In this document: positions 1 through 64,000 of the stretch, in pieces | Layout: the number at the start of each line of letters is the position of its first letter | How positions within the stretch are numbered: the stretch's first letter is position 1 | NCBI RefSeq assembly: GCF_022343685.1 | Contig: NZ_CP092123.1 | Coordinates: 2,914,001-2,978,000 of the forward strand | Length of the DNA: 64,000 nt | DNA from: Marinobacterium sediminicola | GTDB taxonomy: Bacteria; Pseudomonadota; Gammaproteobacteria; Pseudomonadales; Balneatricaceae | Reading direction: 5' to 3' | Position numbers and translations under genes: made by a program | Notes under the pieces: model-generated | Databases searched by the model: none | What the model saw: the letters and a program-made list of their open reading frames with translations, nothing else | What the model was told of the DNA's origin: nothing

Positions 1-4
1 CGGA

Positions 5-1339
5 ATGCTTCACGCCTGGAAAGAAACCTTTGCCCGTTACCGGGACGTCCGCCTGTTATGGATCTTTCTGATGGGCTGTTGCAGCGGCTTTCCTTTCCTG
101 CTCACCGGAAGCGTCCTCAGCGGCTGGCTCACTGACGCCGGTGTCGCCCGAGCTGAAGTCGGGTTATTGGGGAGTGTCGCCACTGTCTACGCCATCAACT
201 TCCTCTGGGCACCATTGGTTGACCGTGTACACCTGCCTTTGCTCGGCCGGCTGGGCCAGCGACGCAGCTGGATTCTGCTGACCCAACTGATGATGCTGAT
301 CTTTACGCTGCTGCTGGCCACAGTAAATCCTGCTTCACACCTGCTGATGGCGGGGCTCTTCGCATTCGGCATCGCAGCCAGTTCTGCCACCCAGGATATT
401 GCCGTTGATGCCTATCGTATCGATCAGTTTGCACCCCACGAAAAAGCGTCTCTGCCTCCGGCCGCAGCAATCGCGATCATTGGCTGGTGGACCGGTTACT
501 CCTGGCCAGGTTACCTGGCCTTTGCCCAGGCCGATCAACTGGGCTGGAACAACATTTACCTGCTTATGGCCGGAGTGATCCTGTTGCTGATGCTGTTTAC
601 GCTGCTGGTACGCGAACCGGTTACAGCCCGAGAGCAACTGCAGGCGCAGGCAGAGCGACAGTATCAGCGCGAGCTGCATGGCAAACACTGGATCACCTGG
701 TTTGCCGTGACGGTGTTTGAGCCTTTTGCTGAATTTTTCCGTAAGAACGGTATCAAGGTCGCCTTGATGCTGATGCTGTTCATTTTCCTGTTCAAGATTG
801 GCGAGGCCTTTCTGGGGCGCATGTCAGTGGTTTTCTACAAGGAAGTGGGCTTCACTAACGAGCAGATCGGGGAATACACCAAACTGTTCGGCTGGTTCAT
901 CACCGTCAGTTTTACCCTGCTCGGCAGTGCCTTCAATACCCGCTTTGGCGTGGTCAAAGGACTGTTGCTGGGCGGAAGCGCCATGGCTGCAAGCAACCTG
1001 ATGTTTGCCGTCATCGCCGCCGCAGGCCCGCTCGAGTGGCTGTTACTGATGACACTGGTTGTGGATAACTTTACAACCGCTTTTTCCACCGTCGCCTTTG
1101 TCTCCTTCCTGACACTGCTGACCGGCCGGGCTTTCAGTGCAACGCAATATGCCCTGCTGGCATCCCTGGGCAACCTGAGCCGCACCACGTTGGCCGGCTT
1201 AAGCGGTTATACAGTCGACTGGCTGGGCAGCTGGGAACGCTTCTTCATTGTAACTGCCCTCATGGTGCTGCCTTCCCTGATCATGCTCTGGATGCTCAGA
1301 GAGCGATTTAACGGACTCAGCGCAAGCGATATTAAATAA
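5..1339 (+). CDS. ampG: AmpG-type muropeptide permease (MFS)
   Basis: A 444-residue, highly hydrophobic protein with about 12 to 14 membrane segments. The segment near residues 60-90, with D73 and the G81-R87 basic loop, is the MFS loop between helices 2 and 3. The overall sequence matches the AmpG family, which imports GlcNAc-anhydro-muropeptides from the periplasm for peptidoglycan recycling. The start is only four bases from the window edge, so its ribosome binding site is cut off; the N-terminus still looks complete for the family. In Pseudomonas the gene also lies near yajQ and panE, as here. AmgK and MurU, the later recycling steps, are encoded near 40-42 kb. The permease family is secure; substrate is from family knowledge. 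Confidence 0.88.
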   Translation: MLHAWKETFARYRDVRLLWIFLMGCCSGFPFLLTGSVLSGWLTDAGVARAEVGLLGSVATVYAINFLWAPLVDRVHLPLLGRLGQRRSWILLTQLMMLIFTLLLATVNPASHLLMAGLFAFGIAASSATQDIAVDAYRIDQFAPHEKASLPPAAAIAIIGWWTGYSWPGYLAFAQADQLGWNNIYLLMAGVILLLMLFTLLVREPVTAREQLQAQAERQYQRELHGKHWITWFAVTVFEPFAEFFRKNGIKVALMLMLFIFLFKIGEAFLGRMSVVFYKEVGFTNEQIGEYTKLFGWFITVSFTLLGSAFNTRFGVVKGLLLGGSAMAASNLMFAVIAAAGPLEWLLLMTLVVDNFTTAFSTVAFVSFLTLLTGRAFSATQYALLASLGNLSRTTLAGLSGYTVDWLGSWERFFIVTALMVLPSLIMLWMLRERFNGLSASDIK

Positions 1340-1412
1340 TAACAATTATCATTTACATGCTAACAAGAGGCCATTATAGTCGAGCATACTCATCATGAAC
1401 GGAGGGATGCTC

Positions 1413-1628
1413 ATGACCTTTCAAATTAACGCCTGGCTGGAACACCCAACCCCAAAGCTCAGCATCAGTGACAAAAGCAGCGGAATGACATTGCTGGAAT
1501 GGCAAGGAGCACAACTACACCGCCTTTTGAACAAGGGCGGGCTGATGGCCGAGGACTTTCTTCGCAGTGGTGAAAGCGACCAGCAGGCACTGGCACGAGA
1601 GTTGTTTCTGCTCTGCTGCCAGGACTAG
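1413..1628 (+). CDS. Small conserved-looking protein of unknown function
   Basis: A 71-residue soluble protein that I do not recognise. The ATG at 1413 is chosen over the in-frame ATG at 1395 because GGAGG at 1400-1404 lies about eight bases upstream of it. The sequence contains two internal segments with a W or L-rich pattern (LEW near residue 25, LARELFLLC at the end), no signal peptide and no membrane helix. It sits 73 bases after ampG on the same strand and ends in front of a hairpin shared with convergent yajQ, so it may be co-transcribed with ampG. Reading-frame length, a good ribosome binding site and position favour a real gene. Confidence 0.6.
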   Translation: MTFQINAWLEHPTPKLSISDKSSGMTLLEWQGAQLHRLLNKGGLMAEDFLRSGESDQQALARELFLLCCQD

Positions 1629-1640
1629 GACACCAAAGCA

Positions 1641-1667
1641 CGGACGCTGCCATCACGACAGCGTCCG
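1641..1667. terminator. Hairpin between convergent genes
   Basis: A perfect 9-bp inverted repeat (CGGACGCTG at 1641-1649 and its complement at 1659-1667) with a 9-base loop lies between the small gene and yajQ, which converge. There is no long T run on either side, so efficiency as an intrinsic terminator is uncertain. Confidence 0.5.
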
Positions 1668-1674
1668 CCAATCA

Positions 1675-2157
1675 TCAATCGCGGAAGTTGTTGTACTGTA
1701 GCGGCAGCTCGATATCCGCTCCCCGCAAAAGCGCAATCGCTTCCTGCAAGTCATCCCGCTTCTTGCCGGTTACACGGACCTTGTCGCCCTGAATCTGAGT
1801 CTGAACTTTAAGTTTTGCATCCTTGATCACCTTGCCGATCTTCTTGCACATCGGCTGATCCAGCCCCTGGCGCAGCAGCACTTCCTGTTTCGCCTTGACG
1901 CCACTGACATCAGGGTCTTTCACTTCCATACATTTGATATCGATCTTGCGGCTGGTCAGCTTCGCCTTCAGCATCTCCAGCATCTGCTGCAACTGGAAAT
2001 CCACCTCTGCTTCCAGAGTTACCGTTTCGCCATTCTGTTCAAACGAGGCCTTGACGCCCTTGAAGTCATAGCGGCTTTGCAGCTCACGGTTGGCCTGGTC
2101 TACGGCGTTGGTTACTTCATGCATATCCAGCTCGGATACGACGTCGAATGAAGGCAT
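1675..2157 (-). CDS. yajQ: YajQ family nucleotide-binding protein
   Basis: A 160-residue cytosolic protein starting with the family signature PSFDVVSE and containing the RYDFKG segment near residue 30. Length equals that of typical YajQ. The family consists of two RNP-like halves; YajQ proteins have been reported to bind nucleotides and, in Xanthomonas, c-di-GMP. The molecular role in this organism is not shown by sequence. The start is supported by AGGAGA just upstream. It is divergent from panE, with only 76 bases between the two starts, which also contain a CCCTGT-N4-ACAGGG dyad at 2187-2202. Confidence 0.93.
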
Positions 2158-2233
2158 AGCTCTCTCCTGTTAATATCGGTTTCACTCCCTGTCGCAACAG
2201 GGCTAAGATCAAATCATTTGCTACGGAGTTTCC

Positions 2234-3145
2234 ATGCACTGGCATATCCTCGGCGCAGGTGCCATCGGTTGCCTCTGGGCGGACTTTCTGTCCCAGGCAG
2301 GGCATCAGGTCAGTCTGATTCTGCGCAACCGAACCACTCTCGAGCAATGGCCAGGCGATGGCCGGCTTGAGATAACCGAAGCGAATCAGCAGCACCAGAC
2401 ATACTGCCAGCTGGAAACGCCTGACACTGAAGTGCCTGTGCGGCACCTTCTGGTCGCAACCAAGGCGTATGATACCCTGAGTGCCATGGAAGCCATACAG
2501 TCACGACTGCAACCGGAAGCCGAAGTCGTACTGTTGCAGAACGGCATGGGACAACAGCAGCAATTGCTGGAGCAGCTCAAGGACATTTCTCTCTGGACTG
2601 CCACGACAACCGCTGGAGCCTGGCTCGAGTCACGTCACCAGCTGCACTGTGTCAGCCGCGGCGAGACACACATAGGCCCGTTGACCCAGCACTCGCCTCT
2701 GCTGCCTTCAGGCTGGGACACTCTGGATATTACGCTTCACCCCTGCCCTGATATACGACCGTACCTGTGGCGCAAACTTGCCATCAATTGCGCCATCAAT
2801 CCGCTGACGGCACTGTTTGACTGTCGCAATGGCGCACTGATCGAGACCTCTGAACGTCAAGAAACCATGCGCCGTGTCTGCCGGGAGGTAGAACAGGTCG
2901 CAGCCGCAGCCGGCATTGAACTTTTTCCTGAGCCCCTTGAAGAACGTGCGGCAGCCGTCGCCAGAGCTACAGGGGACAACTTCTCGTCCATGCTGCAGGA
3001 TATTCGCCATGGACGTCGCAGCGAGATTGAACAGATTACCGGGTTTCTGTGTGAACAAGCCCAACAACTGGGCATAGCAGTCCCGGTCAACCTCTCTCTT
3101 TTGCAAGCAATAAGGGCCAAGAGCCCAGGGAAATATACCCGATGA
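2234..3145 (+). CDS. panE: 2-dehydropantoate 2-reductase
   Basis: A 303-residue NADPH-dependent reductase that converts ketopantoate to pantoate in pantothenate and coenzyme A synthesis. The N-terminal Rossmann motif GAGAIG is at residues 7-12. The C-terminal half carries the family segment WRKLAINCAINPLTAL, whose lysine is the expected catalytic residue. GGAG lies five bases before the ATG. The stop overlaps the ATG of ppk2 by four bases (ATGA), so translation is probably coupled with the next two genes. PanE/ApbA paralogues are common, and some members act on other 2-keto acids, but length and motifs fit the true enzyme. Confidence 0.88.
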   Translation: MHWHILGAGAIGCLWADFLSQAGHQVSLILRNRTTLEQWPGDGRLEITEANQQHQTYCQLETPDTEVPVRHLLVATKAYDTLSAMEAIQSRLQPEAEVVLLQNGMGQQQQLLEQLKDISLWTATTTAGAWLESRHQLHCVSRGETHIGPLTQHSPLLPSGWDTLDITLHPCPDIRPYLWRKLAINCAINPLTALFDCRNGALIETSERQETMRRVCREVEQVAAAAGIELFPEPLEERAAAVARATGDNFSSMLQDIRHGRRSEIEQITGFLCEQAQQLGIAVPVNLSLLQAIRAKSPGKYTR

Positions 3146-3972
3146 GCAAGGCAGACAAACCTGTACTGGACGACATTTACCCCTATACCAAGAAGCTCAA
3201 GCGTGACGCTTACGAGGCAGAAAAGCGCCTGTTGCAGATTGAGTTGCTCAAGGTACAGCGCTGGGTTCGCGAGACCGGCCAGAAGGTTTTGATCATCTTC
3301 GAAGGACGGGATGCAGCCGGCAAGGGTGGCACCATCAAACGTTTTATGGAGCACCTGAACCCCCGCGGTGCGCGTGTCATCGCACTGGAAAAACCGACTG
3401 AAAGAGAAAAGACACAGTGGTATTTCCAGCGCTATATCAAGCATCTGCCTGCGGCTGGCGAGATCATACTCTTCGATCGCTCCTGGTATAACCGGGCTGG
3501 AGTCGAGCGGGTCATGGATTTCTGTACCCCTTCAGAGTATCTGGAGTTCATGCGCGAGACCCCCGAGCTTGAAAGGATGTTTGTGCGCAGCGGCATCCGC
3601 CTGTTCAAGCTCTGGTTTGAAGTCAGTCGAGATGAGCAATTCGAGCGTTTCCAGTCACGGCGCACGGACCCGTTGAAACACTGGAAGCTTTCTCCGGTAG
3701 ACCTGGCTTCATTGGACAAGTGGGATGCCTATACCGAGGCCAAGGAAGCGATGTTTTTCCACACGGACACCGCGGATGCCCCCTGGGCCATTATCAAGTC
3801 GGATGACAAGAAACGGGCTCGGCTGAATGCAATGCGCTACATTCTCAGCCAACTGCCGTATCCCGAACCAAATGAAGAGATCGACATGGAGCCGGACCCA
3901 CTGATCGTTCAGCCCGCCCATGTGAGCCTGAAGCAGAAACGCCACTCATCATCAGCGCAGGAATCCGTATGA
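3142..3972 (+). CDS. ppk2: Polyphosphate kinase 2 family protein
   Basis: A 276-residue cytosolic P-loop kinase. Walker A is GRDAAGKGG at residues 55-63, and the Walker B/lid region FDRSWYNRAG is at 111-120, which together are diagnostic of PPK2. The family transfers phosphate between polyphosphate and nucleotides; single-domain members of this length usually phosphorylate GDP or ADP with polyphosphate. It overlaps panE upstream and the adenosyltransferase downstream by ATGA, forming a compact three-gene operon. The C-terminal 30 residues are acidic then basic and less conserved. Preference for GDP, ADP or AMP cannot be read from sequence alone. Confidence 0.92.
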   Translation: MSKADKPVLDDIYPYTKKLKRDAYEAEKRLLQIELLKVQRWVRETGQKVLIIFEGRDAAGKGGTIKRFMEHLNPRGARVIALEKPTEREKTQWYFQRYIKHLPAAGEIILFDRSWYNRAGVERVMDFCTPSEYLEFMRETPELERMFVRSGIRLFKLWFEVSRDEQFERFQSRRTDPLKHWKLSPVDLASLDKWDAYTEAKEAMFFHTDTADAPWAIIKSDDKKRARLNAMRYILSQLPYPEPNEEIDMEPDPLIVQPAHVSLKQKRHSSSAQESV

Positions 3973-4535
3973 GCAATCGACTGACTCGCATATACACCCG
4001 CAGCGGCGACAAGGGCACTACAGGCCTGGCAAATGGCAGCCGGGTAGCCAAATACCACCCTCGCATCGAAGCCTTGGGCGATGTGGATGAACTGAACTGC
4101 CTGCTGGGTTGCCTGCTGGCAGAGCTGCCGGCTGATGACAGTCTGAGCAATATGCTGCTGCGGGTACAAAACGACCTGTTTGATCTTGGCGGCGAGCTGG
4201 CAGTGGCCGATCCGAATTATACGGTCATCACCATTGAGGTGGTCGAATGGCTCGAAGCCGAACTGGATAAGTTGAATGAATCATTGCCTGCGCTGAAGGA
4301 GTTCATTCTCCCGGGCGGCAGCCGGGCAGCAGCTCAGGCACACCTGGCCCGCAGTGTCTGCCGCCGAGCCGAGCGACGTGCCGTCACCCTGGCCGAAGCC
4401 GAGACTCTCAATCCCCAGGGGGTCGCCTATCTGAACCGGCTGTCCGACCTGCTCTTCGTATGCGCCCGCGTGCTGAGTCGCCGTGACGGTGGAGAAGGAA
4501 TACTCTGGCAACCCCGCCGACCGAAACAGTCCTGA
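3969..4535 (+). CDS. pduO: PduO-type cob(I)alamin adenosyltransferase
   Basis: A 188-residue enzyme expected to transfer the adenosyl group of ATP to cob(I)alamin, giving coenzyme B12. The N-terminal ATP-binding motif TRSGDKGTTG spans residues 10-19, GDVDELN is near residue 37, and the arginine-rich helix CRRAERR is in the second half, all typical of the trimeric PduO/MMAB family. The start overlaps the ppk2 stop by four bases. No corrinoid synthesis gene or B12-dependent mutase is in the window, so it probably serves salvage of B12. Confidence 0.92.
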   Translation: MSNRLTRIYTRSGDKGTTGLANGSRVAKYHPRIEALGDVDELNCLLGCLLAELPADDSLSNMLLRVQNDLFDLGGELAVADPNYTVITIEVVEWLEAELDKLNESLPALKEFILPGGSRAAAQAHLARSVCRRAERRAVTLAEAETLNPQGVAYLNRLSDLLFVCARVLSRRDGGEGILWQPRRPKQS

Positions 4536-4555
4536 GTCTGCAACTGCCGGCCCGC

Positions 4556-6094
4556 TTAACGCCGGCTATGCAGCATTTCCAGTCCCAGGCGGGCCTGCAT
4601 CATGAACTGGTTGAAGACCTTGAACTCCTGGTCTTCGACCTCCTCCCCCTTGTCGGCATACATCAGCCCCAACACTCTGTCCTTCACCACCAGAGGCGCC
4701 ATGATAAAGCCCTTGGGACCAACTCCCTGCAGGAAGTGTTCCGGCAGACGCTCCTGCCAGCCGGGCTCATCACTGTCCGGAACCAGCAGCGTCATCCGTT
4801 TTTCAAGGATACGGAAGAACAACAGTGCTCCGGGCATTTGTCGGTGCAGCTGGAAAAATGTCTTGAGTATGTCCTTGTCCTTATCCTTGCCCGCGCAAAT
4901 GCGTGCCTTGAGTTCCTGTCCATTTGCACTCAGCTGACAGAAGGCCACCCGCTCAAGCGCACTGGATTCGGCAATCGCCGTCACGACCGCCTCAATAATG
5001 TCACTGGCACTGGTCGGAGCCGCAATCAGTTCGTTCATCTGCTGCAGATGGTGCAGCTGTCGCTCCATCAGCAGGGTTTCACGAGCCGGCTGATGCTGTT
5101 CAGCCGATTCATCCGGGAAGACTGCAGGATTGCGAGCCTCCCGAGAACGCACGTAATAAGCCAGCTTACGCGTCATTTCATCCAGTGCAGGGTCGTCAGA
5201 CAGGCTCAGCTGTGGACTGACCAGACGGTGCTGTACACCATATTCGTCGGCCAGATCACAGACCTGACGAAAAGCTTCGCTGATGTAACGGTCCATGTTA
5301 TCCACAGGCTGCCGAGTCGTTTCAGCCAGCTCTCCCAGTAGCGAGGAGTAATCCAACTCTCCAGCAGTATCTCGGCGATAGACCAGCTCCAACAAGTCAT
5401 GACAACCAACAGCCAGACGGTGATTGAGGCGACCATTGCCACGCAGCTGATCGGCTGTCAGTGGATCCATCGCCTGGACCACATTCTTGGGGAAGCCCCA
5501 ACTTTGTGCCAGGTCCTGCCCGATATCGCTGAAATTACCCCCCAATTGCTGCAGCTGAATCCGCGGCCAGCGCTCCTTGGCGCGCTCACGCTGACGCAAC
5601 ATTTCGGCATAGGTATCCGGCAGCGTGAACGCGACAATGATTTCACCCAGGCCATACAACAGGCCACAGATGTAGGTTTCTTCAATATCGAGCGCACCCG
5701 CGGCGGCCGCCAGCTCACGCGCCAGCGAAGCATTCAGAAACGCCCTGATCAAAAGTTGCTCAACACCCGCGTTCGGCTGCTCATTTCTGAAGCTTTCAAT
5801 CAGCTTCAGCGTAACGCACAGGTTCTGGATGCGTTCAAAGCCGATCAGGACGACAGCCCGCGACACGGCACTGATCTGTCCACCGCTGCGGTTATAGCTG
5901 GGCGTATTGGCGATTTTCAACAGCTTGGTTGACAGGTTCGCATCCTTCATGACAGCCATGGCCAAAGCCATGGCGTCACTTTCACGGGAGCTGCTTACCT
6001 GTCGAATACGGTTGACGGTTGCACTGAATACCGGCAGATCACCCAGCCGGTCCAGCTGTGCATAAATCGCATTCAAGGTTTCCTGATACTTCAA
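4556..6094 (-). CDS. HDOD and GAF domain signalling protein
   Basis: A 512-residue cytosolic protein. Residues about 12-215 form an HDOD domain (LPVFSATVNRIRQVSS, then DANLSTKLLKIANTPSYN), the HD-related fold that lacks metal-dependent phosphohydrolase residues and acts in signalling. Residues about 350-505 look like a GAF domain, with the segment LVVKDRVLGLMYAD near the end. Such proteins are usually regulators with unknown ligands; some affect c-di-GMP, motility or stress pathways. The gene is monocistronic: it converges with pduO 20 bases away and is divergent from the zapG-like gene. No enzyme activity should be assumed. Confidence 0.82.
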   Translation of the reverse strand: MKYQETLNAIYAQLDRLGDLPVFSATVNRIRQVSSSRESDAMALAMAVMKDANLSTKLLKIANTPSYNRSGGQISAVSRAVVLIGFERIQNLCVTLKLIESFRNEQPNAGVEQLLIRAFLNASLARELAAAAGALDIEETYICGLLYGLGEIIVAFTLPDTYAEMLRQRERAKERWPRIQLQQLGGNFSDIGQDLAQSWGFPKNVVQAMDPLTADQLRGNGRLNHRLAVGCHDLLELVYRRDTAGELDYSSLLGELAETTRQPVDNMDRYISEAFRQVCDLADEYGVQHRLVSPQLSLSDDPALDEMTRKLAYYVRSREARNPAVFPDESAEQHQPARETLLMERQLHHLQQMNELIAAPTSASDIIEAVVTAIAESSALERVAFCQLSANGQELKARICAGKDKDKDILKTFFQLHRQMPGALLFFRILEKRMTLLVPDSDEPGWQERLPEHFLQGVGPKGFIMAPLVVKDRVLGLMYADKGEEVEDQEFKVFNQFMMQARLGLEMLHSRR

Positions 6095-6403
6095 TTTCGA
6101 CCTGTCCCACTACGGGGTGACCATGCCGCTCGGCCACCCAAAATATGCATCTCCCCCAACAGGGGATCCAGCGTTACCGCGATATTATAACAAAATCGCA
6201 CTATTGCCATGCCAGGCAAAAAATCAAAACCTGTCCCGAGACAGCTTTACATCGTTTTTTACGGCCCCCTTGATCCCGCAGGCTCGACCAACCGACAATG
6301 GACACTCGGGACGAGCCAAGGATAATGATCGTCCGCATGGGTTTCAGGGCCGCTTTGCTTTAATATGCCCCTGTGAACAGATTATGTGATCGAGGATAGA
6401 TGC
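6095..6403. other. Divergent intergenic region
   Basis: About 309 bases between the divergent HDOD gene and the zapG-like gene. I see no open reading frame with support. It holds one extended -10 promoter candidate for the HDOD gene (listed separately) and an AT-rich stretch around 6355-6366 that may belong to a promoter for the plus-strand gene, without a convincing -35. Confidence 0.6.
6184..6192 (-). promoter_or_regulatory. Extended -10 promoter candidate for HDOD gene
   Basis: Read on the minus strand, TGTTATAAT is a perfect extended -10 element, roughly 90 bases upstream of the HDOD gene start. No clear -35 box is present, which is tolerated with an extended -10. Confidence 0.45.
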
Positions 6404-6952
6404 GTGGAACAAACGAATATCTGGATTGTAACCCTGGTCGCCCTTGGCATTGGCGCCCTGATCGGTTTTCTGCTGGGACGTGCCGGTGGCAGCTCCAATC
6501 GTGAGCAGGAGCTGGTTGACGAACTGGACAATGCGCGCGCCGAGCTGGACAGCTACAAGCGCCAGGTCAACAGACATTTTGAGCAGACGGCTGAACTGGT
6601 CAATGGCCTGACCGATCAGTACCGTAAAGTTCATCAGCATCTAGCGGCCAGCGCCGAGAGCCTGTGCCCGGGTCTGCCCGCATCTGCCGCATTGCAGCAT
6701 GAGCTGCGCCCGAGTATGAACGCTGACATTCCCACGGTAACCGACGCTCTGGACAACCACGAGCAGGAAGAACTGCCCGAACCTCCACGCGATTATGCGC
6801 CGAAGAAGCCGGATGAGGCCGGAACCCTGTCCGAAGAGTACGGCTTTGACCGTAAAAAACAGGATGAGGAGCTAGCGGCACATCCCGCTACCAGCGACCC
6901 AACCGCCTATGGCGATGACGCTCCAGAAGAAGCACGCCGAGCAAAGGCCTGA
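6404..6952 (+). CDS. zapG: YhcB/ZapG family (DUF1043) membrane protein
   Basis: A 182-residue protein with one N-terminal membrane helix (about residues 5-23, ending in FLLGRAGG) followed by a coiled coil (about 30-75, including LVDELDNARAELDSYKRQV). This is the DUF1043 pattern; in E. coli YhcB/ZapG is linked to cell division and envelope growth. The GTG at 6404 is preferred because GAGGA lies seven bases upstream and the start places the helix right at the N-terminus; an upstream GTG at 6386 has no good site. The last 70 residues are an acidic, proline-rich tail that looks disordered. The gene is adjacent to a DegS-like protease gene pair, as in many relatives. Confidence 0.85.
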   Translation: MEQTNIWIVTLVALGIGALIGFLLGRAGGSSNREQELVDELDNARAELDSYKRQVNRHFEQTAELVNGLTDQYRKVHQHLAASAESLCPGLPASAALQHELRPSMNADIPTVTDALDNHEQEELPEPPRDYAPKKPDEAGTLSEEYGFDRKKQDEELAAHPATSDPTAYGDDAPEEARRAKA

Positions 6953-6979
6953 TTTTCTGATAGCCAGCAGTCTTCCAGC

Positions 6980-7008
6980 GGGCGGGTAATACCCGCCCGT
7001 GTCTTTTT
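6980..7008. terminator. Intrinsic terminator after zapG
   Basis: A perfect 8-bp GC stem (GGGCGGGT, loop AAT, ACCCGCCC, 6980-6998) is followed a few bases later by TTTTT on the plus strand. It lies between convergent zapG and the Nif3 gene and may serve both. Confidence 0.75.
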
Positions 7009-7015
7009 AAAAGCC

Positions 7016-7777
7016 TTATACCGGGTTGTCGATATCGATAAACCGGTGCTCCAGACCAAAATGCTCGGCCAGATGTTCACCCAATGCCTGAACCCCATAG
7101 CGTTCGGTTGCATGGTGACCGGCACCACAGTAATGGATACAGCCCTCTCTGGCGGTATGCACCACTGGTTCCGAAATTTCACCACTGAGAAACAGGTCCG
7201 CCCCCTGCAGCATCGCCAGATCGATCATTCGCTCGGCGGCACCGGTGCAAAGCGCAACCCGCTGAATCAGGTGATCCCCTCCCGAAATCATCTGTGGTGC
7301 CCGCCCAAGCGCCTGTTCAACCCGCTCACCAAACGCCTGCAAAGTCAGCGGCTGATCCAGTAAGCCGATGTTGCCTATCGCCGGTTCCTGCCCGGGCTCC
7401 AGCGGGCCCTCCAAAGTAATCCCTAAACGTTGTGCCAGCCGGGCGTTATTCCCCAGTTCGGCATGAGCATCCAGTGGCAGATGATATGCCACCAGATTCA
7501 TATCCGCTGCCAGCAGAGTATGCAGGCGTTTACGCTTGATGCCGGTCACCTGAACCGGCTCTCCCTTCCAGAAATAGCCATGGTGCACCAGTACCAGGTC
7601 CGCTTCCCAGGCCAGGGCTTCATCCAGTAAGGCCTGACAGGCGGTTACGCCACTGACTACCCGCTTCACCTCGGAGCGTCCTTCTACCTGCAGTCCATTG
7701 GGGCAGTAGTCCCGAAAACGCCCTGTCTCCAGCAGCTGGTCGCAGTAGCGCACCAGATGATCGATTGCAACGGCCAT
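7016..7777 (-). CDS. Nif3-like dinuclear metal center protein
   Basis: A 253-residue cytosolic protein of the Nif3/YbgI family, which forms toroidal hexamers with a two-metal site. Histidine-rich motifs are visible: LVHHGYFWK in the first half and, near the end, GHHATERYGVQALGEHL, where His and Glu should bind metal. Length fits the short form without the central insert. The ATG at 7777 is selected over the TTG at 7798 because GGGAG lies about six bases upstream. The enzymatic role of the family is unsettled; a GTP cyclohydrolase-type label found in databases is not supported by sequence. Divergent from the protease gene. Confidence 0.9.
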   Translation of the reverse strand: MAVAIDHLVRYCDQLLETGRFRDYCPNGLQVEGRSEVKRVVSGVTACQALLDEALAWEADLVLVHHGYFWKGEPVQVTGIKRKRLHTLLAADMNLVAYHLPLDAHAELGNNARLAQRLGITLEGPLEPGQEPAIGNIGLLDQPLTLQAFGERVEQALGRAPQMISGGDHLIQRVALCTGAAERMIDLAMLQGADLFLSGEISEPVVHTAREGCIHYCGAGHHATERYGVQALGEHLAEHFGLEHRFIDIDNPV

Positions 7778-7790
7778 GAAATCTCCCGCG

Positions 7791-7820
7791 TTGTTCAACT
7801 TAAGTACGTAAACGTATAAT
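7791..7820 (+). promoter_or_regulatory. Sigma-70 promoter candidate for degS/algW
   Basis: TTGTTC (7791-7796) and a perfect TATAAT (7815-7820) are separated by 18 bases, placing the transcription start about 30 bases before the protease start codon. The -35 overlaps the upstream end of the divergent Nif3 gene. Confidence 0.55.
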
Positions 7821-7857
7821 GGGCATACTGAAATGATTTACAGGTGCAAGCAAGTCG

Positions 7858-9003
7858 ATGCGAAAAGTCTCTTATCTGATCTGGCCTGTTGTCACCGGCA
7901 TTCTGGCCGCACTGCTGATTCTGCAGTTGTATCCTCAACTGGTTACACCACCGGTCACCACTGTCGAAATCCGTGAAGCCGCGTCTATTGATACCCCGGC
8001 AGCCATTGGCAGCGGCGTCGTCTCCTATGCAGATGCCGTTGACCGTGCAGCACCTGCCGTGGTGAACATCTACACCCGTACACTGGTGCGTCAGCCCATC
8101 AACCCGCTGCTAAACGACCCCTTCTTCCGCAAGTTTTTCAATGCGGAACAATTACCACAGCGTGAGCGGATAGAATCCAGCCTTGGCTCCGGTGTTATCC
8201 TCAACGAGCAGGGCTATGTCGTCACCAACAACCACGTCATCAGTGGCGCCGACAGTATTGTGGTTGCCTTGCGTGATGGCCGTGAGGCGGTTGCCGAAGT
8301 GGTCGGCCTTGATCCGGAAACCGACCTTGCTGTACTCAAGATTGATCTGGATGACCTGCCGAGCATTACGCTGGCCAGCGATGAATTGCGTATTGGCGAT
8401 GTCGCGCTGGCGATCGGCAACCCCTTTGGCGTCGGCCAGACTGTCACCATGGGAATCATCAGTGCGACCGGTCGCAATCGTTTAGGACTCAGCACTTATG
8501 AAGACTTCATCCAGACCGACGCTGCCATCAACCCGGGCAACTCAGGTGGTGCCCTCATCGACGCCTACGGCAACCTGATTGGTATCAATACCGCGATTTT
8601 CTCCAAGTCCGGCGGCTCACAGGGCATCGGTTTTGCGATTCCTTCCACGCTCGCCAGCCAGGTCATGCAGGACCTGATCAGCCATGGCCGGGTCATTCGC
8701 GGCTGGCTTGGCATCGAGATCCAGGAACTGACACCCCGATTGGCGGAGTCCTTTGGCGTCGGTGATCGCACGGGCCTGATCATCGCCGGCATCTTCCGCA
8801 ATGGTCCGGCGCATCAGGCCGGTCTGCAGCCCGGCGATGTCCTGCTGCAGATCGCAGGCGAAGCCGTTACCACCAGTCGCAAGGCAATGAACCGAATCGC
8901 CCGTTTCAAGCCCGGGGACAAGGTCGAGTTGGGGATTCTGCGTAACGGCCATGAAATGAGCCTGAATGCGACCATTGGTGAACGACCGCAAACACGCAAC
9001 TGA
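7858..9003 (+). CDS. degS: DegS/AlgW-type periplasmic serine protease
   Basis: A 381-residue HtrA family protease. One N-terminal membrane anchor (about residues 7-25) is followed by a trypsin-like domain with triad His126 (NNHVI), Asp156 (ETDLAV) and Ser229 (PGNSGG), and a single PDZ domain at about 285-370. One PDZ domain plus a membrane anchor is the DegS/AlgW architecture rather than DegP. Those proteins sense misfolded outer membrane proteins and start cleavage of the anti-sigma factor RseA/MucA, releasing sigma-E/AlgU. This fits the many outer membrane biogenesis genes nearby. The gene stands alone between a promoter candidate and a strong terminator. Confidence 0.93.
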   Translation: MRKVSYLIWPVVTGILAALLILQLYPQLVTPPVTTVEIREAASIDTPAAIGSGVVSYADAVDRAAPAVVNIYTRTLVRQPINPLLNDPFFRKFFNAEQLPQRERIESSLGSGVILNEQGYVVTNNHVISGADSIVVALRDGREAVAEVVGLDPETDLAVLKIDLDDLPSITLASDELRIGDVALAIGNPFGVGQTVTMGIISATGRNRLGLSTYEDFIQTDAAINPGNSGGALIDAYGNLIGINTAIFSKSGGSQGIGFAIPSTLASQVMQDLISHGRVIRGWLGIEIQELTPRLAESFGVGDRTGLIIAGIFRNGPAHQAGLQPGDVLLQIAGEAVTTSRKAMNRIARFKPGDKVELGILRNGHEMSLNATIGERPQTRN

Positions 9004-9030
9004 CCAGGATTAAGACTGGCGGTTTACGGC

Positions 9031-9062
9031 AATAAAAAAGCTCCCGAAGGAGCTTTTTTATT
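9031..9062. terminator. Bidirectional terminator between degS and hisD
   Basis: A perfect 14-bp palindrome with a CGAA tetraloop (arms 9031-9044 and 9049-9062) has A6 on one side and T6 on the other, so it works as an intrinsic terminator in both directions for the convergent degS and hisD transcripts. Confidence 0.92.
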
Positions 9063-9081
9063 GCCTGTACAGTAGATGGCA

Positions 9082-10386
9082 TCAGTCCTTGATTCGGTAC
9101 TCTGCAGAACGTGCGTGAGCCGTCAGACTTTCACCCCGAGCCAAAACAGACGCTACCTTACCCATTTCCGATGCACCCTCAGCCGAGAACATGATCAGCG
9201 AGGAACGCTTCTGGAAATCGTATACCCCCAGCGGCGATGAGAAACGCGCTGTACCGGAGGTTGGCAACACATGGTTAGGACCTGCACAATAGTCACCCAG
9301 TGCCTCAGCGGTGTAACGTCCCATGAAAATTGCGCCGGCATGACGAATCTTTGGCAGGAAGGCAACAGGGTCTTCCACAGACAGCTCAAGGTGCTCAGGT
9401 GCTATGCGGTTGCTCACCTCGGCCGCCTGATCCATATCAGCCACCTTGATCAGCGCGGCACGGTTCTCAAGCGAGATCCGGATGATTTCCTGACGCTCCA
9501 TCGTCGGCAGCAGCTTGTTAATGCTGGCCTCGACCTGATCGATGTAGTCCGCATCCGGACACACCAGGATCGATTGAGCGTCCTCGTCATGCTCAGCTTG
9601 CGAAAACAGATCCATCGCCACCCAGTCCGGGTCGGTCTGACCATCACAGACCACCAGAATTTCCGACGGACCGGCAATCATGTCGATACCTACGGTACCG
9701 AATACTGCTCGCTTGGCCGTAGCAACGAATATATTTCCGGGACCAACGATCTTGTCCACCCTGGGTACGGTTTCAGTGCCGTATGCCAGTGCGGCCACCG
9801 CCTGGGCACCTCCGAGTGTGAAGACGCGATCCACACCGGCCAGTGCAGCCGCTGCCAGTACCAGTTCGTTCACCACACCTTCAGGTGTAGGCACGACCAT
9901 GATGATCTCTTTGACACCAGCCACATGCGCCGGCAGCGCATTCATCAGGACCGAAGACGGGTAAGCCGCCTTGCCACCGGGAACATAGATCCCGACTCTA
10001 TCCATCGGAGTGATCTGCTGGCCCAGCATGGTGCCGTCAGCTTCGGTGTACTGCCAGGACTCGCCTTTCTGACGCTCATGGTAGGCCCGCACGCGCTCGG
10101 CAGCCTTCTCCAGCGCGGCACGCTGATCAGCCGGCAGGCTGTCCAGGGCCTGCTGCAGTCGCGCCTGCCCCAGCTCCAGGTCCTCAATACTGTTCGCAGA
10201 GGTACGGTCGAAGCGATTGGTGTATTCCACCAGCGCGGAATCGCCTTCGGTACGCACTTTCGCGATCACCTCATTGACGATACCGTTTACCTTGTCATCG
10301 GACACGCTTTCCCACGCCAGCAACTGGTCCAGCTGCTGATCGAAATCGGCCTGAGCCGCATCCAGACGCTTGATGGTAATGCTCAT
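9082..10386 (-). CDS. hisD: Histidinol dehydrogenase
   Basis: A 434-residue zinc enzyme that performs the last two NAD-dependent oxidations from histidinol to histidine. Family motifs include the segment [11 protein letters not shown], which supplies zinc ligands Gln and His, RIAPEHLE with the catalytic Glu-His pair, and [13 protein letters not shown]. Length is standard. The ATG overlaps the hisG stop by four bases (ATGA), so both are translated together in the murA-hisG-hisD order typical of Pseudomonas relatives. It is the last gene before a bidirectional terminator. Confidence 0.97.
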
Positions 10387-11033
10387 GCTGCTTCCTCCCG
10401 GCGTGCATCGATGGCTTGCTGCAACTGATCCAGAATAGGCTGAATCAGTGCATGCTTCATTTTCATCGACGGCTGGCCCACGACAAGGCGCGAACTGATG
10501 TCAGCAATGTGCTGCATCGGCTCAAGGCCATTGGCCCTGAGGGTATTGCCGGTATCGACGATATCCACGATTCGATCCGCCAACCCCATGATCGGCGCCA
10601 GCTCCATCGCTCCGTAGAGTTTGATGATGTCGACTTGCTGCCCCTGACGCGCGAAGTATTCACGGGTCAGGTTGACGAACTTGGTCGCCACCTTCATGCG
10701 GCCCTCGACGGGTGCGGCATCCTTCATGCCCGCCACCATCAGCCTGCACTTGGCGATTTCCAGGTCCAGCGGCTCGTACAGCCCGGCCCCGCCATGCTCC
10801 ATCAGCACATCCTTGCCCGCCACGCCCATGTCGGCACCGCCATATTCAACATAGGTCGGCACGTCGGTGGCACGAATCACCACCAGCTTGATATGGGAAT
10901 GGTTGGTATCGAAGATCAGTTTACGGCTGCTGAAGATATCCTCGGCAGGCACGATATCAGCCGCTGCCAGCAACGGCAGGGTCTCCTTCAGGATGCGCCC
11001 CTTGGACAGGGCGATGGTCAGCTGTTTTTTCAT
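10383..11033 (-). CDS. hisG: ATP phosphoribosyltransferase, short form
   Basis: A 216-residue catalytic subunit for the first step of histidine synthesis, condensing ATP with PRPP. The sequence begins with [18 protein letters not shown] and contains the PRPP-loop segment [16 protein letters not shown], both diagnostic. At this length it is the short HisG that lacks the regulatory domain and needs HisZ as partner; hisZ is not in the window. It is 16 bases downstream of murA and overlaps hisD by four bases, so transcription probably comes from murA or above. Confidence 0.96.
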
Positions 11034-11049
11034 GGGCCTCTTCGCTCAC

Positions 11050-12571
<1,522 letters not shown>

Positions 12572-12650
12572 GCGGGACTCCCCTGCCTAACGTGTACTCG
12601 GAAATAATGGGCGAAATCATACCGAAACAAGGGCCAAAAGGCGATTCTGC

Positions 12651-12956
12651 TCAGGCCGCCCTGGTCAGTTCCTCATCCAGGCCTACCAGATCCGCGATTG
12701 CCGCGAAGTCGTCCGGCACAGCCGACAACTTCAGCTGTTGGCCCTGTTTCAGCGCTTGTCGTTGACATACCAGCCACAATGACAGCGCAGAGCTGTCCAC
12801 GCGTTCAACACCCGAAAGGTCGAGTGTGCATTGAGAACCACTGCTGCGCAGCTGTTCAAGCAGCAGCGGGCGCAGCTTCAAGACGGTTGCAAAAGTCAGG
12901 TCACCCGAAACCCTGACTACGCCGTTGCCCTGGCTTTCAACCTTCGCTGCTGTCAT
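12651..12956 (-). CDS. mlaB: MlaB STAS-domain protein
   Basis: A 101-residue single STAS domain protein, with the segment LDLSGVERVDSSALSLWL containing the conserved Asp-Ser-Ser loop. In the Mla system MlaB binds the cytoplasmic face of the MlaF ATPase and is needed for stable, active MlaFEDB. The reading frame is open far upstream inside mlaC, but the ATG at 12956 gives the correct family length and overlaps the mlaC stop by 20 bases. It ends a five-gene mla run. Confidence 0.88.
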   Translation of the reverse strand: MTAAKVESQGNGVVRVSGDLTFATVLKLRPLLLEQLRSSGSQCTLDLSGVERVDSSALSLWLVCQRQALKQGQQLKLSAVPDDFAAIADLVGLDEELTRAA

Positions 12957-13593
12957 CTTCACTGCCCGTTTTCTCCAGCTTGACGTCCTGCATCTTGATC
13001 GCCCAGGCATCGATGGTCGCAGCGATGGTGCGATTCTGCTGGTAGAGATCGGCAAACTGGTTGCGGAACGTGATGCGCAGGTTGATACCATCCACCATGA
13101 CATTAACCAGCGTCCAGCGCTGCTCCTGCTTGAGCATGTAGTACACCAGGGTGTAAATCTCACCGTTACCGGAGCTGACATCCACGCTGATGACCTGTTT
13201 TTCCGGCTCAGGACTTTCAGCGGTGGGGCTTTGAATGCTGTATTCCTTGAGATCGAAGCCAGCAATGGACTTGGCATAGGTACGCAGCAGGGTCGTCTTG
13301 AATACGTCAGCGAAACGCTCACGTTCGGCGTCGGACGCACGACGGTAATACTTGCCCATTACATGCTTGGCAATATAGGGAAAATCCACCACAGGCGAGA
13401 TGATCGTTTCGATCTCCTGCATCAGCAGTTCGGTATTTTCCTCCTGGGTCAGCTCTTCACGCCCCATCAGCGCCAGCATATCCCGCGTAGCGGCATCGAC
13501 GACTTCACTGGCTTCCTGCCAGTTCGCTTCGGCCACAGCCGGATTGACCCACATGGTTGCTGCCAGCAGCAGGGCTGTCATCCACTGTTTCAT
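12937..13593 (-). CDS. mlaC: MlaC periplasmic phospholipid-binding protein
   Basis: A 218-residue protein with a signal peptide (about residues 1-21, ending AVA). The mature part matches the MlaC/Ttg2D family, with VDFPYIAKHVMGKYYRRAS near residue 70 and DGINLRITFRNQF near 175. MlaC shuttles phospholipids between the outer membrane MlaA complex and the inner membrane MlaFEDB complex. The gene follows mlaD by four bases and overlaps mlaB. The C-terminal acidic tail is variable. mlaA is not in the window. Confidence 0.94.
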   Translation of the reverse strand: MKQWMTALLLAATMWVNPAVAEANWQEASEVVDAATRDMLALMGREELTQEENTELLMQEIETIISPVVDFPYIAKHVMGKYYRRASDAERERFADVFKTTLLRTYAKSIAGFDLKEYSIQSPTAESPEPEKQVISVDVSSGNGEIYTLVYYMLKQEQRWTLVNVMVDGINLRITFRNQFADLYQQNRTIAATIDAWAIKMQDVKLEKTGSEDDSSEG

Positions 13594-13597
13594 TGTC

Positions 13598-14056
13598 TTA
13601 CTCGCTTACCTTGTTGAACAGGAACTTGCCGATCAGCTCTTCGAGCACCAGTGCCGACTGGGTATCCTGAATGAAGTCACCGTCACCCAACAGATCTTCC
13701 TCGGCCCCCGGGACCACTCCGATATACTGCTCACCCAGCAGCCCCGCAGTCAAAATACTGGCAGAACTATCGACAGTCAGATAGTCCACGTCGTTGAAAA
13801 TTTCCATTTCAACCTCGGCCATCAGCATATCCTTGTCGATGCGGATTGCCGTCACCTGACCAATCTGCACTCCCGACATTGCCACCTTGGCACGCGGCGT
13901 CAGGCCACCGATATTGTCAAAACGGGCATACACCTTGTAGCCACCAGCCTGCTCGGACAGATTCAGCCCACTGACATTCAGCGCCAAGACTACCAGCGCC
14001 AGAATGCCCGCCAGCATGAACGCCCCCACGCCGATTTCGACGGTTCGCATACGCAT
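13598..14056 (-). CDS. mlaD: MlaD MCE-domain subunit
   Basis: A 152-residue inner membrane protein with one N-terminal helix (about residues 7-27) and one MCE domain (about 38-118, containing FDNIGGLTPRAKVAMSGVQIG). MlaD forms a hexameric ring on the MlaFEB transporter through which lipids pass. Length is slightly shorter than that of E. coli (183) and close to Pseudomonas Ttg2C. It is two bases from mlaE and four from mlaC, so tightly co-translated. Confidence 0.95.
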   Translation of the reverse strand: MRMRTVEIGVGAFMLAGILALVVLALNVSGLNLSEQAGGYKVYARFDNIGGLTPRAKVAMSGVQIGQVTAIRIDKDMLMAEVEMEIFNDVDYLTVDSSASILTAGLLGEQYIGVVPGAEEDLLGDGDFIQDTQSALVLEELIGKFLFNKVSE

Positions 14057-14058
14057 GT

Positions 14059-14841
14059 TTACAGTTCTCCAAACATCAGTGCAGTCAGGATAAAGTCCAG
14101 ACCCAGCACAGCCAGCGATGAGTACACTACAGTCCGGGTTGTCGCCTGACTGATTCCCTCAGAAGTCGGGATACAGTCGTATCCCTCGAATACGGCTATC
14201 CAGGTCACCACCACCCCGAAACAGACCGCTTTGATGATGCCATTCAGAACATCATCGTAAAAATCCACTGATTGCTGCATGTTGGCCCAGAAGGAGCCTT
14301 CATAGATACCCAACCAGTCAACCGCCACCAGGGCCCCGCCCCAAATGCCTACAACAGCAAAGATGATCGCCAGAATCGGCATACAGATAAACCCGGCCCA
14401 AAGACGCGGTGCCACGATCCTCCGCAGTGGATCGACGCCGATCATCTCCAGACTGGCCAACTGCTCTGTGGCCTTCATCAGACCGATCTCGGCCGTCAGG
14501 GCAGAACCGGCACGCCCTGCGAACAGCAGAGCAGCCACCACCGGCGCCAGCTCACGCACCAGACTCAGGGCCACCATCTGGCCAACGGCCTGTTCGGAAC
14601 CGTAATCGACCAGAATCGTGTAACCCTGCAGCCCCAGCACCATACCGATGAAGCCACCGGAGACAATGATAATCACCAGCGACAGAACACCGACGAAGTA
14701 GATCTGTTTCAGTATCAGCGGCAGCATGGTCAAAGGCTGAGGCGCTGCCACCAGCGACTGCAGCAGTATCTGACCGGCTCGCCCGATGGCTGCCAGGCGA
14801 GACAGGGCCTTGTGCCCCAGCCTCTGCAGAATATCCAGCAT
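14059..14841 (-). CDS. mlaE: MlaE ABC transporter permease
   Basis: A 260-residue permease with about five to six membrane segments. The family signature [19 protein letters not shown] is near residue 90, followed by the [18 protein letters not shown] segment. MlaE dimerises with MlaF and carries MlaD to move phospholipids across the periplasm; retrograde versus anterograde direction was long debated. The gene is two bases from mlaF. Length and motif make the assignment firm. Confidence 0.96.
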
Positions 14842-14843
14842 GA

Positions 14844-15653
14844 TCAGTATTCCTGTAGCAGATCCTGATGGTAATCAGGCGCTTTGAAATGGAAAGGCAC
14901 GGGCCCGTCAGGCAAGCCTTTCATAAACTGGCGAACCTGTTCCGAATCGATATCGGCAAGTTCTTCAGGGGTGCCCTTGGCGATGACACGGCCATCAGAC
15001 AGCAGATAAATGTAGTCGGCAATCCCAAGTGTTTCATTGATATCGTGAGAAACGATGATGCTGGTATGCCCCAGCGCCTGATTCAAGCGCCGGATCAGGT
15101 TGACCAGCACCCCCATGGCAATGGGGTCCTGACCGGTAAAGGGTTCATCATACATGACGATATCGGGATCGAGCGCAATGGCTCGCGCCAGCGCCACACG
15201 CCGCGCCATCCCACCGGACAGCTCACTGGGCATGAGGTCGCGAGCGCCGCGCAATCCTACGGCCTGCAGCTTCATCAGAACCACATCGCGGATCATGTCC
15301 TCGGGCAGTTCGGTATGCACCCTTAACGGAAAGGCAACATTTTCGAATACGCTCATGTCCGTAAACAGAGCACCGCTCTGAAACAGCATGCCCATGCGCT
15401 CACGCACCTCGAAGAGTTCGCGGCGCCCCAACCCGGGAATATCCATGCCTTCCAGCAGGATCTGTCCGCTTTCCGGGCGCAACTGCCCCCCGATCAGCTT
15501 CAACAGCGTGGTCTTGCCGGTGCCGGAAGGCCCCATGATCGCAGTGACCTTACCGCGAGGAATAGTGATATCCACAGAATCAAAGATTGCCCGTTCGCCA
15601 CGGAAGAAACTCAAACCGCGAATATCGATAATGCTTTCGTGCTCAGGCTTCAT
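14844..15653 (-). CDS. mlaF: MlaF ABC transporter ATPase
   Basis: A 269-residue ATPase. Walker [10 protein letters not shown] is at residues 41-49, the signature LSGGMARR is near 145, followed by the Walker B segment [21 protein letters not shown] rather than LSGGQ is normal for the MCE-associated family. It energises MlaFEDB lipid transport at the inner membrane and is the first gene of the run through murA and hisD. It is divergent from kdsD, with a 184-base spacer holding a promoter candidate. Confidence 0.96.
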
Positions 15654-15719
15654 TTACCTGAAACTCCTGCTTCCTTTCTTACCACCGGCACAGTCTGCCC
15701 GGCCCAAAATTGACAGCGA

Positions 15720-15748
15720 AATATACCACTCTCACGTGCAAACGTGAA
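15720..15748 (-). promoter_or_regulatory. Promoter candidate for mlaF with embedded dyad
   Basis: On the minus strand TTCACG (15748-15743) and TATATT (15725-15720) are 17 bases apart. A dyad CACGT-N4-ACGTG at 15733-15746 overlaps the spacer and touches the -35, the place where a repressor could act. The fit is moderate; no regulator is identified. Confidence 0.4.
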
Positions 15749-15837
15749 TCTAAACAGGGTTGCAGGGGTTCGTGCTCACCCCGGGTCTGAGGTAGAATAG
15801 TGTTTTGAATTTGTGATCAAAGGCAAACACCAGACCC

Positions 15838-16809
15838 ATGACAGCCACCGAATATCTGAAATCCGGCCGCCAGACCATCAGGCTTGAACTGGAGGCCGTT
15901 CAGGAACTCCTGAATCATCTGGATCAGAACTTCAGCCAGGCATGCGACCTGATGTTCCACTGCAAGGGACGCGTCATTGTGACCGGGATGGGCAAGTCAG
16001 GTCATATCGGTAACAAGATCGCTGCGACTCTGGCCAGCACCGGCACACCCGCCTTTTTCGTTCATCCCGGAGAAGCCAGCCATGGTGATCTGGGCATGTT
16101 TACCGGCGATGATGTTGTGCTGGCTCTGTCCAACTCTGGTGAAACCGCTGAAGTGGTCACCATTTTGCCCCTGATCAAGCGTATGGGGGCACCACTGATC
16201 AGCATGACCGCCAACGCCAGCTCCACTCTGGCACGCACCGCCGATATCAACCTGCATATTCCGGTTGACCGAGAGGCCTGCCCACTCGGCCTGGCCCCGA
16301 CGTCCAGCACCACGGCCCAGCTTGTGCTGGGGGACGCATTGGCGATCGCGCTATTGGAGGCCCGTGGTTTCAGCAGTGAAGACTTCGCCTTCTCACACCC
16401 GGGCGGGAGTCTCGGACGCCGACTGCTGCTCAAAGTGGATGACATCATGCACACAGGCAAGGACATCCCGGTGGTCAAGGCCAACACTCCTGTTCGCGAG
16501 GCACTGCTGGAAGTTACCCGCAAGCACCTGGGCATGACCGCGGTTACGGACGAGGACCAGCGCCTGCTCGGGATCTTCACTGACGGTGACCTGCGCCGGA
16601 CCCTGGATCAGGGTGTCGACCTGGCAACGACCCTGATCAAGGATGTCATGACGGCCGGAGGTACCTCCGTGCGCCCTGGCATTCTGGCGGCTGAGGCCCT
16701 GAGCCTGATGCAGGAACGCAAGATCAACGCCCTGCTGGTCGTCGATGAAGACAACCGCCCCGTTGGCGCCCTCAACATGCACGACATGCTTAAAGCAGGA
16801 GTCATCTGA
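15838..16809 (+). CDS. kdsD: D-arabinose-5-phosphate isomerase
   Basis: A 323-residue isomerase that converts ribulose 5-phosphate to arabinose 5-phosphate for Kdo synthesis. An N-terminal SIS sugar isomerase domain (about 40-175, with VTGMGKSGHIGNKIAATLAS) is followed by two CBS domains (about 205-320). The segment APTSSTTAQLVLGDA is family-typical. The stop overlaps the kdsC start (TGATG). It is the first gene of the Kdo/LPS export operon; a weak TAGAAT -10 is seen at about 15793. Confidence 0.96.
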   Translation: MTATEYLKSGRQTIRLELEAVQELLNHLDQNFSQACDLMFHCKGRVIVTGMGKSGHIGNKIAATLASTGTPAFFVHPGEASHGDLGMFTGDDVVLALSNSGETAEVVTILPLIKRMGAPLISMTANASSTLARTADINLHIPVDREACPLGLAPTSSTTAQLVLGDALAIALLEARGFSSEDFAFSHPGGSLGRRLLLKVDDIMHTGKDIPVVKANTPVREALLEVTRKHLGMTAVTDEDQRLLGIFTDGDLRRTLDQGVDLATTLIKDVMTAGGTSVRPGILAAEALSLMQERKINALLVVDEDNRPVGALNMHDMLKAGVI

Positions 16810-17354
16810 TGCAACTGGATAGCCTTTCCCCACAGCTTCGCGAAGCGCTGACCTGCATTCGACTGGCGGTATTTGACGTCGATGGCATTCTGACTGACGG
16901 ACGTCTGAACTTTCTTGCCGACGGCCGTGAAGTCAAAAGTTTCCACACGCTTGACGGCCTAGGCATCAAACTGCTCCAGCGCTGCGGTATCGAAACAGCC
17001 ATCATCACTGGCCGTCGTTCACCGCAGGTCGAACAGCGAGCAGAAGCGCTGGGCATCACTTACCTGCGCCAGGGGCGAGAGGACAAACTGGTTGCCCTGG
17101 ATGAGCTCTGGTCTCAGAGCGGTCATTGCGCAGCCGACACTGCCTATATTGGAGACGATCTGCCTGACTTGGCGGCCATTCGCGCCAGCGCATTCGGCGC
17201 ATCCGTTCCCAACGGCCACCCACTCGTTCGCAAGGAAGCCGACTGGGTTACCGGCGCTGCTGGCGGCAAGGGCGCGGCGCGCGAATTCTGCGAGCTGATA
17301 CTGGCCGCCCAAGGTAAACTCGACGCCATTTATGCGGAGTATCGTGGATGCTGA
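16809..17354 (+). CDS. kdsC: 3-deoxy-D-manno-octulosonate 8-phosphate phosphatase
   Basis: A 181-residue HAD phosphatase of the C0 type without a cap domain, which removes phosphate from Kdo 8-phosphate. Motif I FDVDGILTDG is near residue 21, with the two catalytic aspartates. ITGRRSP forms motif II, and IGDDLPDLAAIRAS is motif IV. It overlaps kdsD by one base and lptC by seven bases, so the three are translationally coupled. Confidence 0.95.
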   Translation: MQLDSLSPQLREALTCIRLAVFDVDGILTDGRLNFLADGREVKSFHTLDGLGIKLLQRCGIETAIITGRRSPQVEQRAEALGITYLRQGREDKLVALDELWSQSGHCAADTAYIGDDLPDLAAIRASAFGASVPNGHPLVRKEADWVTGAAGGKGAAREFCELILAAQGKLDAIYAEYRGC

Positions 17355-17911
17355 GCCAGCGCCAGCGCTTGCTGATCGCCGCGACGCTGGTTGCAGCCCC
17401 CCTGTTCTGGTGGGGGTTAGGCAGCCCAGAAGACAGTGATTCCCAGGTCAGCAGCACATCGGTGGAGCAAGTGGATTTTTTCATCCGCAGTGCCGAAATT
17501 ACGCGCTGGAAGAATGATGGCAACGTCGGTCAGATTCTGACCACCCCCCTGATGCAACACTACCCGGATCGAGCGGCCATGATCCTGGAAACTCCGCTGA
17601 CTCGAGTCCCGGCCGCAGCCGATCGAGAATACCTGCTCAGTGCAGATGAAGGCACTCTGCCGGACTCACAGGAACAGATCCTGCTTGCAGGTAATGTTCA
17701 GCTTCATGATAATCCGGCTACCGGGCTACCCGGCCTGGTGACAACAGACCAATTGACCCTCTATCCGCCCCGTGACTACGCTCACACCGACCAACCGGTG
17801 CTGATCAAACGCGGTCAGGACACGACGTCGGCGATTGGCATGGACCTGTATTTTGACCAACAACGGATAGACCTGCTCTCGGACGTGAAGGGTGAATACC
17901 ATGTGCAATAA
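17348..17911 (+). CDS. lptC: LptC LPS export component
   Basis: A 187-residue bitopic inner membrane protein with one N-terminal helix (about 6-24) and a periplasmic beta-jellyroll domain. The sequence is only moderately conserved, as usual for LptC, but position between kdsC and lptA, length and topology are decisive. LptC links the LptB2FG extractor to the LptA bridge. Its 3-prime end overlaps the beginning of lptA by about 11 bases. lptF and lptG are not in the window. Confidence 0.92.
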   Translation: MLSQRQRLLIAATLVAAPLFWWGLGSPEDSDSQVSSTSVEQVDFFIRSAEITRWKNDGNVGQILTTPLMQHYPDRAAMILETPLTRVPAAADREYLLSADEGTLPDSQEQILLAGNVQLHDNPATGLPGLVTTDQLTLYPPRDYAHTDQPVLIKRGQDTTSAIGMDLYFDQQRIDLLSDVKGEYHVQ

Positions 17912-18407
17912 ACTCAGCTACCTGCTTCTGGCCACCCTTCTAACCCTACCCTCTTTGGCTCAGGCCCTGCCGGATGACCGTCAGCAGCCCATACACATCA
18001 GTGCTGACAGTGCCAGCATGAACGAGCGTTCCGGCATCACCGTTTATACCGGCAATGTTGAAATCGTGCAGGGCACCATGATCATCCGAGGTGCGCGGGT
18101 TGAACTGCACCGCAATGACGCAGGCGTACAGCGCATCATCTCCACCGGCAATCCGGCTCAATTCCAGCAACAGCCGAGCCGGAATCAGCCGGTCACCAAG
18201 GCCTACGGCGAACGCATGGACTACCGCGTCAACAAGCAGGAGATCACCATTACCGAATCCGCACGTGTTGACCAGGGGCGTGACACCTTTACCGGAGAAC
18301 GCATCATCTACAACATGGAAAAAGCCGTGGTAAATGCCTACGGCAGTGACAGTGATTCCGGCCAGCGCGTACAGATGGTGATCCAGCCGAAGACCGAGGG
18401 TAACTGA
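17901..18407 (+). CDS. lptA: LptA periplasmic LPS bridge protein
   Basis: A 168-residue periplasmic protein of the OstA fold with a signal peptide (about residues 1-23, ending AQA) and the typical [17 protein letters not shown] segment after it. LptA monomers stack head to tail into a bridge carrying LPS from LptC to LptD. The ATG at 17901 is preferred over the GTG at 17892 because AAGGG lies eight bases upstream. The stop overlaps the lptB start by one base. Confidence 0.94.
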
Positions 18408-19144
18408 TGTCCACACAGGTAAAACAGTTGCAGGCCTTGCACCTGGCGAAAAGCTACAAGGGACGCCAGGTCGTCCGTGACGTCTCACTGGAGATGAGCA
18501 GCGGCCAGATCATCGGATTGCTGGGCCCCAACGGTGCCGGCAAAACAACCTGCTTTTACATGATCGTCGGCCTGATCAACGCCGACCACGGCAACATTCG
18601 TATCGATCAGGATGATGTCACCCGTTTACCAATGCACGAGCGAGCCCGGCGAGGCATCGGCTATCTGCCACAGGAAGCCTCGGTTTTTCGCAAGCTCAGC
18701 GTTCATGACAACCTGATGGCCATACTGGAAACACGCAAGGATCTCTCTACGGGTCAACGCAAGACGCTGCTGGAAGAACTCCTTGAGGAGTTTCATATCA
18801 CCCATCTTCGCGACAGTCTTGGCATGGCCCTATCCGGCGGTGAACGCCGTCGGGTCGAGATCGCACGTGCCCTTGCCACTGAGCCTGATTTCATCCTGCT
18901 CGATGAACCCTTTGCCGGCGTCGACCCCATTTCGGTCAGCGACATCAAACAAACGATTCGACATCTGCAGTCCCGCAATATCGGCATTTTGATAACCGAC
19001 CATAATGTACGCGAGACTCTTGATATCTGTGAGCGGGCCTATATCGTCAGTGAAGGGGGTATCCTGGCACAGGGCAGCCCTCAGGATATCCTGAATAACG
19101 AACAGGTCCGCCGCGCCTATCTGGGCGAGCAGTTTGCTCTCTGA
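18407..19144 (+). CDS. lptB: LptB LPS export ATPase
   Basis: A 245-residue ABC ATPase with Walker [10 protein letters not shown] at residues 40-48, the signature [15 protein letters not shown] near 140, and a Walker [13 protein letters not shown]. LptB powers extraction of LPS from the inner membrane by LptFG. Sequence similarity to branched amino acid transporter ATPases is general, but the context after lptA makes LptB certain. The next gene, rpoN, begins 50 bases downstream as in most gammaproteobacteria. Confidence 0.97.
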
Positions 19145-19194
19145 GTGAAAGCAGTCATGTCAATTTCCAACTCGGTCAACCTGGCAGTTTGCAT

Positions 19195-20706
19195 ATGAAG
19201 CAGTCGTTACAACTCAAGATCGGTCAGCAGCTGACAATGACCCCCCAACTGCAGCAGGCAATTCGTTTGCTGCAGCTCTCCACTCTGGACTTGCAACAGG
19301 AAATTCAGGAAGCACTGGACAGCAACCCCCTGCTGGAAGTGGACGAGGAGCAGGACAACGCCGAGACCGACACCGAGAAACAAGACTCCAGCTCAGATCA
19401 GGAACGTGTTCGCGATACCGAGCACACCACTGCAACCGAAGAGCAGGACAGCTGGGATGACAGCAGCAGCGAAGAGGGCTGGAATGAACAGATTCCGGTC
19501 GAGCTGGCAACTGACAGCCAATGGGACGATACCTTTCAGCACCAGAGCTCACCTGGCCCGGAACGCGACAGCGACTGGGATCCGGGTGACAACGACAGCA
19601 CCGAGGAAGACCTTCAGGATCACCTGCTGTGGCAGCTCAACCTGACACCAATGAGTGACAATGATCGCATGGTCGCCCTCGCGCTGATTGATGCCGTTGA
19701 TGCCGATGGCTACCTGCGAACCAGCATCGAAGAAGTGTTGGAGCATTTCCAACAAAGTGAGCCCCAACTCTTCGCCGACAGCGAAATTGACGAGATCGAA
19801 GCGGTACTGCACCGGGTCCAGCAGTTTGATCCTGCCGGCGTCTGCGCCCGTGACCTCAGCGAGTGCCTGCTGCTACAGCTGCGCCAATTGCCGGAAAGCA
19901 CCCCCTTACTCGGTGATGCCATGCGCCTGGTGCGTGATCACCTCAACCTTCTGGGCAGCCATGACTACCGCACCCTGATGCGCCGCCTGCGCCTCAAGGA
20001 AGAAAGTCTACAGCAGGTGATAGGCCTGATTCAGACCCTGAATCCCAAACCCGGCACGCTGATCAGTTCTGAGCCACCCGAATACGTTATCCCCGATGTC
20101 ATCGTGCGCAAGATACAGGGGCAGTGGAACGTCAGTCTTAACGCTGAAGCGTCACCAAGACTGAAAATCAACACCCAATATGCCGACCTGATTCGGCGTG
20201 CGGACAACAGTGCCGACAACACCTACCTGAAGAATCACCTGCAGGAAGCACGCTGGTTTCTGAAAAGCCTGCTGAGCCGCAACGAAACCCTGCTCAAGGT
20301 CGCCACCGAGATCGTTGCTCGCCAGATCGATTTCTTTGAGGAGGGCGAAGAAGGCATGAAGCCCATGGTACTGCACGACATCGCCGAGGCGGTCGACATG
20401 CATGAATCCACTATTTCCAGGGTGACGACGCAAAAGTACATGCACACCCCTCGGGGCATTTTCGAACTCAAGTACTTCTTCTCCAGTCATGTCAGCACCT
20501 CAGACGGAGGCGCAGCCTCGTCAACCGCAATCCGGGCATTGATCAAGAAACTGGTCAGTAACGAAAATACAGCCAAACCACTCAGTGACAATAAGATCGC
20601 TCAGCTGTTAAAAGAGCAGGGAATCAACGTCGCCAGACGCACCGTTGCAAAATATCGTGAGGCGATGAACATTCCACCTTCTAATGAGCGCAAGCGTCTG
20701 GTTTAA
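19195..20706 (+). CDS. rpoN: RNA polymerase sigma-54 factor
   Basis: A 503-residue sigma factor. The glutamine-rich region I is at the N-terminus ([23 protein letters not shown]), an acidic low-complexity region II spans about 50-125, the core-binding region follows, and the RpoN box [10 protein letters not shown] is near the C-terminus. The ATG at 19195 gives the usual N-terminus; the TTG six bases earlier is unlikely. Sigma-54 reads -24/-12 promoters with bacterial enhancer-binding proteins, none of which is encoded here. It heads the rpoN-hpf-ptsN-rapZ-ptsO cluster. Confidence 0.97.
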
Positions 20707-20718
20707 TGGAAGTAGTAA

Positions 20719-20739
20719 GGTACGCTGAAAGAACGTACC
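20719..20739 (+). other. Small hairpin between rpoN and hpf
   Basis: GGTACG (20719-20724) and CGTACC (20734-20739) can pair with a 9-base loop. Without a T run it is more likely an RNA processing or stability element than a terminator. Confidence 0.3.
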
Positions 20740-20759
20740 AATGACGAGGAGAAATACCT

Positions 20760-21050
20760 ATGCAGATCAACATCACTGGCCACCATGTCGAACTGACTGA
20801 CGCCCTGGACGAGTACGTACGCACCAAGTTTGACCGTCTGGAACGCCACTTCGATAACATCACTAATGCACAGGTCACACTCAGTGTTGAGAAGCAGCGC
20901 CAGAAAGCGGAAGCCAATATTCACCTGGCTGGCGGCGAAGTGTTTGCGGCTCACGAGCACGATGACATGTACGCCGCTATTGATGGCATGGTCGACAAGC
21001 TGGATCGACAGGTCATCAAGCACAAAGAAAAAATGAAATCCCACAAATAA
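20760..21050 (+). CDS. hpf: Ribosome hibernation promoting factor, short form
   Basis: A 96-residue protein of the HPF/YfiA family, starting MQINITGHHVELTDAL and with EKQRQKAEANIHLAGGEVFA in the centre. It binds the 30S subunit and, in the short form, promotes 100S ribosome dimers in stationary phase together with RMF. AGGAG lies eight bases before the ATG. Placement between rpoN and ptsN is classical. Confidence 0.95.
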   Translation: MQINITGHHVELTDALDEYVRTKFDRLERHFDNITNAQVTLSVEKQRQKAEANIHLAGGEVFAAHEHDDMYAAIDGMVDKLDRQVIKHKEKMKSHK

Positions 21051-21071
21051 CCGGTAGCAGCACGTCACGAC

Positions 21072-21533
21072 ATGCAACTATCTGAACTGCTGACCCCACC
21101 CCTCACTCTCTGCCATGTGGATGTGGTCAGCAAGAAGCGAGTTCTCGAACTCGCCAGTCAAACAATTGCTGAGCAATTGAATGGCCCGGCCGCTGAAGAC
21201 ATCTTCAGCGGCCTTATCAATCGTGAGCGCCTTGGCAGCACCGGCATCGGTGAAGGCGTCGCCATTCCTCATTGTCGCATGGCCGGTGTCGACCGTGCTG
21301 TAGGCATGCTGATGACACTGGCCTCCCCGATCGATTTCGATGCCATCGACAATCGCCCGGTAGATCTGGTTTGCCTGTTACTGGTGCCCGAGCAGGGGGC
21401 TGAAGAACACTTGCAAACACTGGCCGGACTGGCGGAACTGTTCAACGACTCCGAAACACGCGAAGCACTGCGCGCCTGTACAGACTCCGAAAGTCTGCTC
21501 ACTCGTGTTCAGGGCCTGTGCCAGGAGCGCTAG
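21072..21533 (+). CDS. ptsN: Nitrogen-PTS EIIA component
   Basis: A 153-residue EIIA-Ntr protein, with the phosphorylation site His67 in GEGVAIPHCRM. It receives phosphate from NPr (ptsO, below) and in related bacteria modulates potassium transport, sigma-54 genes and other regulators. It lies 21 bases after hpf and one base before the rapZ start. Confidence 0.95.
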   Translation: MQLSELLTPPLTLCHVDVVSKKRVLELASQTIAEQLNGPAAEDIFSGLINRERLGSTGIGEGVAIPHCRMAGVDRAVGMLMTLASPIDFDAIDNRPVDLVCLLLVPEQGAEEHLQTLAGLAELFNDSETREALRACTDSESLLTRVQGLCQER

Positions 21534-21534
21534 C

Positions 21535-22419
21535 ATGCGCCTGGTCGTTCTCAGCGGCCGCTCAGGGTCGGGCAAGAGTACCGCACTGCAGGCACTGGAA
21601 GATGTCGGTTTCTACTGCATTGACAACCTGCCTGCGCTGCTGCTGCCCGAACTGATTCGTCTTATGCTCGCCGAAACACATCCGGCTCAGGCAATTGCCG
21701 TCAGCATTGATGCACGCAACCTGCCAAGCAATCTCAAACAATTTCCGGACGTTATGCAGCAGCTGCGCCAGTATCCAGGCCTCAGTAGCGAGACCCTGTT
21801 TCTCGATGCAGGCGAAGCAACCCTGTTACGACGCTACAATGCCACACGCCGCCGTCACCCCTTGACCGACCAGGATCAGAGCCTGCAGCAGGCCATACGT
21901 ACCGAGCGTGAATTGCTGGAGCCAATTGCCAACCTGGCAGATTTAAGGATCGATACGACGCGCCTGTCACTGTATGAGCTCAGAGACGAAGTCAAGCTGC
22001 GAGTCGCCGGTCGCAGTGAACAGACCCTGTCGCTGCAGTTCAAATCGTTTGGCTTCAAACATGGCGTCCCGCTGGATGTCGACTTCACCTTCGACGTGCG
22101 CTCTTTACCCAACCCCTATTGGGTACCTGATCTGCGCCGATTCACTGGTCGTGATCAGGAGGTGATCGACTTCCTGTCCCAGTCAGATGAAGTCGCTGAA
22201 ATGGTGGACGATATCCGCACTTTTGTGCATAAGTGGCTGCCGCGCTTTCGCGCCAACAACCGCAGCTATATTACGATCGGGATAGGGTGTACCGGTGGCC
22301 AGCACCGATCCGTGTATGTTACCGAGCAACTGGCTGGTTATTTCCGCGCGCATATGGATAATGTTCAGGTGCTACACCGTGAACTGAGTCAGCCTGCGAC
22401 GGGACAACAACATGATTGA
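21535..22419 (+). CDS. rapZ: RNase adapter RapZ, nucleotide-binding
   Basis: A 294-residue protein. The P-loop GRSGSGKS is at residues 8-15 of the product starting at the ATG at 21535; an upstream in-frame start inside ptsN would put extra residues before the P-loop and is rejected. The C-terminal domain contains the family segment GIGCTGGQHRSVYV. In E. coli RapZ senses GlcN6P and guides RNase E to GlmZ; in species without GlmZ it may act differently. It overlaps ptsO by eight bases. Confidence 0.95.
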   Translation: MRLVVLSGRSGSGKSTALQALEDVGFYCIDNLPALLLPELIRLMLAETHPAQAIAVSIDARNLPSNLKQFPDVMQQLRQYPGLSSETLFLDAGEATLLRRYNATRRRHPLTDQDQSLQQAIRTERELLEPIANLADLRIDTTRLSLYELRDEVKLRVAGRSEQTLSLQFKSFGFKHGVPLDVDFTFDVRSLPNPYWVPDLRRFTGRDQEVIDFLSQSDEVAEMVDDIRTFVHKWLPRFRANNRSYITIGIGCTGGQHRSVYVTEQLAGYFRAHMDNVQVLHRELSQPATGQQHD

Positions 22420-22681
22420 AAAGCGACTGACCATCATCAACAAGCTCGGCCTTCACGCCAGGGCCGCGGCCAAGCTGGTCACGACCGCAAGCCAGTTTCA
22501 GTCCGACATCCGCATCACCCGCGATACACGCGAAATTGACGGCAAGAGCATCATGTCCGTAATGATGCTGGCCGCCAGCAAAGGGACGGAATTGCAGTTG
22601 AGTGCCCATGGTGAGGATGAAGAGGCGGCACTCGAAGCCCTGGAACTGCTGATCAACAACCGTTTCGACGAACCCGAGTAA
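22412..22681 (+). CDS. ptsO: Nitrogen-PTS phosphocarrier NPr
   Basis: An 89-residue HPr-like protein with phosphorylated His15 in LGLHARAA and Ser46 in DGKSIMSVM. It passes phosphate from EI-Ntr (PtsP, not in this window) to PtsN. The start overlaps the end of rapZ. The Ser46 region is present, but HPr kinase regulation is not evident here. Confidence 0.95.
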   Translation: MIEKRLTIINKLGLHARAAAKLVTTASQFQSDIRITRDTREIDGKSIMSVMMLAASKGTELQLSAHGEDEEAALEALELLINNRFDEPE

Positions 22682-22750
22682 CAGTCTCGACTCGCCATCT
22701 GTTCTACCTCAGCTTTGTATCTGTTCATGCCCTGTGAGTGAGATCCGCCA

Positions 22751-24100
22751 ATGAGCCAGCCGGATACCCCATCCAATCTGGAAACCCTCAGTGCCGCCCT
22801 TGAAGTGGGTGAACTCCAGCAGCTCAGATTCATGCTCAACAAAGGCCTTCGACCGGTAGAAGTCGCGCACCTGCTCGAAAAAACCCCGCCCCGCGAACGC
22901 CAGATCCTGTGGAATCTGCTTAACCAGGAACTGGAAGGCGAAGTCCTGCAGTATCTCGGTGACGATGCCCAGGCCGAAATTCTGAGCCGCATGGAGGCAT
23001 CCGAAGTACTGGCGATCACTGAATCGCTGGAGACGGATGATATGGCCGATATTCTTCAGCAGTTGCCCGACCGGGTAATGAAGGAACTGCTGCAAATCAT
23101 GGACCAGGAGAACCGTGAACGCGTCGAACAGGTCCTCTCCTATCCTGAGGATACGGCTGGTGGCTTGATGAACACCGACACGGTGACCATCCGGCCCGAC
23201 ATTACAGCCGAAACCGTGTTGCGTTATCTGCGCCGCCACAAGGAAATCCCGGAAACCACTGACACCCTGTTTGTGGTCAGTCGCAAGGGATCCTATATTG
23301 GTGTCTTGCCGCTGACCCGGCTGTTGACCACGGACCCGGATGTTCTGGTCCGCGAAATCATGAATACCGACGTCAATGCCATTACAGCCGACACGCCGGA
23401 TGAAGAAGTGGCCCGACTGTTCGAACAGCTGGACCTGATTTCCGCCCCGGTCACCGATGATAGCGGCAAGTTGCTGGGCCGTATCACCATCGACGACGTG
23501 GTAGACGTTATTCGTGAAGATGCTGACCACTCACTTATGAGTATGGCGGGCCTTGACGAAGACGAAGATACCTTCGCCCCCATCATGAGAACGACCCGGC
23601 GACGTGCTGTCTGGCTCGGTATCAACCTGATTACCGCCTTCATCGCATCTGCCGTGATCGGCTTGTTCGAGGACACCATTGATAAGGTCGTTGCCCTTGC
23701 GGTACTGATGCCCATTGTGGCATCCATGGGCGGCATTGCCGGCAGCCAGACACTGACGCTGGTTATCCGCGGCCAGGCACTGGGGCATGTAGAACGGTCC
23801 AACATTGGTTGGCTATTCAACCGCGAGCTGGTTGTCGGAGCACTTAACGGGCTGCTGTGGGCACTGGTCGTTGCAGTGGTCGCGGTACTCTGGTTTCAGG
23901 ACATGACCGTTGGCGTAGTGATCGCACTGGCGATCGTAATCAATCTGGTGGCAGGCGCCATGGCGGGCACCCTGCTGCCAATGGTACTAAAATCAGTGGG
24001 AATTGACCCGGCTCTGGCCGGCAGCGTCCTGCTGACCACCATTACCGATGTTGTCGGCTTTTTCGCCTTTCTTGGCTTGGCAACGCTGTTTTTTGCTTGA
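22751..24100 (+). CDS. mgtE: MgtE magnesium transporter
   Basis: A 449-residue Mg2+ channel/transporter. The N-terminal superhelical domain (about 15-130, EVAHLLEKTPPRERQILW), a pair of CBS domains (about 135-260) and five C-terminal membrane helices (about 285-449, with PIVASMGGIAGSQTLTL in helix 2 region) follow the family plan. The cytosolic part closes the pore at high Mg2+. No M-box-like riboswitch is apparent in the 69 bases before the gene. The stop overlaps the yjgA start. Confidence 0.95.
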   Translation: MSQPDTPSNLETLSAALEVGELQQLRFMLNKGLRPVEVAHLLEKTPPRERQILWNLLNQELEGEVLQYLGDDAQAEILSRMEASEVLAITESLETDDMADILQQLPDRVMKELLQIMDQENRERVEQVLSYPEDTAGGLMNTDTVTIRPDITAETVLRYLRRHKEIPETTDTLFVVSRKGSYIGVLPLTRLLTTDPDVLVREIMNTDVNAITADTPDEEVARLFEQLDLISAPVTDDSGKLLGRITIDDVVDVIREDADHSLMSMAGLDEDEDTFAPIMRTTRRRAVWLGINLITAFIASAVIGLFEDTIDKVVALAVLMPIVASMGGIAGSQTLTLVIRGQALGHVERSNIGWLFNRELVVGALNGLLWALVVAVVAVLWFQDMTVGVVIALAIVINLVAGAMAGTLLPMVLKSVGIDPALAGSVLLTTITDVVGFFAFLGLATLFFA

Positions 24101-24630
24101 TGGACACTGATATGACCGACTTTGATTCTCAACACCACGACGACATCGATGACCTGCCGCCCAGCAAGTCTCAGCTCAAGCGCGACGCCGAAGAGTTGCA
24201 GGAGCTGGGCAAGCGAATGACCGAACTGCGCCGCGACCAACAGGAGAAGCTGCCGATTGACGGTCAGCTGCGCGCTGCGATAGAAGAGTACGCCCGCATC
24301 AAGGCCAACGGTGCCAAGCGCCGTCATTTGCAGTACATCGGCAAACTGATGCGTACCGCAGATGCCGACGCCATCCGTGAAGTGGTCGATCGCTTCGACT
24401 CAGCCAGCGCGACCCATAACCAGCTGTTCCACGAGATGGAGCGCTGGCGGGAACGCCTGATTGACGGCACAAACGAGGATTTGCAGAGTTTTATCGAGCA
24501 GCGTCCCAATGCGGACATTCAGCACCTGCGCCAGCTGGTACGAAATGCTCAGCGCGAACGCCAGCGTGAGCAGGCTCCGGCACAGGCCCGCAAACTCTTC
24601 CGCTATATTCGTGAGTTGTATGAGGCCTGA
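24100..24630 (+). CDS. yjgA: Ribosome-associated protein YjgA/DarP (DUF615)
   Basis: A 176-residue, highly charged helical protein. The early PPSKSQLKRDAEELQELGKRM segment is the signature of the DUF615 family. E. coli YjgA (DarP) associates with late 50S assembly intermediates. The ATG at 24100 overlaps the mgtE stop (TGATG); another ATG at 24112 is possible and would remove four residues. It converges with the large yhdP gene. Confidence 0.9.
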   Translation: MDTDMTDFDSQHHDDIDDLPPSKSQLKRDAEELQELGKRMTELRRDQQEKLPIDGQLRAAIEEYARIKANGAKRRHLQYIGKLMRTADADAIREVVDRFDSASATHNQLFHEMERWRERLIDGTNEDLQSFIEQRPNADIQHLRQLVRNAQRERQREQAPAQARKLFRYIRELYEA

Positions 24631-24656
24631 TTCGGTTCAGTTCTGATCAGGCCCGG

Positions 24657-27600
24657 CTAGTTCTCGGACCCGGCCTGCAGCTCCAGCTGTGGGTCATCCC
24701 AGTGCCCCTTGAGACTGTATTTGAGCGTACTGAAACGCTCCAGCTTGTCGCCGATCAGCTTATCAATGACAAATACGGCTCCGGCAACCTGCGGCGCACC
24801 CAGCAAAATTGCCGCCAGCGGCGCATTACTGGTGATCGGCAAGGTCACCTCGACCCTGTTATCCAGCTCTTCAGCGGCCAGGTCTACATGTCCCGTGAGT
24901 GCCATATTGGCAGAAGGCCCTTCCATACGTAGCGGCTCGAGCGTCGTCGCTACCCCATTTTCGATGCGATAATGGCCACTGATACGGTCGAAGCTAACTC
25001 CTCTCTTGAACAGGTCACTGAAGTCCAATCTGAGCCGGCGAGCCAGTGAATTGAAATTGAGGATACCGAATATACGCAGGAAATTGGTGCTGTCTGCGGT
25101 TTCAATCAAGCGCGTCTCGGCCGTGCTGAACTGAAACTCGCCATCTAGCTGAGCCAGGTCGAACTGCCAGGGAGCGTTCGGCCACTGCAACTGCAACATG
25201 GCTTCAACCTGCTGCGTTTCCATGACGCGGCCATGACCCCAGCTTTTGAGCAACCGCCCCAGATCATCCCCGACCAGCTTGAGCGTCACCGCCGTTGAGC
25301 CACCTTCAGCCTGAATCCAGTCGGCTTCACCTCGCAATACAAACTGCTCGGGATAGGCCTGCAGGTCACGAATCCGCAGACGACCGGGACTTGGCTCCAA
25401 TGCAAAGCGCCAGTCTCCCAATGGCTTCTGAGCAAACCACAAGTCTTGAATTCTCACCCTTGCAACCGGCAGTTGACCTCCGAACCTGTTCGCAACCGCC
25501 GGTGTCGCTGATACACCTTCAGCATCCGTTGCTTGCTTAGCGGGCATCAGAGCATCCAGCTGCAGATGCTCCAGATCGAGCGATAGCGGCTCAGACTCGT
25601 TTGCCAGAACAAGATTCCCCGTCAGCTGAGGGTGCTCGAACCTGAGTTCCAGTGGCTCGCCAGACGACTGTGCGCTCACTTTAAGCGGCGCTATACCATC
25701 GGCGGGCAATTGCAGGTCCAACGATTTGACCATCACTTCTGGAGACAGGCCAAGCTTCAGTTTCAGCGGTGCTATCTGTTGTACAGACTTGGCCAGGATA
25801 CCCGGCAACTCCAATTCAACGCCCTGGAGATCGGATTGGATCTCCAGTTGTGGGCACTCTTCCCTTTCTGAGCATATCTGCAACTGCCCCTGCCAGGCAG
25901 TTGTCCCTTTTGTCAGCTGCAACACCGGCAGTTGCAGCCACCGCTGCAACCGCTCCATCTCGGCACGCCCCTCCAGCTGAATACGGTAACGCTCACCTTC
26001 CGTTTTGATATCGGCGGAAACCGGCTGCTCAAGAAAGCGGCCCTGCAGCCCATCAGCATTCAGCCCTGCACCCGTGGTGTATTTCAGGACTCCTTGAATG
26101 TCACTGACATTCAAGTTGCCGCTCTGTCCTGAAAGGGTCACATCTTCAAGAGCGACATTAAGGTTAACCAATGGCGGTTTCGCCTGCAGCGGAATACCCA
26201 GGCCTAGTCGACTAAGGGCCTTGCCCTCGCTCAAAGACCAGTCACGAATCGATGGCCCTAGTACCTTTGCCAATGGCGTTTCCTTCAGCACATGATCCAG
26301 ATCACCCACCGGCCCATTGAGTTCAGCCTCAATCTGCAATTGACGCTCTCCGGGTGGCAGGTAAACCCAGCCGGAGGTAATCGTGCTGTTCAACAGTCGC
26401 GCCCGGTTGATATTGATCGCCAGTCCCGCATCACGTACCAGCACAAAAAGATCCGCATCTTCGACCGCCGGCCATTCGGGTTGATAGGCCAGCTGCCCCT
26501 CGGCCACATCGAAGAACAGCTGAACCACGGGAGCGCGTGGACTGTCATTCCTGCGCGTTCCCGTGCGCAGCAGCAGCCCCCCCTGTCTCAGTCGCCCCCC
26601 TTGGAGCGCTTCCTCAAGCCAGCGATGCAGGCCTTCTCCGACTTCACGTGCAGGCGTGTAGATGGAGGCCTGAGAGCCATCGCTGTCCGTCATGCCGATC
26701 AAAAGCACCAGCTCACTTTGTTCACCGCGATCAAAGGGCAAATCGATACTGAACCGACCTGATGCCTGAATATGCGGATCCTTCAACTGCAAACGCTCAC
26801 TGGCGACACGAATGCCACGATCATCCAGCGCCCAGGTGATACGTCCCTGTGCCTCTGGATAACGCCACTGATTCGAGAACAGTTCCGGAAAGTGCATGAC
26901 AAAGTCATCACTGATCAAGTCGATCCGTCCTTGTCTGAGCCCTGCTTTCAGACTGCCACTGATCCCCTCCAGTGCCGGGGCACCATGCCAGGCGGCAACC
27001 TGTAAACGGTCCAAATCGGCTTCAAATTGTAAATCCTGCCAGTTGGCGCCAGCAGGACTTTGCACACTCAACTGCTGCAGTTTGCCTTGAGGGTTTAACG
27101 CCTCCAGCAACTCGCCCGCCTTCACAGGCAGCCCCGGCGCCTGCGCCAGCCAAGACGACAATGCGCCCAGGTCCAGCTCGGCTACACCAGCCTTCCAAGT
27201 ATGCGGTTGTAATGACAAGGGTGCCTGTACCATCAGCATGGGGAGCTCAAAGCGACCTGCTTCATGAGCCAGCTGCAGCTGTGTCAGCTGCAGCTGGTAT
27301 TCATCCCCCCTTGGCTGCAAGCTGGCACTGAAGCCCCCTGAACGCGGATAGGGCAGCCCTGCTTCGGCAACGTCCAGCTGCTCAAGTTCGACCTCTGCCT
27401 GCACATGTTGCAACTGCCGTTGATCGAACGAGCTCCAGATCCGCGTATTCAGGTTCAGCTGTTCAATCCCGAGCTGCTGACCAAAAAGTTGAAACAGTTC
27501 CGGGCCCAAATGATTCAACTCAAGATACAGTTGATACCGAGCATCCAGCGCTCTTTGCTTAACCGACTCGGCCTCAACGATGAACTTCATTTCGGCCGCC

Positions 27601-28220
27601 TCACCCAGAAGGGGCATCCGGAAAAGCCCGCTCAGACGATGATCCTGGCGGGCATTCTCCAGCTCCAGGTCAGCCGGCGTAATGACAAGACTCTGCCCCT
27701 GCTCTGGCACCAGAGTCAGTTCCACATTACGGATCACGGCATAGGGCTGTTGCAGCAATACCGCTACAAGTCGCTCCCACACTGCTTCAGCAATCCCTTC
27801 TGACGTCGCCCCCGGGGCCGCTCCGGGACGGTGTAACCAGGCACCACCCCGCTGGTTCCATCGGATACTGACATCACTGGCTTCGAAACGGTGAAAAACA
27901 GGTGCACGGGATAACAGGGAAGCAAAAGGATCCAGCTCAAGGGTCAACTGCTGCAGCTTAAGGTGCCCTTCAATACCCTCGTCTGAACTGGTGCGAATAC
28001 TGATGTTCTGAGCGTTCAGGACAGGGTAGGCATAGTTCCATTGCCCCTGTAACCGGCCAATATCGACGGGTACGCCGAGCATCTCGCTGAGCACTGCCTG
28101 AATATTCGGGCGCCAGCGATCAATGTGCTGCAGGCCCAGACGCGCCGCTGTCAGCAGCAGTGCCAACAGCAGCAGAAGAACGACACTGAGCCACCAGGCC
28201 CTGCTCAGATGACGGCGCAT
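24657..28220 (-). CDS. yhdP: YhdP family AsmA-like lipid transport protein
   Basis: An 1187-residue protein with one N-terminal membrane helix (about 10-30) and a very long periplasmic part rich in beta strands; the C-terminal region, with the segments NFLRIFGILNFNSLARRLRLDF and ISGHYRIENGVATT, is typical of TIGR02099/YhdP. YhdP, TamB and YdbH are thought to form bridges carrying phospholipids to the outer membrane. It is 12 bases from rng and is the last gene of the mreBCD-maf-rng-yhdP block, as in many relatives where tldD follows. Confidence 0.93.
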   Translation of the reverse strand: MRRHLSRAWWLSVVLLLLLALLLTAARLGLQHIDRWRPNIQAVLSEMLGVPVDIGRLQGQWNYAYPVLNAQNISIRTSSDEGIEGHLKLQQLTLELDPFASLLSRAPVFHRFEASDVSIRWNQRGGAWLHRPGAAPGATSEGIAEAVWERLVAVLLQQPYAVIRNVELTLVPEQGQSLVITPADLELENARQDHRLSGLFRMPLLGEAAEMKFIVEAESVKQRALDARYQLYLELNHLGPELFQLFGQQLGIEQLNLNTRIWSSFDQRQLQHVQAEVELEQLDVAEAGLPYPRSGGFSASLQPRGDEYQLQLTQLQLAHEAGRFELPMLMVQAPLSLQPHTWKAGVAELDLGALSSWLAQAPGLPVKAGELLEALNPQGKLQQLSVQSPAGANWQDLQFEADLDRLQVAAWHGAPALEGISGSLKAGLRQGRIDLISDDFVMHFPELFSNQWRYPEAQGRITWALDDRGIRVASERLQLKDPHIQASGRFSIDLPFDRGEQSELVLLIGMTDSDGSQASIYTPAREVGEGLHRWLEEALQGGRLRQGGLLLRTGTRRNDSPRAPVVQLFFDVAEGQLAYQPEWPAVEDADLFVLVRDAGLAININRARLLNSTITSGWVYLPPGERQLQIEAELNGPVGDLDHVLKETPLAKVLGPSIRDWSLSEGKALSRLGLGIPLQAKPPLVNLNVALEDVTLSGQSGNLNVSDIQGVLKYTTGAGLNADGLQGRFLEQPVSADIKTEGERYRIQLEGRAEMERLQRWLQLPVLQLTKGTTAWQGQLQICSEREECPQLEIQSDLQGVELELPGILAKSVQQIAPLKLKLGLSPEVMVKSLDLQLPADGIAPLKVSAQSSGEPLELRFEHPQLTGNLVLANESEPLSLDLEHLQLDALMPAKQATDAEGVSATPAVANRFGGQLPVARVRIQDLWFAQKPLGDWRFALEPSPGRLRIRDLQAYPEQFVLRGEADWIQAEGGSTAVTLKLVGDDLGRLLKSWGHGRVMETQQVEAMLQLQWPNAPWQFDLAQLDGEFQFSTAETRLIETADSTNFLRIFGILNFNSLARRLRLDFSDLFKRGVSFDRISGHYRIENGVATTLEPLRMEGPSANMALTGHVDLAAEELDNRVEVTLPITSNAPLAAILLGAPQVAGAVFVIDKLIGDKLERFSTLKYSLKGHWDDPQLELQAGSEN

Positions 28221-28232
28221 GTCCCTGCTCGG

Positions 28233-29702
28233 TCAGCGCAGGACAACATCGAACTGTTCCGGCGTATAGAGCGGCTCGACCTGGAAACGCACGGTTTTGC
28301 CGATGAAGTCCTCCAGTTCGGCAACATAGTCGGAAGCATCATCCAGCAAATGATCCACCACGGACTGAGCCGCCAGGACCAGATAGGTTTCGGTGTCGTA
28401 GGCTCGGTGCTGACGCAGGATTTCACGGAAAATCTCGTAGCAAACCGTTTCCGGAGTTTTCAGAGAACCCCGTCCCTGGCAGTGACTGCAAGGCTCACAG
28501 AGAACCTGCTCCAGGCTTTCCCGGGTACGCTTACGCGTCATTTCAACCAGGCCCAGCTCCGATACGCCCGTGACCTTGCACTTGGCATGATCCTTCTCCA
28601 GCACGCGCTCAAGCGTGCGCAACACCTGACGCTGATGATCCGGATCTTCCATATCGATGAAATCGATGATGATGATCCCGCCCAGATTGCGCAAACGCAG
28701 TTGGCGGCCAATGGCCGTTGCCGCTTCCAGGTTGGTCTTGAAGATGGTCTCTTCAAGATTGCGGTGGCCAACAAAAGCGCCGGTGTTCACATCAACCGTG
28801 GTCATCGCCTCGGTCTGGTCGAAGATCAGGTAGCCGCCGGACTTGAGCTCCACCTTACGCCCCAGCGCTTTCTGCATCTCCTCCTCGACGTTGAACATGT
28901 CGAAAATCGGCCGTTCGCCAGGGTAGTACTCGAGCTTATTTTCGATCTCGGGCACCAGCGCCTTGACGAACTCACTGGCCCGCTGAAAGGTTTCGCGCGA
29001 GTCGATACGAATGCGCTCGACGCCGGCATGCGCCATATCCCGCAGAGCACGCATATTGAGCGGCAAGTCTTCATAGACGATGGCCGGTGCCTTGACCTGC
29101 TTGATCTTGTTACGGATGGAGTCCCACAGACGACGCAGGAACTGAAGATCACTGGCCAGCTCGACTTCAGACACACCTTCCGCCACGGTTCTCAGAATAA
29201 CGCCCCACTCCGGCGTATTCGACTCGTCCTGCATGAGTTCCTGCATCTGTCCGCGCAGGCGATCACGCTCTTGCGGGTCTTCAATACGCTGGGACACACC
29301 GATATGTGTGCTGCCTGGCATCAATACCAGATAACGGGAAGGAATGGAGATATGGGTGGTCAGGCGGGCCCCCTTGGTTCCGATCGGATCCTTGGTCACC
29401 TGCACCAGCAACGACTGCCCTTCACGCAATACCTGAGCAATGGAGGTGCTGTTGCGTTGTTCGCTGGGCATCGACTGATCAACCACTTCATCCACATGGA
29501 TAAAAGCCGCTCTTTCCAGACCGATATCAACGAACGCCGCCTGCATTCCGGGCAATACCCGAACCACTTTGCCCTGATAGATGTTACCGACAATACCGCG
29601 ACGTTTGGCCCGCTCCACATAGATTTCCTGGGGCATGCCGTTTTCGATCACTGCCACGCGCGTTTCCATCGGCGTGAAGTTGATCAGGATCTCCTCACCC
29701 AT
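28233..29702 (-). CDS. rng: Ribonuclease G
   Basis: A 489-residue endoribonuclease of the RNase E/G family. An S1-like domain is at about 38-125, followed by the RNase H-like catalytic region containing the conserved acidic segment GGIIIIDFIDMED, and the zinc-link CEPCSHCQGRG near residue 405. It lacks the long C-terminal scaffold of RNase E, so RNase G (also involved in 16S rRNA 5-prime maturation) is the correct member. It sits 15 bases after maf. Confidence 0.96.
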   Translation of the reverse strand: MGEEILINFTPMETRVAVIENGMPQEIYVERAKRRGIVGNIYQGKVVRVLPGMQAAFVDIGLERAAFIHVDEVVDQSMPSEQRNSTSIAQVLREGQSLLVQVTKDPIGTKGARLTTHISIPSRYLVLMPGSTHIGVSQRIEDPQERDRLRGQMQELMQDESNTPEWGVILRTVAEGVSEVELASDLQFLRRLWDSIRNKIKQVKAPAIVYEDLPLNMRALRDMAHAGVERIRIDSRETFQRASEFVKALVPEIENKLEYYPGERPIFDMFNVEEEMQKALGRKVELKSGGYLIFDQTEAMTTVDVNTGAFVGHRNLEETIFKTNLEAATAIGRQLRLRNLGGIIIIDFIDMEDPDHQRQVLRTLERVLEKDHAKCKVTGVSELGLVEMTRKRTRESLEQVLCEPCSHCQGRGSLKTPETVCYEIFREILRQHRAYDTETYLVLAAQSVVDHLLDDASDYVAELEDFIGKTVRFQVEPLYTPEQFDVVLR

Positions 29703-29717
29703 CCTCTGTGTCCTCGA

Positions 29718-30323
29718 TCAGCTGTTTTTAATGATTATCGACTGCTGCCAGATCGGGATATCGAACTGTTGCAACAGAGCGGCCGTTTGCATCAGCGGCA
29801 ACCCTACAACTGCAGAGTAACTGCCTTCGATGCCGCGTACCAGCACCGCTCCCAATCCTTGTATGCCATAAGCTCCGGCCTTGTCGCAAGGCTCCCCGGT
29901 GCGCCAGTACGCCCGACAACGGGCCTCATCCAGTTCGACAAAGGCAACGTCCGTAATGACTGTCTCGACACACTGCCGCTGATCATCCACAAGCGCGACC
30001 GCAGTCATGACCTGATGCTGACGACCAGACAGCAGCATCAGCATGCGCACCGCATCCGCTTCATCGACCGGCTTGCCCAAAATGCATCCATCCACAACCA
30101 CGCTGGTATCTGACCCCAATACGACCGTGCCCGGATTAAGCTGCTGGCAGGCGCGCGCCTTTTCCAGTGCCAATCGTTCCACATAGGCACGCGGGGGTTC
30201 ATCCGGCAGTGGGGTTTCATCAATATCCACCGGACGGCAGGTAAACTCTACACCGATCTGAGACAGAAGCTCACGACGACGCGGAGAAGCAGATGCAAGG
30301 ATCAGTTCAGGCATAACACTCAT
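29718..30323 (-). CDS. maf: Maf family nucleotide pyrophosphatase
   Basis: A 201-residue Maf/YhdE-type protein, with [17 protein letters not shown] at the N-terminus and [14 protein letters not shown] near residue 75. These enzymes hydrolyse dTTP/UTP or modified nucleotides and have been linked to septation. The ATG at 30323 overlaps the mreD stop (ATGA) and is preferred; the ATG at 30314 would give 198 residues and better matches many annotated relatives. The reading frame is also open further upstream within mreD, without support. Confidence 0.93.
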
Positions 30324-30808
30324 TGAATATAGAAGGTGTGGCGCACGGCGCGCAGCAGAAGGTACAACCAGGGCCAAACCAGGGCACTGACCAGGGACGG
30401 CAACAGAAACAGCAGGGAGTCACCGGTGGTGCCCGTGATGCTTTGCATCCAATGAAACAGCAACTGATTGATACCGACCAGTACCAGCACCATCAGGGAC
30501 TGCTGCCAGAGCGGGAACATGCGCAGGCGTTTATACAAGACAAGCACAAAAAAGGCGATCAGGGTGAGGGAAAGAGCACTCAGACCCAGCACGCTGCCGC
30601 GTACCACGTCGAGCAGCACACCGAGCATGAAGGCACTGCCCAACCCGACACGGTGCGGCAGCGCCATCACCCAGTAAATCAAAATCAGGACGATCCATTC
30701 CGGCCGCGCCCACACGAGCATTTCCGGCAACGGCATCTGGCTAAGTACCATGCCGACCAGAAAGGTGGCAAAGATAATCAACCCGCCGCCGCCACGCTGT
30801 TCAGCCAT
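30320..30808 (-). CDS. mreD: Rod shape-determining protein MreD
   Basis: A 162-residue inner membrane protein with about five membrane segments. The ATG at 30808 overlaps the mreC stop by eight bases and gives the usual family length; longer reading in the same frame is within mreC. MreD binds MreC and is part of the elongasome that guides cell wall growth. Low sequence conservation is normal; order mreB-mreC-mreD is decisive. Confidence 0.93.
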
Positions 30809-31655
30809 CCACGGCCCCTTTTGCAAGCCCGGCGGGTTCAACGCGGTAATCCACCAGCAGCAGGTGGCGGCTGCGATCCAAACGCGCTGTTGGCTCAGCC
30901 TTGACAAGCGTAAACGGACGACCTGGGTCCCGGATCACTTCCTTGACTCGTGCCACCGGATAGCCTCGCGGGAAACGACCGCCCAGCCCGGATGTTACCA
31001 ACAGGTCACCTTCGCGGATATCAGCCGTATCCGGCACATGTTCCAGTTCAAGCTCATCCAGCGCGCCCTTGCCGAGAGCGATGGCGCGAAAACCGTTGCG
31101 ATTGACTTCAACCGGAATGGCTGAGCGGGCATCGGTGATCAGCATGGTGCGGTTGGTATAGTGAGCCAGTGATACCACCTGTCCCATGACACCGCCGGCA
31201 TCCAGCACCGGCTGGCCGGCAAAGACGCCGTCCTCAGAGCCTTTGTTCAGAATCACTTCGTGCTGGAAAGGGTCAGGGTTCACGCCGATCAACTCAACCA
31301 GACGCGTTTCAGGCTCCAACCGTTCACCGGCCCCCAAAAGCTCACGCAAGCGGATATTCTCTGCCGCCAGCGCTGCCATCTGTTGAACCTTACGCTCTAG
31401 CACCAGCGCTTCGGATTTGAGTGCCTCGTTCTCCCGCACCAGACTGGCACGATCGACCAGCACATCCGAAAGGCTGTCTGCTACCCGGGTAGGAATATCG
31501 ACGACCCACTGCAGCGGCGTCACCAACAACGAAAGCCAGGCACGCCCCTCTTTCAATTTCGGCCAGTTCAAGTCGGCCACAATCAGCAGGCCGGCCAGCA
31601 CGACCAGCAGCAGAAACAGACGGCGCGGAGAGCGACCGCGGAAAATGGGATTAAT
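30801..31655 (-). CDS. mreC: Rod shape-determining protein MreC, apparent ATT start
   Basis: A 284-residue bitopic protein with N-terminal membrane helix, coiled coil (about 65-110, with LVRENEALKSEALVLERKV) and a periplasmic beta domain with EVILNKGSEDGVFAGQPV. The first ATG/GTG-type codon in the frame is GTG at 31601, inside the membrane helix, with no basic N-terminus. Upstream, the frame continues to an in-frame TGA at 31661-31659; between them is ATT at 31655, six bases after GGAGG. Starting there gives the family-like N-terminus PIFRGRSPRRLFLLLVV. I therefore annotate an ATT start. A start at 31601 (266 residues) is the alternative. Confidence 0.88.
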   Translation of the reverse strand: MNPIFRGRSPRRLFLLLVVLAGLLIVADLNWPKLKEGRAWLSLLVTPLQWVVDIPTRVADSLSDVLVDRASLVRENEALKSEALVLERKVQQMAALAAENIRLRELLGAGERLEPETRLVELIGVNPDPFQHEVILNKGSEDGVFAGQPVLDAGGVMGQVVSLAHYTNRTMLITDARSAIPVEVNRNGFRAIALGKGALDELELEHVPDTADIREGDLLVTSGLGGRFPRGYPVARVKEVIRDPGRPFTLVKAEPTARLDRSRHLLLVDYRVEPAGLAKGAVDG

Positions 31656-31668
31656 GGCTCACCTCCCG
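31656..31668 (-). promoter_or_regulatory. Strong Shine-Dalgarno deciding the mreC start
   Basis: On the minus strand GGGAGGTGAGCC directly precedes ATT. GGAGG ends six bases before the ATT, ideal spacing. No ATG, GTG or TTG lies at a suitable distance in the mreC frame; the stop TGA overlaps this site and excludes any start further upstream. Confidence 0.75.
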
Positions 31669-31730
31669 GACAACCGTCCACCGTCGCCGGGTACCCCATT
31701 CAAATTCACGCTGTCCGCGCACCGCCACCG

Positions 31731-32789
<1,059 letters not shown>

Positions 32790-32967
32790 TTAGGCGGAGC
32801 GGCCGCTAGTCTGAAAGCACACAACTCTAACAACGGCAGGGATTTTGGGCAAGGTACAAACATGCTATCTTATGCGCCATTCACCCTTTCCAAATTCAAT
32901 CGCGACGGGGCTTTCGGCGTTAAGCCGCCCTCAAGCGGACAGACTGATCAAAGCGAGAAGCGGACCT

Positions 32968-33255
32968 ATGTCACTGGACCGATCCGATGTGGAACAGATA
33001 GCCCATCTGGCACGATTGCAGATCGATGCGGCCGATATCGACAGCTACGGCCAATCCCTCAACAGCATTCTGAGTCTGGTGGACCAGATGCAGGCCACCA
33101 ACACCGAAGGGGTCGAGCCCCTGGCTCATCCCCTGGACGCCGTACAGCGCCTGCGTGCCGACGAGGTTACCGAAAGCAACCAGCGTGAAGTACTGCAATC
33201 GGTCGCACCCGCCACCGAGGAAGGGCTCTTCCTGGTACCCAAGGTCATCGAATAA
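32968..33255 (+). CDS. gatC: Asp/Glu-tRNA amidotransferase subunit C
   Basis: A 95-residue GatC subunit that supports folding of GatA and its interface with GatB. The start at 32968 ([19 protein letters not shown]) is the one giving the normal length; the reading frame upstream is open by chance. The central [19 protein letters not shown] is family-typical. It lies 27 bases before gatA. The amidotransferase makes Gln-tRNA or Asn-tRNA from mischarged precursors, depending on which synthetases the cell lacks. Confidence 0.95.
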
Positions 33256-33282
33256 TCCGCCCTCAGGTTCAAGGACATCGAC

Positions 33283-34740
33283 ATGTTTGACAAGACACTT
33301 GCCGAGCTCGCCCAAGGGCTGGAGCGCGGCGATTTCAGCAGCAGCGAGCTGACCCAGGCCTACCTGCAGCGTATCAACGCGCTGGACAGCCGGTACAATT
33401 CATTCATTACCGTCACCGAAGAACAGGCACTGGCTCAGGCCAAGGCCGCTGATGAGGCCCGTGCCGCGGGCAACGCCGGTGCATTGTGCGGTCTGCCGAT
33501 CGCACACAAGGATCTGTTCTGCACCCAGGGAGTACGCACCTCCAGTGCATCAAAAATGCTGGACAACTTCGTTTCCCCTTATGACGCGACCATTGTCAGC
33601 CGGCTGAAGAACGCCGGCACCGTCATGCTGGGCAAGTTGAACATGGACGAATTCGCCATGGGCTCCTCCAACGAAAGCAGCTTCTACGGCGCCGTTCGCA
33701 ACCCCTGGGATGCCGAGCGCGTCCCGGGCGGCTCGTCCGGCGGCTCCGCGGCAGCCGTAGCGGCAAGGCTGACCCCTGCGGCCACTGGCTCTGACACCGG
33801 TGGTTCTATCCGTCAACCGGCAGCTCTGTGCGGCATTACCGGTCTCAAGCCGACCTACGGCCGTGTATCCCGCTATGGCATGATCGCCTTCGCTTCTTCA
33901 CTGGATCAGGCGGGCCCCATGGCACAGACCGCCGAAGACTGCGGCATGATCCTGAATGCCATGGCCGGTTTCGATCCCATGGATTCCACCAGCGCCGAGC
34001 GCGACATGGAAGACTTCACCGCGGCACTCAACCAGCCACTGGCCGGTCTGAAAATCGGCCTGCCCAAGGAGTACTTTTCCGAGGCGCTGGACGCCGGTGT
34101 CGCCGAGCAGGTGCGTAACGCAGTGACCGAGTTCGAGAAACTGGGCGCGACCGTCAAAGAAGTCAGCCTGCCCAACACCGAACTGTGCATCCCGGCCTAC
34201 TACATCCTGGCCCCGGCAGAAGCGTCCTCCAACCTGTCCCGTTTTGACGGCGTACGCTACGGCTACCGTTGCGATAACCCGGTCGATCTGGAAGACCTGT
34301 ACAAGCGCAGCCGCGGCGAAGGCTTCGGCGCCGAGGTCAAGCGCCGCATCATGGTGGGCACCTACGCCCTGTCCGCGGGCTATTACGACGCCTATTACCG
34401 CAAGGCGCAGCAGATTCGCCGCATGATTCAACAGGACTTCATCAACGTGCTCAACGACGTCGATGTCATCATGGGGCCGACCACACCCCACCCGGCATTC
34501 AAACTGGGCGAGAAGAGCAGTGATCCGGTCTCCATGTACATGGAAGACATCTTCACCCTGTCACTGAACCTGGCAGGCCTGCCGGGCATCTCTGTACCCT
34601 GCGGCCAGACCGGCGGTCTACCGGTGGGCCTGCAGATCATCGGCAACTACTTCGCCGAGGCCAAGCTGCTCAACATCGCACACCAGTTCCAGCAGACAAC
34701 TGACTGGCATAAACAGATCCCGGCCGGAGTGGAGGTGTAA
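33283..34740 (+). CDS. gatA: Asp/Glu-tRNA amidotransferase subunit A
   Basis: A 485-residue amidase signature enzyme that releases ammonia from glutamine or asparagine. The Ser-cisSer-Lys triad is visible as Lys76 (IAHKDLF), Ser151 in PGGSSGGS and Ser175 in GSDTGGS, with the spacing of known GatA. AAGGA precedes the ATG. The ammonia passes through a tunnel to GatB. It is followed by gatB after two bases. Confidence 0.97.
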
Positions 34741-34742
34741 TC

Positions 34743-36197
34743 ATGGAATGGGAAGTTGTTATCGGTCTGGAGATCCACGTCCAGCTCGCCACCAAGACCA
34801 AGATTTTCTCGGGCGCCAGCACCGCTTTCGGTGCCGAGCCCAACACCCAGGCCTGTGCCGTTGATCTGGCCCTGCCCGGCACCCTGCCGGTGTTCAACGA
34901 GAACGCGCTGCGCATGGCGGTGATGTTCGGACTGGCGGTCAACGCCGAGATCGGCAAGCGCTCCGTATTCGAGCGCAAGAACTATTTCTATCCGGACCTG
35001 CCCAAGGGCTACCAGACCACCCAGCTGGCTGAGCCGATTGTCGGACCGGGCTTTGTCGACATCGAAACCGATGAGGGTGTACAGCGCCGCGTGCGCATCC
35101 ATCACGCTCATCTGGAAGAGGACGCCGGCAAGTCGCTGCATGAAGATTTCCACGGCATGTCCGGCATCGACCTCAACCGTGCCGGCACCCCGCTGGTCGA
35201 GATCGTGTCCGAGCCGGATATGCGTTCCTCCAAGGAAGCCGCAGCCTACGCACGCAAGATCCACGCCATCGTCACCACGCTGGGCATCTGCGACGGCAAC
35301 ATGGCCGAAGGCTCCATGCGCTGTGACTGCAACGTATCCGTACGCCCGAAGGGCCAGGAAGAGCTGGGCACCCGCACCGAGCTGAAGAACATCAACTCAT
35401 TCCGCTTCATCGAACGCGCCATCGACACTGAAGTGGCGCGCCAGATCGACCTGATCGAAGATGGCGGCAAGGTGGTGCAGGAAACGCGCCTGTACGATCC
35501 GGATAAAAACGAAACCCGCAGCATGCGTTCCAAGGAAGAAGCCAACGACTACCGTTACTTCCCCTGTCCGGACCTGCTGCCTGTGATCATCGACGACAGC
35601 TACATTGAAGCAATCCGCGAAACGCTGCCGGAGCTGCCGGATGCCCGCCGTGATCGTTTCATGAGCGAGTACAGCCTGTCCGAATACGATGCAGGCGTGC
35701 TGTCTGCCTACCGCCCCCAGGCCGACTACTACGAACAGGTCGTCAAGCAGTCCGGCGATGCCAAGCTGGCCGCCAACTGGGTGATGGGCGAACTGGCCAA
35801 GTTCCTCAACCAGAACGACACCGATATCAAGGACAGCCCGGTCAGCGCCGAACAACTCGGAGGACTGCTGGTCCGCATCAAGGACAACACCATCTCCGGC
35901 AACATCGCCAAGAAGGTGTTCGAGATCATGTGGAGCAAGGGCGGCAGCGCTGACGAGATCATCGAAGCCGAAGGCCTGAAACAGGTTACCGACACCGGCG
36001 CGATCGAAAAGATCGTCGACGAGGTGATCGCCAATGCCGACAAACAGGTGGAGCAGTACAAGGCCGCCGAACCGGACAAGCGCGGCAAGATGATCGGTTT
36101 CTTCATGGGCCAGGTGATGAAGGCGACCGGCGGCAAGGCCAACCCGGGCGCCGTTACCGGCATCCTGAAGCAAAAGCTGGACGCGCTCTGCGACTGA
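34743..36197 (+). CDS. gatB: Asp/Glu-tRNA amidotransferase subunit B
   Basis: A 484-residue subunit that binds the mischarged tRNA, activates the carboxylate with ATP and amidates it. The N-terminal [12 protein letters not shown] and the segment [16 protein letters not shown] are diagnostic; the C-terminal YqeY-like tail domain (about 335-480, with [15 protein letters not shown]) is complete. Note that a free-standing YqeY is encoded at 61.6 kb. Followed by an intrinsic terminator. Confidence 0.97.
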
Positions 36198-36220
36198 TAG
36201 CGCTGATCACACCCCATACA

Positions 36221-36257
36221 AAAGACCGGCCTTCCGCGATGGAGGCCGGTCTTTTTG
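36221..36257 (+). terminator. Intrinsic terminator after gatB
   Basis: A perfect 12-bp stem (AAAGACCGGCCT at 36221-36232, complement at 36243-36254) with a 10-base loop ends in a T run on the plus strand. It may also end the convergent lipoprotein transcript. Confidence 0.93.
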
Positions 36258-36287
36258 TTTTCTGCCACAATACATGTGATCAAAGCA

Positions 36288-36875
36288 TCAATAGGGCTCG
36301 CGACCAACAAAGCTGCAGTCCAGCTCTCCCTTGAGGAAACCGTCAGAGTCGATCTGCCGCAGCATGCCACGGCGATAGTCTCGATAATGCCCAACAGCCA
36401 CAACACAGGCCTCTGGTTGATGCCGAGCAGCATACTCGCCAGGACAGATCTGTACACGCTGACCATCAAACCAGGCAATGGCTTCACGAGCCCGCGAGGA
36501 CCGGCCTGTCTCGTAAAGATCAACCTTCATGCGCACCCCCAGCACCAAATCCAGCGCAGCCGGTTCAAGCCGCCTCCACTTCCCTGATCGGTGATGACTG
36601 ACCGGCTCCAGCACACACTGGACCCGTTCACCATATTTAGCCTGGTGCCTCAGCAGCATCAGCTTATTGGCAGCCTCACGCGCTTCTTCAGCGCGCGCCT
36701 CGGCTTCCCGAGCCAACCTGAGATTACGCGCCTGATCCAGCTCAGCCTGTTTCTGGCTCGCCTCAAGCTTTTGCTGTGGTGATAGCTCTCGCCAGCTTTC
36801 CTCGTCCAATCCAAGTGGATAGGTCGTGCAACCCGAAAGGGCAATCGCCAGCACAATCGGTGAAAAAGCGCGCAT
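36288..36875 (-). CDS. Putative lipoprotein with coiled coil, unknown function
   Basis: A 195-residue protein that I do not recognise. The ATG at 36875 gives a lipoprotein signal ending in the lipobox LSGC with Cys16; residues 17-18 are Thr-Thr, so outer membrane retention is plausible. A charged, alanine-rich helix follows (about 30-75, LDQARNLRLAREAEARAEEAREA), then a basic C-terminal half with two cysteines in CVLEPV and ICPGEYA and another pair near the end, perhaps disulfide bonded. It stands alone between the gatB terminator and gph. AGGA is found about ten bases before the ATG. Confidence 0.7.
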   Translation of the reverse strand: MRAFSPIVLAIALSGCTTYPLGLDEESWRELSPQQKLEASQKQAELDQARNLRLAREAEARAEEAREAANKLMLLRHQAKYGERVQCVLEPVSHHRSGKWRRLEPAALDLVLGVRMKVDLYETGRSSRAREAIAWFDGQRVQICPGEYAARHQPEACVVAVGHYRDYRRGMLRQIDSDGFLKGELDCSFVGREPY

Positions 36876-37005
36876 CAGTCCAGATTCCTTTTTTGGCTGA
36901 GGGTTAATATCCAATACGTCGGTCAAGCTGCCTTACCATGCCAGGACCTATTCACAGATACCTGGCAATCCAATTGAGCGAACCATCCGGCTATCTGGAC
37001 GCCTT

Positions 37006-37686
37006 TCACATCAACTCGGCAAAACTGTCCACAACCCGGTCGGGCGAGCAGGCTTCCACTGGCTCTCCGTGGTTATAACCATAACTGACGCAGATCACCG
37101 GGCAGCCAGCAGCACGTGCAGCCACCACGTCGTTGCGGGAGTCCCCCAGCATAAGTGCCTGTTCCGGTGCGCAGCCTGCCGCTTCAAGGACGGTCAGCAG
37201 CGGCAGGGGATCAGGTTTTTTCACCGGCAGGCTGTCGCCGCCCAGCACCTGATCGAAATAGTGATCAATACTCAGCGCCTTGAGCAGCGGCGTGGTAAAC
37301 GCTATCGGCTTGTTGGTGATGACCGCCATGGGCACACTGGCCTGCCGCAAGCAGGCAAGCAGCTCTTCCACACCCGGGTACAGCTTGCTGTAGCGTCCAT
37401 TGCTTTGCGCATATGCCGCCAGAAAGACATCAAAAGCCGCCTGGAACAACTCAGGCTCCACTGCCTCCTCGGTCGGGTACATCTCGCCACTGAGGGCACG
37501 CTTAACCAGCACCTGCGCGCCGTTGCCCACCCACTGACGCACCCGGTCTTCACCCGCAGGCTCTCGCCCAAGCGCTTGCAGCATGTTATCCACAGCAGCC
37601 GTCAGATCCAGAGCACTGTCTACCAGCGTGCCATCCAGATCAAACATCACGCAGGCAGGCAGCTCTCCATTAAACAGGCTTCGCAT
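37006..37686 (-). CDS. gph: Phosphoglycolate phosphatase (HAD family)
   Basis: A 226-residue HAD hydrolase with motif I FDLDGTLVDSALDL near residue 16 and MLGDSRNDVVAARAAG as the last motif. The enzyme clears 2-phosphoglycolate formed during DNA repair. The ATG at 37686 overlaps the rpe stop (TGATG). The rpe-gph pair is classical, and in many gammaproteobacteria trpE follows; here it does not, and an unknown lipoprotein is next. Other HAD phosphatases look similar, but the context supports Gph. Confidence 0.93.
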   Translation of the reverse strand: MRSLFNGELPACVMFDLDGTLVDSALDLTAAVDNMLQALGREPAGEDRVRQWVGNGAQVLVKRALSGEMYPTEEAVEPELFQAAFDVFLAAYAQSNGRYSKLYPGVEELLACLRQASVPMAVITNKPIAFTTPLLKALSIDHYFDQVLGGDSLPVKKPDPLPLLTVLEAAGCAPEQALMLGDSRNDVVAARAAGCPVICVSYGYNHGEPVEACSPDRVVDSFAELM

Positions 37687-38360
37687 CAACTGGATACCTT
37701 GGCCAGTTCAGCACGCATGTGCGCGATGGTGGCCGCGTAATCGCCGGTATTGAAGATGGCTGAACCGGCCACGAACGTATCGGCACCGGCTGCTGCAATC
37801 TCGGCGATATTGCCGATACCGACACCACCATCCACCTCCAGACGGATGTCAAAACCGCTGTCATCGATACGCTGGCGCACTTCACGCAGCTTGGTCAGAG
37901 TCGACGGGATAAACTTCTGGCCACCGAACCCCGGGTTGACCGACATCAGCAGAATCATGTCCACCTTGTCCATCACGTGGTCAAGGTAATGCAACGGAGT
38001 CGCCGGGTTGAATACCAGACCGGACTTGCAACCACCATCACGAATCATCTGCAGGGAACGGTCGATATGCTCAGATGCTTCCGGGTGGAAAGTGATGTAA
38101 CTGGCCCCCGCCTTGATGAATTCACCGATCATGTGATCTACCGGCTTGACCATCAGATGGACGTCGATCGGGGCTTCTATACCGTAGTCACGCAGCGCCT
38201 TGCACACCATGGGACCAATGGTCAGGTTGGGCACATAGTGGTTGTCCATCACGTCAAAGTGAACAATATCGGCACCTGCTGCCAATACGTTTTCGACCTC
38301 TTCACCCAAACGGGCAAAATCAGCAGAAAGGATGGAAGGAGCAATTTTGAAATCGGCCAT
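37686..38360 (-). CDS. rpe: Ribulose-phosphate 3-epimerase
   Basis: A 224-residue TIM-barrel epimerase that interconverts ribulose 5-phosphate and xylulose 5-phosphate. [14 protein letters not shown] starts near residue 5 and [16 protein letters not shown] is near 35; [14 protein letters not shown] is the second metal-site strand. Several in-frame ATGs (38366, 38384, 38393) precede; 38360 matches the N-terminus of homologues, but none has a clear ribosome binding site. Coupled to gph by a one-base overlap. Confidence 0.95.
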
Positions 38361-38470
38361 GGTCATTCGTTCGTTGGTTAACATTTGCGCCATTGTACCC
38401 CAAGGAGGACAGGGGATTCAGCCTCGAAAACAGGCTTGCGGGCCGGGAACGAAGGCTCGATAATCGTGGC

Positions 38471-39511
38471 ATGTTGAAATATGCCCCGCTTCTGCTCTGC
38501 ATCCTGAGTCCCCTGTGCCTGGCGGCCGAACAGCCACGCCACAGCGCCGGCATTGACGACGCCAACCGGCAGGTTCTGCAACAACTGGACAGCAGCCATG
38601 AATTGCTGGATATCCAGGCCAATGACGACCGATTCAGCCTGCTGTATCGGCCCGCCATGACCCCCAGGCCTCACGGTGCACTGCTGATCATTCCTGACCC
38701 TGGCACAGGTAAAGGCTGGCTGGAGCAAGTTCGAGCACTGACATCCTACCTGCCGGAACACGGCTGGTCCGTATTGGCGCTGGAGCCTCCAGCACCTCCT
38801 CTTCCTCAGCTGCCTGAGCGTTCTCTGCCGGTGATGACCGCCATTAAAACGTCACCCGGCAACGACTCGCCAGCAACAGCAGCAGAGACACCACCCCCTG
38901 CCGTCCCTGCGCCTACGGCTCCCCCGACCGAGGTAACTGCCGATTCTGCCGACATCACAACACCCCAGATACCGCCATACCCAGAGCAGTTGCAGCAACG
39001 GCTTGATCTGGCATGGCAGGCGCTGGAACAGCGGAACAAAGGCAAGCAACAGGTTCTGATTGGAATTGGCAAAGGCGCCATATGGAGTACCATACTTGCC
39101 ATCAAAGAAGGGAAAGACACCGCACTGGTTCTGATCAACCCGGCCCCTGACACCCTGGCGAAGACGTCACTGGAGACTTTGCTGACAGAGCTCGAATTCC
39201 ATCAGGTGCTCGACCTCTATTACGCTCCTCTTCCGGGCTACCCCGACGCCGAACCCAGTGCCGGCCTGCGACGACTTGAAGCTGCTCGTCTGGGGCTTAG
39301 CCGATATCATCAAAGCCGGTTACCCGGGGTATTCAGGGGATGGCATAGCGATATGCCTCGGCTGGCGAGACATGTTCGAGGCATGCTGGAGCGCACTCTA
39401 CTCAGCCACACCCCCAGAGATGAGCCCGAAACATCACCCGCCGATGGAGCACTTCCGCAAACACCCCCTGGACGGGCGGCCTTACGACAAGCGCCTCAGG
39501 CACAACGATGA
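38471..39511 (+). CDS. DUF3530-like alpha/beta hydrolase-fold protein
   Basis: A 346-residue exported protein with a signal peptide (about 1-18, CLAAEQ). The sequence around LYRPAMTPRPHGALLIIPDPGTGKGWLEQVRALTSYL-like region (residues 59-95) and QQVLIGIGKGAIWSTILA-like region (194-210) resembles the DUF3530 family, which has an alpha/beta hydrolase fold. At the nucleophile elbow I read GIGKG (198-202), without Ser, Cys or Asp, so it may not be a hydrolase. Residues 104-170 are a proline, alanine and threonine-rich insertion, probably a flexible linker. The C-terminus is low complexity. Its 3-prime end is one base from convergent djlA. Confidence 0.7.
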   Translation: MLKYAPLLLCILSPLCLAAEQPRHSAGIDDANRQVLQQLDSSHELLDIQANDDRFSLLYRPAMTPRPHGALLIIPDPGTGKGWLEQVRALTSYLPEHGWSVLALEPPAPPLPQLPERSLPVMTAIKTSPGNDSPATAAETPPPAVPAPTAPPTEVTADSADITTPQIPPYPEQLQQRLDLAWQALEQRNKGKQQVLIGIGKGAIWSTILAIKEGKDTALVLINPAPDTLAKTSLETLLTELEFHQVLDLYYAPLPGYPDAEPSAGLRRLEAARLGLSRYHQSRLPGVFRGWHSDMPRLARHVRGMLERTLLSHTPRDEPETSPADGALPQTPPGRAALRQAPQAQR

Positions 39512-39512
39512 C

Positions 39513-40334
39513 TCAGCGCATCCCTCGGGCTGCCTTGATGCGGTCATAGGCTGCCTGAATTTCCTGAGTTTTCTCCTTGGCCAGCTGCACCATATCTTCC
39601 GGCAGTCCTTTAGCGATGAGCTTGTCAGGGTGGTGCTGACTCATGAGTTTGCGCCAGGCTTTTTTCACCTCGGCGTCACTGGCCTCGGCACTGACACCGA
39701 TAACACCGTAGGCATCGGCCAGCAAACTCGCATCGTTCACGCCACCGCCATGCTGATGGGAGTCCCAGGAATGGCGGCGAAAGGCATCCTCAGCCCTCAT
39801 CCGCGACATCAGCAACTCCACTTCCTGCTGTGAAAACTGCAAGTGAGCAAACACTTGTTGCAGTACTGCCTGCTCCGCCGCACTGACTTCCCCATCTGCC
39901 ATGGCCGCCTGTAGCTGGATTTCCACGAACATCAGCTTCACGGCCGCACGCTGACGCAGCAGAATCGCCAGTGGCCGCATTACTTCAGCGATATCGAAAG
40001 CTTCACTCTTGCCTTCGTTGAAGCACTCGATCGCTTCCATTCGACGCGCTTCACTTAACCCCATGCGCGTCATGACTTCACGTGCAAAAGCAATCTCGCT
40101 TTCACTGACCCGGCCATCGGCCTTGGCCAACTTACCCATCACGCAGAAGGTCGCGCGAAAAAACAGCTGCTGAGGGTTATAGGCTCTGAGCTTGTTGCTC
40201 AGTGAGCGCTGCAACAGAAACCCGACAGTACCTCCGAGCAACAACCCTATCGGACCTCCGGTCAACAGACCAATGAGTCCCCCCACTATCAGACCGGTGC
40301 GAAACTGTTTCAGTTGGGCGATCAAGTCCTGCAT
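39513..40334 (-). CDS. djlA: Co-chaperone DjlA
   Basis: A 273-residue membrane-anchored J-protein. A glycine-rich N-terminal transmembrane segment (about 15-40, GGLIGLLTGGPIGLLLGG) is followed by a TerB-like helical domain (about 55-170) and a C-terminal J domain with HPDK (QHHPDKLIAKG). In E. coli DjlA works with DnaK and affects colanic acid through Rcs signalling. The order murU-djlA is common in Pseudomonas relatives. 11 bases after murU. Confidence 0.94.
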   Translation of the reverse strand: MQDLIAQLKQFRTGLIVGGLIGLLTGGPIGLLLGGTVGFLLQRSLSNKLRAYNPQQLFFRATFCVMGKLAKADGRVSESEIAFAREVMTRMGLSEARRMEAIECFNEGKSEAFDIAEVMRPLAILLRQRAAVKLMFVEIQLQAAMADGEVSAAEQAVLQQVFAHLQFSQQEVELLMSRMRAEDAFRRHSWDSHQHGGGVNDASLLADAYGVIGVSAEASDAEVKKAWRKLMSQHHPDKLIAKGLPEDMVQLAKEKTQEIQAAYDRIKAARGMR

Positions 40335-40345
40335 GCTCTCTCCTC

Positions 40346-41032
<687 letters not shown>

Positions 41033-42067
41033 TCAAGCCCACCAATGCGCCAGCGACTGATCCTTGAAGCGAGGATGAGCCTCAAAAGCAGGGATCACTC
41101 GCTTCTCCAGCCAGCGGGTAAAGGTATCCAGTTCCTCGTAACGGGCGGATACGCGATAGAGATAGGACAGGGTCCGCGGCAGATCATCCAGATAGCCCTC
41201 CTTGCCATCCCGCAGCCAAAGGCGACTGAAGATACCCAACACCTTCAGGTGACGCTGCATCCCCATCAAGTCGAACTGCTGCTGGAACAGGGCGGATTCG
41301 GCCACTTCGATTCCATCTTTAAGCAAGCGCTGCCGGAAAGCTTCCACCCAGAACCGGACCTGTTCATCCGGCCAGTCAACGTAACAATCACGCAGCAGCG
41401 ACACCAGGTCGTACGTCACCGGCCCTTTGACCGCATCCTGAAAGTCGATCACGCCAAGCCCTTGCGTGGGCCGCAGCATCAGATTGCGCGAGTGATAGTC
41501 CCGGTGAACACTGACCTGCGGCTGCGCCAGCGCAGACTCAATCAGCAGCTTGGCCACCAGACCAATCAGGGTGTATTCCTCTTCCGAAAGCTCCAGCCCC
41601 AGCAGGCGAGTCAGAAACCATTCCGGAAAAAGCGCCATCTCACGCGCCAGCATCACCCGGTCATAGGGTGGCAACTGAGGATTATTGGTGCGCTGAATCT
41701 GACGCAGAATCTCCATTGCCTGAGCGTAGTGCGCTTCGACACTGACGTCATCGAGCCCAGGCAACAGGAGCTCATCACCAAAGTCATCCAGCAGCATGAA
41801 CCCCTGCTCAAGATCGCTGGCGATGACCCGCGGCACCGGCACGCCCTGAGCCAGCCACCCCTGAGCGACGGCGATAAAGGGTTCACAGTCTTCATGCTCC
41901 GGCGGCGCATCCACGGCAATCCAGCTGCCTTCCTCGCCCCGCGCACGGAAGTACCGGCGAAAACTGGCATCACCGGAAACCGGCTCCAGTTCGGCTGCAA
42001 CCTGCATTTCCTGATCTTTCGCCTGTTGCTGTACCCACTGTGAAAGCTGCTTCAGCCTCTGCCCCAT
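41033..42067 (-). CDS. amgK: N-acetylmuramate/N-acetylglucosamine kinase
   Basis: A 344-residue kinase of the aminoglycoside phosphotransferase fold. The catalytic loop VHRDYHSRNLM and the metal-binding GVIDFQDAVKGPVTYDLVSLLRD are present. In the recycling pathway AmgK makes MurNAc 1-phosphate for MurU, coded immediately downstream. The divergent lptD gene begins 118 bases away. AmpG in this same window imports the muropeptides feeding the route. Antibiotic resistance is not implied by the fold. Confidence 0.92.
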   Translation of the reverse strand: MGQRLKQLSQWVQQQAKDQEMQVAAELEPVSGDASFRRYFRARGEEGSWIAVDAPPEHEDCEPFIAVAQGWLAQGVPVPRVIASDLEQGFMLLDDFGDELLLPGLDDVSVEAHYAQAMEILRQIQRTNNPQLPPYDRVMLAREMALFPEWFLTRLLGLELSEEEYTLIGLVAKLLIESALAQPQVSVHRDYHSRNLMLRPTQGLGVIDFQDAVKGPVTYDLVSLLRDCYVDWPDEQVRFWVEAFRQRLLKDGIEVAESALFQQQFDLMGMQRHLKVLGIFSRLWLRDGKEGYLDDLPRTLSYLYRVSARYEELDTFTRWLEKRVIPAFEAHPRFKDQSLAHWWA

Positions 42068-42185
42068 TCGCTTCTATCCTCTAGCACTTGAAGTTGTGAA
42101 TGCTTTATCATGCATGGTTCGATATGGTACTCGACTTGAGAGCTGGCGTGAAACCAGCCATCGACCGCAACTGGATAGCGACCTG

Positions 42186-45119
42186 ATGCCCTTTGACACC
42201 CGTGCTGCATTTAAACTGACACTGGCGGTAGCTGCTGCGATCAGTGCACAGACACTGCATGCTCAGGAGAACCCCGAGCGCCTTTGGAGCTGCAACCTGA
42301 CGCCCAGCGGCGAGTGGGACTGCGAAGTCAATGAAAGCCTGATGCAACAGCAGGCCCAGCAGAATGAACTCTCTTCTCAGCCGCGTCAGATCCCGAGCAG
42401 CGATGGATCCCAGCAGCAGTCGGAGCAAACACGTACCGCATCACAGGACTCTGTGCCGACATCAAAACCCGCTGATGAGACTGTAGCGGTTGAGCCGGTT
42501 TCACCGGCTCCGGCTGCGGCGGTCATCACGACGGCGGCACCGGCCCCCATCGCCTGGCCCGAGCCTGCCGGAAGCCAGCCGACGCAGACCGCAACACCGG
42601 CTACCGCATCGGCGCCTTCAGCTCAGAATGACTGGAACTGTGTCGCCTCCGGTGACAGCTGGGACTGCAATCAGCAACCTGCCCCAGGTCGAGCCCCCCA
42701 GGTTGCCGGCACCGCGGTTCTCGGCCGCGAACAACAAGTTGCAGTTGCCGGCAAGCCAGAGTGGAATTGTGATGCCAGCGGCAATAGCTGGGACTGCAAG
42801 GAGGTTCCGGGCGCTGCTCCCGCGGCAACAAGCTTTGCCTCCCTGAGTACGCGAACACCCGCCAGTGCAGCCGCGCTCGACTGGTACGCCTATGCACCGG
42901 GCGAAGCCCCCGGTGCCTGCCGAGGACGTTATGTTGAGCCGGACTTCGTTTATCTGGAAGACGACCGCCCGCTTGACCAGCAGCCTATCTACATCAACGC
43001 TCTGTCATCCACCACCGAGATTGGAGGTGTCACCCGACTGGACGGTGGCATTCAGTTGCAGCGTGGCGGACGTCTGATTACCAGTACCCACGGCGAACTT
43101 GATCAACAGGCCCAATATGCTCGCCTGTTCGGTGAAGTCCGTTATCGTGAAAAAGGACTGCTGTTGACCAGCGAACAGGCCGACGCGAACCTGCTGAGCG
43201 GCGATACACGCTTTCACAATGCTCAGTACGTGATGCATGAAGAACACATGCGTGGACAAGCCGGCCTGATCACACGATTCGGAGACAGTCGCATCGGGCT
43301 GGAAGAAGGCTCTATCACCTACTGTGAGCCGGGCAGTAACGCCTGGCAGATTGCAGCCAATAGTATCGAGATCAATCCGGAAACCGGTCGAGGTGTTGCC
43401 CGCCACGCCACACTGGATGTGGCAGGCATTCCTGTACTGTACACACCCTATCTGTCGTTCCCGATCGACGAGCGACGTCAGTCCGGCTTCCTGTATCCCA
43501 GCATCAGCTACTCCGAAAGCGATGGTGTCGATATCTCCGTGCCCTATTACTTCAACCTGGCCGAGAATTTCGATGACACCCTGACACCTCGCCTGATCAG
43601 TGAACGAGGCCTGTTGCTGGAAAACGAATTCCGCTACATGAACCGCTGGTCACACAATGTCCTGAGCACCGCCTGGCTGGCCGACGACAGTCAGTACGAT
43701 GACTCCCGCTGGCTGCTCGGGCTTGAGCACCAGGGCTCACCGATGGAACGACTCTACACCCGCATCGACTACACGCGTGTCAGTGATGACGACTATTTCG
43801 AAGACCTGGGCACCAGTCTCGATATCCAGCGGCATGACCATCTGGATCAGCTGCTCGAACTGCGCTATCTCCAGCCTGACTGGAACCTGACCCTGCGCAC
43901 CCAAGGCTACCAGACGATCGACGGCACTTCCCCTTACGAGCGGGTACCGCAGCTTCTGCTCAACGGTGGCCGAAACCGTATCGGCGGCCTGCTTGATGTG
44001 AGTTACAGCGCAGAATACACCCGCTTCGAACGCGACCTGACCGGCACTTATGCGCCGGTCGACGATGCGGATGCAACCATCGGCGATCGCATCCACTTGC
44101 GTCCCCGACTGGGGCTGGCTTTTGAGCGCCCCTGGGGCTACCTGCGTCCAAGCGCCATGCTGTGGCACACCCAGTATGATCTGGATAATGACAGAGATGC
44201 CGATCTTGGCGGCAGCCAGACCGTCAGCGCCAACGTGCTGAGCATCGATTCAGGTCTGATTCTTGAACGTTCACTTGAGCTGGCCGACGGGCAATATACC
44301 CAGACCCTCGAACCCAGGCTGCTGCTGTTGCACGCTGACGCGGACGATCAGAGCGAGACCCCGGCGTTTGACTCTTCGCAACTCGATTTCACCTATTACA
44401 ACCTGTTCCACGAAACCGGCTGGAGCGGCAATGACCGCGTTGCCGACACCAGTCAGGCGACTCTGGGCCTGTCCAGCGCCATCTACTCGGAACAGGGCAG
44501 GGAAAAACTGCGGGTCGGTATTGCTCAGGCCTATTATTTCCAGGATCGCCAGGCACCCGCTTTGCGTCCGGGTGACGTCACTGGGACAGAAAGCAGTTCC
44601 AACCTTGCCACCCTTCTGAACTGGAACCTCACGCCCAGCCTCCGCCTGACCCATAACGGCGAGATTGACCGTGATGGCTTCGAGGTGCTGGAGCATAACT
44701 ACAAGCTCAGTTTCCTGCCTGACGACAAACGCCTGCTCTACGTGAATTACCGCGACAACATCGACAAGTACAGTGATGCTCCCACGGACCCACGTGCTCA
44801 CCAGCAGCTGGATATTGCCTTCCGCTGGCCCCTGGGCGACAGCTGGACAGGCTATGGCCGCTGGCAGCAGGATCTGGACAACAGCGAGAACCTTGAGACC
44901 TTGTTGGGTGTCGAATATTCCAGCTGCTGCTGGAAAGTCCGCCTGACCGGACGCAGCTGGGTCGTAGACCCGAGCAACAACATCAATGAATTTGAAACCG
45001 ACAACGGTATTTTCCTGCAGTTTGTGCTTCGTGGACTGGGCACTTTCGGCCAGGGACAGGGACGCGAATTCCTGGAAGAACTCACCGGATATGACGAGGA
45101 TGACAATGGCGCTTTCTAA
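42186..45119 (+). CDS. lptD: LPS-assembly protein LptD
   Basis: A 977-residue outer membrane beta-barrel. Signal peptide at about 1-26 (ending LHA), then an unusually long, low-complexity N-terminal extension (27-235) with three W-x-C repeats (W34-C46, W150-C161, W193-C204). The periplasmic OstA/LptA-like domain is at about 265-400 and the barrel spans the rest. The adjacent Cys pair in SSCCWKVRL and cysteines in GACRGRY fit the disulfides that E. coli LptD needs. With LptE it places LPS in the outer leaflet. The ATG at 42186 gives a clean signal peptide; in-frame starts further upstream are less likely. Confidence 0.95.
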   Translation: MPFDTRAAFKLTLAVAAAISAQTLHAQENPERLWSCNLTPSGEWDCEVNESLMQQQAQQNELSSQPRQIPSSDGSQQQSEQTRTASQDSVPTSKPADETVAVEPVSPAPAAAVITTAAPAPIAWPEPAGSQPTQTATPATASAPSAQNDWNCVASGDSWDCNQQPAPGRAPQVAGTAVLGREQQVAVAGKPEWNCDASGNSWDCKEVPGAAPAATSFASLSTRTPASAAALDWYAYAPGEAPGACRGRYVEPDFVYLEDDRPLDQQPIYINALSSTTEIGGVTRLDGGIQLQRGGRLITSTHGELDQQAQYARLFGEVRYREKGLLLTSEQADANLLSGDTRFHNAQYVMHEEHMRGQAGLITRFGDSRIGLEEGSITYCEPGSNAWQIAANSIEINPETGRGVARHATLDVAGIPVLYTPYLSFPIDERRQSGFLYPSISYSESDGVDISVPYYFNLAENFDDTLTPRLISERGLLLENEFRYMNRWSHNVLSTAWLADDSQYDDSRWLLGLEHQGSPMERLYTRIDYTRVSDDDYFEDLGTSLDIQRHDHLDQLLELRYLQPDWNLTLRTQGYQTIDGTSPYERVPQLLLNGGRNRIGGLLDVSYSAEYTRFERDLTGTYAPVDDADATIGDRIHLRPRLGLAFERPWGYLRPSAMLWHTQYDLDNDRDADLGGSQTVSANVLSIDSGLILERSLELADGQYTQTLEPRLLLLHADADDQSETPAFDSSQLDFTYYNLFHETGWSGNDRVADTSQATLGLSSAIYSEQGREKLRVGIAQAYYFQDRQAPALRPGDVTGTESSSNLATLLNWNLTPSLRLTHNGEIDRDGFEVLEHNYKLSFLPDDKRLLYVNYRDNIDKYSDAPTDPRAHQQLDIAFRWPLGDSWTGYGRWQQDLDNSENLETLLGVEYSSCCWKVRLTGRSWVVDPSNNINEFETDNGIFLQFVLRGLGTFGQGQGREFLEELTGYDEDDNGAF

Positions 45120-46395
45120 ACTCAGACAGCCCCTTCTGGCCCTGGCGCTGCTGACAGCCCCACTGGCTTCACTGCAGGCCGAGGTACTGGACCGTGTCGC
45201 TGCGGTCGTCAACGAAGATATCGTACTGGAAAGCGAGCTGGACCAGCGTCTTGAGTTGGTCCGCCAGCAGATCGCCGCGCGCCAGGAAACCCGGCTGCCA
45301 CCGGAGGACGTCCTGCGCCAGCAGGTGATGGACCGGCTGATTCTCGAGCGTATCCAGCTGCAGATCGCTGAAAGCCAGGGTATCCGCGTTTCCGATCGCC
45401 AGCTTAACGAGGCGCTTAACCGCATCGCCGCGCAGAACAACATGACGCTGCCCCAGTTCCGTGACGCCCTGATGGCAGAAGGTCAGGACTACGCCCTGGC
45501 ACGCGAACAGATCCGCCGCGAAATCCTGCTCACTCAGGTTCAGCAAAGCAGCGTCAACCGTCGCATCAACGTATCCGAACAGGAAGTGCAGAACTTCCTC
45601 GACTCCGAACTGGGCCAGCAACAGATTCAGGCTGAATACCAGCTGCGTAACATCCTCTTTGCGCTGCCTGAGAGCGCCACCCCCGAGATGATCGGTCAGA
45701 CTGAAGCCAAGGCGATGGAGGCACGACGCCAGCTCGAACAGGGCACGCCCTTTGCTGAACTGGCCATTGCCGTATCCAACGCGCCCAATGCCCTTCAGGG
45801 TGGAGAGTTGGGATGGCGCCGTGAGTCAGAGTTACCGCAAGCACTGGCAAAGGCAATCAACAAGCTTTCTCCCGGCGAAGTGAGCCAGCCGGTCCGTACG
45901 CCTGGCGGATTCCACCTGCTGTTGGTGGAAAACAAGCGTGGCGGCAAAGTCCAGCTGGTTGAACAGACGAAAGTGCGTCATATCCTGTTGACGCCGAACG
46001 AGATCCGCAGCCCCGAGCAGACCCGACGCCTCATCGATGACCTGTACCAGCGCCTGCGTGAGGGTCAGCCCTTCGATGAACTGGCTCGCCGTTACAGCGA
46101 TGACGCAGCCAGTGGCTCTCAGGGCGGCGATCTGGGCTGGACTCAGGACGGCCAGATGGTACCCGAGTTCGAGCAGGTCATGAACAGCACCAGCAAGGGT
46201 GAAATCAGCGAGCCCTTCGAATCCCGTTTCGGCTGGCACATTCTGCAGGTCCAGGATTATCGTACCCAAGACCTCGGTGAAGAAATGCTTGAATCCCAGG
46301 CCCGCAACAGCATCCGTCAGCGCAAGTTCAGCGAGGAACTGAGCAACTGGCTGCGCGAGATCCGTTCTCAGGCCTACATTGAGCGCAAGATCTGA
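45106..46395 (+). CDS. surA: Periplasmic chaperone SurA
   Basis: A 429-residue chaperone with signal peptide (about 1-24, LQA), an N-terminal chaperone domain ([20 protein letters not shown] at the start) and two parvulin-type PPIase domains (about 170-270 and 280-380; the second contains [23 protein letters not shown]). It escorts outer membrane proteins including LptD to the BAM complex. The ATG at 45106 follows GAGGA by about seven bases and overlaps the lptD end by 14 bases, so the two are coupled. Confidence 0.96.
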
Positions 46396-46397
46396 TC

Positions 46398-47390
46398 GTG
46401 AGCTGTCCGCGCATTGCCATCACCCCGGGAGAGCCGGCAGGCATAGGCCCCGAGCTCTGCGTTCAGCTGGCACAGCAGGCACACCCCTGCCAGCTGATCG
46501 CGGTTGCCGACCCCGAGCTGCTGCTGGCGCGTGCCGAGCTGCTCGGTCTGCCGCTGCAGATATTGCCCTTCCATGCGTCGACGCCAGCTCAGCCCGCCCC
46601 GCCAGGCAGCCTTTACTGCCATCCTGTTGACCTGACGGCTCCGAGCCAGGTCGGGCAACTGGACCCGGCTAATGCCGCCTACGTGCTGAGCACCCTAAAA
46701 GAAGCCACGCTGGGATGCATGTCAGGCACCTTCGATGCGCTGGTGACGGCACCGGTGCACAAGGGCGTGATTAACGATGCCGGCATTCCTTTCAGCGGCC
46801 ACACCGAGTTTCTTGAGGAGATGACCGGCAGCCACAAGGTGGTGATGATGCTGGCCACCGAAGGCCTGAAGGTTGCATTGGCAACCACTCACCTGCCTTT
46901 GGCCGATGTACCTGCTGCGATCACTCGCCCGCTATTGCAGGACGTGATCGAAGTATTGCTTCATGACCTGACCCGCTCATTCGGTATCGACCAACCGCGT
47001 GTATTGGTGGCAGGCCTAAACCCTCATGCAGGAGAAGGCGGTCATATGGGACGGGAGGAGATCGACACCATCACGCCCGTTTTGGATGATTTCCGCGCCC
47101 GTGGCGCCCGACTGATCGGTCCATTGCCAGCCGACACCCTCTTTACCGAACATCATTTGCAAGACGCCGACGCAGTGCTGGCGATGTACCATGACCAGGG
47201 ATTGCCTGTCCTGAAATACAAGGGCTTCGGTCGTGCCGCCAACATCACACTTGGCCTGCCTATCATCCGCACTTCGGTCGACCACGGGACTGCCCTGGAT
47301 CTGGCCGGCACCGGACGAGCGGATGTGGGCAGCCTGCAGACGGCTCTTCAGTTCGCGCTGGATATGGCGCGCCACCAATCAGGTAACTGA
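46398..47390 (+). CDS. pdxA: 4-hydroxythreonine-4-phosphate dehydrogenase
   Basis: A 330-residue NAD-dependent enzyme of pyridoxal phosphate synthesis. The N-terminal [15 protein letters not shown], the metal-binding [11 protein letters not shown] and the segment [11 protein letters not shown] are diagnostic. The start is GTG, two bases after the surA stop; an ATG is not available at the N-terminus. The surA-pdxA-rsmA-apaG order is highly conserved in gammaproteobacteria. Confidence 0.96.
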
Positions 47391-47394
47391 CCCA

Positions 47395-48222
47395 ATGAGT
47401 AAAAAACCCGTAGGTCACAAGGCACGCAAGCGCTTTGGCCAGAACTTTCTGCATGATCAGGGCGTGATCGGCCGCATTATCCGCGCCATCAACCCTCAGC
47501 CAGGCCAGCATCTGGTCGAGATTGGCCCCGGCCTTGGTGCACTGACTGAAGAGCTGCTCAACGCCTGCAATGGCGAACTTGAAGCGGTCGAGCTTGACCG
47601 AGACCTGATCCCGGTCTTGCGTACACAGTTTTTCCGTTACGCCGATACTTTCACCATTCATGAAGCCGATGCGCTGAAGTTTGATTTTGCCGGGCTGAAA
47701 AATGATGAGCGCCCATTGCGTATCGTGGGCAATCTGCCCTACAACATCTCGACACCGCTGATTTTCCATTTGCTCAGCTTCAATGGCCTGATCCAGGACA
47801 TGCACTTCATGCTGCAGAAGGAGGTGGTCGATCGCCTGGCAGCAGGACCTGGCGACAACCACTATGGCCGATTGGGCATCATGGCGCAGTATTACTGCCA
47901 TGTTGAGCCTCTGTTCATCGTGCCACCAGGCGCCTTTTCACCGGCACCGAAAGTCGATTCCGCCATCGTGCGACTGGTGCCCTATGATAAGCCACCCGTT
48001 CCGGCCAAGGATGTTAAGCAACTGCAGAACGTCGTGCGTACCGCTTTTGGTCAACGACGCAAAACCCTGCGTAATAACTTGAAACAGCTGATCAGTGCCG
48101 AACAACTGGAAGCATTGGGAATCGATCCGGGCCTGCGCCCCGAAAGGCTGACTCTGACCGAATTCGTGGCGATCAGCGACGCCCTGACCGATGCGGCCGA
48201 AGCGCCGTCTTCACGCGAATAA
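47395..48222 (+). CDS. rsmA: 16S rRNA dimethyladenosine transferase
   Basis: A 275-residue SAM-dependent methyltransferase (KsgA) that dimethylates two adjacent adenosines of 16S r[18 protein letters not shown] is at the N-terminus, the SAM motif [13 protein letters not shown] is near residue 40, and the catalytic [10 protein letters not shown] is near 114. The ATG at 47395 is 4 bases after pdxA; the reading frame extends upstream inside pdxA without support. Confidence 0.97.
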
Positions 48223-48246
48223 TACCGAGAGGATAGATCCGAACTG

Positions 48247-48633
48247 ATGGATGCCACCGATTACAGCCGTAACGTCGAGATCAACGTTGTTACCACTTAT
48301 CTGCCGGACCAGTCCGAGCCGGATGCACACCGTTTTGTCTTCTCCTACCAGATCAGCATCACCAACCACAACCCGGAAAGTGTACAGCTGCTGCGCCGTA
48401 AATGGCGTATTACCGATGGCAATGAGCACGTACAGGAAGTCGAGGGCGAGGGCGTTGTCGGCGAGAAGCCGGTGATCGAACCGGGGCAAACCTACGAGTA
48501 TACCAGCGGAACCGTTCTGGCTACCGAGGTGGGCAGCATGCAGGGTCAGTACCGCATGGAAACGGCTGATGGTACCGGCTTCGATGCGTTGATCCCTGCC
48601 TTCACCCTCGCCCAACCCAACGCATTACACTGA
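48247..48633 (+). CDS. apaG: ApaG protein
   Basis: A 128-residue protein of the ApaG/DUF525 family, with a fibronectin-like beta fold. The segments SYQISITNHNPESVQLLRRKWRITDG and VEGEGVVGEKPVIEPGQTYEYTSG are typical. Function is unresolved; ApaG is usually beside apaH. Here apaH is 7 kb downstream, separated by motor, tRNA and porin genes, so the classical ksgA-apaG-apaH unit is broken. Confidence 0.95.
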   Translation: MDATDYSRNVEINVVTTYLPDQSEPDAHRFVFSYQISITNHNPESVQLLRRKWRITDGNEHVQEVEGEGVVGEKPVIEPGQTYEYTSGTVLATEVGSMQGQYRMETADGTGFDALIPAFTLAQPNALH

Positions 48634-48634
48634 C

Positions 48635-49501
48635 TCAGAACAGACCCGGCTGGCGCCGCACAGGGGTGCGCTCCGTCCAGTCGTAAAACCCCGGCGCCAG
48701 CTTTGGCTGGCGCTGCTGCAACTCTTGTGCGAACCAGCGCGCCAATTCTGGCGCTTCTCCATTACTCGGCGTGTGCATGAAAATGAATGGGGTCCTGCCC
48801 TCTTCAATCCAGCGCAACACCTGTCCCACCCAGGGCCGCAACCAGCGCTGCCCCTGCTGCAGATCCAGTGGCGAAATAAACCTGAGCATCGGCGCGTCGC
48901 CTGTAGCCAGCACACGAAGCGGCAACCGAGGCTTTTGTTGCAAAGCCTCACGGGTAATCGGGTCTGACTGAGGGTTGGCAAAGAGTGCACGGGTGTCGAA
49001 ACTGATCCTGTTCACGCCGAAGCGCTCCAGGACATCATTGAACCTTCGTTCCTCTTCACCGCGCTGGAAGAATGCCAGATGTCGCACTTCAACCGCATAG
49101 CGCAATCCGGCCGGCAGCTCGCCAAGAAAGTGCACCAGTTCTGGCAAATGTTCCGGACCGAATCGAGAGGGCAACTGCAGGCACAACATGCCCAGCTTCG
49201 ATGCCAGCGGCTGCAGCCGATCGAGGAAAAGACTCAATTCGTCACTCACATGACGCAGCGCGCCCTGATGACTGATGCTCTGTGGAAACTTGAAGCAGAA
49301 GCGAAACCCCGGTGGCGTCTCATCCCCCCAACGACGCACACTGGCAACACCAGGCAAGCCATAAAAGGTGGTATTTCCCTCAACCGAATTGAAACTGGCC
49401 GCATACTGCTCAAGATCACCCTGCTCGGGGTTCTGAAGCAGGCTGCGGTTCCACTCCGGATGCTTCCATTGCGGTAGGCCAATAAAGTAGTCTGACGTCA
49501 T
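48635..49501 (-). CDS. DUF72 family protein (YecE-like)
   Basis: A 288-residue TIM-barrel-like protein of the DUF72 family. The N-terminal FIGLPQWKHPEWN and SVEGNTTFYGLPGVASVRRW, then FRFCFKFPQSISHQGAL, are its hallmarks. No activity is established for the family. Starting at ATG 49501 gives the usual N-terminus; ATGs upstream (49537) would add a tail without homologous look. It converges with apaG at one base and is divergent from motA. Confidence 0.85.
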   Translation of the reverse strand: MTSDYFIGLPQWKHPEWNRSLLQNPEQGDLEQYAASFNSVEGNTTFYGLPGVASVRRWGDETPPGFRFCFKFPQSISHQGALRHVSDELSLFLDRLQPLASKLGMLCLQLPSRFGPEHLPELVHFLGELPAGLRYAVEVRHLAFFQRGEEERRFNDVLERFGVNRISFDTRALFANPQSDPITREALQQKPRLPLRVLATGDAPMLRFISPLDLQQGQRWLRPWVGQVLRWIEEGRTPFIFMHTPSNGEAPELARWFAQELQQRQPKLAPGFYDWTERTPVRRQPGLF

Positions 49502-49512
49502 CGTCTTGCTGT

Positions 49513-49521
49513 TGTTATACT
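49513..49521 (+). promoter_or_regulatory. Extended -10 promoter candidate for motAB-pilZ
   Basis: TGTTATACT is an extended -10 element about 53 bases before motA. A convincing -35 is absent. A flagellar sigma-28 promoter with a TAAA and GCCGATAA pair is not seen. Confidence 0.4.
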
Positions 49522-49573
49522 CGGCTTTCGTTTCCATCAGGCCAGTTCTGACTGACACAGGGTACTCAAGCTC

Positions 49574-50392
49574 ATGGATTTCGCATCGCTTCTCGGTATT
49601 ATCTCAGGTCTGGCCCTGATCATCAGCGCTATTTTTCTGGGCGGTAATGCCGATGTCTTTCTCAATGTCCCCGGCCTGATGATCGTTGCAGGCGGCACCA
49701 TTGCTGCGACCCTGCTGACGGTACAATTCAAGGATGTACTCAATGCATTCAAGGCCGCGTGGATCGTTTTCACCCGTGACAACACCAACCCTCAGGAAAT
49801 GATCGACACCATGCTTGAGCTGAGCCGGGTTTCCCACCGTCACGGCCTGCTCAAACTCGGAGACGTTGAAAGCGATTCACACGTACTTAAACGTGCCTGC
49901 AACCTGCTTTCAGAAGCTGCCTCGGAGCAGGTCATTCGCAACACCCTGCAGAATGAAATCGATTCTCTGATTGCCCGCCATCATGCAGTCCAGGACGTCT
50001 TCCGTAAAATGGCGGCCTATGCACCGGCATTCGGCATGCTGGGTACCCTGATCGGTCTGATCCAGATGCTGAGCCAGCTCAGCAACCCGGAAACCATCGG
50101 CCCCGCCATGGCAGTGGCACTGCTGACCACCTTCTACGGCTCCCTGCTGGCAACCATGGTTTTCCTGCCCATTGCTGGCAAACTCCATGCACGTACACTG
50201 ACAGAAGTTACCAATCTGGAAATCATTCGTGAAGGCTGCATCAGCATCCTGACCAATGACCACTATATGCATGTGTATGAACAGCTGGCCTCATACCTGC
50301 CGGAAGCACAGCGCAAACCGATCAAGATTGGCCGCAACAAACAGCCAGCGGCTGACAAAGCGGCGCCTCAGGCTGCCAAGGATCGTTCATGA
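49574..50392 (+). CDS. motA: Flagellar motor stator protein MotA/PomA
   Basis: A 272-residue stator A subunit with four membrane helices (about 5-25, 32-52, 145-168, 180-202). The segment APAFGMLGTLIGLIQMLSQLSNPETIGPAMAVALLTTFYGSL is the canonical MotA/PomA helix 3-4 region. It forms pentamers around MotB. Similarity in the first helix to PomA suggests a sodium-type stator as in marine Vibrio, but ion choice cannot be fixed from sequence. Overlaps motB by four bases (ATGA). No other flagellar genes are in the window. Confidence 0.9.
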   Translation: MDFASLLGIISGLALIISAIFLGGNADVFLNVPGLMIVAGGTIAATLLTVQFKDVLNAFKAAWIVFTRDNTNPQEMIDTMLELSRVSHRHGLLKLGDVESDSHVLKRACNLLSEAASEQVIRNTLQNEIDSLIARHHAVQDVFRKMAAYAPAFGMLGTLIGLIQMLSQLSNPETIGPAMAVALLTTFYGSLLATMVFLPIAGKLHARTLTEVTNLEIIREGCISILTNDHYMHVYEQLASYLPEAQRKPIKIGRNKQPAADKAAPQAAKDRS

Positions 50393-51189
50393 ACAGTCGG
50401 CGGCGTGAACTCACGGATGAATCCGGCACTCCAGGCTGGCTGATGACCTATGCCGATCTGATGACATTGCTGCTGGTATTTTTCGTGCTGCTTTTTTCCA
50501 TGTCCAATTTGGAGAAAGAGCGTTTTGTCGAAGCCATGCGTTCATTCCAGACCGCTTTTCAGCGCGCGGTTTCCGGTGCTCCCAACAACCTGATACCACT
50601 GGAACACAATGCGCCCGGCAATCCTTCCGAGGAGATCAATGAGGCTATTGTGGAATCCCCAAGCAAGGCGAACAGCAAAGATGAGGGCGAAGAGTCTGCA
50701 GAAGATCGCCGCGCACGGGCCTTAAAACTGGATTGGGAGCGGCTGAACCGCGACCTGGATGATGCGTTTGAGCAGATGCAAATGCAGGATGCGATTGAAA
50801 TTGGCACTCCCAAGGATGGCAAGCTCAGTCTCAGAGTAAAAGGCGGCCTGCTGTTCAACTCCGGCTCGGCCACATTCAACTATGCCATGCTGCCAATGCT
50901 GGATGCCCTGCTGGACACACTGGCGCAGAACCCCGACTACAAGCTGGAAATCCAGGGGCACACCGATGACATCCCCATCAGCACACCTCAGTTCCCGTCC
51001 AACTGGGAACTGTCAGCCGTTCGCGCCACAACAGTGCTACGCTACATGGTAGATGCCGGCATCAACCCCAAGCGACTGACAGCAACAGGGTATGGATCCT
51101 CTTTGCCGCTTGTACCCAATACATCGACCGAAAACCGCGCCATCAACCGCCGCATCGAATTTGTGCTGGAAAAACGGGCTTTAGACTGA
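50389..51189 (+). CDS. motB: Flagellar motor protein MotB/PomB
   Basis: A 266-residue stator B subunit. A single membrane helix (about 18-40) contains the ion-binding Asp in TYADLMTLLLVFFVLLFS, followed by a plug region, an acidic linker (about 75-125) and a C-terminal OmpA-like peptidoglycan-binding domain (about 145-262, IQGHTDDIPI). Placement of Asp within YADLM resembles PomB/MotS types, which argues for sodium but does not prove it. The stop overlaps the pilZ start by one base. Confidence 0.92.
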   Translation: MNSRRRELTDESGTPGWLMTYADLMTLLLVFFVLLFSMSNLEKERFVEAMRSFQTAFQRAVSGAPNNLIPLEHNAPGNPSEEINEAIVESPSKANSKDEGEESAEDRRARALKLDWERLNRDLDDAFEQMQMQDAIEIGTPKDGKLSLRVKGGLLFNSGSATFNYAMLPMLDALLDTLAQNPDYKLEIQGHTDDIPISTPQFPSNWELSAVRATTVLRYMVDAGINPKRLTATGYGSSLPLVPNTSTENRAINRRIEFVLEKRALD

Positions 51190-51560
51190 TGAAACCCAAG
51201 ATCCATATTCCGGATATTGCCGACAGTGGCCGACGGGCCTATCGACTGCAGATTGATGCTGATGCTCCCTTACGAGCACAGGTCAACGGAGAGTCTGTTA
51301 AAGTCGAAAATCTGTCTGCCACCGGTATCGCCTTTACGACAGAGTCGCTTCTGACGCTGCAGTACTACCCTTCCCGCATCAAGTTCAGGGTCGGCAAGCA
51401 GGTTCACCGAATCGACTGCACTCTACGCCTGATCCGCAAGAGTGGTGTCATCTGGTGCGCTGACTTTTCCGGGCTGTCCCCCCGAGACCAGCGCCTGTTG
51501 TCAGAGTTCATTACCTGGTACCAGGCTGAACAGATCCGTAAGCAGAATAAAAAAGTGTAA
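51189..51560 (+). CDS. PilZ domain protein encoded with stator genes
   Basis: A 123-residue protein consisting mainly of one PilZ domain. The RRAYR segment near residue 15 and the NLSATGIAF motif near residue 43 match the RxxxR and (D/N)xSxxG c-di-GMP-binding elements. The start overlaps the motB stop (TGATG), so the protein is probably made along with the stator. PilZ proteins such as YcgR slow flagellar motors on c-di-GMP binding; a similar brake role is plausible here but inferred from context. Confidence 0.85.
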   Translation: MKPKIHIPDIADSGRRAYRLQIDADAPLRAQVNGESVKVENLSATGIAFTTESLLTLQYYPSRIKFRVGKQVHRIDCTLRLIRKSGVIWCADFSGLSPRDQRLLSEFITWYQAEQIRKQNKKV

Positions 51561-51567
51561 CAAAGAC

Positions 51568-51596
51568 TTGACCTTAGCGCCCCAGATCCGTAATAT
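51568..51596 (+). promoter_or_regulatory. Strong promoter of initiator tRNA gene
   Basis: TTGACC (51568-51573) and TAATAT (51591-51596) are separated by 17 bases, a near-consensus sigma-70 promoter ending 17 bases before the tRNA. Confidence 0.85.
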
Positions 51597-51613
51597 ACGC
51601 TTCATCAAGTTGA

Positions 51614-51690
<77 letters not shown>

Positions 51691-51699
51691 AATTCAGGG

Positions 51700-51730
51700 A
51701 AAGCCGATTTCGAAAGAAGTCGGCTTTTTC
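51700..51730 (+). terminator. Terminator after initiator tRNA
   Basis: AAGCCGATTTC, loop GAAA, then GAAGTCGGCTT with one bulge or mismatch, followed by TTTTT. The hairpin starts 10 bases after the CCA end. It lies before the convergent GGDEF-EAL gene and can serve both strands. Confidence 0.85.
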
Positions 51731-51781
51731 GTTTGTGCGATACAAACATTCGAGCGCCGCGCACACTGGACCATCCCGCCA

Positions 51782-53827
51782 TTATTTCTGATCAAGCAAA
51801 CCAACAAACTCATCGATTGGCATTGGGCGATAATACAGAAACCCTTGCCCCAGCCGGCAACCGATCTGCTGCAGCAATTCCGCCTGTTCAGTCGTTTCTA
51901 TCCCCTCCGCCACGACCGAGAAATCCAGCTCATGCAAAAGCTGCATGACTCCACGCAACAGCGTTGTTGCCCGGGCATCCTGAGAAATATCCGCCACAAA
52001 ACTGCGATCGATCTTGACCACATCCAGCGGGAGTCGGCGCAGATAGGTCAGACTGGAATAGCCCGTGCCAAAATCATCCAGCGCGAGATGGAAACCGGCA
52101 GACCGAAGCGTTGTCAGTTGATCCAGCACACTGTCAGACAGATTGATGAATGCGGTCTCGGTAATTTCAAGCTCAATCATCGAGGCACTCAAGCCATATT
52201 CATGGATGACCGCCTGACACCATTCCACCAGATCAGGCTCCTGCAGCTGGCGGGCAGATAAGTTAATACTCAGCGCCGGCAACACAAACCCTTGCTGCTG
52301 CCAATGGCTGAGCAGCTTGCAAGTATGCTCAAATACCCAACGGTCCAGATGAACGATCAGGCGACTTTCTTCCGCCAAAGGAATGAACTCCGCCGGAGAG
52401 ATCATCCCTTTCTCGGGATGCTGCCAACGCAGCAGCACCTCGGCACCCGCCAGCTGACGACTGCCAAGGTGCACCTTAGGCTGCAGATAAAGCTCCAGGC
52501 CCATGGAAGCACCTGACTTCACGGCCAAGCGCAACTGCTGCTCCAGCATCAGTCGCTGTCGCATCTCACAGCTCAACGCTTCGTCATAAAAATGATAGCT
52601 GTCACGCCCCTGCTGTTTGGCCGCCAGCATTGCGGTTTGTGCATTGGATAACAGAACGTCGCTCTCAGTGGCATCCTTGGGGCTGAGCGCGATACCAATC
52701 GCGGGACTCATTCGAATCGCTTCACCATTGAGAAAAACAGGCTCCTGAAGCTGCCGGATGCAGTCGCTGGCATAACGTGCCACGTCGGCTGGATCGGTGA
52801 TATCGACCATGAGTGCAACCAGCTCGTCGCCAACAAGACGGTACAAGTGCAAGTCCCGTCCCAGGCGTTTGTTAAGGCGCTCTGCCTGACACTTGATCAG
52901 CTCATCTCCTCCTTTCATCCCGAAACGGTCATTGATTGGAGAAAGCTGGCCAATATCGATACATAAAAGAGCCAGGTGAGCACCCGATCTCTGTTGGTCG
53001 CGCTTGAGCTGATGTTTGAGCGCCTGATTCAGCTTGTGCCGATTACCCAAGCCGGTCAGCGGGTCACTGAAGGCAAGCAACTCAATTTCGGCTTCCTTCG
53101 CACGCATCTCGGTCAGGTCATGAAAGATCGACACGAAATGACTGATACAGCCCCGGTCATCACGCAACGCACTGATCGACATCCATTGCAGATAGAGCTC
53201 TCCGGACTTGCGACGGTTCCAGACTTCACCTTGCCAGCGACCGGACTCCTGCAACGACGCATTCATCAGGTCGTAGAAAGACTGCTGATGATGATTGGAG
53301 CGCAGAAACTTGGGTGTTTTGCCGACCACATCGTCAGACTGGTAACCGGTGATCTGGGTGAACGCTGCATTGACACGCTGAATCCGTGCGGCCGAATCGG
53401 TGACCATGATGCCTTCAATGGTGCTGTCCAGAATACGCTCCGCCATGGCTTGCTGTGTCTGCAACGCCTGACGCAGCCGCAAGTCATGACCGATCGCCGT
53501 GAACCCGCTAACCTCACCAGTCTCATCCAGGTAGGGCAGCAACTTCATCAATATGGGAACGGTCTCTCCATCCAGCGCATGCAGCGTCAGCTGACCGCTC
53601 CACTGCCCCTGGTCTACAACTTGCGGAAATATATCTTCGGCCAACCGCTGCCAGGTAGCGGAATCGTGGAACTGGGGAACATAAAGAGGCTCTGCATGCA
53701 GATCATGATTCACTGCAATACCAAGAAGGGTTCGGCCCGAATGATTAATATATTCTATTCCGAATTCTCGATTGACGCTGGCGACAAAATCCCCGGTAAG
53801 ATCAAGAATATGCTGCTGTCGATCCAT
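51782..53827 (-). CDS. PAS-GGDEF-EAL c-di-GMP signalling protein
   Basis: A 681-residue protein with two PAS domains (about 5-115 and 130-240), a GGDEF-like domain (about 255-405) and an EAL domain (about 425-675). In the GGDEF signature I read RLVGDELVAL: VGDEL instead of GGDEF, so cyclase activity is doubtful. The EAL domain keeps its likely catalytic set: EVLLRW, NLSARQ, ELEITET, DDFGTGYSSL, KIDRSF, AEGIET and GQGF. It is probably a phosphodiesterase with a degenerate, perhaps GTP-binding, GGDEF. The ATG at 53827 has GGGGA five bases upstream; further ATGs at 53869 and 53872 lack such a site. No membrane helix seen. Confidence 0.9.
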   Translation of the reverse strand: MDRQQHILDLTGDFVASVNREFGIEYINHSGRTLLGIAVNHDLHAEPLYVPQFHDSATWQRLAEDIFPQVVDQGQWSGQLTLHALDGETVPILMKLLPYLDETGEVSGFTAIGHDLRLRQALQTQQAMAERILDSTIEGIMVTDSAARIQRVNAAFTQITGYQSDDVVGKTPKFLRSNHHQQSFYDLMNASLQESGRWQGEVWNRRKSGELYLQWMSISALRDDRGCISHFVSIFHDLTEMRAKEAEIELLAFSDPLTGLGNRHKLNQALKHQLKRDQQRSGAHLALLCIDIGQLSPINDRFGMKGGDELIKCQAERLNKRLGRDLHLYRLVGDELVALMVDITDPADVARYASDCIRQLQEPVFLNGEAIRMSPAIGIALSPKDATESDVLLSNAQTAMLAAKQQGRDSYHFYDEALSCEMRQRLMLEQQLRLAVKSGASMGLELYLQPKVHLGSRQLAGAEVLLRWQHPEKGMISPAEFIPLAEESRLIVHLDRWVFEHTCKLLSHWQQQGFVLPALSINLSARQLQEPDLVEWCQAVIHEYGLSASMIELEITETAFINLSDSVLDQLTTLRSAGFHLALDDFGTGYSSLTYLRRLPLDVVKIDRSFVADISQDARATTLLRGVMQLLHELDFSVVAEGIETTEQAELLQQIGCRLGQGFLYYRPMPIDEFVGLLDQK

Positions 53828-53965
53828 CGTATTCCCCACCGCACTCTGTCCGATCAGGTGTAGATTCATCATGGCTGTGACGACAGCCAATCTCACAGTG
53901 ATTTGCCATCATACTAGCACGATCAATATTTAACCACTCAACACGTGCGGTTTTAGCGACAGATC

Positions 53966-54472
53966 TCAACCCGGCACCCGCAAGTACTTCTGCAGCTCTG
54001 ACCAGTATTCATACTTCTGCTCAAGTGACAGGGAGGCATGGGCAGGGCTGGTCGATGGCATGAGTTTGAATTGCAGCGGCGGTGGAGACTTGAAGTGGCG
54101 CTTGTAGAGCTGCTCGGCGGCGCCACCATTGAAAGCGATCAACTGTAGATCAGGCATCTGCCCTGCCAGCCACTCGATATCATTGGGTTCCACCGACTGC
54201 TGTCGAATATTGGCATCCAGGCTGCCCTGCCGCTCACAGAGCTGCGCCACATCCCAGAGCGCCACACCAGCCACCTTAAGAAACTCCAGTCTCGCACAAT
54301 ATGAGAGTCCAGACTCAAAGCCACACAGACGCGCCATGATCGGCCAGAAGGCATTACGCGGGTGAGCGTAGTATGACTGCGCTTTCAAGGATGCCAGGCC
54401 CGGGCTTGACCCCAGCACCAGTACACGACATTTAGGATGCCAGACCGGCTCAAAGCTTTGCGACAGATTCAT
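53966..54472 (-). CDS. DNA-deoxyinosine glycosylase (UDG superfamily)
   Basis: A 168-residue protein of the uracil-DNA glycosylase superfamily. LVLGSSPGLASLKAQSYYAHPRNAFWP at residues about 16-42 is the active site region; the first motif GSSPG and NAFW resemble the hypoxanthine-DNA glycosylase (family 6) rather than Mug or Ung. MPSTSPAHAS near 140 is the second motif. It likely removes deaminated bases. The ATG at 54472 is supported by GAGGTG five bases upstream; a longer frame exists. The gene stands alone, with a large upstream spacer. Confidence 0.82.
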   Translation of the reverse strand: MNLSQSFEPVWHPKCRVLVLGSSPGLASLKAQSYYAHPRNAFWPIMARLCGFESGLSYCARLEFLKVAGVALWDVAQLCERQGSLDANIRQQSVEPNDIEWLAGQMPDLQLIAFNGGAAEQLYKRHFKSPPPLQFKLMPSTSPAHASLSLEQKYEYWSELQKYLRVPG

Positions 54473-54691
54473 CTGCACCTCTTTTGACCGCAGTTGCGCC
54501 CTCTTATGCAGCAAAACGCACCATTATGGCGCACCCGCTCACCCCTTAGAGATTAACATCATTGTCACAAATCTCCATATAACCAATTGAATAAAAAGAT
54601 AATTAACAAACATGGCACGCCTCTAGCTAATACCAATGCAACAAACTGCACTTGCTGTTTGCTGAGCATTAGAAACTGAAAGGGGATGATG
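54473..54691. other. Divergent spacer between glycosylase and porin genes
   Basis: About 219 AT-richer bases between divergent genes. It contains the sigma-54-like element described separately and no supported reading frame. Confidence 0.6.
54613..54628 (+). promoter_or_regulatory. Sigma-54 promoter candidate upstream of porin gene
   Basis: TGGCACG-N4-TAGCT places GG (54614-54615) and GC (54626-54627) ten bases apart, the defining -24/-12 pattern; the -12 box is TAGC rather than TTGC. It is about 65 bases before the porin start. An enhancer-binding protein site was not identified. Confidence 0.4.
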
Positions 54692-55333
54692 ATGAAAAAA
54701 TTCACTAAAAGCCTGATCGCTGCCGGCCTGCTGACTGCTTCCGCTGCTGCCAGTGCAGAGCTCTCTGTTAACGTCGGCGCCATGAGCGATTACTGGTTCC
54801 GCGGTATCGATCAGACTGCCAACAACGCCAGCCTGATGGCCGGTGCCGACTATGATTTCGGCAACGGTTTCTACGTTGGCACCTGGGGCGCTCAGCTGGA
54901 TGATGCCGAGATCGAATATGATCTCTACGGTGGCTACGCTGGCGAGTATGAAGACTTCACCTACGACGTAGGCTACGCAGGCTACTTCTACACCATTAAT
55001 GACGCATCCGACTACCACGAACTTATCCTCAGTGCAGGCTACAAGTTCCTGAGTGCCGACTTCGTTCTGGGCCGCGAGAATGTTGACGGCAGCGGCGACG
55101 ATGCCGATTACACCTTCTTCAGCCTGACAGGTGACTATGAAGGCGCCTACCTGACCTATGGCGTATTCGGCCAGGATTACGACGGTGATTACATTGAAGC
55201 CGGCTACGGCACCACTTATCAGGGCCTGGATATGAGCCTGGCATTCATCAAGCAGCTGGATGCTGAACTTGACGGTGACGGCGAGAAGGATTCCGAATTC
55301 GTATTCACCATCAGCAAGACCTTCGACCTTTAA
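54692..55333 (+). CDS. TorF family putative porin
   Basis: A 213-residue outer membrane protein with a signal peptide (about residues 1-22, ASAE) and a repeating amphipathic beta pattern rich in Tyr, Gly and Asp. LSVNVGAMSDYWFRGIDQT after the signal is the hallmark of the TorF family, small beta-barrels of unclear substrate. Three ATGs follow one another; the one at 54692 lies six bases after AGGGG, while the first is adjacent to it. The acidic composition (many Asp and Glu) suits a marine or halotolerant outer membrane. Single gene with its own terminator. Confidence 0.85.
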   Translation: MKKFTKSLIAAGLLTASAAASAELSVNVGAMSDYWFRGIDQTANNASLMAGADYDFGNGFYVGTWGAQLDDAEIEYDLYGGYAGEYEDFTYDVGYAGYFYTINDASDYHELILSAGYKFLSADFVLGRENVDGSGDDADYTFFSLTGDYEGAYLTYGVFGQDYDGDYIEAGYGTTYQGLDMSLAFIKQLDAELDGDGEKDSEFVFTISKTFDL

Positions 55334-55401
55334 GTCGATCAAGCCTCTGCCATCATGGACGAGGGCAGAGGGCGGTTCTCTCAACATACGTCTTTATCAT
55401 T

Positions 55402-55428
55402 GAGGCCCTTCAGGGCCTCTTTTTTTTG
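55402..55428 (+). terminator. Strong terminator after porin gene
   Basis: GAGGCCC, loop TTCA, GGGCCTC (55402-55419) followed by a run of about eight T forms a textbook intrinsic terminator about 70 bases after the porin stop. Confidence 0.95.
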
Positions 55429-55506
55429 GCTGATGTGCGGCGACCCAAGGTTCACCCGGATAGCGGGCTAGGCTATCATCGCCCCATTTGCATAACAGGG
55501 GTCTCC

Positions 55507-56328
55507 ATGGCGACATTCGCGATCGGTGATATTCAGGGCTGCTACGCGGAACTCATGCAACTGCTGGATCAGATCGGTTTCGGTCATGACGACCGGATCT
55601 GGCTAACCGGCGATCTGGTCAATCGAGGTCCGGGATCACTGGAAACACTGCGTTTCGTCAAGGAGCTGGGAGCGCGTGCCATTACCGTACTCGGCAACCA
55701 TGATCTGCACCTGCTCGCGCTTTATCATGGCAGCGGCCGCAAGCCGGACCCAACGCTGGTGCCTGTATTCGACGCTCACGACTGCGACGAGTTGATGCAT
55801 TGGCTGCAGTCCCGTCCGCTCCTGCATGACGACAAGAGCCTTGGGTATGTGATGACGCATGCCGGCATCCCCCATATCTGGTCACTGAAGCAGGCCCGAC
55901 AGTACGCTCACGAGCTGGAGCAGGCCCTGCAGCATGCTGATGCGGCCGACTTCTTCCAGCAGATGTACGGCAACCAGCCGGATCGCTGGCGTGACAGCCT
56001 GACCGGTATGGACCGCCTGCGTGCCATTACCAACTACTTTACTCGCATGCGTTTTATCAAGGCCGACGGCACTCTGGAATTCAAAGCCAATGGCGGTCTG
56101 GAAACGGCCCCCAGGGGCTTTGCTCCCTGGTTCGAGCACACCCGTACCAAGCCGATGAAACGTCACCAGCTGTTCGGCCACTGGGCCGCACTTGGCTTCA
56201 AACGATTGCCCGGCATTACTGCGCTGGATAGCGGCTGTGTTTGGGGAAATGCCCTGACAGCCGTTAGACTGGAAGACGGCAGCTGGTTCAGCCAGCCCTG
56301 CCCTGGCAACCGCAAACCCGGAGAATGA
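55507..56328 (+). CDS. apaH: Diadenosine tetraphosphatase, symmetrical
   Basis: A 273-residue calcineurin-like metallophosphatase that hydrolyses Ap4A to two ADP. Metal-site motifs GDIQGCYAEL, GDLVNRGPGSL and LGNHDLHLLAL are present within the first 75 residues. The ATG at 55507 follows AGGGG by six bases; a longer frame from 55426 is rejected. It is three bases from glpE and starts the apaH-glpE-cca-SDR run. Its usual partner apaG lies 7 kb upstream. Confidence 0.96.
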   Translation: MATFAIGDIQGCYAELMQLLDQIGFGHDDRIWLTGDLVNRGPGSLETLRFVKELGARAITVLGNHDLHLLALYHGSGRKPDPTLVPVFDAHDCDELMHWLQSRPLLHDDKSLGYVMTHAGIPHIWSLKQARQYAHELEQALQHADAADFFQQMYGNQPDRWRDSLTGMDRLRAITNYFTRMRFIKADGTLEFKANGGLETAPRGFAPWFEHTRTKPMKRHQLFGHWAALGFKRLPGITALDSGCVWGNALTAVRLEDGSWFSQPCPGNRKPGE

Positions 56329-56331
56329 GTT

Positions 56332-56649
56332 TTGACCGATTACCGCTGCATCAACACCGAACAGGCCTGTGAACTGATCGATCAGGGCGCCCAGATTGTC
56401 GATATTCGTGACGAGGGCAGCTTTGCCGAGCTTCACATCAGCAACGCCTATAACCTCAACAACCATAATCTGCCTGAGTACATTGGCCAGGCCGATTTCG
56501 ACAGGCCGCTGATTGTATGCTGCTACCATGGCATCAGCAGCCAGTCGGCTGCGTCCTATCTGGCCCACCAGGGGTTTGAAGAGGTCTACAGCCTGGATGG
56601 TGGCTTCGAAGCCTGGCGCGCCCAGTGCCCGGATCGTTGCGAGCGCTGA
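56332..56649 (+). CDS. glpE: Thiosulfate sulfurtransferase GlpE
   Basis: A 105-residue single-domain rhodanese. The active-site loop CYHGISSQSAA carries the catalytic Cys (near residue 65), and VDIRDEGSFAELHISNA is the other family motif. The start codon is TTG, preceded by GGAG; no ATG fits the family N-terminus. It transfers sulfur from thiosulfate to acceptors such as cyanide or thioredoxin in vitro. The stop overlaps the cca start (TGATG). Confidence 0.93.
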   Translation: MTDYRCINTEQACELIDQGAQIVDIRDEGSFAELHISNAYNLNNHNLPEYIGQADFDRPLIVCCYHGISSQSAASYLAHQGFEEVYSLDGGFEAWRAQCPDRCER

Positions 56650-57788
56650 TGGAGATCTACCTGGTCGGCGGCGCCGTTCGTGACGAACTGCTTGGACTTG
56701 AGGTCAAGGATCGTGACTGGGTGGTCGTTGGCGCCACTCCCGATGAAATGCTGGCACGCGGTTTCAAGCCTGTCGGCCAGGATTTCCCGGTTTTCCTGCA
56801 TCCGGACAGCGGGGAGGAGTACGCTCTTGCCCGCACCGAGCGCAAAAGCGGCAAGGGCTATACGGGCTTTACCTTTCATGCCAGCCCCGAGGTCAGCCTC
56901 GAAGATGACCTGGTTCGCCGCGACCTGACCATCAATGCCATCGCGCGCAGCGAAAACGGCGAGCTGCACGATCCCTGGGGTGGCCGCCGAGATCTGGAAC
57001 AGCGCCTGCTGCGCCACGTGTCCCCAGCGTTCGTTGAGGACCCCTTGCGAGTGCTGCGCGTGGCACGTTTCTATGCCCGCTTCGCCCATTTGGGCTTTAC
57101 CGTCGCGGACGAAACCCTTGCGTTGATGCGCGAGCTCAGTCAGGGTGACGAACTGGATCACCTGACACCCGAGCGAGTCTGGCAGGAATGCCAGCGCGCA
57201 CTGGCGACACAATCCCCGGCACATTTTTTCAGACTGCTTCAGGAAGTGGGCGCACTGTCCAGACTGCTCCCCCACAGCCGTACCCTTGATTGTGACCGTC
57301 TGCTGCAGCTCAGCACACAGTTACCGGGCGCATTACCTCAGCCCGCCGAACGCGTATTCGCTTTACTGACCTGGACTCTGACCGAGCAGCTGGAGCAGAA
57401 CGAGGCGCAAGCGGACATCACCGAACTGTGCCTGCAGCTGCGTATACCCAACCGTTTCCGGGATCTGGCGCTTAAAGTCCGTCAGTATGCGGAGGCACTG
57501 AGTCAGTTTGATCGTCTGGATGGAGAGCAGCGCCTGCAGCTGCTCAAAGGACTCGATCTGTTACGCCGACCCGAGCTGCTGGATGACCTGGTATCCATTA
57601 CCCGAGCGATCTTCCCGTCACTGCCGAATGGACGCCCGTCCGCATTGCAACGGTTGCTCAAGGCCATCAAGGTGATCGACAGCCGCGCACTCATGGCTGA
57701 AGGTTACAAGGGCAAGGCCCTGGGAGAAGCGTTGGCGCTGCGTCAGCAACAGCTGTGCTCGGAATACCACGAAGGGGATAACCGATGA
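56649..57788 (+). CDS. cca: CCA-adding enzyme, HD-less
   Basis: A 379-residue tRNA nucleotidyltransferase. Motif A LVGGAVRDELLG with the catalytic DRDW nearby, RRDLTINAIA, EDPLRVLRVARFYARF and the ERVWQE nucleotide-selection helix are all seen. No HD phosphohydrolase motif is visible in the C-terminal third, unlike the E. coli enzyme (412 residues), so it should add CCA without the 2-prime phosphatase activity. The ATG at 56649 overlaps the glpE stop; the stop overlaps the next gene by four bases. Confidence 0.95.
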   Translation: MEIYLVGGAVRDELLGLEVKDRDWVVVGATPDEMLARGFKPVGQDFPVFLHPDSGEEYALARTERKSGKGYTGFTFHASPEVSLEDDLVRRDLTINAIARSENGELHDPWGGRRDLEQRLLRHVSPAFVEDPLRVLRVARFYARFAHLGFTVADETLALMRELSQGDELDHLTPERVWQECQRALATQSPAHFFRLLQEVGALSRLLPHSRTLDCDRLLQLSTQLPGALPQPAERVFALLTWTLTEQLEQNEAQADITELCLQLRIPNRFRDLALKVRQYAEALSQFDRLDGEQRLQLLKGLDLLRRPELLDDLVSITRAIFPSLPNGRPSALQRLLKAIKVIDSRALMAEGYKGKALGEALALRQQQLCSEYHEGDNR

Positions 57789-58519
57789 GCCATCCTCGTG
57801 CATTGATCACGGGCGCCGCACGTCGTATCGGTGCCCAGATTGCTCGCCAGCTGCACACAGCCGGCTATGACCTGATCCTGCACTACCGCCAATCTGCAGA
57901 TGACGCTACCCAGCTGTGCGATGAACTCAATAAGCTCAGGGATAACAGTTGTACCTGCATACAGGCCGATCTTGAACAGATGGGACAGGTGGAGCAACTG
58001 GCGCAGAAGGTCAAAGCATCAGGCTCGCTTGAGCTGCTGGTGAACAACGCATCCAGCTTCTATCCGACCCCGGTAGGCGATGTCAGCCAAAAGGACTGGG
58101 ATGCACTGATCAACAGCAACCTGCGTGCACCCTTCTTTTTGACTCAGGCATTGTATCCCCTGCTCAAAAGCACCGGCGGTTGCGTGATCAATCTGATTGA
58201 TGTGCATGCGGAACGAGGGCTTGCGGGTTATCCCGTCTATTCAATAGCCAAGGCTGGCCTGAAGATGATGACGCTGAGCCTCGCGCGAGAGCTGGCGCCT
58301 GAAGTGCGTGTCAACGGTATTGCTCCAGGCCCGATTCTTTGGCCAGAAGCCGAAGCCGCCTTGAGTAAGGAGGCACGTCAGGCGGTTGTGGATAAAACCG
58401 TACTGGCGCGGACCGGCCGCCCGCAGGATATCGCTGACGCTGTACTGTATCTTGCTAATGCAGGTTATGTGACCGGCCAGGTACTGGCGGTGGATGGCGG
58501 GCGCTCACTCTACAGCTGA
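57785..58519 (+). CDS. Pteridine reductase (SDR family)
   Basis: A 244-residue short-chain dehydrogenase. The cofactor motif TGAARRIGAQIARQL is near residue 7, and the RRIG variant is typical of pteridine reductases (PTR1/FolM-like). The catalytic Tyr and Lys are in YPVYSIAKAGL, followed by RVNGIAPGPI. Its location next to folK and folB supports dihydropteridine or dihydromonapterin reduction. The start overlaps cca by four bases (ATGA); its 3-prime end overlaps convergent folK by 15 bases. Confidence 0.88.
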   Translation: MSHPRALITGAARRIGAQIARQLHTAGYDLILHYRQSADDATQLCDELNKLRDNSCTCIQADLEQMGQVEQLAQKVKASGSLELLVNNASSFYPTPVGDVSQKDWDALINSNLRAPFFLTQALYPLLKSTGGCVINLIDVHAERGLAGYPVYSIAKAGLKMMTLSLARELAPEVRVNGIAPGPILWPEAEAALSKEARQAVVDKTVLARTGRPQDIADAVLYLANAGYVTGQVLAVDGGRSLYS

Positions 58520-59029
58520 GTCCGCCCGAGAAATTCGCTGCCCCTGCCAGTCGAAATCGATAGGCCAGAGTTTTTGCTGGCGATCATACTGCTGCCATAG
58601 CTCCGCGTAAGACTGTTCCAGTACCGGATGACGCCCATTGGGAGCCACTTCGGCCAATGGCCGCAGCACGAAAGCATTTTGCAGGATCTCGTCGCGTGGC
58701 AACTGCACCCCTGCCTCAGGCTGTTTCAGATCGCCATAGGTCAGGATGTCGATATCCAGCGTACGACCGCTGAAACGGGGGCCACTGCGATCACGGCCGT
58801 TGTCATCTTCAATTCCCTTCAGACAGGCCGACAGCGTGGCCACATCCAGTTCGGTTTCCATACCGACAACCAGATTGTAGAAATTGTCTCCGTCGAACCC
58901 TACCGCTTCGCTTTCGTAAACCGACGAAATCAGCAACTCGCCAAAGCGATCAGCCAATGCATCGAGCGCGGCGCAAATATAGCGCTCACGCTCACAATTG
59001 CTGCCCAGACTCAGATAAACCTGCGCCAT
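58505..59029 (-). CDS. folK: Hydroxymethyldihydropterin pyrophosphokinase
   Basis: A 174-residue HPPK that phosphorylates hydroxymethyldihydropterin in folate synthesis. The N-terminal VYLSLGSNCERER and the signature GPRFSGRTLDIDILTYG with the metal-binding Asp pair are clear. The ATG abuts the folB stop with one shared base (TGATG-like). The C-terminal 25 residues, beyond the usual end, are unconserved in appearance. Confidence 0.95.
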   Translation of the reverse strand: MAQVYLSLGSNCERERYICAALDALADRFGELLISSVYESEAVGFDGDNFYNLVVGMETELDVATLSACLKGIEDDNGRDRSGPRFSGRTLDIDILTYGDLKQPEAGVQLPRDEILQNAFVLRPLAEVAPNGRHPVLEQSYAELWQQYDRQQKLWPIDFDWQGQRISRADSAVE

Positions 59030-59385
59030 CAGTCCCGGGTCCCTCGTTCAATGATCACGCCGACATCACGGGCACCGCGCACAGCCCCGGGCTTGCTCAG
59101 GCGCAGGCGCAACCAGGGCACCTTGAATTCGTTCTGTACGATCTGCGCAATCTCTTCGGCCATGGTTTCCACCAGCAGAAACTCGCTCTCGCTGATAAAC
59201 GCGATCAGGCGCTTGGCCACGGTCTTGTAATTCAGGGTGTTCTCAATATCTTCCGTCGCCGCCGCGGCACGAATATCGGTTCCCATTTCCAGATCCAGGC
59301 TGACGGTCTGGCGCACTTCCCGTTCCCAATCGTAGATGCCGATCACGGTCTCGACCTGCAGCTCACGTATATAAACGATATCCAT
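59029..59385 (-). CDS. folB: Dihydroneopterin aldolase
   Basis: A 118-residue T-fold enzyme that cleaves dihydroneopterin to hydroxymethyldihydropterin, or epimerises it. VYIRELQVETVIGIYDWERE at the N-terminus and LVETMAEEIAQIVQNEF near 75 are family motifs. It overlaps folK by one base. It is divergent from plsY, the classical tsaD-plsY-folB-folK neighbourhood. Confidence 0.95.
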   Translation of the reverse strand: MDIVYIRELQVETVIGIYDWEREVRQTVSLDLEMGTDIRAAAATEDIENTLNYKTVAKRLIAFISESEFLLVETMAEEIAQIVQNEFKVPWLRLRLSKPGAVRGARDVGVIIERGTRD

Positions 59386-59528
59386 CCTGTCTCCTGTTTC
59401 TGCGATTACGCCCAGGTTGATTGAGGCCTGGTGCGCGCTTGTATATGCTTGTTGTAGGTGCCTGTCAATTTATCACGCCACTTACGGGCAGTGCATCGTC
59501 ACGACTGGCGTTTGTAGCGGACTCTTGC

Positions 59529-60098
59529 ATGCCCGATTACCTGCTGCTGTTCTGTGCATATCTGATGGGCTCCATTCCCAGCGCCGTACTGATCTGTCGC
59601 GCAATGGGACTTGATGACCCCCGCAGCAAGGGTTCTGGTAACCCGGGTGCCACTAATGTGCTGCGCACCGGAGGCCCTCAGGCCGCCGGGCTGACCTTGC
59701 TGGCAGACCTTGGCAAGGGTGCTGCCGCCGTGCTGCTGGCAATTAATACTGGCGCGTCAGCCCTGCTACAGGGCTGGGTAATGCTTGCGGCCGTTTGCGG
59801 CCACCTGTTCCCCTTCTTCAGCCTAAGGGGCGGCAAGGGCGTAGCCACAACGCTGGGATGCTCCCTGCTGCTGTCCTGGCCATTGGCGCTCTGCCAGCTC
59901 CTGCTCTGGGGACTGATTTTTCTGTTCGGCCGCATCTCGTCGCTGGCTTCAATCGCAACCGCTGCGGTCACCCCACTGTTCTGCTACCTGCTGACACCCG
60001 CACTGCTCTGGCCGTTTACCATCACGTCGCTGCTGTTGATCCTCAGACACAGCAGCAACATTCGCAAGCTGATCAGCGGCCGCGAACACCGTTTCTGA
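59529..60098 (+). CDS. plsY: Acyl-phosphate glycerol-3-phosphate acyltransferase
   Basis: A 189-residue inner membrane protein with about five helices. The family motifs LMGSIPSAVLICRAMGLDDPR, GSGNPGATNVLRTGG and SLRGGKGVATTLG (residues about 10-115) are all visible. It acylates glycerol 3-phosphate with acyl phosphate, the first step of phospholipid synthesis. The start at 59529 removes an upstream open stretch with no membrane-protein look. It converges with tsaD at one base. Confidence 0.95.
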   Translation: MPDYLLLFCAYLMGSIPSAVLICRAMGLDDPRSKGSGNPGATNVLRTGGPQAAGLTLLADLGKGAAAVLLAINTGASALLQGWVMLAAVCGHLFPFFSLRGGKGVATTLGCSLLLSWPLALCQLLLWGLIFLFGRISSLASIATAAVTPLFCYLLTPALLWPFTITSLLLILRHSSNIRKLISGREHRF

Positions 60099-61127
60099 TC
60101 AGATCGCGTCCAGCGTATCCAAAGGCCAACGGGGCCTTGCCAGAATGGTCAGATCAGCCTGTTCACCCGCCAGCAGACGCTGACAGCCGGCATAGGCGAT
60201 CATTGCGCCATTGTCGGTACAGAACTCAGGCCGCGCATAAAACAGCCCCGCACGCTCCTTCTTCACCACCTCGGCCAGACGCTCACGCAGGCGCTGGTTG
60301 GCACTGACACCACCGGCAATCACCAGCTGTTTCATGCCGGTCTGCTGCAGCGCCCGGCGGCACTTGATCGCCAGCGTATCGACCACGGCATCCTCAAAGG
60401 CACAGGCAATATCAGCCATCGTCTGGGGGTCAATATTGCCTTCGGCATCGCGCGCATCATTGGCGGTATTGAGGGTAAAGGTTTTCAGGCCGGAAAAGCT
60501 GAAATCAAGACCCGGACGGTCGGTCATCGGCCGCGGGAAACGATAACGGTCACGGTTACCCTGCTGAGCCAATTTGGCAATCAACGGGCCGCCCGGATAG
60601 TCCAGCCCCAGCATCTTGGCCGCCTTATCAAACGCTTCGCCGGCCGCATCATCCAGCGACTCGCCCAGCAATTCGTAATGGCCGATACCGTCAACCCGTA
60701 CCAATTGGGTATGCCCACCGGACACCAACAACGCGACAAACGGAAAGGATGGCGGATTTTCTTCCAGCATCGGCGCCAGCAAATGCCCTTCCATATGGTG
60801 CACCCCGACGGCCGGCACACCCAACCCCAGCGCCAGTGCACGCCCGGTTGAAGCGCCTACCATCAGAGCGCCAATCAAGCCGGGACCGGCGGTATAGGCA
60901 ACGGCATCAACATCCGAGAGCTGCAGGTCAGCCTTCGCCATGACTTCGCGAATAAGAGGAAGCAGCTTGCGGACGTGGTCACGCGACGCCAGCTCCGGCA
61001 CCACACCACCGTATTCGGCGTGCATCTTGACCTGGCTGTAGAGCGCGTCAGAGAGCAAGCCTCGCTCACTGTCATACAGCGCCACACCGGTTTCGTCACA
61101 GGATGTTTCTATGCCCAGCACTCGCAT
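60099..61127 (-). CDS. tsaD: tRNA threonylcarbamoyladenosine transferase subunit
   Basis: A 342-residue ASKHA-fold protein (YgjD/Gcp) which attaches threonylcarbamoyl to A37 of tRNAs that read ANN codons, with TsaB and TsaE. The start [19 protein letters not shown], the iron-binding [15 protein letters not shown] with HHMEGH, and [11 protein letters not shown] are diagnostic. ATG at 61127 is chosen to give the normal N-terminus. Essential in most bacteria. Divergent from rpsU with about 187 bases between. Confidence 0.97.
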
Positions 61128-61204
61128 ATCGGCCCCTCGGTACAAGCGATTCAAACAGGGCACTATTATCCTTCAGTTGGCGGCAAAATTCACGAGGTTC
61201 TGTC

Positions 61205-61233
61205 TTTACACGCTGCTGCCGCCTGACTAAAAT
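61205..61233 (+). promoter_or_regulatory. Strong promoter of rpsU-yqeY-dnaG operon
   Basis: TTTACA (61205-61210) and TAAAAT (61228-61233) are 17 bases apart, predicting transcription from about 61240 and a leader of about 75 bases. This is the site expected for the macromolecular synthesis operon promoter. Confidence 0.85.
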
Positions 61234-61275
61234 ATGCGACCTTCTTTCTGTATCTGCGCCTTTGCATATACTGAA

Positions 61276-61283
61276 AAGGAGGT
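61276..61283 (+). promoter_or_regulatory. Unassigned perfect Shine-Dalgarno in rpsU leader
   Basis: AAGGAGGT is a full-length Shine-Dalgarno match 32 bases before the rpsU ATG, too far to serve it directly. No ATG, GTG or TTG follows at suitable distance; ATC at 61290 would open a 12-codon frame ending at 61128-plus-200 within rpsU (TAA at 61126+). Could be a ribosome standby site. Confidence 0.35.
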
Positions 61284-61314
61284 CTTAACATCAACAACCA
61301 ACCGGGAGAATCTA

Positions 61315-61530
61315 ATGCCTCAGGTTAAAGTTAAAGATAACGAGCCGTTCGACGTTGCTCTGCGTCGTTTCAAGCGTTCTTGCGAAAAAGCCGGCATCCT
61401 GGCTGAAGTGCGTCGTCGCGAATGCTACGAAAAGCCCACTTCTGTTCGTAAGCGTAAAGCCGCTGCTGCCGTTAAGCGTCACGCTAAAAAAGTTCAGCGC
61501 GAAAACGCTCGCCGCGTACGTCTGTACTGA
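61315..61530 (+). CDS. rpsU: 30S ribosomal protein S21
   Basis: A 71-residue, very basic ribosomal protein, recognised from [24 protein letters not shown] and the C-terminal Arg/Lys-rich RRVRLY. S21 is the last 30S protein to assemble and helps initiation by interaction near the anti-Shine-Dalgarno. GGGAGA lies about six bases before the ATG. First gene of the rpsU-yqeY-dnaG operon, where rpoD normally follows. Confidence 0.98.
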
Positions 61531-61578
61531 TCTGATTACTCTGTAACCTGACCCACAGCACTCTCGAAGGAGCATCCT

Positions 61579-62022
61579 ATGTCTGATCTGAAAGCTAGCA
61601 TTACAGAACAGATGAAAGATGCCATGCGCGCCAAAGACAAAGCTCGTCTTGGCACCATTCGCCTTATGTTGGCGGAAATCAAGCGTATCGAAGTGGACGA
61701 ACGCATCGAACTCGATGACGATCGCATCCTGATCGTGCTGGACAAGATGGTCAAACAGAGACGAGACTCCATTACCCAGTACGAGGCGGCTGAGCGACCC
61801 GAACTGGCAGAGAAGGAGCAGCAGGAGCTGGAGGTGATTAAAACTTTCCTGCCGCAGCCACTCAGCGACGCTGAGATTGCTCAGATCATTGATGACGCCA
61901 TCGCCGAATCCGGCGCCAGCTCCATGCAGGACATGGGCAAAGTGATGGCAATCGTCAAACCCCAGGTTCAGGGCCGCGCCGATATGGGCAGCATCTCCGG
62001 CCTGGTGAAGCAGAAACTCTAA
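61579..62022 (+). CDS. yqeY: GatB/YqeY domain protein
   Basis: A 147-residue protein equal to the C-terminal tail domain of GatB and GatE. LKASITEQMKDAMRAKDK and the FLPQPLSDAEIAQII and DMGKVMAIVKPQVQGRADM segments are family-specific. It probably binds tRNA, but its cellular role is unclear. GAAGGAG precedes the ATG. It is common between rpsU and dnaG in Pseudomonas relatives. The gene begins about 48 bases after rpsU. Confidence 0.94.
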   Translation: MSDLKASITEQMKDAMRAKDKARLGTIRLMLAEIKRIEVDERIELDDDRILIVLDKMVKQRRDSITQYEAAERPELAEKEQQELEVIKTFLPQPLSDAEIAQIIDDAIAESGASSMQDMGKVMAIVKPQVQGRADMGSISGLVKQKL

Positions 62023-62057
62023 GGGTCCGCATACGCTGACCTGTCCGCGGAGCGAAC

Positions 62058-63995
62058 ATGGCAGGTCGAATACCCCAGCACTTCATTGACGACCTTCTGG
62101 CCCGCATCAACATCGTTGATGTCGTAGACGGCCGCGTCAAACTCAAGCGCGCAGGCAAGAACTACTCTGGCCTCTGCCCGTTCCACAAGGAAAAGAGCCC
62201 CTCATTCTCGGTCAGCCCCGACAAGCAGTTCTATTATTGCTTTGGATGCGGCGCCGGAGGCAATGCGCTCGGCTTCCTGATGGAATACGACCGCCTTAAC
62301 TTCCCCGAAGCCGTTGAAGAGCTGGCCAAGCTCGCTGGCATGGAAGTCCCCCGCGAAGAAGGCCGCCAGATTGACCATCAACGCGAGCAGCAACTCAAGC
62401 GCCAGTTTGAAGTCCTTGAACAGGCCAACACCTTTTTTCAACAACAGCTGCGCCAGTCAACAGACCGCCAACGCGCCGTCAGCTACCTGAAACAGCGCGG
62501 CCTGAGCGGCCAGATTGCCGCCGCTTTCGGCATCGGCTACGCCCCGCCTGGCTGGGATAACCTGCTGCGCCACTTCGACCAGGTCGGCAACGCGACCGCC
62601 CTGCTTGAACAGTCCGGCATGGTGATCCACAACGAAGACAAACAAAGCCACTACGACCGTTTCCGCGATCGCATCATGTTCCCGATCCGCGATGTACGAG
62701 GCCGTGTCATCGGCTTCGGCGGCCGTGTTCTGGGTGACGACAAGCCAAAGTACCTGAACTCACCTGAAACTCCCACATTCCACAAGGGACGTGAACTTTA
62801 CGGTCTTTACGAAGCCCGCAAGCACAGCAACCATCTGGACCGGCTGCTGATTGTTGAAGGCTATATGGATGTGGTCAGCCTGGCTCAGCACGGCATTCAC
62901 TGGTCTGTTGCCACTCTGGGGACGGCAACCACGGCGCAACACCTGGAGCGCCTGTTCAAACTGGTCCCCGAGGTAATCTTCTGCTTCGACGGCGATCAGG
63001 CCGGTCGCACGGCAGCTCGCCGCGCCCTGAATACCGCCCTGCCCGTCATCAAGGATGGTCAGGAGGCGCGCTTCCTGTTCCTGCCGGATGGCGAAGACCC
63101 GGACACACTCGTACGCAAGGAAGGTGAGGCCGCCTTCAGCGAGCGCGTCAGCCAGGCCCTGCCATTGAGCGAATTCTTCTTCAAATCCATGAGCGAAGAG
63201 GCTGATCTGACCAGCATGGATGGGCGCGCCCGGTTCAGCAACACAGCCCTGCCCCTGATTAACTCGATGCAACCCAGCCTGCTGAAGCAGATGATGCTGG
63301 ACCGCATTTGTGACATCACCGGACTCAGCCTTGAACAGCTCAGCAGCGTCATCGACCTGCACCAGGCCACTCACGAGCCTGCCCCCAGCCGCTTTCAGAG
63401 CACTGCATCCGCCGAGAGACATTACGATCCTCGCGAATATGCCAGCCATGATCATTACGATGACAGCAACTACGGCTACGACAATTACGCCGAAACCCAG
63501 ATCCGGCCCGACCATTCCGCCCCTCGAAGCACACCGCGCCCCCGAACTGCGAGCGCCAACAGCCCCGGAAATCAGGGCTCACGAAACCTCGTCAATCAGG
63601 CGGTATCCATACTGCTGCATCGCCCCGAGCTGGCTCATAGCGCACCGGCAGCCGACAGTTTTCGTACTCTGCTCGAGCCCAACATTGAGGTCCTGATCAA
63701 TCTGCTGGACTATCTGCAAAAAGACCCCAGCAGCTCACTGGGGACTCTACTGGTCGACTGGCAAGATGCAGAAGAGCACCGTTCCGACCTGATGCTACTG
63801 AACGAGATATCGCATCTGGACCCCATCCTCGGCGACGTGGACGCTGCCAGCCTGCTCGATGATACGCTCAAGCGCCTGCTGGCCCGCCGCCAGGAAGCAC
63901 AGCTGGATCAACTCTTGAAAAAATCACGCCAATCCCCATTAACAGATGAAGAGAAGCGCGACCTTCAGCAACTGTTACTGAACAGACAACATTAA
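62058..63995 (+). CDS. dnaG: DNA primase
   Basis: A 645-residue primase. The N-terminal CHC2-type zinc domain has CPFHKEKSPSFSVSPDKQFYYCFGCG at residues about 40-65; the Toprim catalytic core (about 260-345, with LIVEGYMDVVSLAQHG and FCFDGDQAGRTAARRAL) holds acidic metal ligands; the C-terminal helicase-binding domain ends at QQLLLNRQH. A low-complexity linker rich in His, Tyr and Asp is at about 450-500. It makes RNA primers with DnaB. It ends five bases before the window edge. Confidence 0.98.
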   Translation: MAGRIPQHFIDDLLARINIVDVVDGRVKLKRAGKNYSGLCPFHKEKSPSFSVSPDKQFYYCFGCGAGGNALGFLMEYDRLNFPEAVEELAKLAGMEVPREEGRQIDHQREQQLKRQFEVLEQANTFFQQQLRQSTDRQRAVSYLKQRGLSGQIAAAFGIGYAPPGWDNLLRHFDQVGNATALLEQSGMVIHNEDKQSHYDRFRDRIMFPIRDVRGRVIGFGGRVLGDDKPKYLNSPETPTFHKGRELYGLYEARKHSNHLDRLLIVEGYMDVVSLAQHGIHWSVATLGTATTAQHLERLFKLVPEVIFCFDGDQAGRTAARRALNTALPVIKDGQEARFLFLPDGEDPDTLVRKEGEAAFSERVSQALPLSEFFFKSMSEEADLTSMDGRARFSNTALPLINSMQPSLLKQMMLDRICDITGLSLEQLSSVIDLHQATHEPAPSRFQSTASAERHYDPREYASHDHYDDSNYGYDNYAETQIRPDHSAPRSTPRPRTASANSPGNQGSRNLVNQAVSILLHRPELAHSAPAADSFRTLLEPNIEVLINLLDYLQKDPSSSLGTLLVDWQDAEEHRSDLMLLNEISHLDPILGDVDAASLLDDTLKRLLARRQEAQLDQLLKKSRQSPLTDEEKRDLQQLLLNRQH

Positions 63996-64000
63996 AAAAA

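Follow-up and report, generated by a model that had tools for sequence, protein, structure and literature searches.

The mreC gene of Marinobacterium sediminicola appears to be translated from an AUU codon behind a near-perfect Shine-Dalgarno (SD) sequence, and both the position and the conservation of this start are supported by comparison with relatives. The codon is an ATT (positions 31655-31653, minus strand) of the window, a 64,000-nucleotide stretch of the genome (NZ_CP092123.1, 2,914,001-2,978,000). A start at AUU had been proposed in a preliminary description of the sequence and is now strongly supported: the homologous codon is ATT in all seven other Marinobacterium genomes, and ATT, ATC or ATA (AUU, AUC or AUA; together AUH, as opposed to the usual starts ATG, GTG and TTG) occupies this place in 198 of the 231 distinct start regions compared and in 70 of 89 families. 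Because ATT is kept across the genus and AUH in most families, and 166 of the 198 AUH sequences have no usual start between the upstream in-frame stop and the AUH codon, the ATT is neither a private oddity nor a sequencing error for ATG, an alternative that the same description had raised.

Start site, coding signature and membrane anchor

Counted from the ATT, the mreC coding sequence comprises 284 codons (30801-31655, minus strand), and its product is assigned to the MreC family by curated models over their cut-offs (PF04085, E 1.3e-39; TIGR00219, 195.1 bits against a cut-off of 92.75) and by its position between mreB and mreD. On the minus strand, GGGAGGTGAGCC (31667-31656) is followed by the ATT and by AAT CCC ATT TTC CGC. 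The extended SD, GGAGGTGA (31659-31666, minus strand), contains a GGAGG that ends 6 nt 5' of the ATT, with a duplex energy of -11.6 kcal/mol to ACCUCCUUA; all SD energies given here are RNAduplex values to this sequence. An in-frame TGA within the SD (31661-31659) shuts the frame two codons 5' of the ATT, and the first usual start codon is a GTG (31601-31599, minus strand) at residue 19, within the membrane helix. The coordinates first assigned to the ATT, the TGA and the GTG were all confirmed on the minus strand. Since the near-perfect SD would bring the AUU into the ribosomal P site, and no usual start codon could serve instead, translation of mreC is predicted to begin there, presumably with initiator fMet-tRNA reading the AUU. 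The gene would thereby join infC, pcnB and sigR, having a codon other than ATG, GTG or TTG at SD distance without a usable usual start.

The SD/ATT motif was rejected as evidence on its own, being close to chance in both the window and the genome. GGAGGTG-N4-ATH occurs twice in the window (mean expectation 0.45; at least two occurrences in 6 of 100 shuffles) and at 17 sites in the genome, where the same pattern read backwards occurs at 6. Across the genome, 36 sites match at a spacing of N3 or N4 (19 and 17, respectively); of these, that of mreC alone opens a frame of more than 100 codons with no usual start upstream or within the next few codons. It is conservation, rather than the motif, that lifts the putative AUU start beyond chance, because in each of the seven other genomes of the genus the ATT is preceded, in the corresponding position, by an SD of the type GGAGGTG or GGGGGTG.

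The 18 codons between the ATT and the GTG had been taken for the conserved MreC N-terminus, and this identification holds. Differences at the three positions of codons 2-14 number 38, 12 and 182 among eight Marinobacterium sequences, against 237, 231 and 243 upstream, and 314, 24 and 1561 among 25 Pseudomonas-type sequences, against 2371, 2250 and 2319 upstream; the start codon is invariant at its first two bases in both sets. The N-terminus xKPIF or xKPLF recurs in E. coli MreC, whose annotated start at this point is an ATG. In each of the 198 AUH sequences the AUH codon follows, by 4-10 nt, the end of an SD core of 3 to 5 bases; the core has 4 or 5 bases in every sequence except three. Median SD energy is -8.4 at the AUH codon, against -1.7 at the nearest usual codon downstream (n=185, restricted to codons 8 or more positions away). 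Additionally, the best 19-residue hydropathy window covers residues 13-31 (2.40), compared with 0.73 from residue 19, and a start at the GTG would leave approximately nine hydrophobic residues, cutting the membrane anchor. An AlphaFold model with a helix at residues 10-30 was given no weight (mean pLDDT 64, residues 1-10 mean 51, shallow alignment of 14).

From this coding signature, the weak downstream SD and the loss of the anchor, the GTG at 31601 was rejected as the start, and it is very improbable that MreC begins at a downstream usual codon with the upstream codons untranslated or unimportant, even though one Pseudomonas aeruginosa record (CP123788; locus L141, 267-1131) sets the start of mreC at a GTG within the membrane helix. 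The frame 5' of that annotated GTG reads TAG GAG CGG ATC ATC AAA CCG, in which the ATC behind GGAG fits the conserved mreC start. A start further upstream, with the isoleucine codon internal, was likewise rejected and is hardly conceivable: a usual codon does occur upstream in frame in 31 of the 198 AUH sequences (one further stretch ended before any stop), but the great majority have none, the TGA of the window would require stop readthrough, and the sequence 5' of the SD is unconserved within the genus.

Spread of AUH starts and strength of the SD

A first search found mreC in 37 of 38 relatives. The 231 distinct start regions later assembled divide into AUH (198: ATT 116, ATC 68, ATA 14), ATG (17), GTG (8), TTG (5) and three that the script left unassigned, which by eye are an ATT (L084), an ATG one codon upstream (L031) and an ambiguous case (L022). 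Dropped before this count were eight loci with ambiguous starts (in eight families, so that 89 of 97 families are counted) and two without the motif (L030 and L223, from one genome, with ATG); nine starts were shifted by hand, four of these to AUH. By the first locus of each family, 70 families have AUH, 13 ATG, 4 GTG and 2 TTG, and two of those counted under ATG and GTG (f6 and f193, respectively) hold AUH loci too. Where other sequences carry ATG, GTG or TTG at the homologous codon, this marks the AUH position as the start.

Genera with AUH include Marinobacterium, Nitrincola, Neptuniibacter, Pontibacterium, Pseudomonas, Stutzerimonas, Cellvibrio and Halomonas. The gene starts with ATG in E. 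coli, Klebsiella and Aeromonas, with an annotated GTG behind AAGGA in Acinetobacter, and with GTG, by annotation only, in Legionella adelaidensis. The 114 survey loci were the better-scoring among the matches listed (genomes with a match: 337 of 370 and 292 of 293), and the wider sampling favoured better-scoring families; three lower-scoring orders were therefore added and read by eye. AUH was found in 0 of 25 loci in the order of G138, in 0 of 24 in the order of G219 (where one of 25 loci, L414, was dropped for an unclear start) and in 17 of 20 in the order of G192, where three loci (L423, L428 and L432) also have a usual codon in frame upstream. The start is thus conserved in the genus and in most families yet absent from two orders, and since these lineages do without it, it is therefore not indispensable. 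At 20 loci of other classes of the phylum and in two named alphaproteobacteria, where starts were only partly resolved, no AUH-plus-SD pattern was seen by eye. Combined, these counts describe the AUH start as a trait that is widespread among Gammaproteobacteria (as GTDB defines them) but can be replaced, and not a class-wide one.

Within the genus and the Pseudomonas-type set (25 starts: ATT 19, ATC 5, ATA 1, ATG 0), the data support a start that changes only among AUU, AUC and AUA. ATT makes up 81 of 112 starts versus 651 of 1498 internal isoleucine codons (p 3e-9, kinship between sequences ignored). A tree of MreB and MreC with 134 rows requires no fewer than 17 changes of codon class.

The strength of the SD differs with the class of the codon. 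Median SD energy is -7.15 kcal/mol in AUH families (n=70) versus -1.7 kcal/mol in ATG families (n=13; p 1.9e-4), with exceptions on both sides: 4 of the 13 ATG families lie at or below -6, and 14 of the 70 AUH families do not reach this value. One genus (g511, family f80; L422, L427 and L431) has an ATG without an SD (-0.9, +0.5 and -0.4), while its AUH sisters have SD energies of -7.4 to -9.5 and 17 of 20 genomes of that order combine ATT or ATC with a strong SD. The mreC of E. coli encodes the same protein, with the N-terminus MKPIF, from the same place in the operon, and differs by its ATG and a weak SD (-3.0, rank 27 of 36 genes in a 45-kb region). In that same region the E. coli mreD (L308, 18388-18876) has a GTG behind the strongest SD of the 36 genes, so that a weaker start codon goes with a strong SD within the operon of mreC.

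Phylogenetic pairing was run first on a class tree of 79 rows, where eight supported pairs (3.3 in which the usual codon had the weak SD, 0.0 the opposite, 4.7 without a difference) gave no significant link (median p 0.25 at a cut-off of -5 and 0.625 at -6). After rows were added to reach 134, the comparison of ATG with AUH gave nine supported pairs, with 5.8 for, 0.0 against and 3.2 showing no difference at -5 (median p 0.03 at -5, 0.125 at -6; with GTG and TTG included, 0.125 and 0.375). A within-order tree alone held four codon changes and was underpowered. The link between SD and codon class after pairing is one-sided but borderline, and no more than suggestive of a trade-off at mreC between the strength of the codon and that of the SD.

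Comparison with known non-canonical starts

The kind of start found here is known already. The pcnB gene of E. coli begins with AUU, as mreC does, and has another function. The infC gene starts with ATT in E. coli and with ATC in Streptomyces, according to PMC5472188, and resembles mreC in having an AUH codon behind a good SD. The infC product, however, is the factor that discriminates among starts, hence a feedback loop; the product of mreC is a cell-shape protein that does not judge start codons, and no feedback is evident. In the genome of M. sediminicola, infC starts with ATC behind AGGAGAT (L282, near 2030-2026, minus strand; IF3_C match at G000:C1:2815019-2815276), so that the best-known target of IF3 regulation departs from the usual start codons in this genome as well.

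The nearest parallel to mreC is sigR of Streptomyces, for which PMC5472188 describes a GTC start (GTC in 32 of 34 genomes, GTT in 2) behind the ribosome-binding site AGGAGGTG and repression by IF3. The gene shares with mreC a conserved non-canonical start, the same extended SD and misannotation in genomes, and one operon partner is held below another, an unequal output of the sort proposed below for mreC. It differs in that sigR uses GTC, in one genus, and encodes a stress sigma factor, whereas AUH starts of mreC occur in many families of another phylum. Among the papers listed in searches of one open-access library, nothing relevant to AUU starts of mreC was found; new within that scope are the membership of mreC, the occurrence of its AUH start in many families and the apparent trade-off of codon against SD.

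Proposed effect on MreC and MreD output

The reading that best fits these observations, and that we consider reasonably probable, is that the AUU start and the strong SD fix the initiation rate of MreC, and with it that of the overlapping mreD, at a level that is low compared with MreB. The weak AUH codon would cap initiation and the strong SD would set a steady low rate, such that one mreBCD transcript could yield much MreB, from its AUG, and little MreC. The mreB gene of the window (31731-32768, minus strand; NF010539 and TIGR00904 over cut-off) starts with ATG and ends with its stop 75 nt from mreC. Of 75 loci, 62 have ATG at the extrapolated position of the mreB start and none has AUH, with 13 not assigned. 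ATG with hardly any SD could also give a low rate; that ATG lineages often have no good SD is expected if the low rate, not the codon itself, is selected.

MreD would follow the output of MreC. In the window, mreD (30320-30808, minus strand; TIGR03426, 112.3 bits against a cut-off of 34.85) begins with an ATG at 30808 that overlaps the mreC stop by 8 nt (30801-30808), and 103 of 110 AUH loci likewise have an open frame running across the end of mreC, at the place of mreD. The overlap hints at coupled synthesis of MreC and MreD, and with the frame overlap so common the mreC start may govern both proteins. Coupling to mreB through a short gap was unsupported (median gap 73.5 nt, range 19-232, in 44 loci with the mreB end found by motif).

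Dosage data from E. coli, as quoted in PMC7793260, give approximately 180 copies of MreC, about twice the number of MreD and PBP2-RodA; "low" MreC would accordingly refer to MreB only. The same source describes cells deformed when MreC or MreD is overexpressed alone, and an effect of MreC that is countered by co-expression of MreD. The preliminary description had offered two purposes for the AUU, namely to keep MreC low relative to MreB or to tie its level to initiation factor status. The first is favoured, as an interpretation of the stronger SD found with AUH, the ATG of mreB and the deformation of E. coli by excess MreC.

The second would make AUH an IF3-responsive control as in infC, where scarce IF3 or a changed initiation machinery raises MreC and MreD and ties wall elongation to translation capacity. 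Its supports are the retention of AUH over many families, the ATC start of infC in the same genome, the repression of infC and sigR by IF3 through non-canonical starts (PMC5472188) and the pairing of AUU with CAU, which IF3 disfavours in vitro according to PMC10158994. Several lineages have ATG, GTG or TTG with mreC still beside mreB, and the reading is somewhat weakened because several of these swapped AUH for ATG with hardly any SD, a combination that could still hold the rate down but would give up discrimination by IF3. Regulation of mreC through the level of IF3 is possible by analogy, and as an account of the AUH start it is doubtful. We hold as equally tentative, and unlikely, its extension to a conserved translational gate in many families of GTDB-sense Gammaproteobacteria including Pseudomonas, at which IF3 status or the supply of free ribosomes would set the supply of MreC and MreD and so wall-elongation activity, and which the ATG lineages would have replaced by a weak SD. 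For the low fixed rate proposed here, discrimination by IF3 against AUH is likely to be the physical basis of the cap, and regulation by IF3 level would not be required. According to PMC12350097, which cites another paper, AUH codons belong to the seven strongest starts in E. coli.

It is also rather improbable that AUH is a tolerated ancestral accident with no selection on output. A near-perfect SD might compensate for the codon, and the strong SD may simply be what AUH needs; the link between SD and codon class is only suggestive after phylogenetic pairing. Against an accident, ATG lies one base away yet is absent from the Pseudomonas-type starts, and ATT is commoner at the start than among internal isoleucine codons.

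The genes known to retain a non-canonical start are few, and mreC, central to morphogenesis, joins them with a start retained in many families. In genomes of this kind, gene prediction restricted to ATG, GTG and TTG may lose part of the MreC membrane anchor, as in the P. aeruginosa record described above. The mreC of E. coli, with its ATG, is not representative, and the AUH start offers a testable mechanism for the unequal output of mreBCD.
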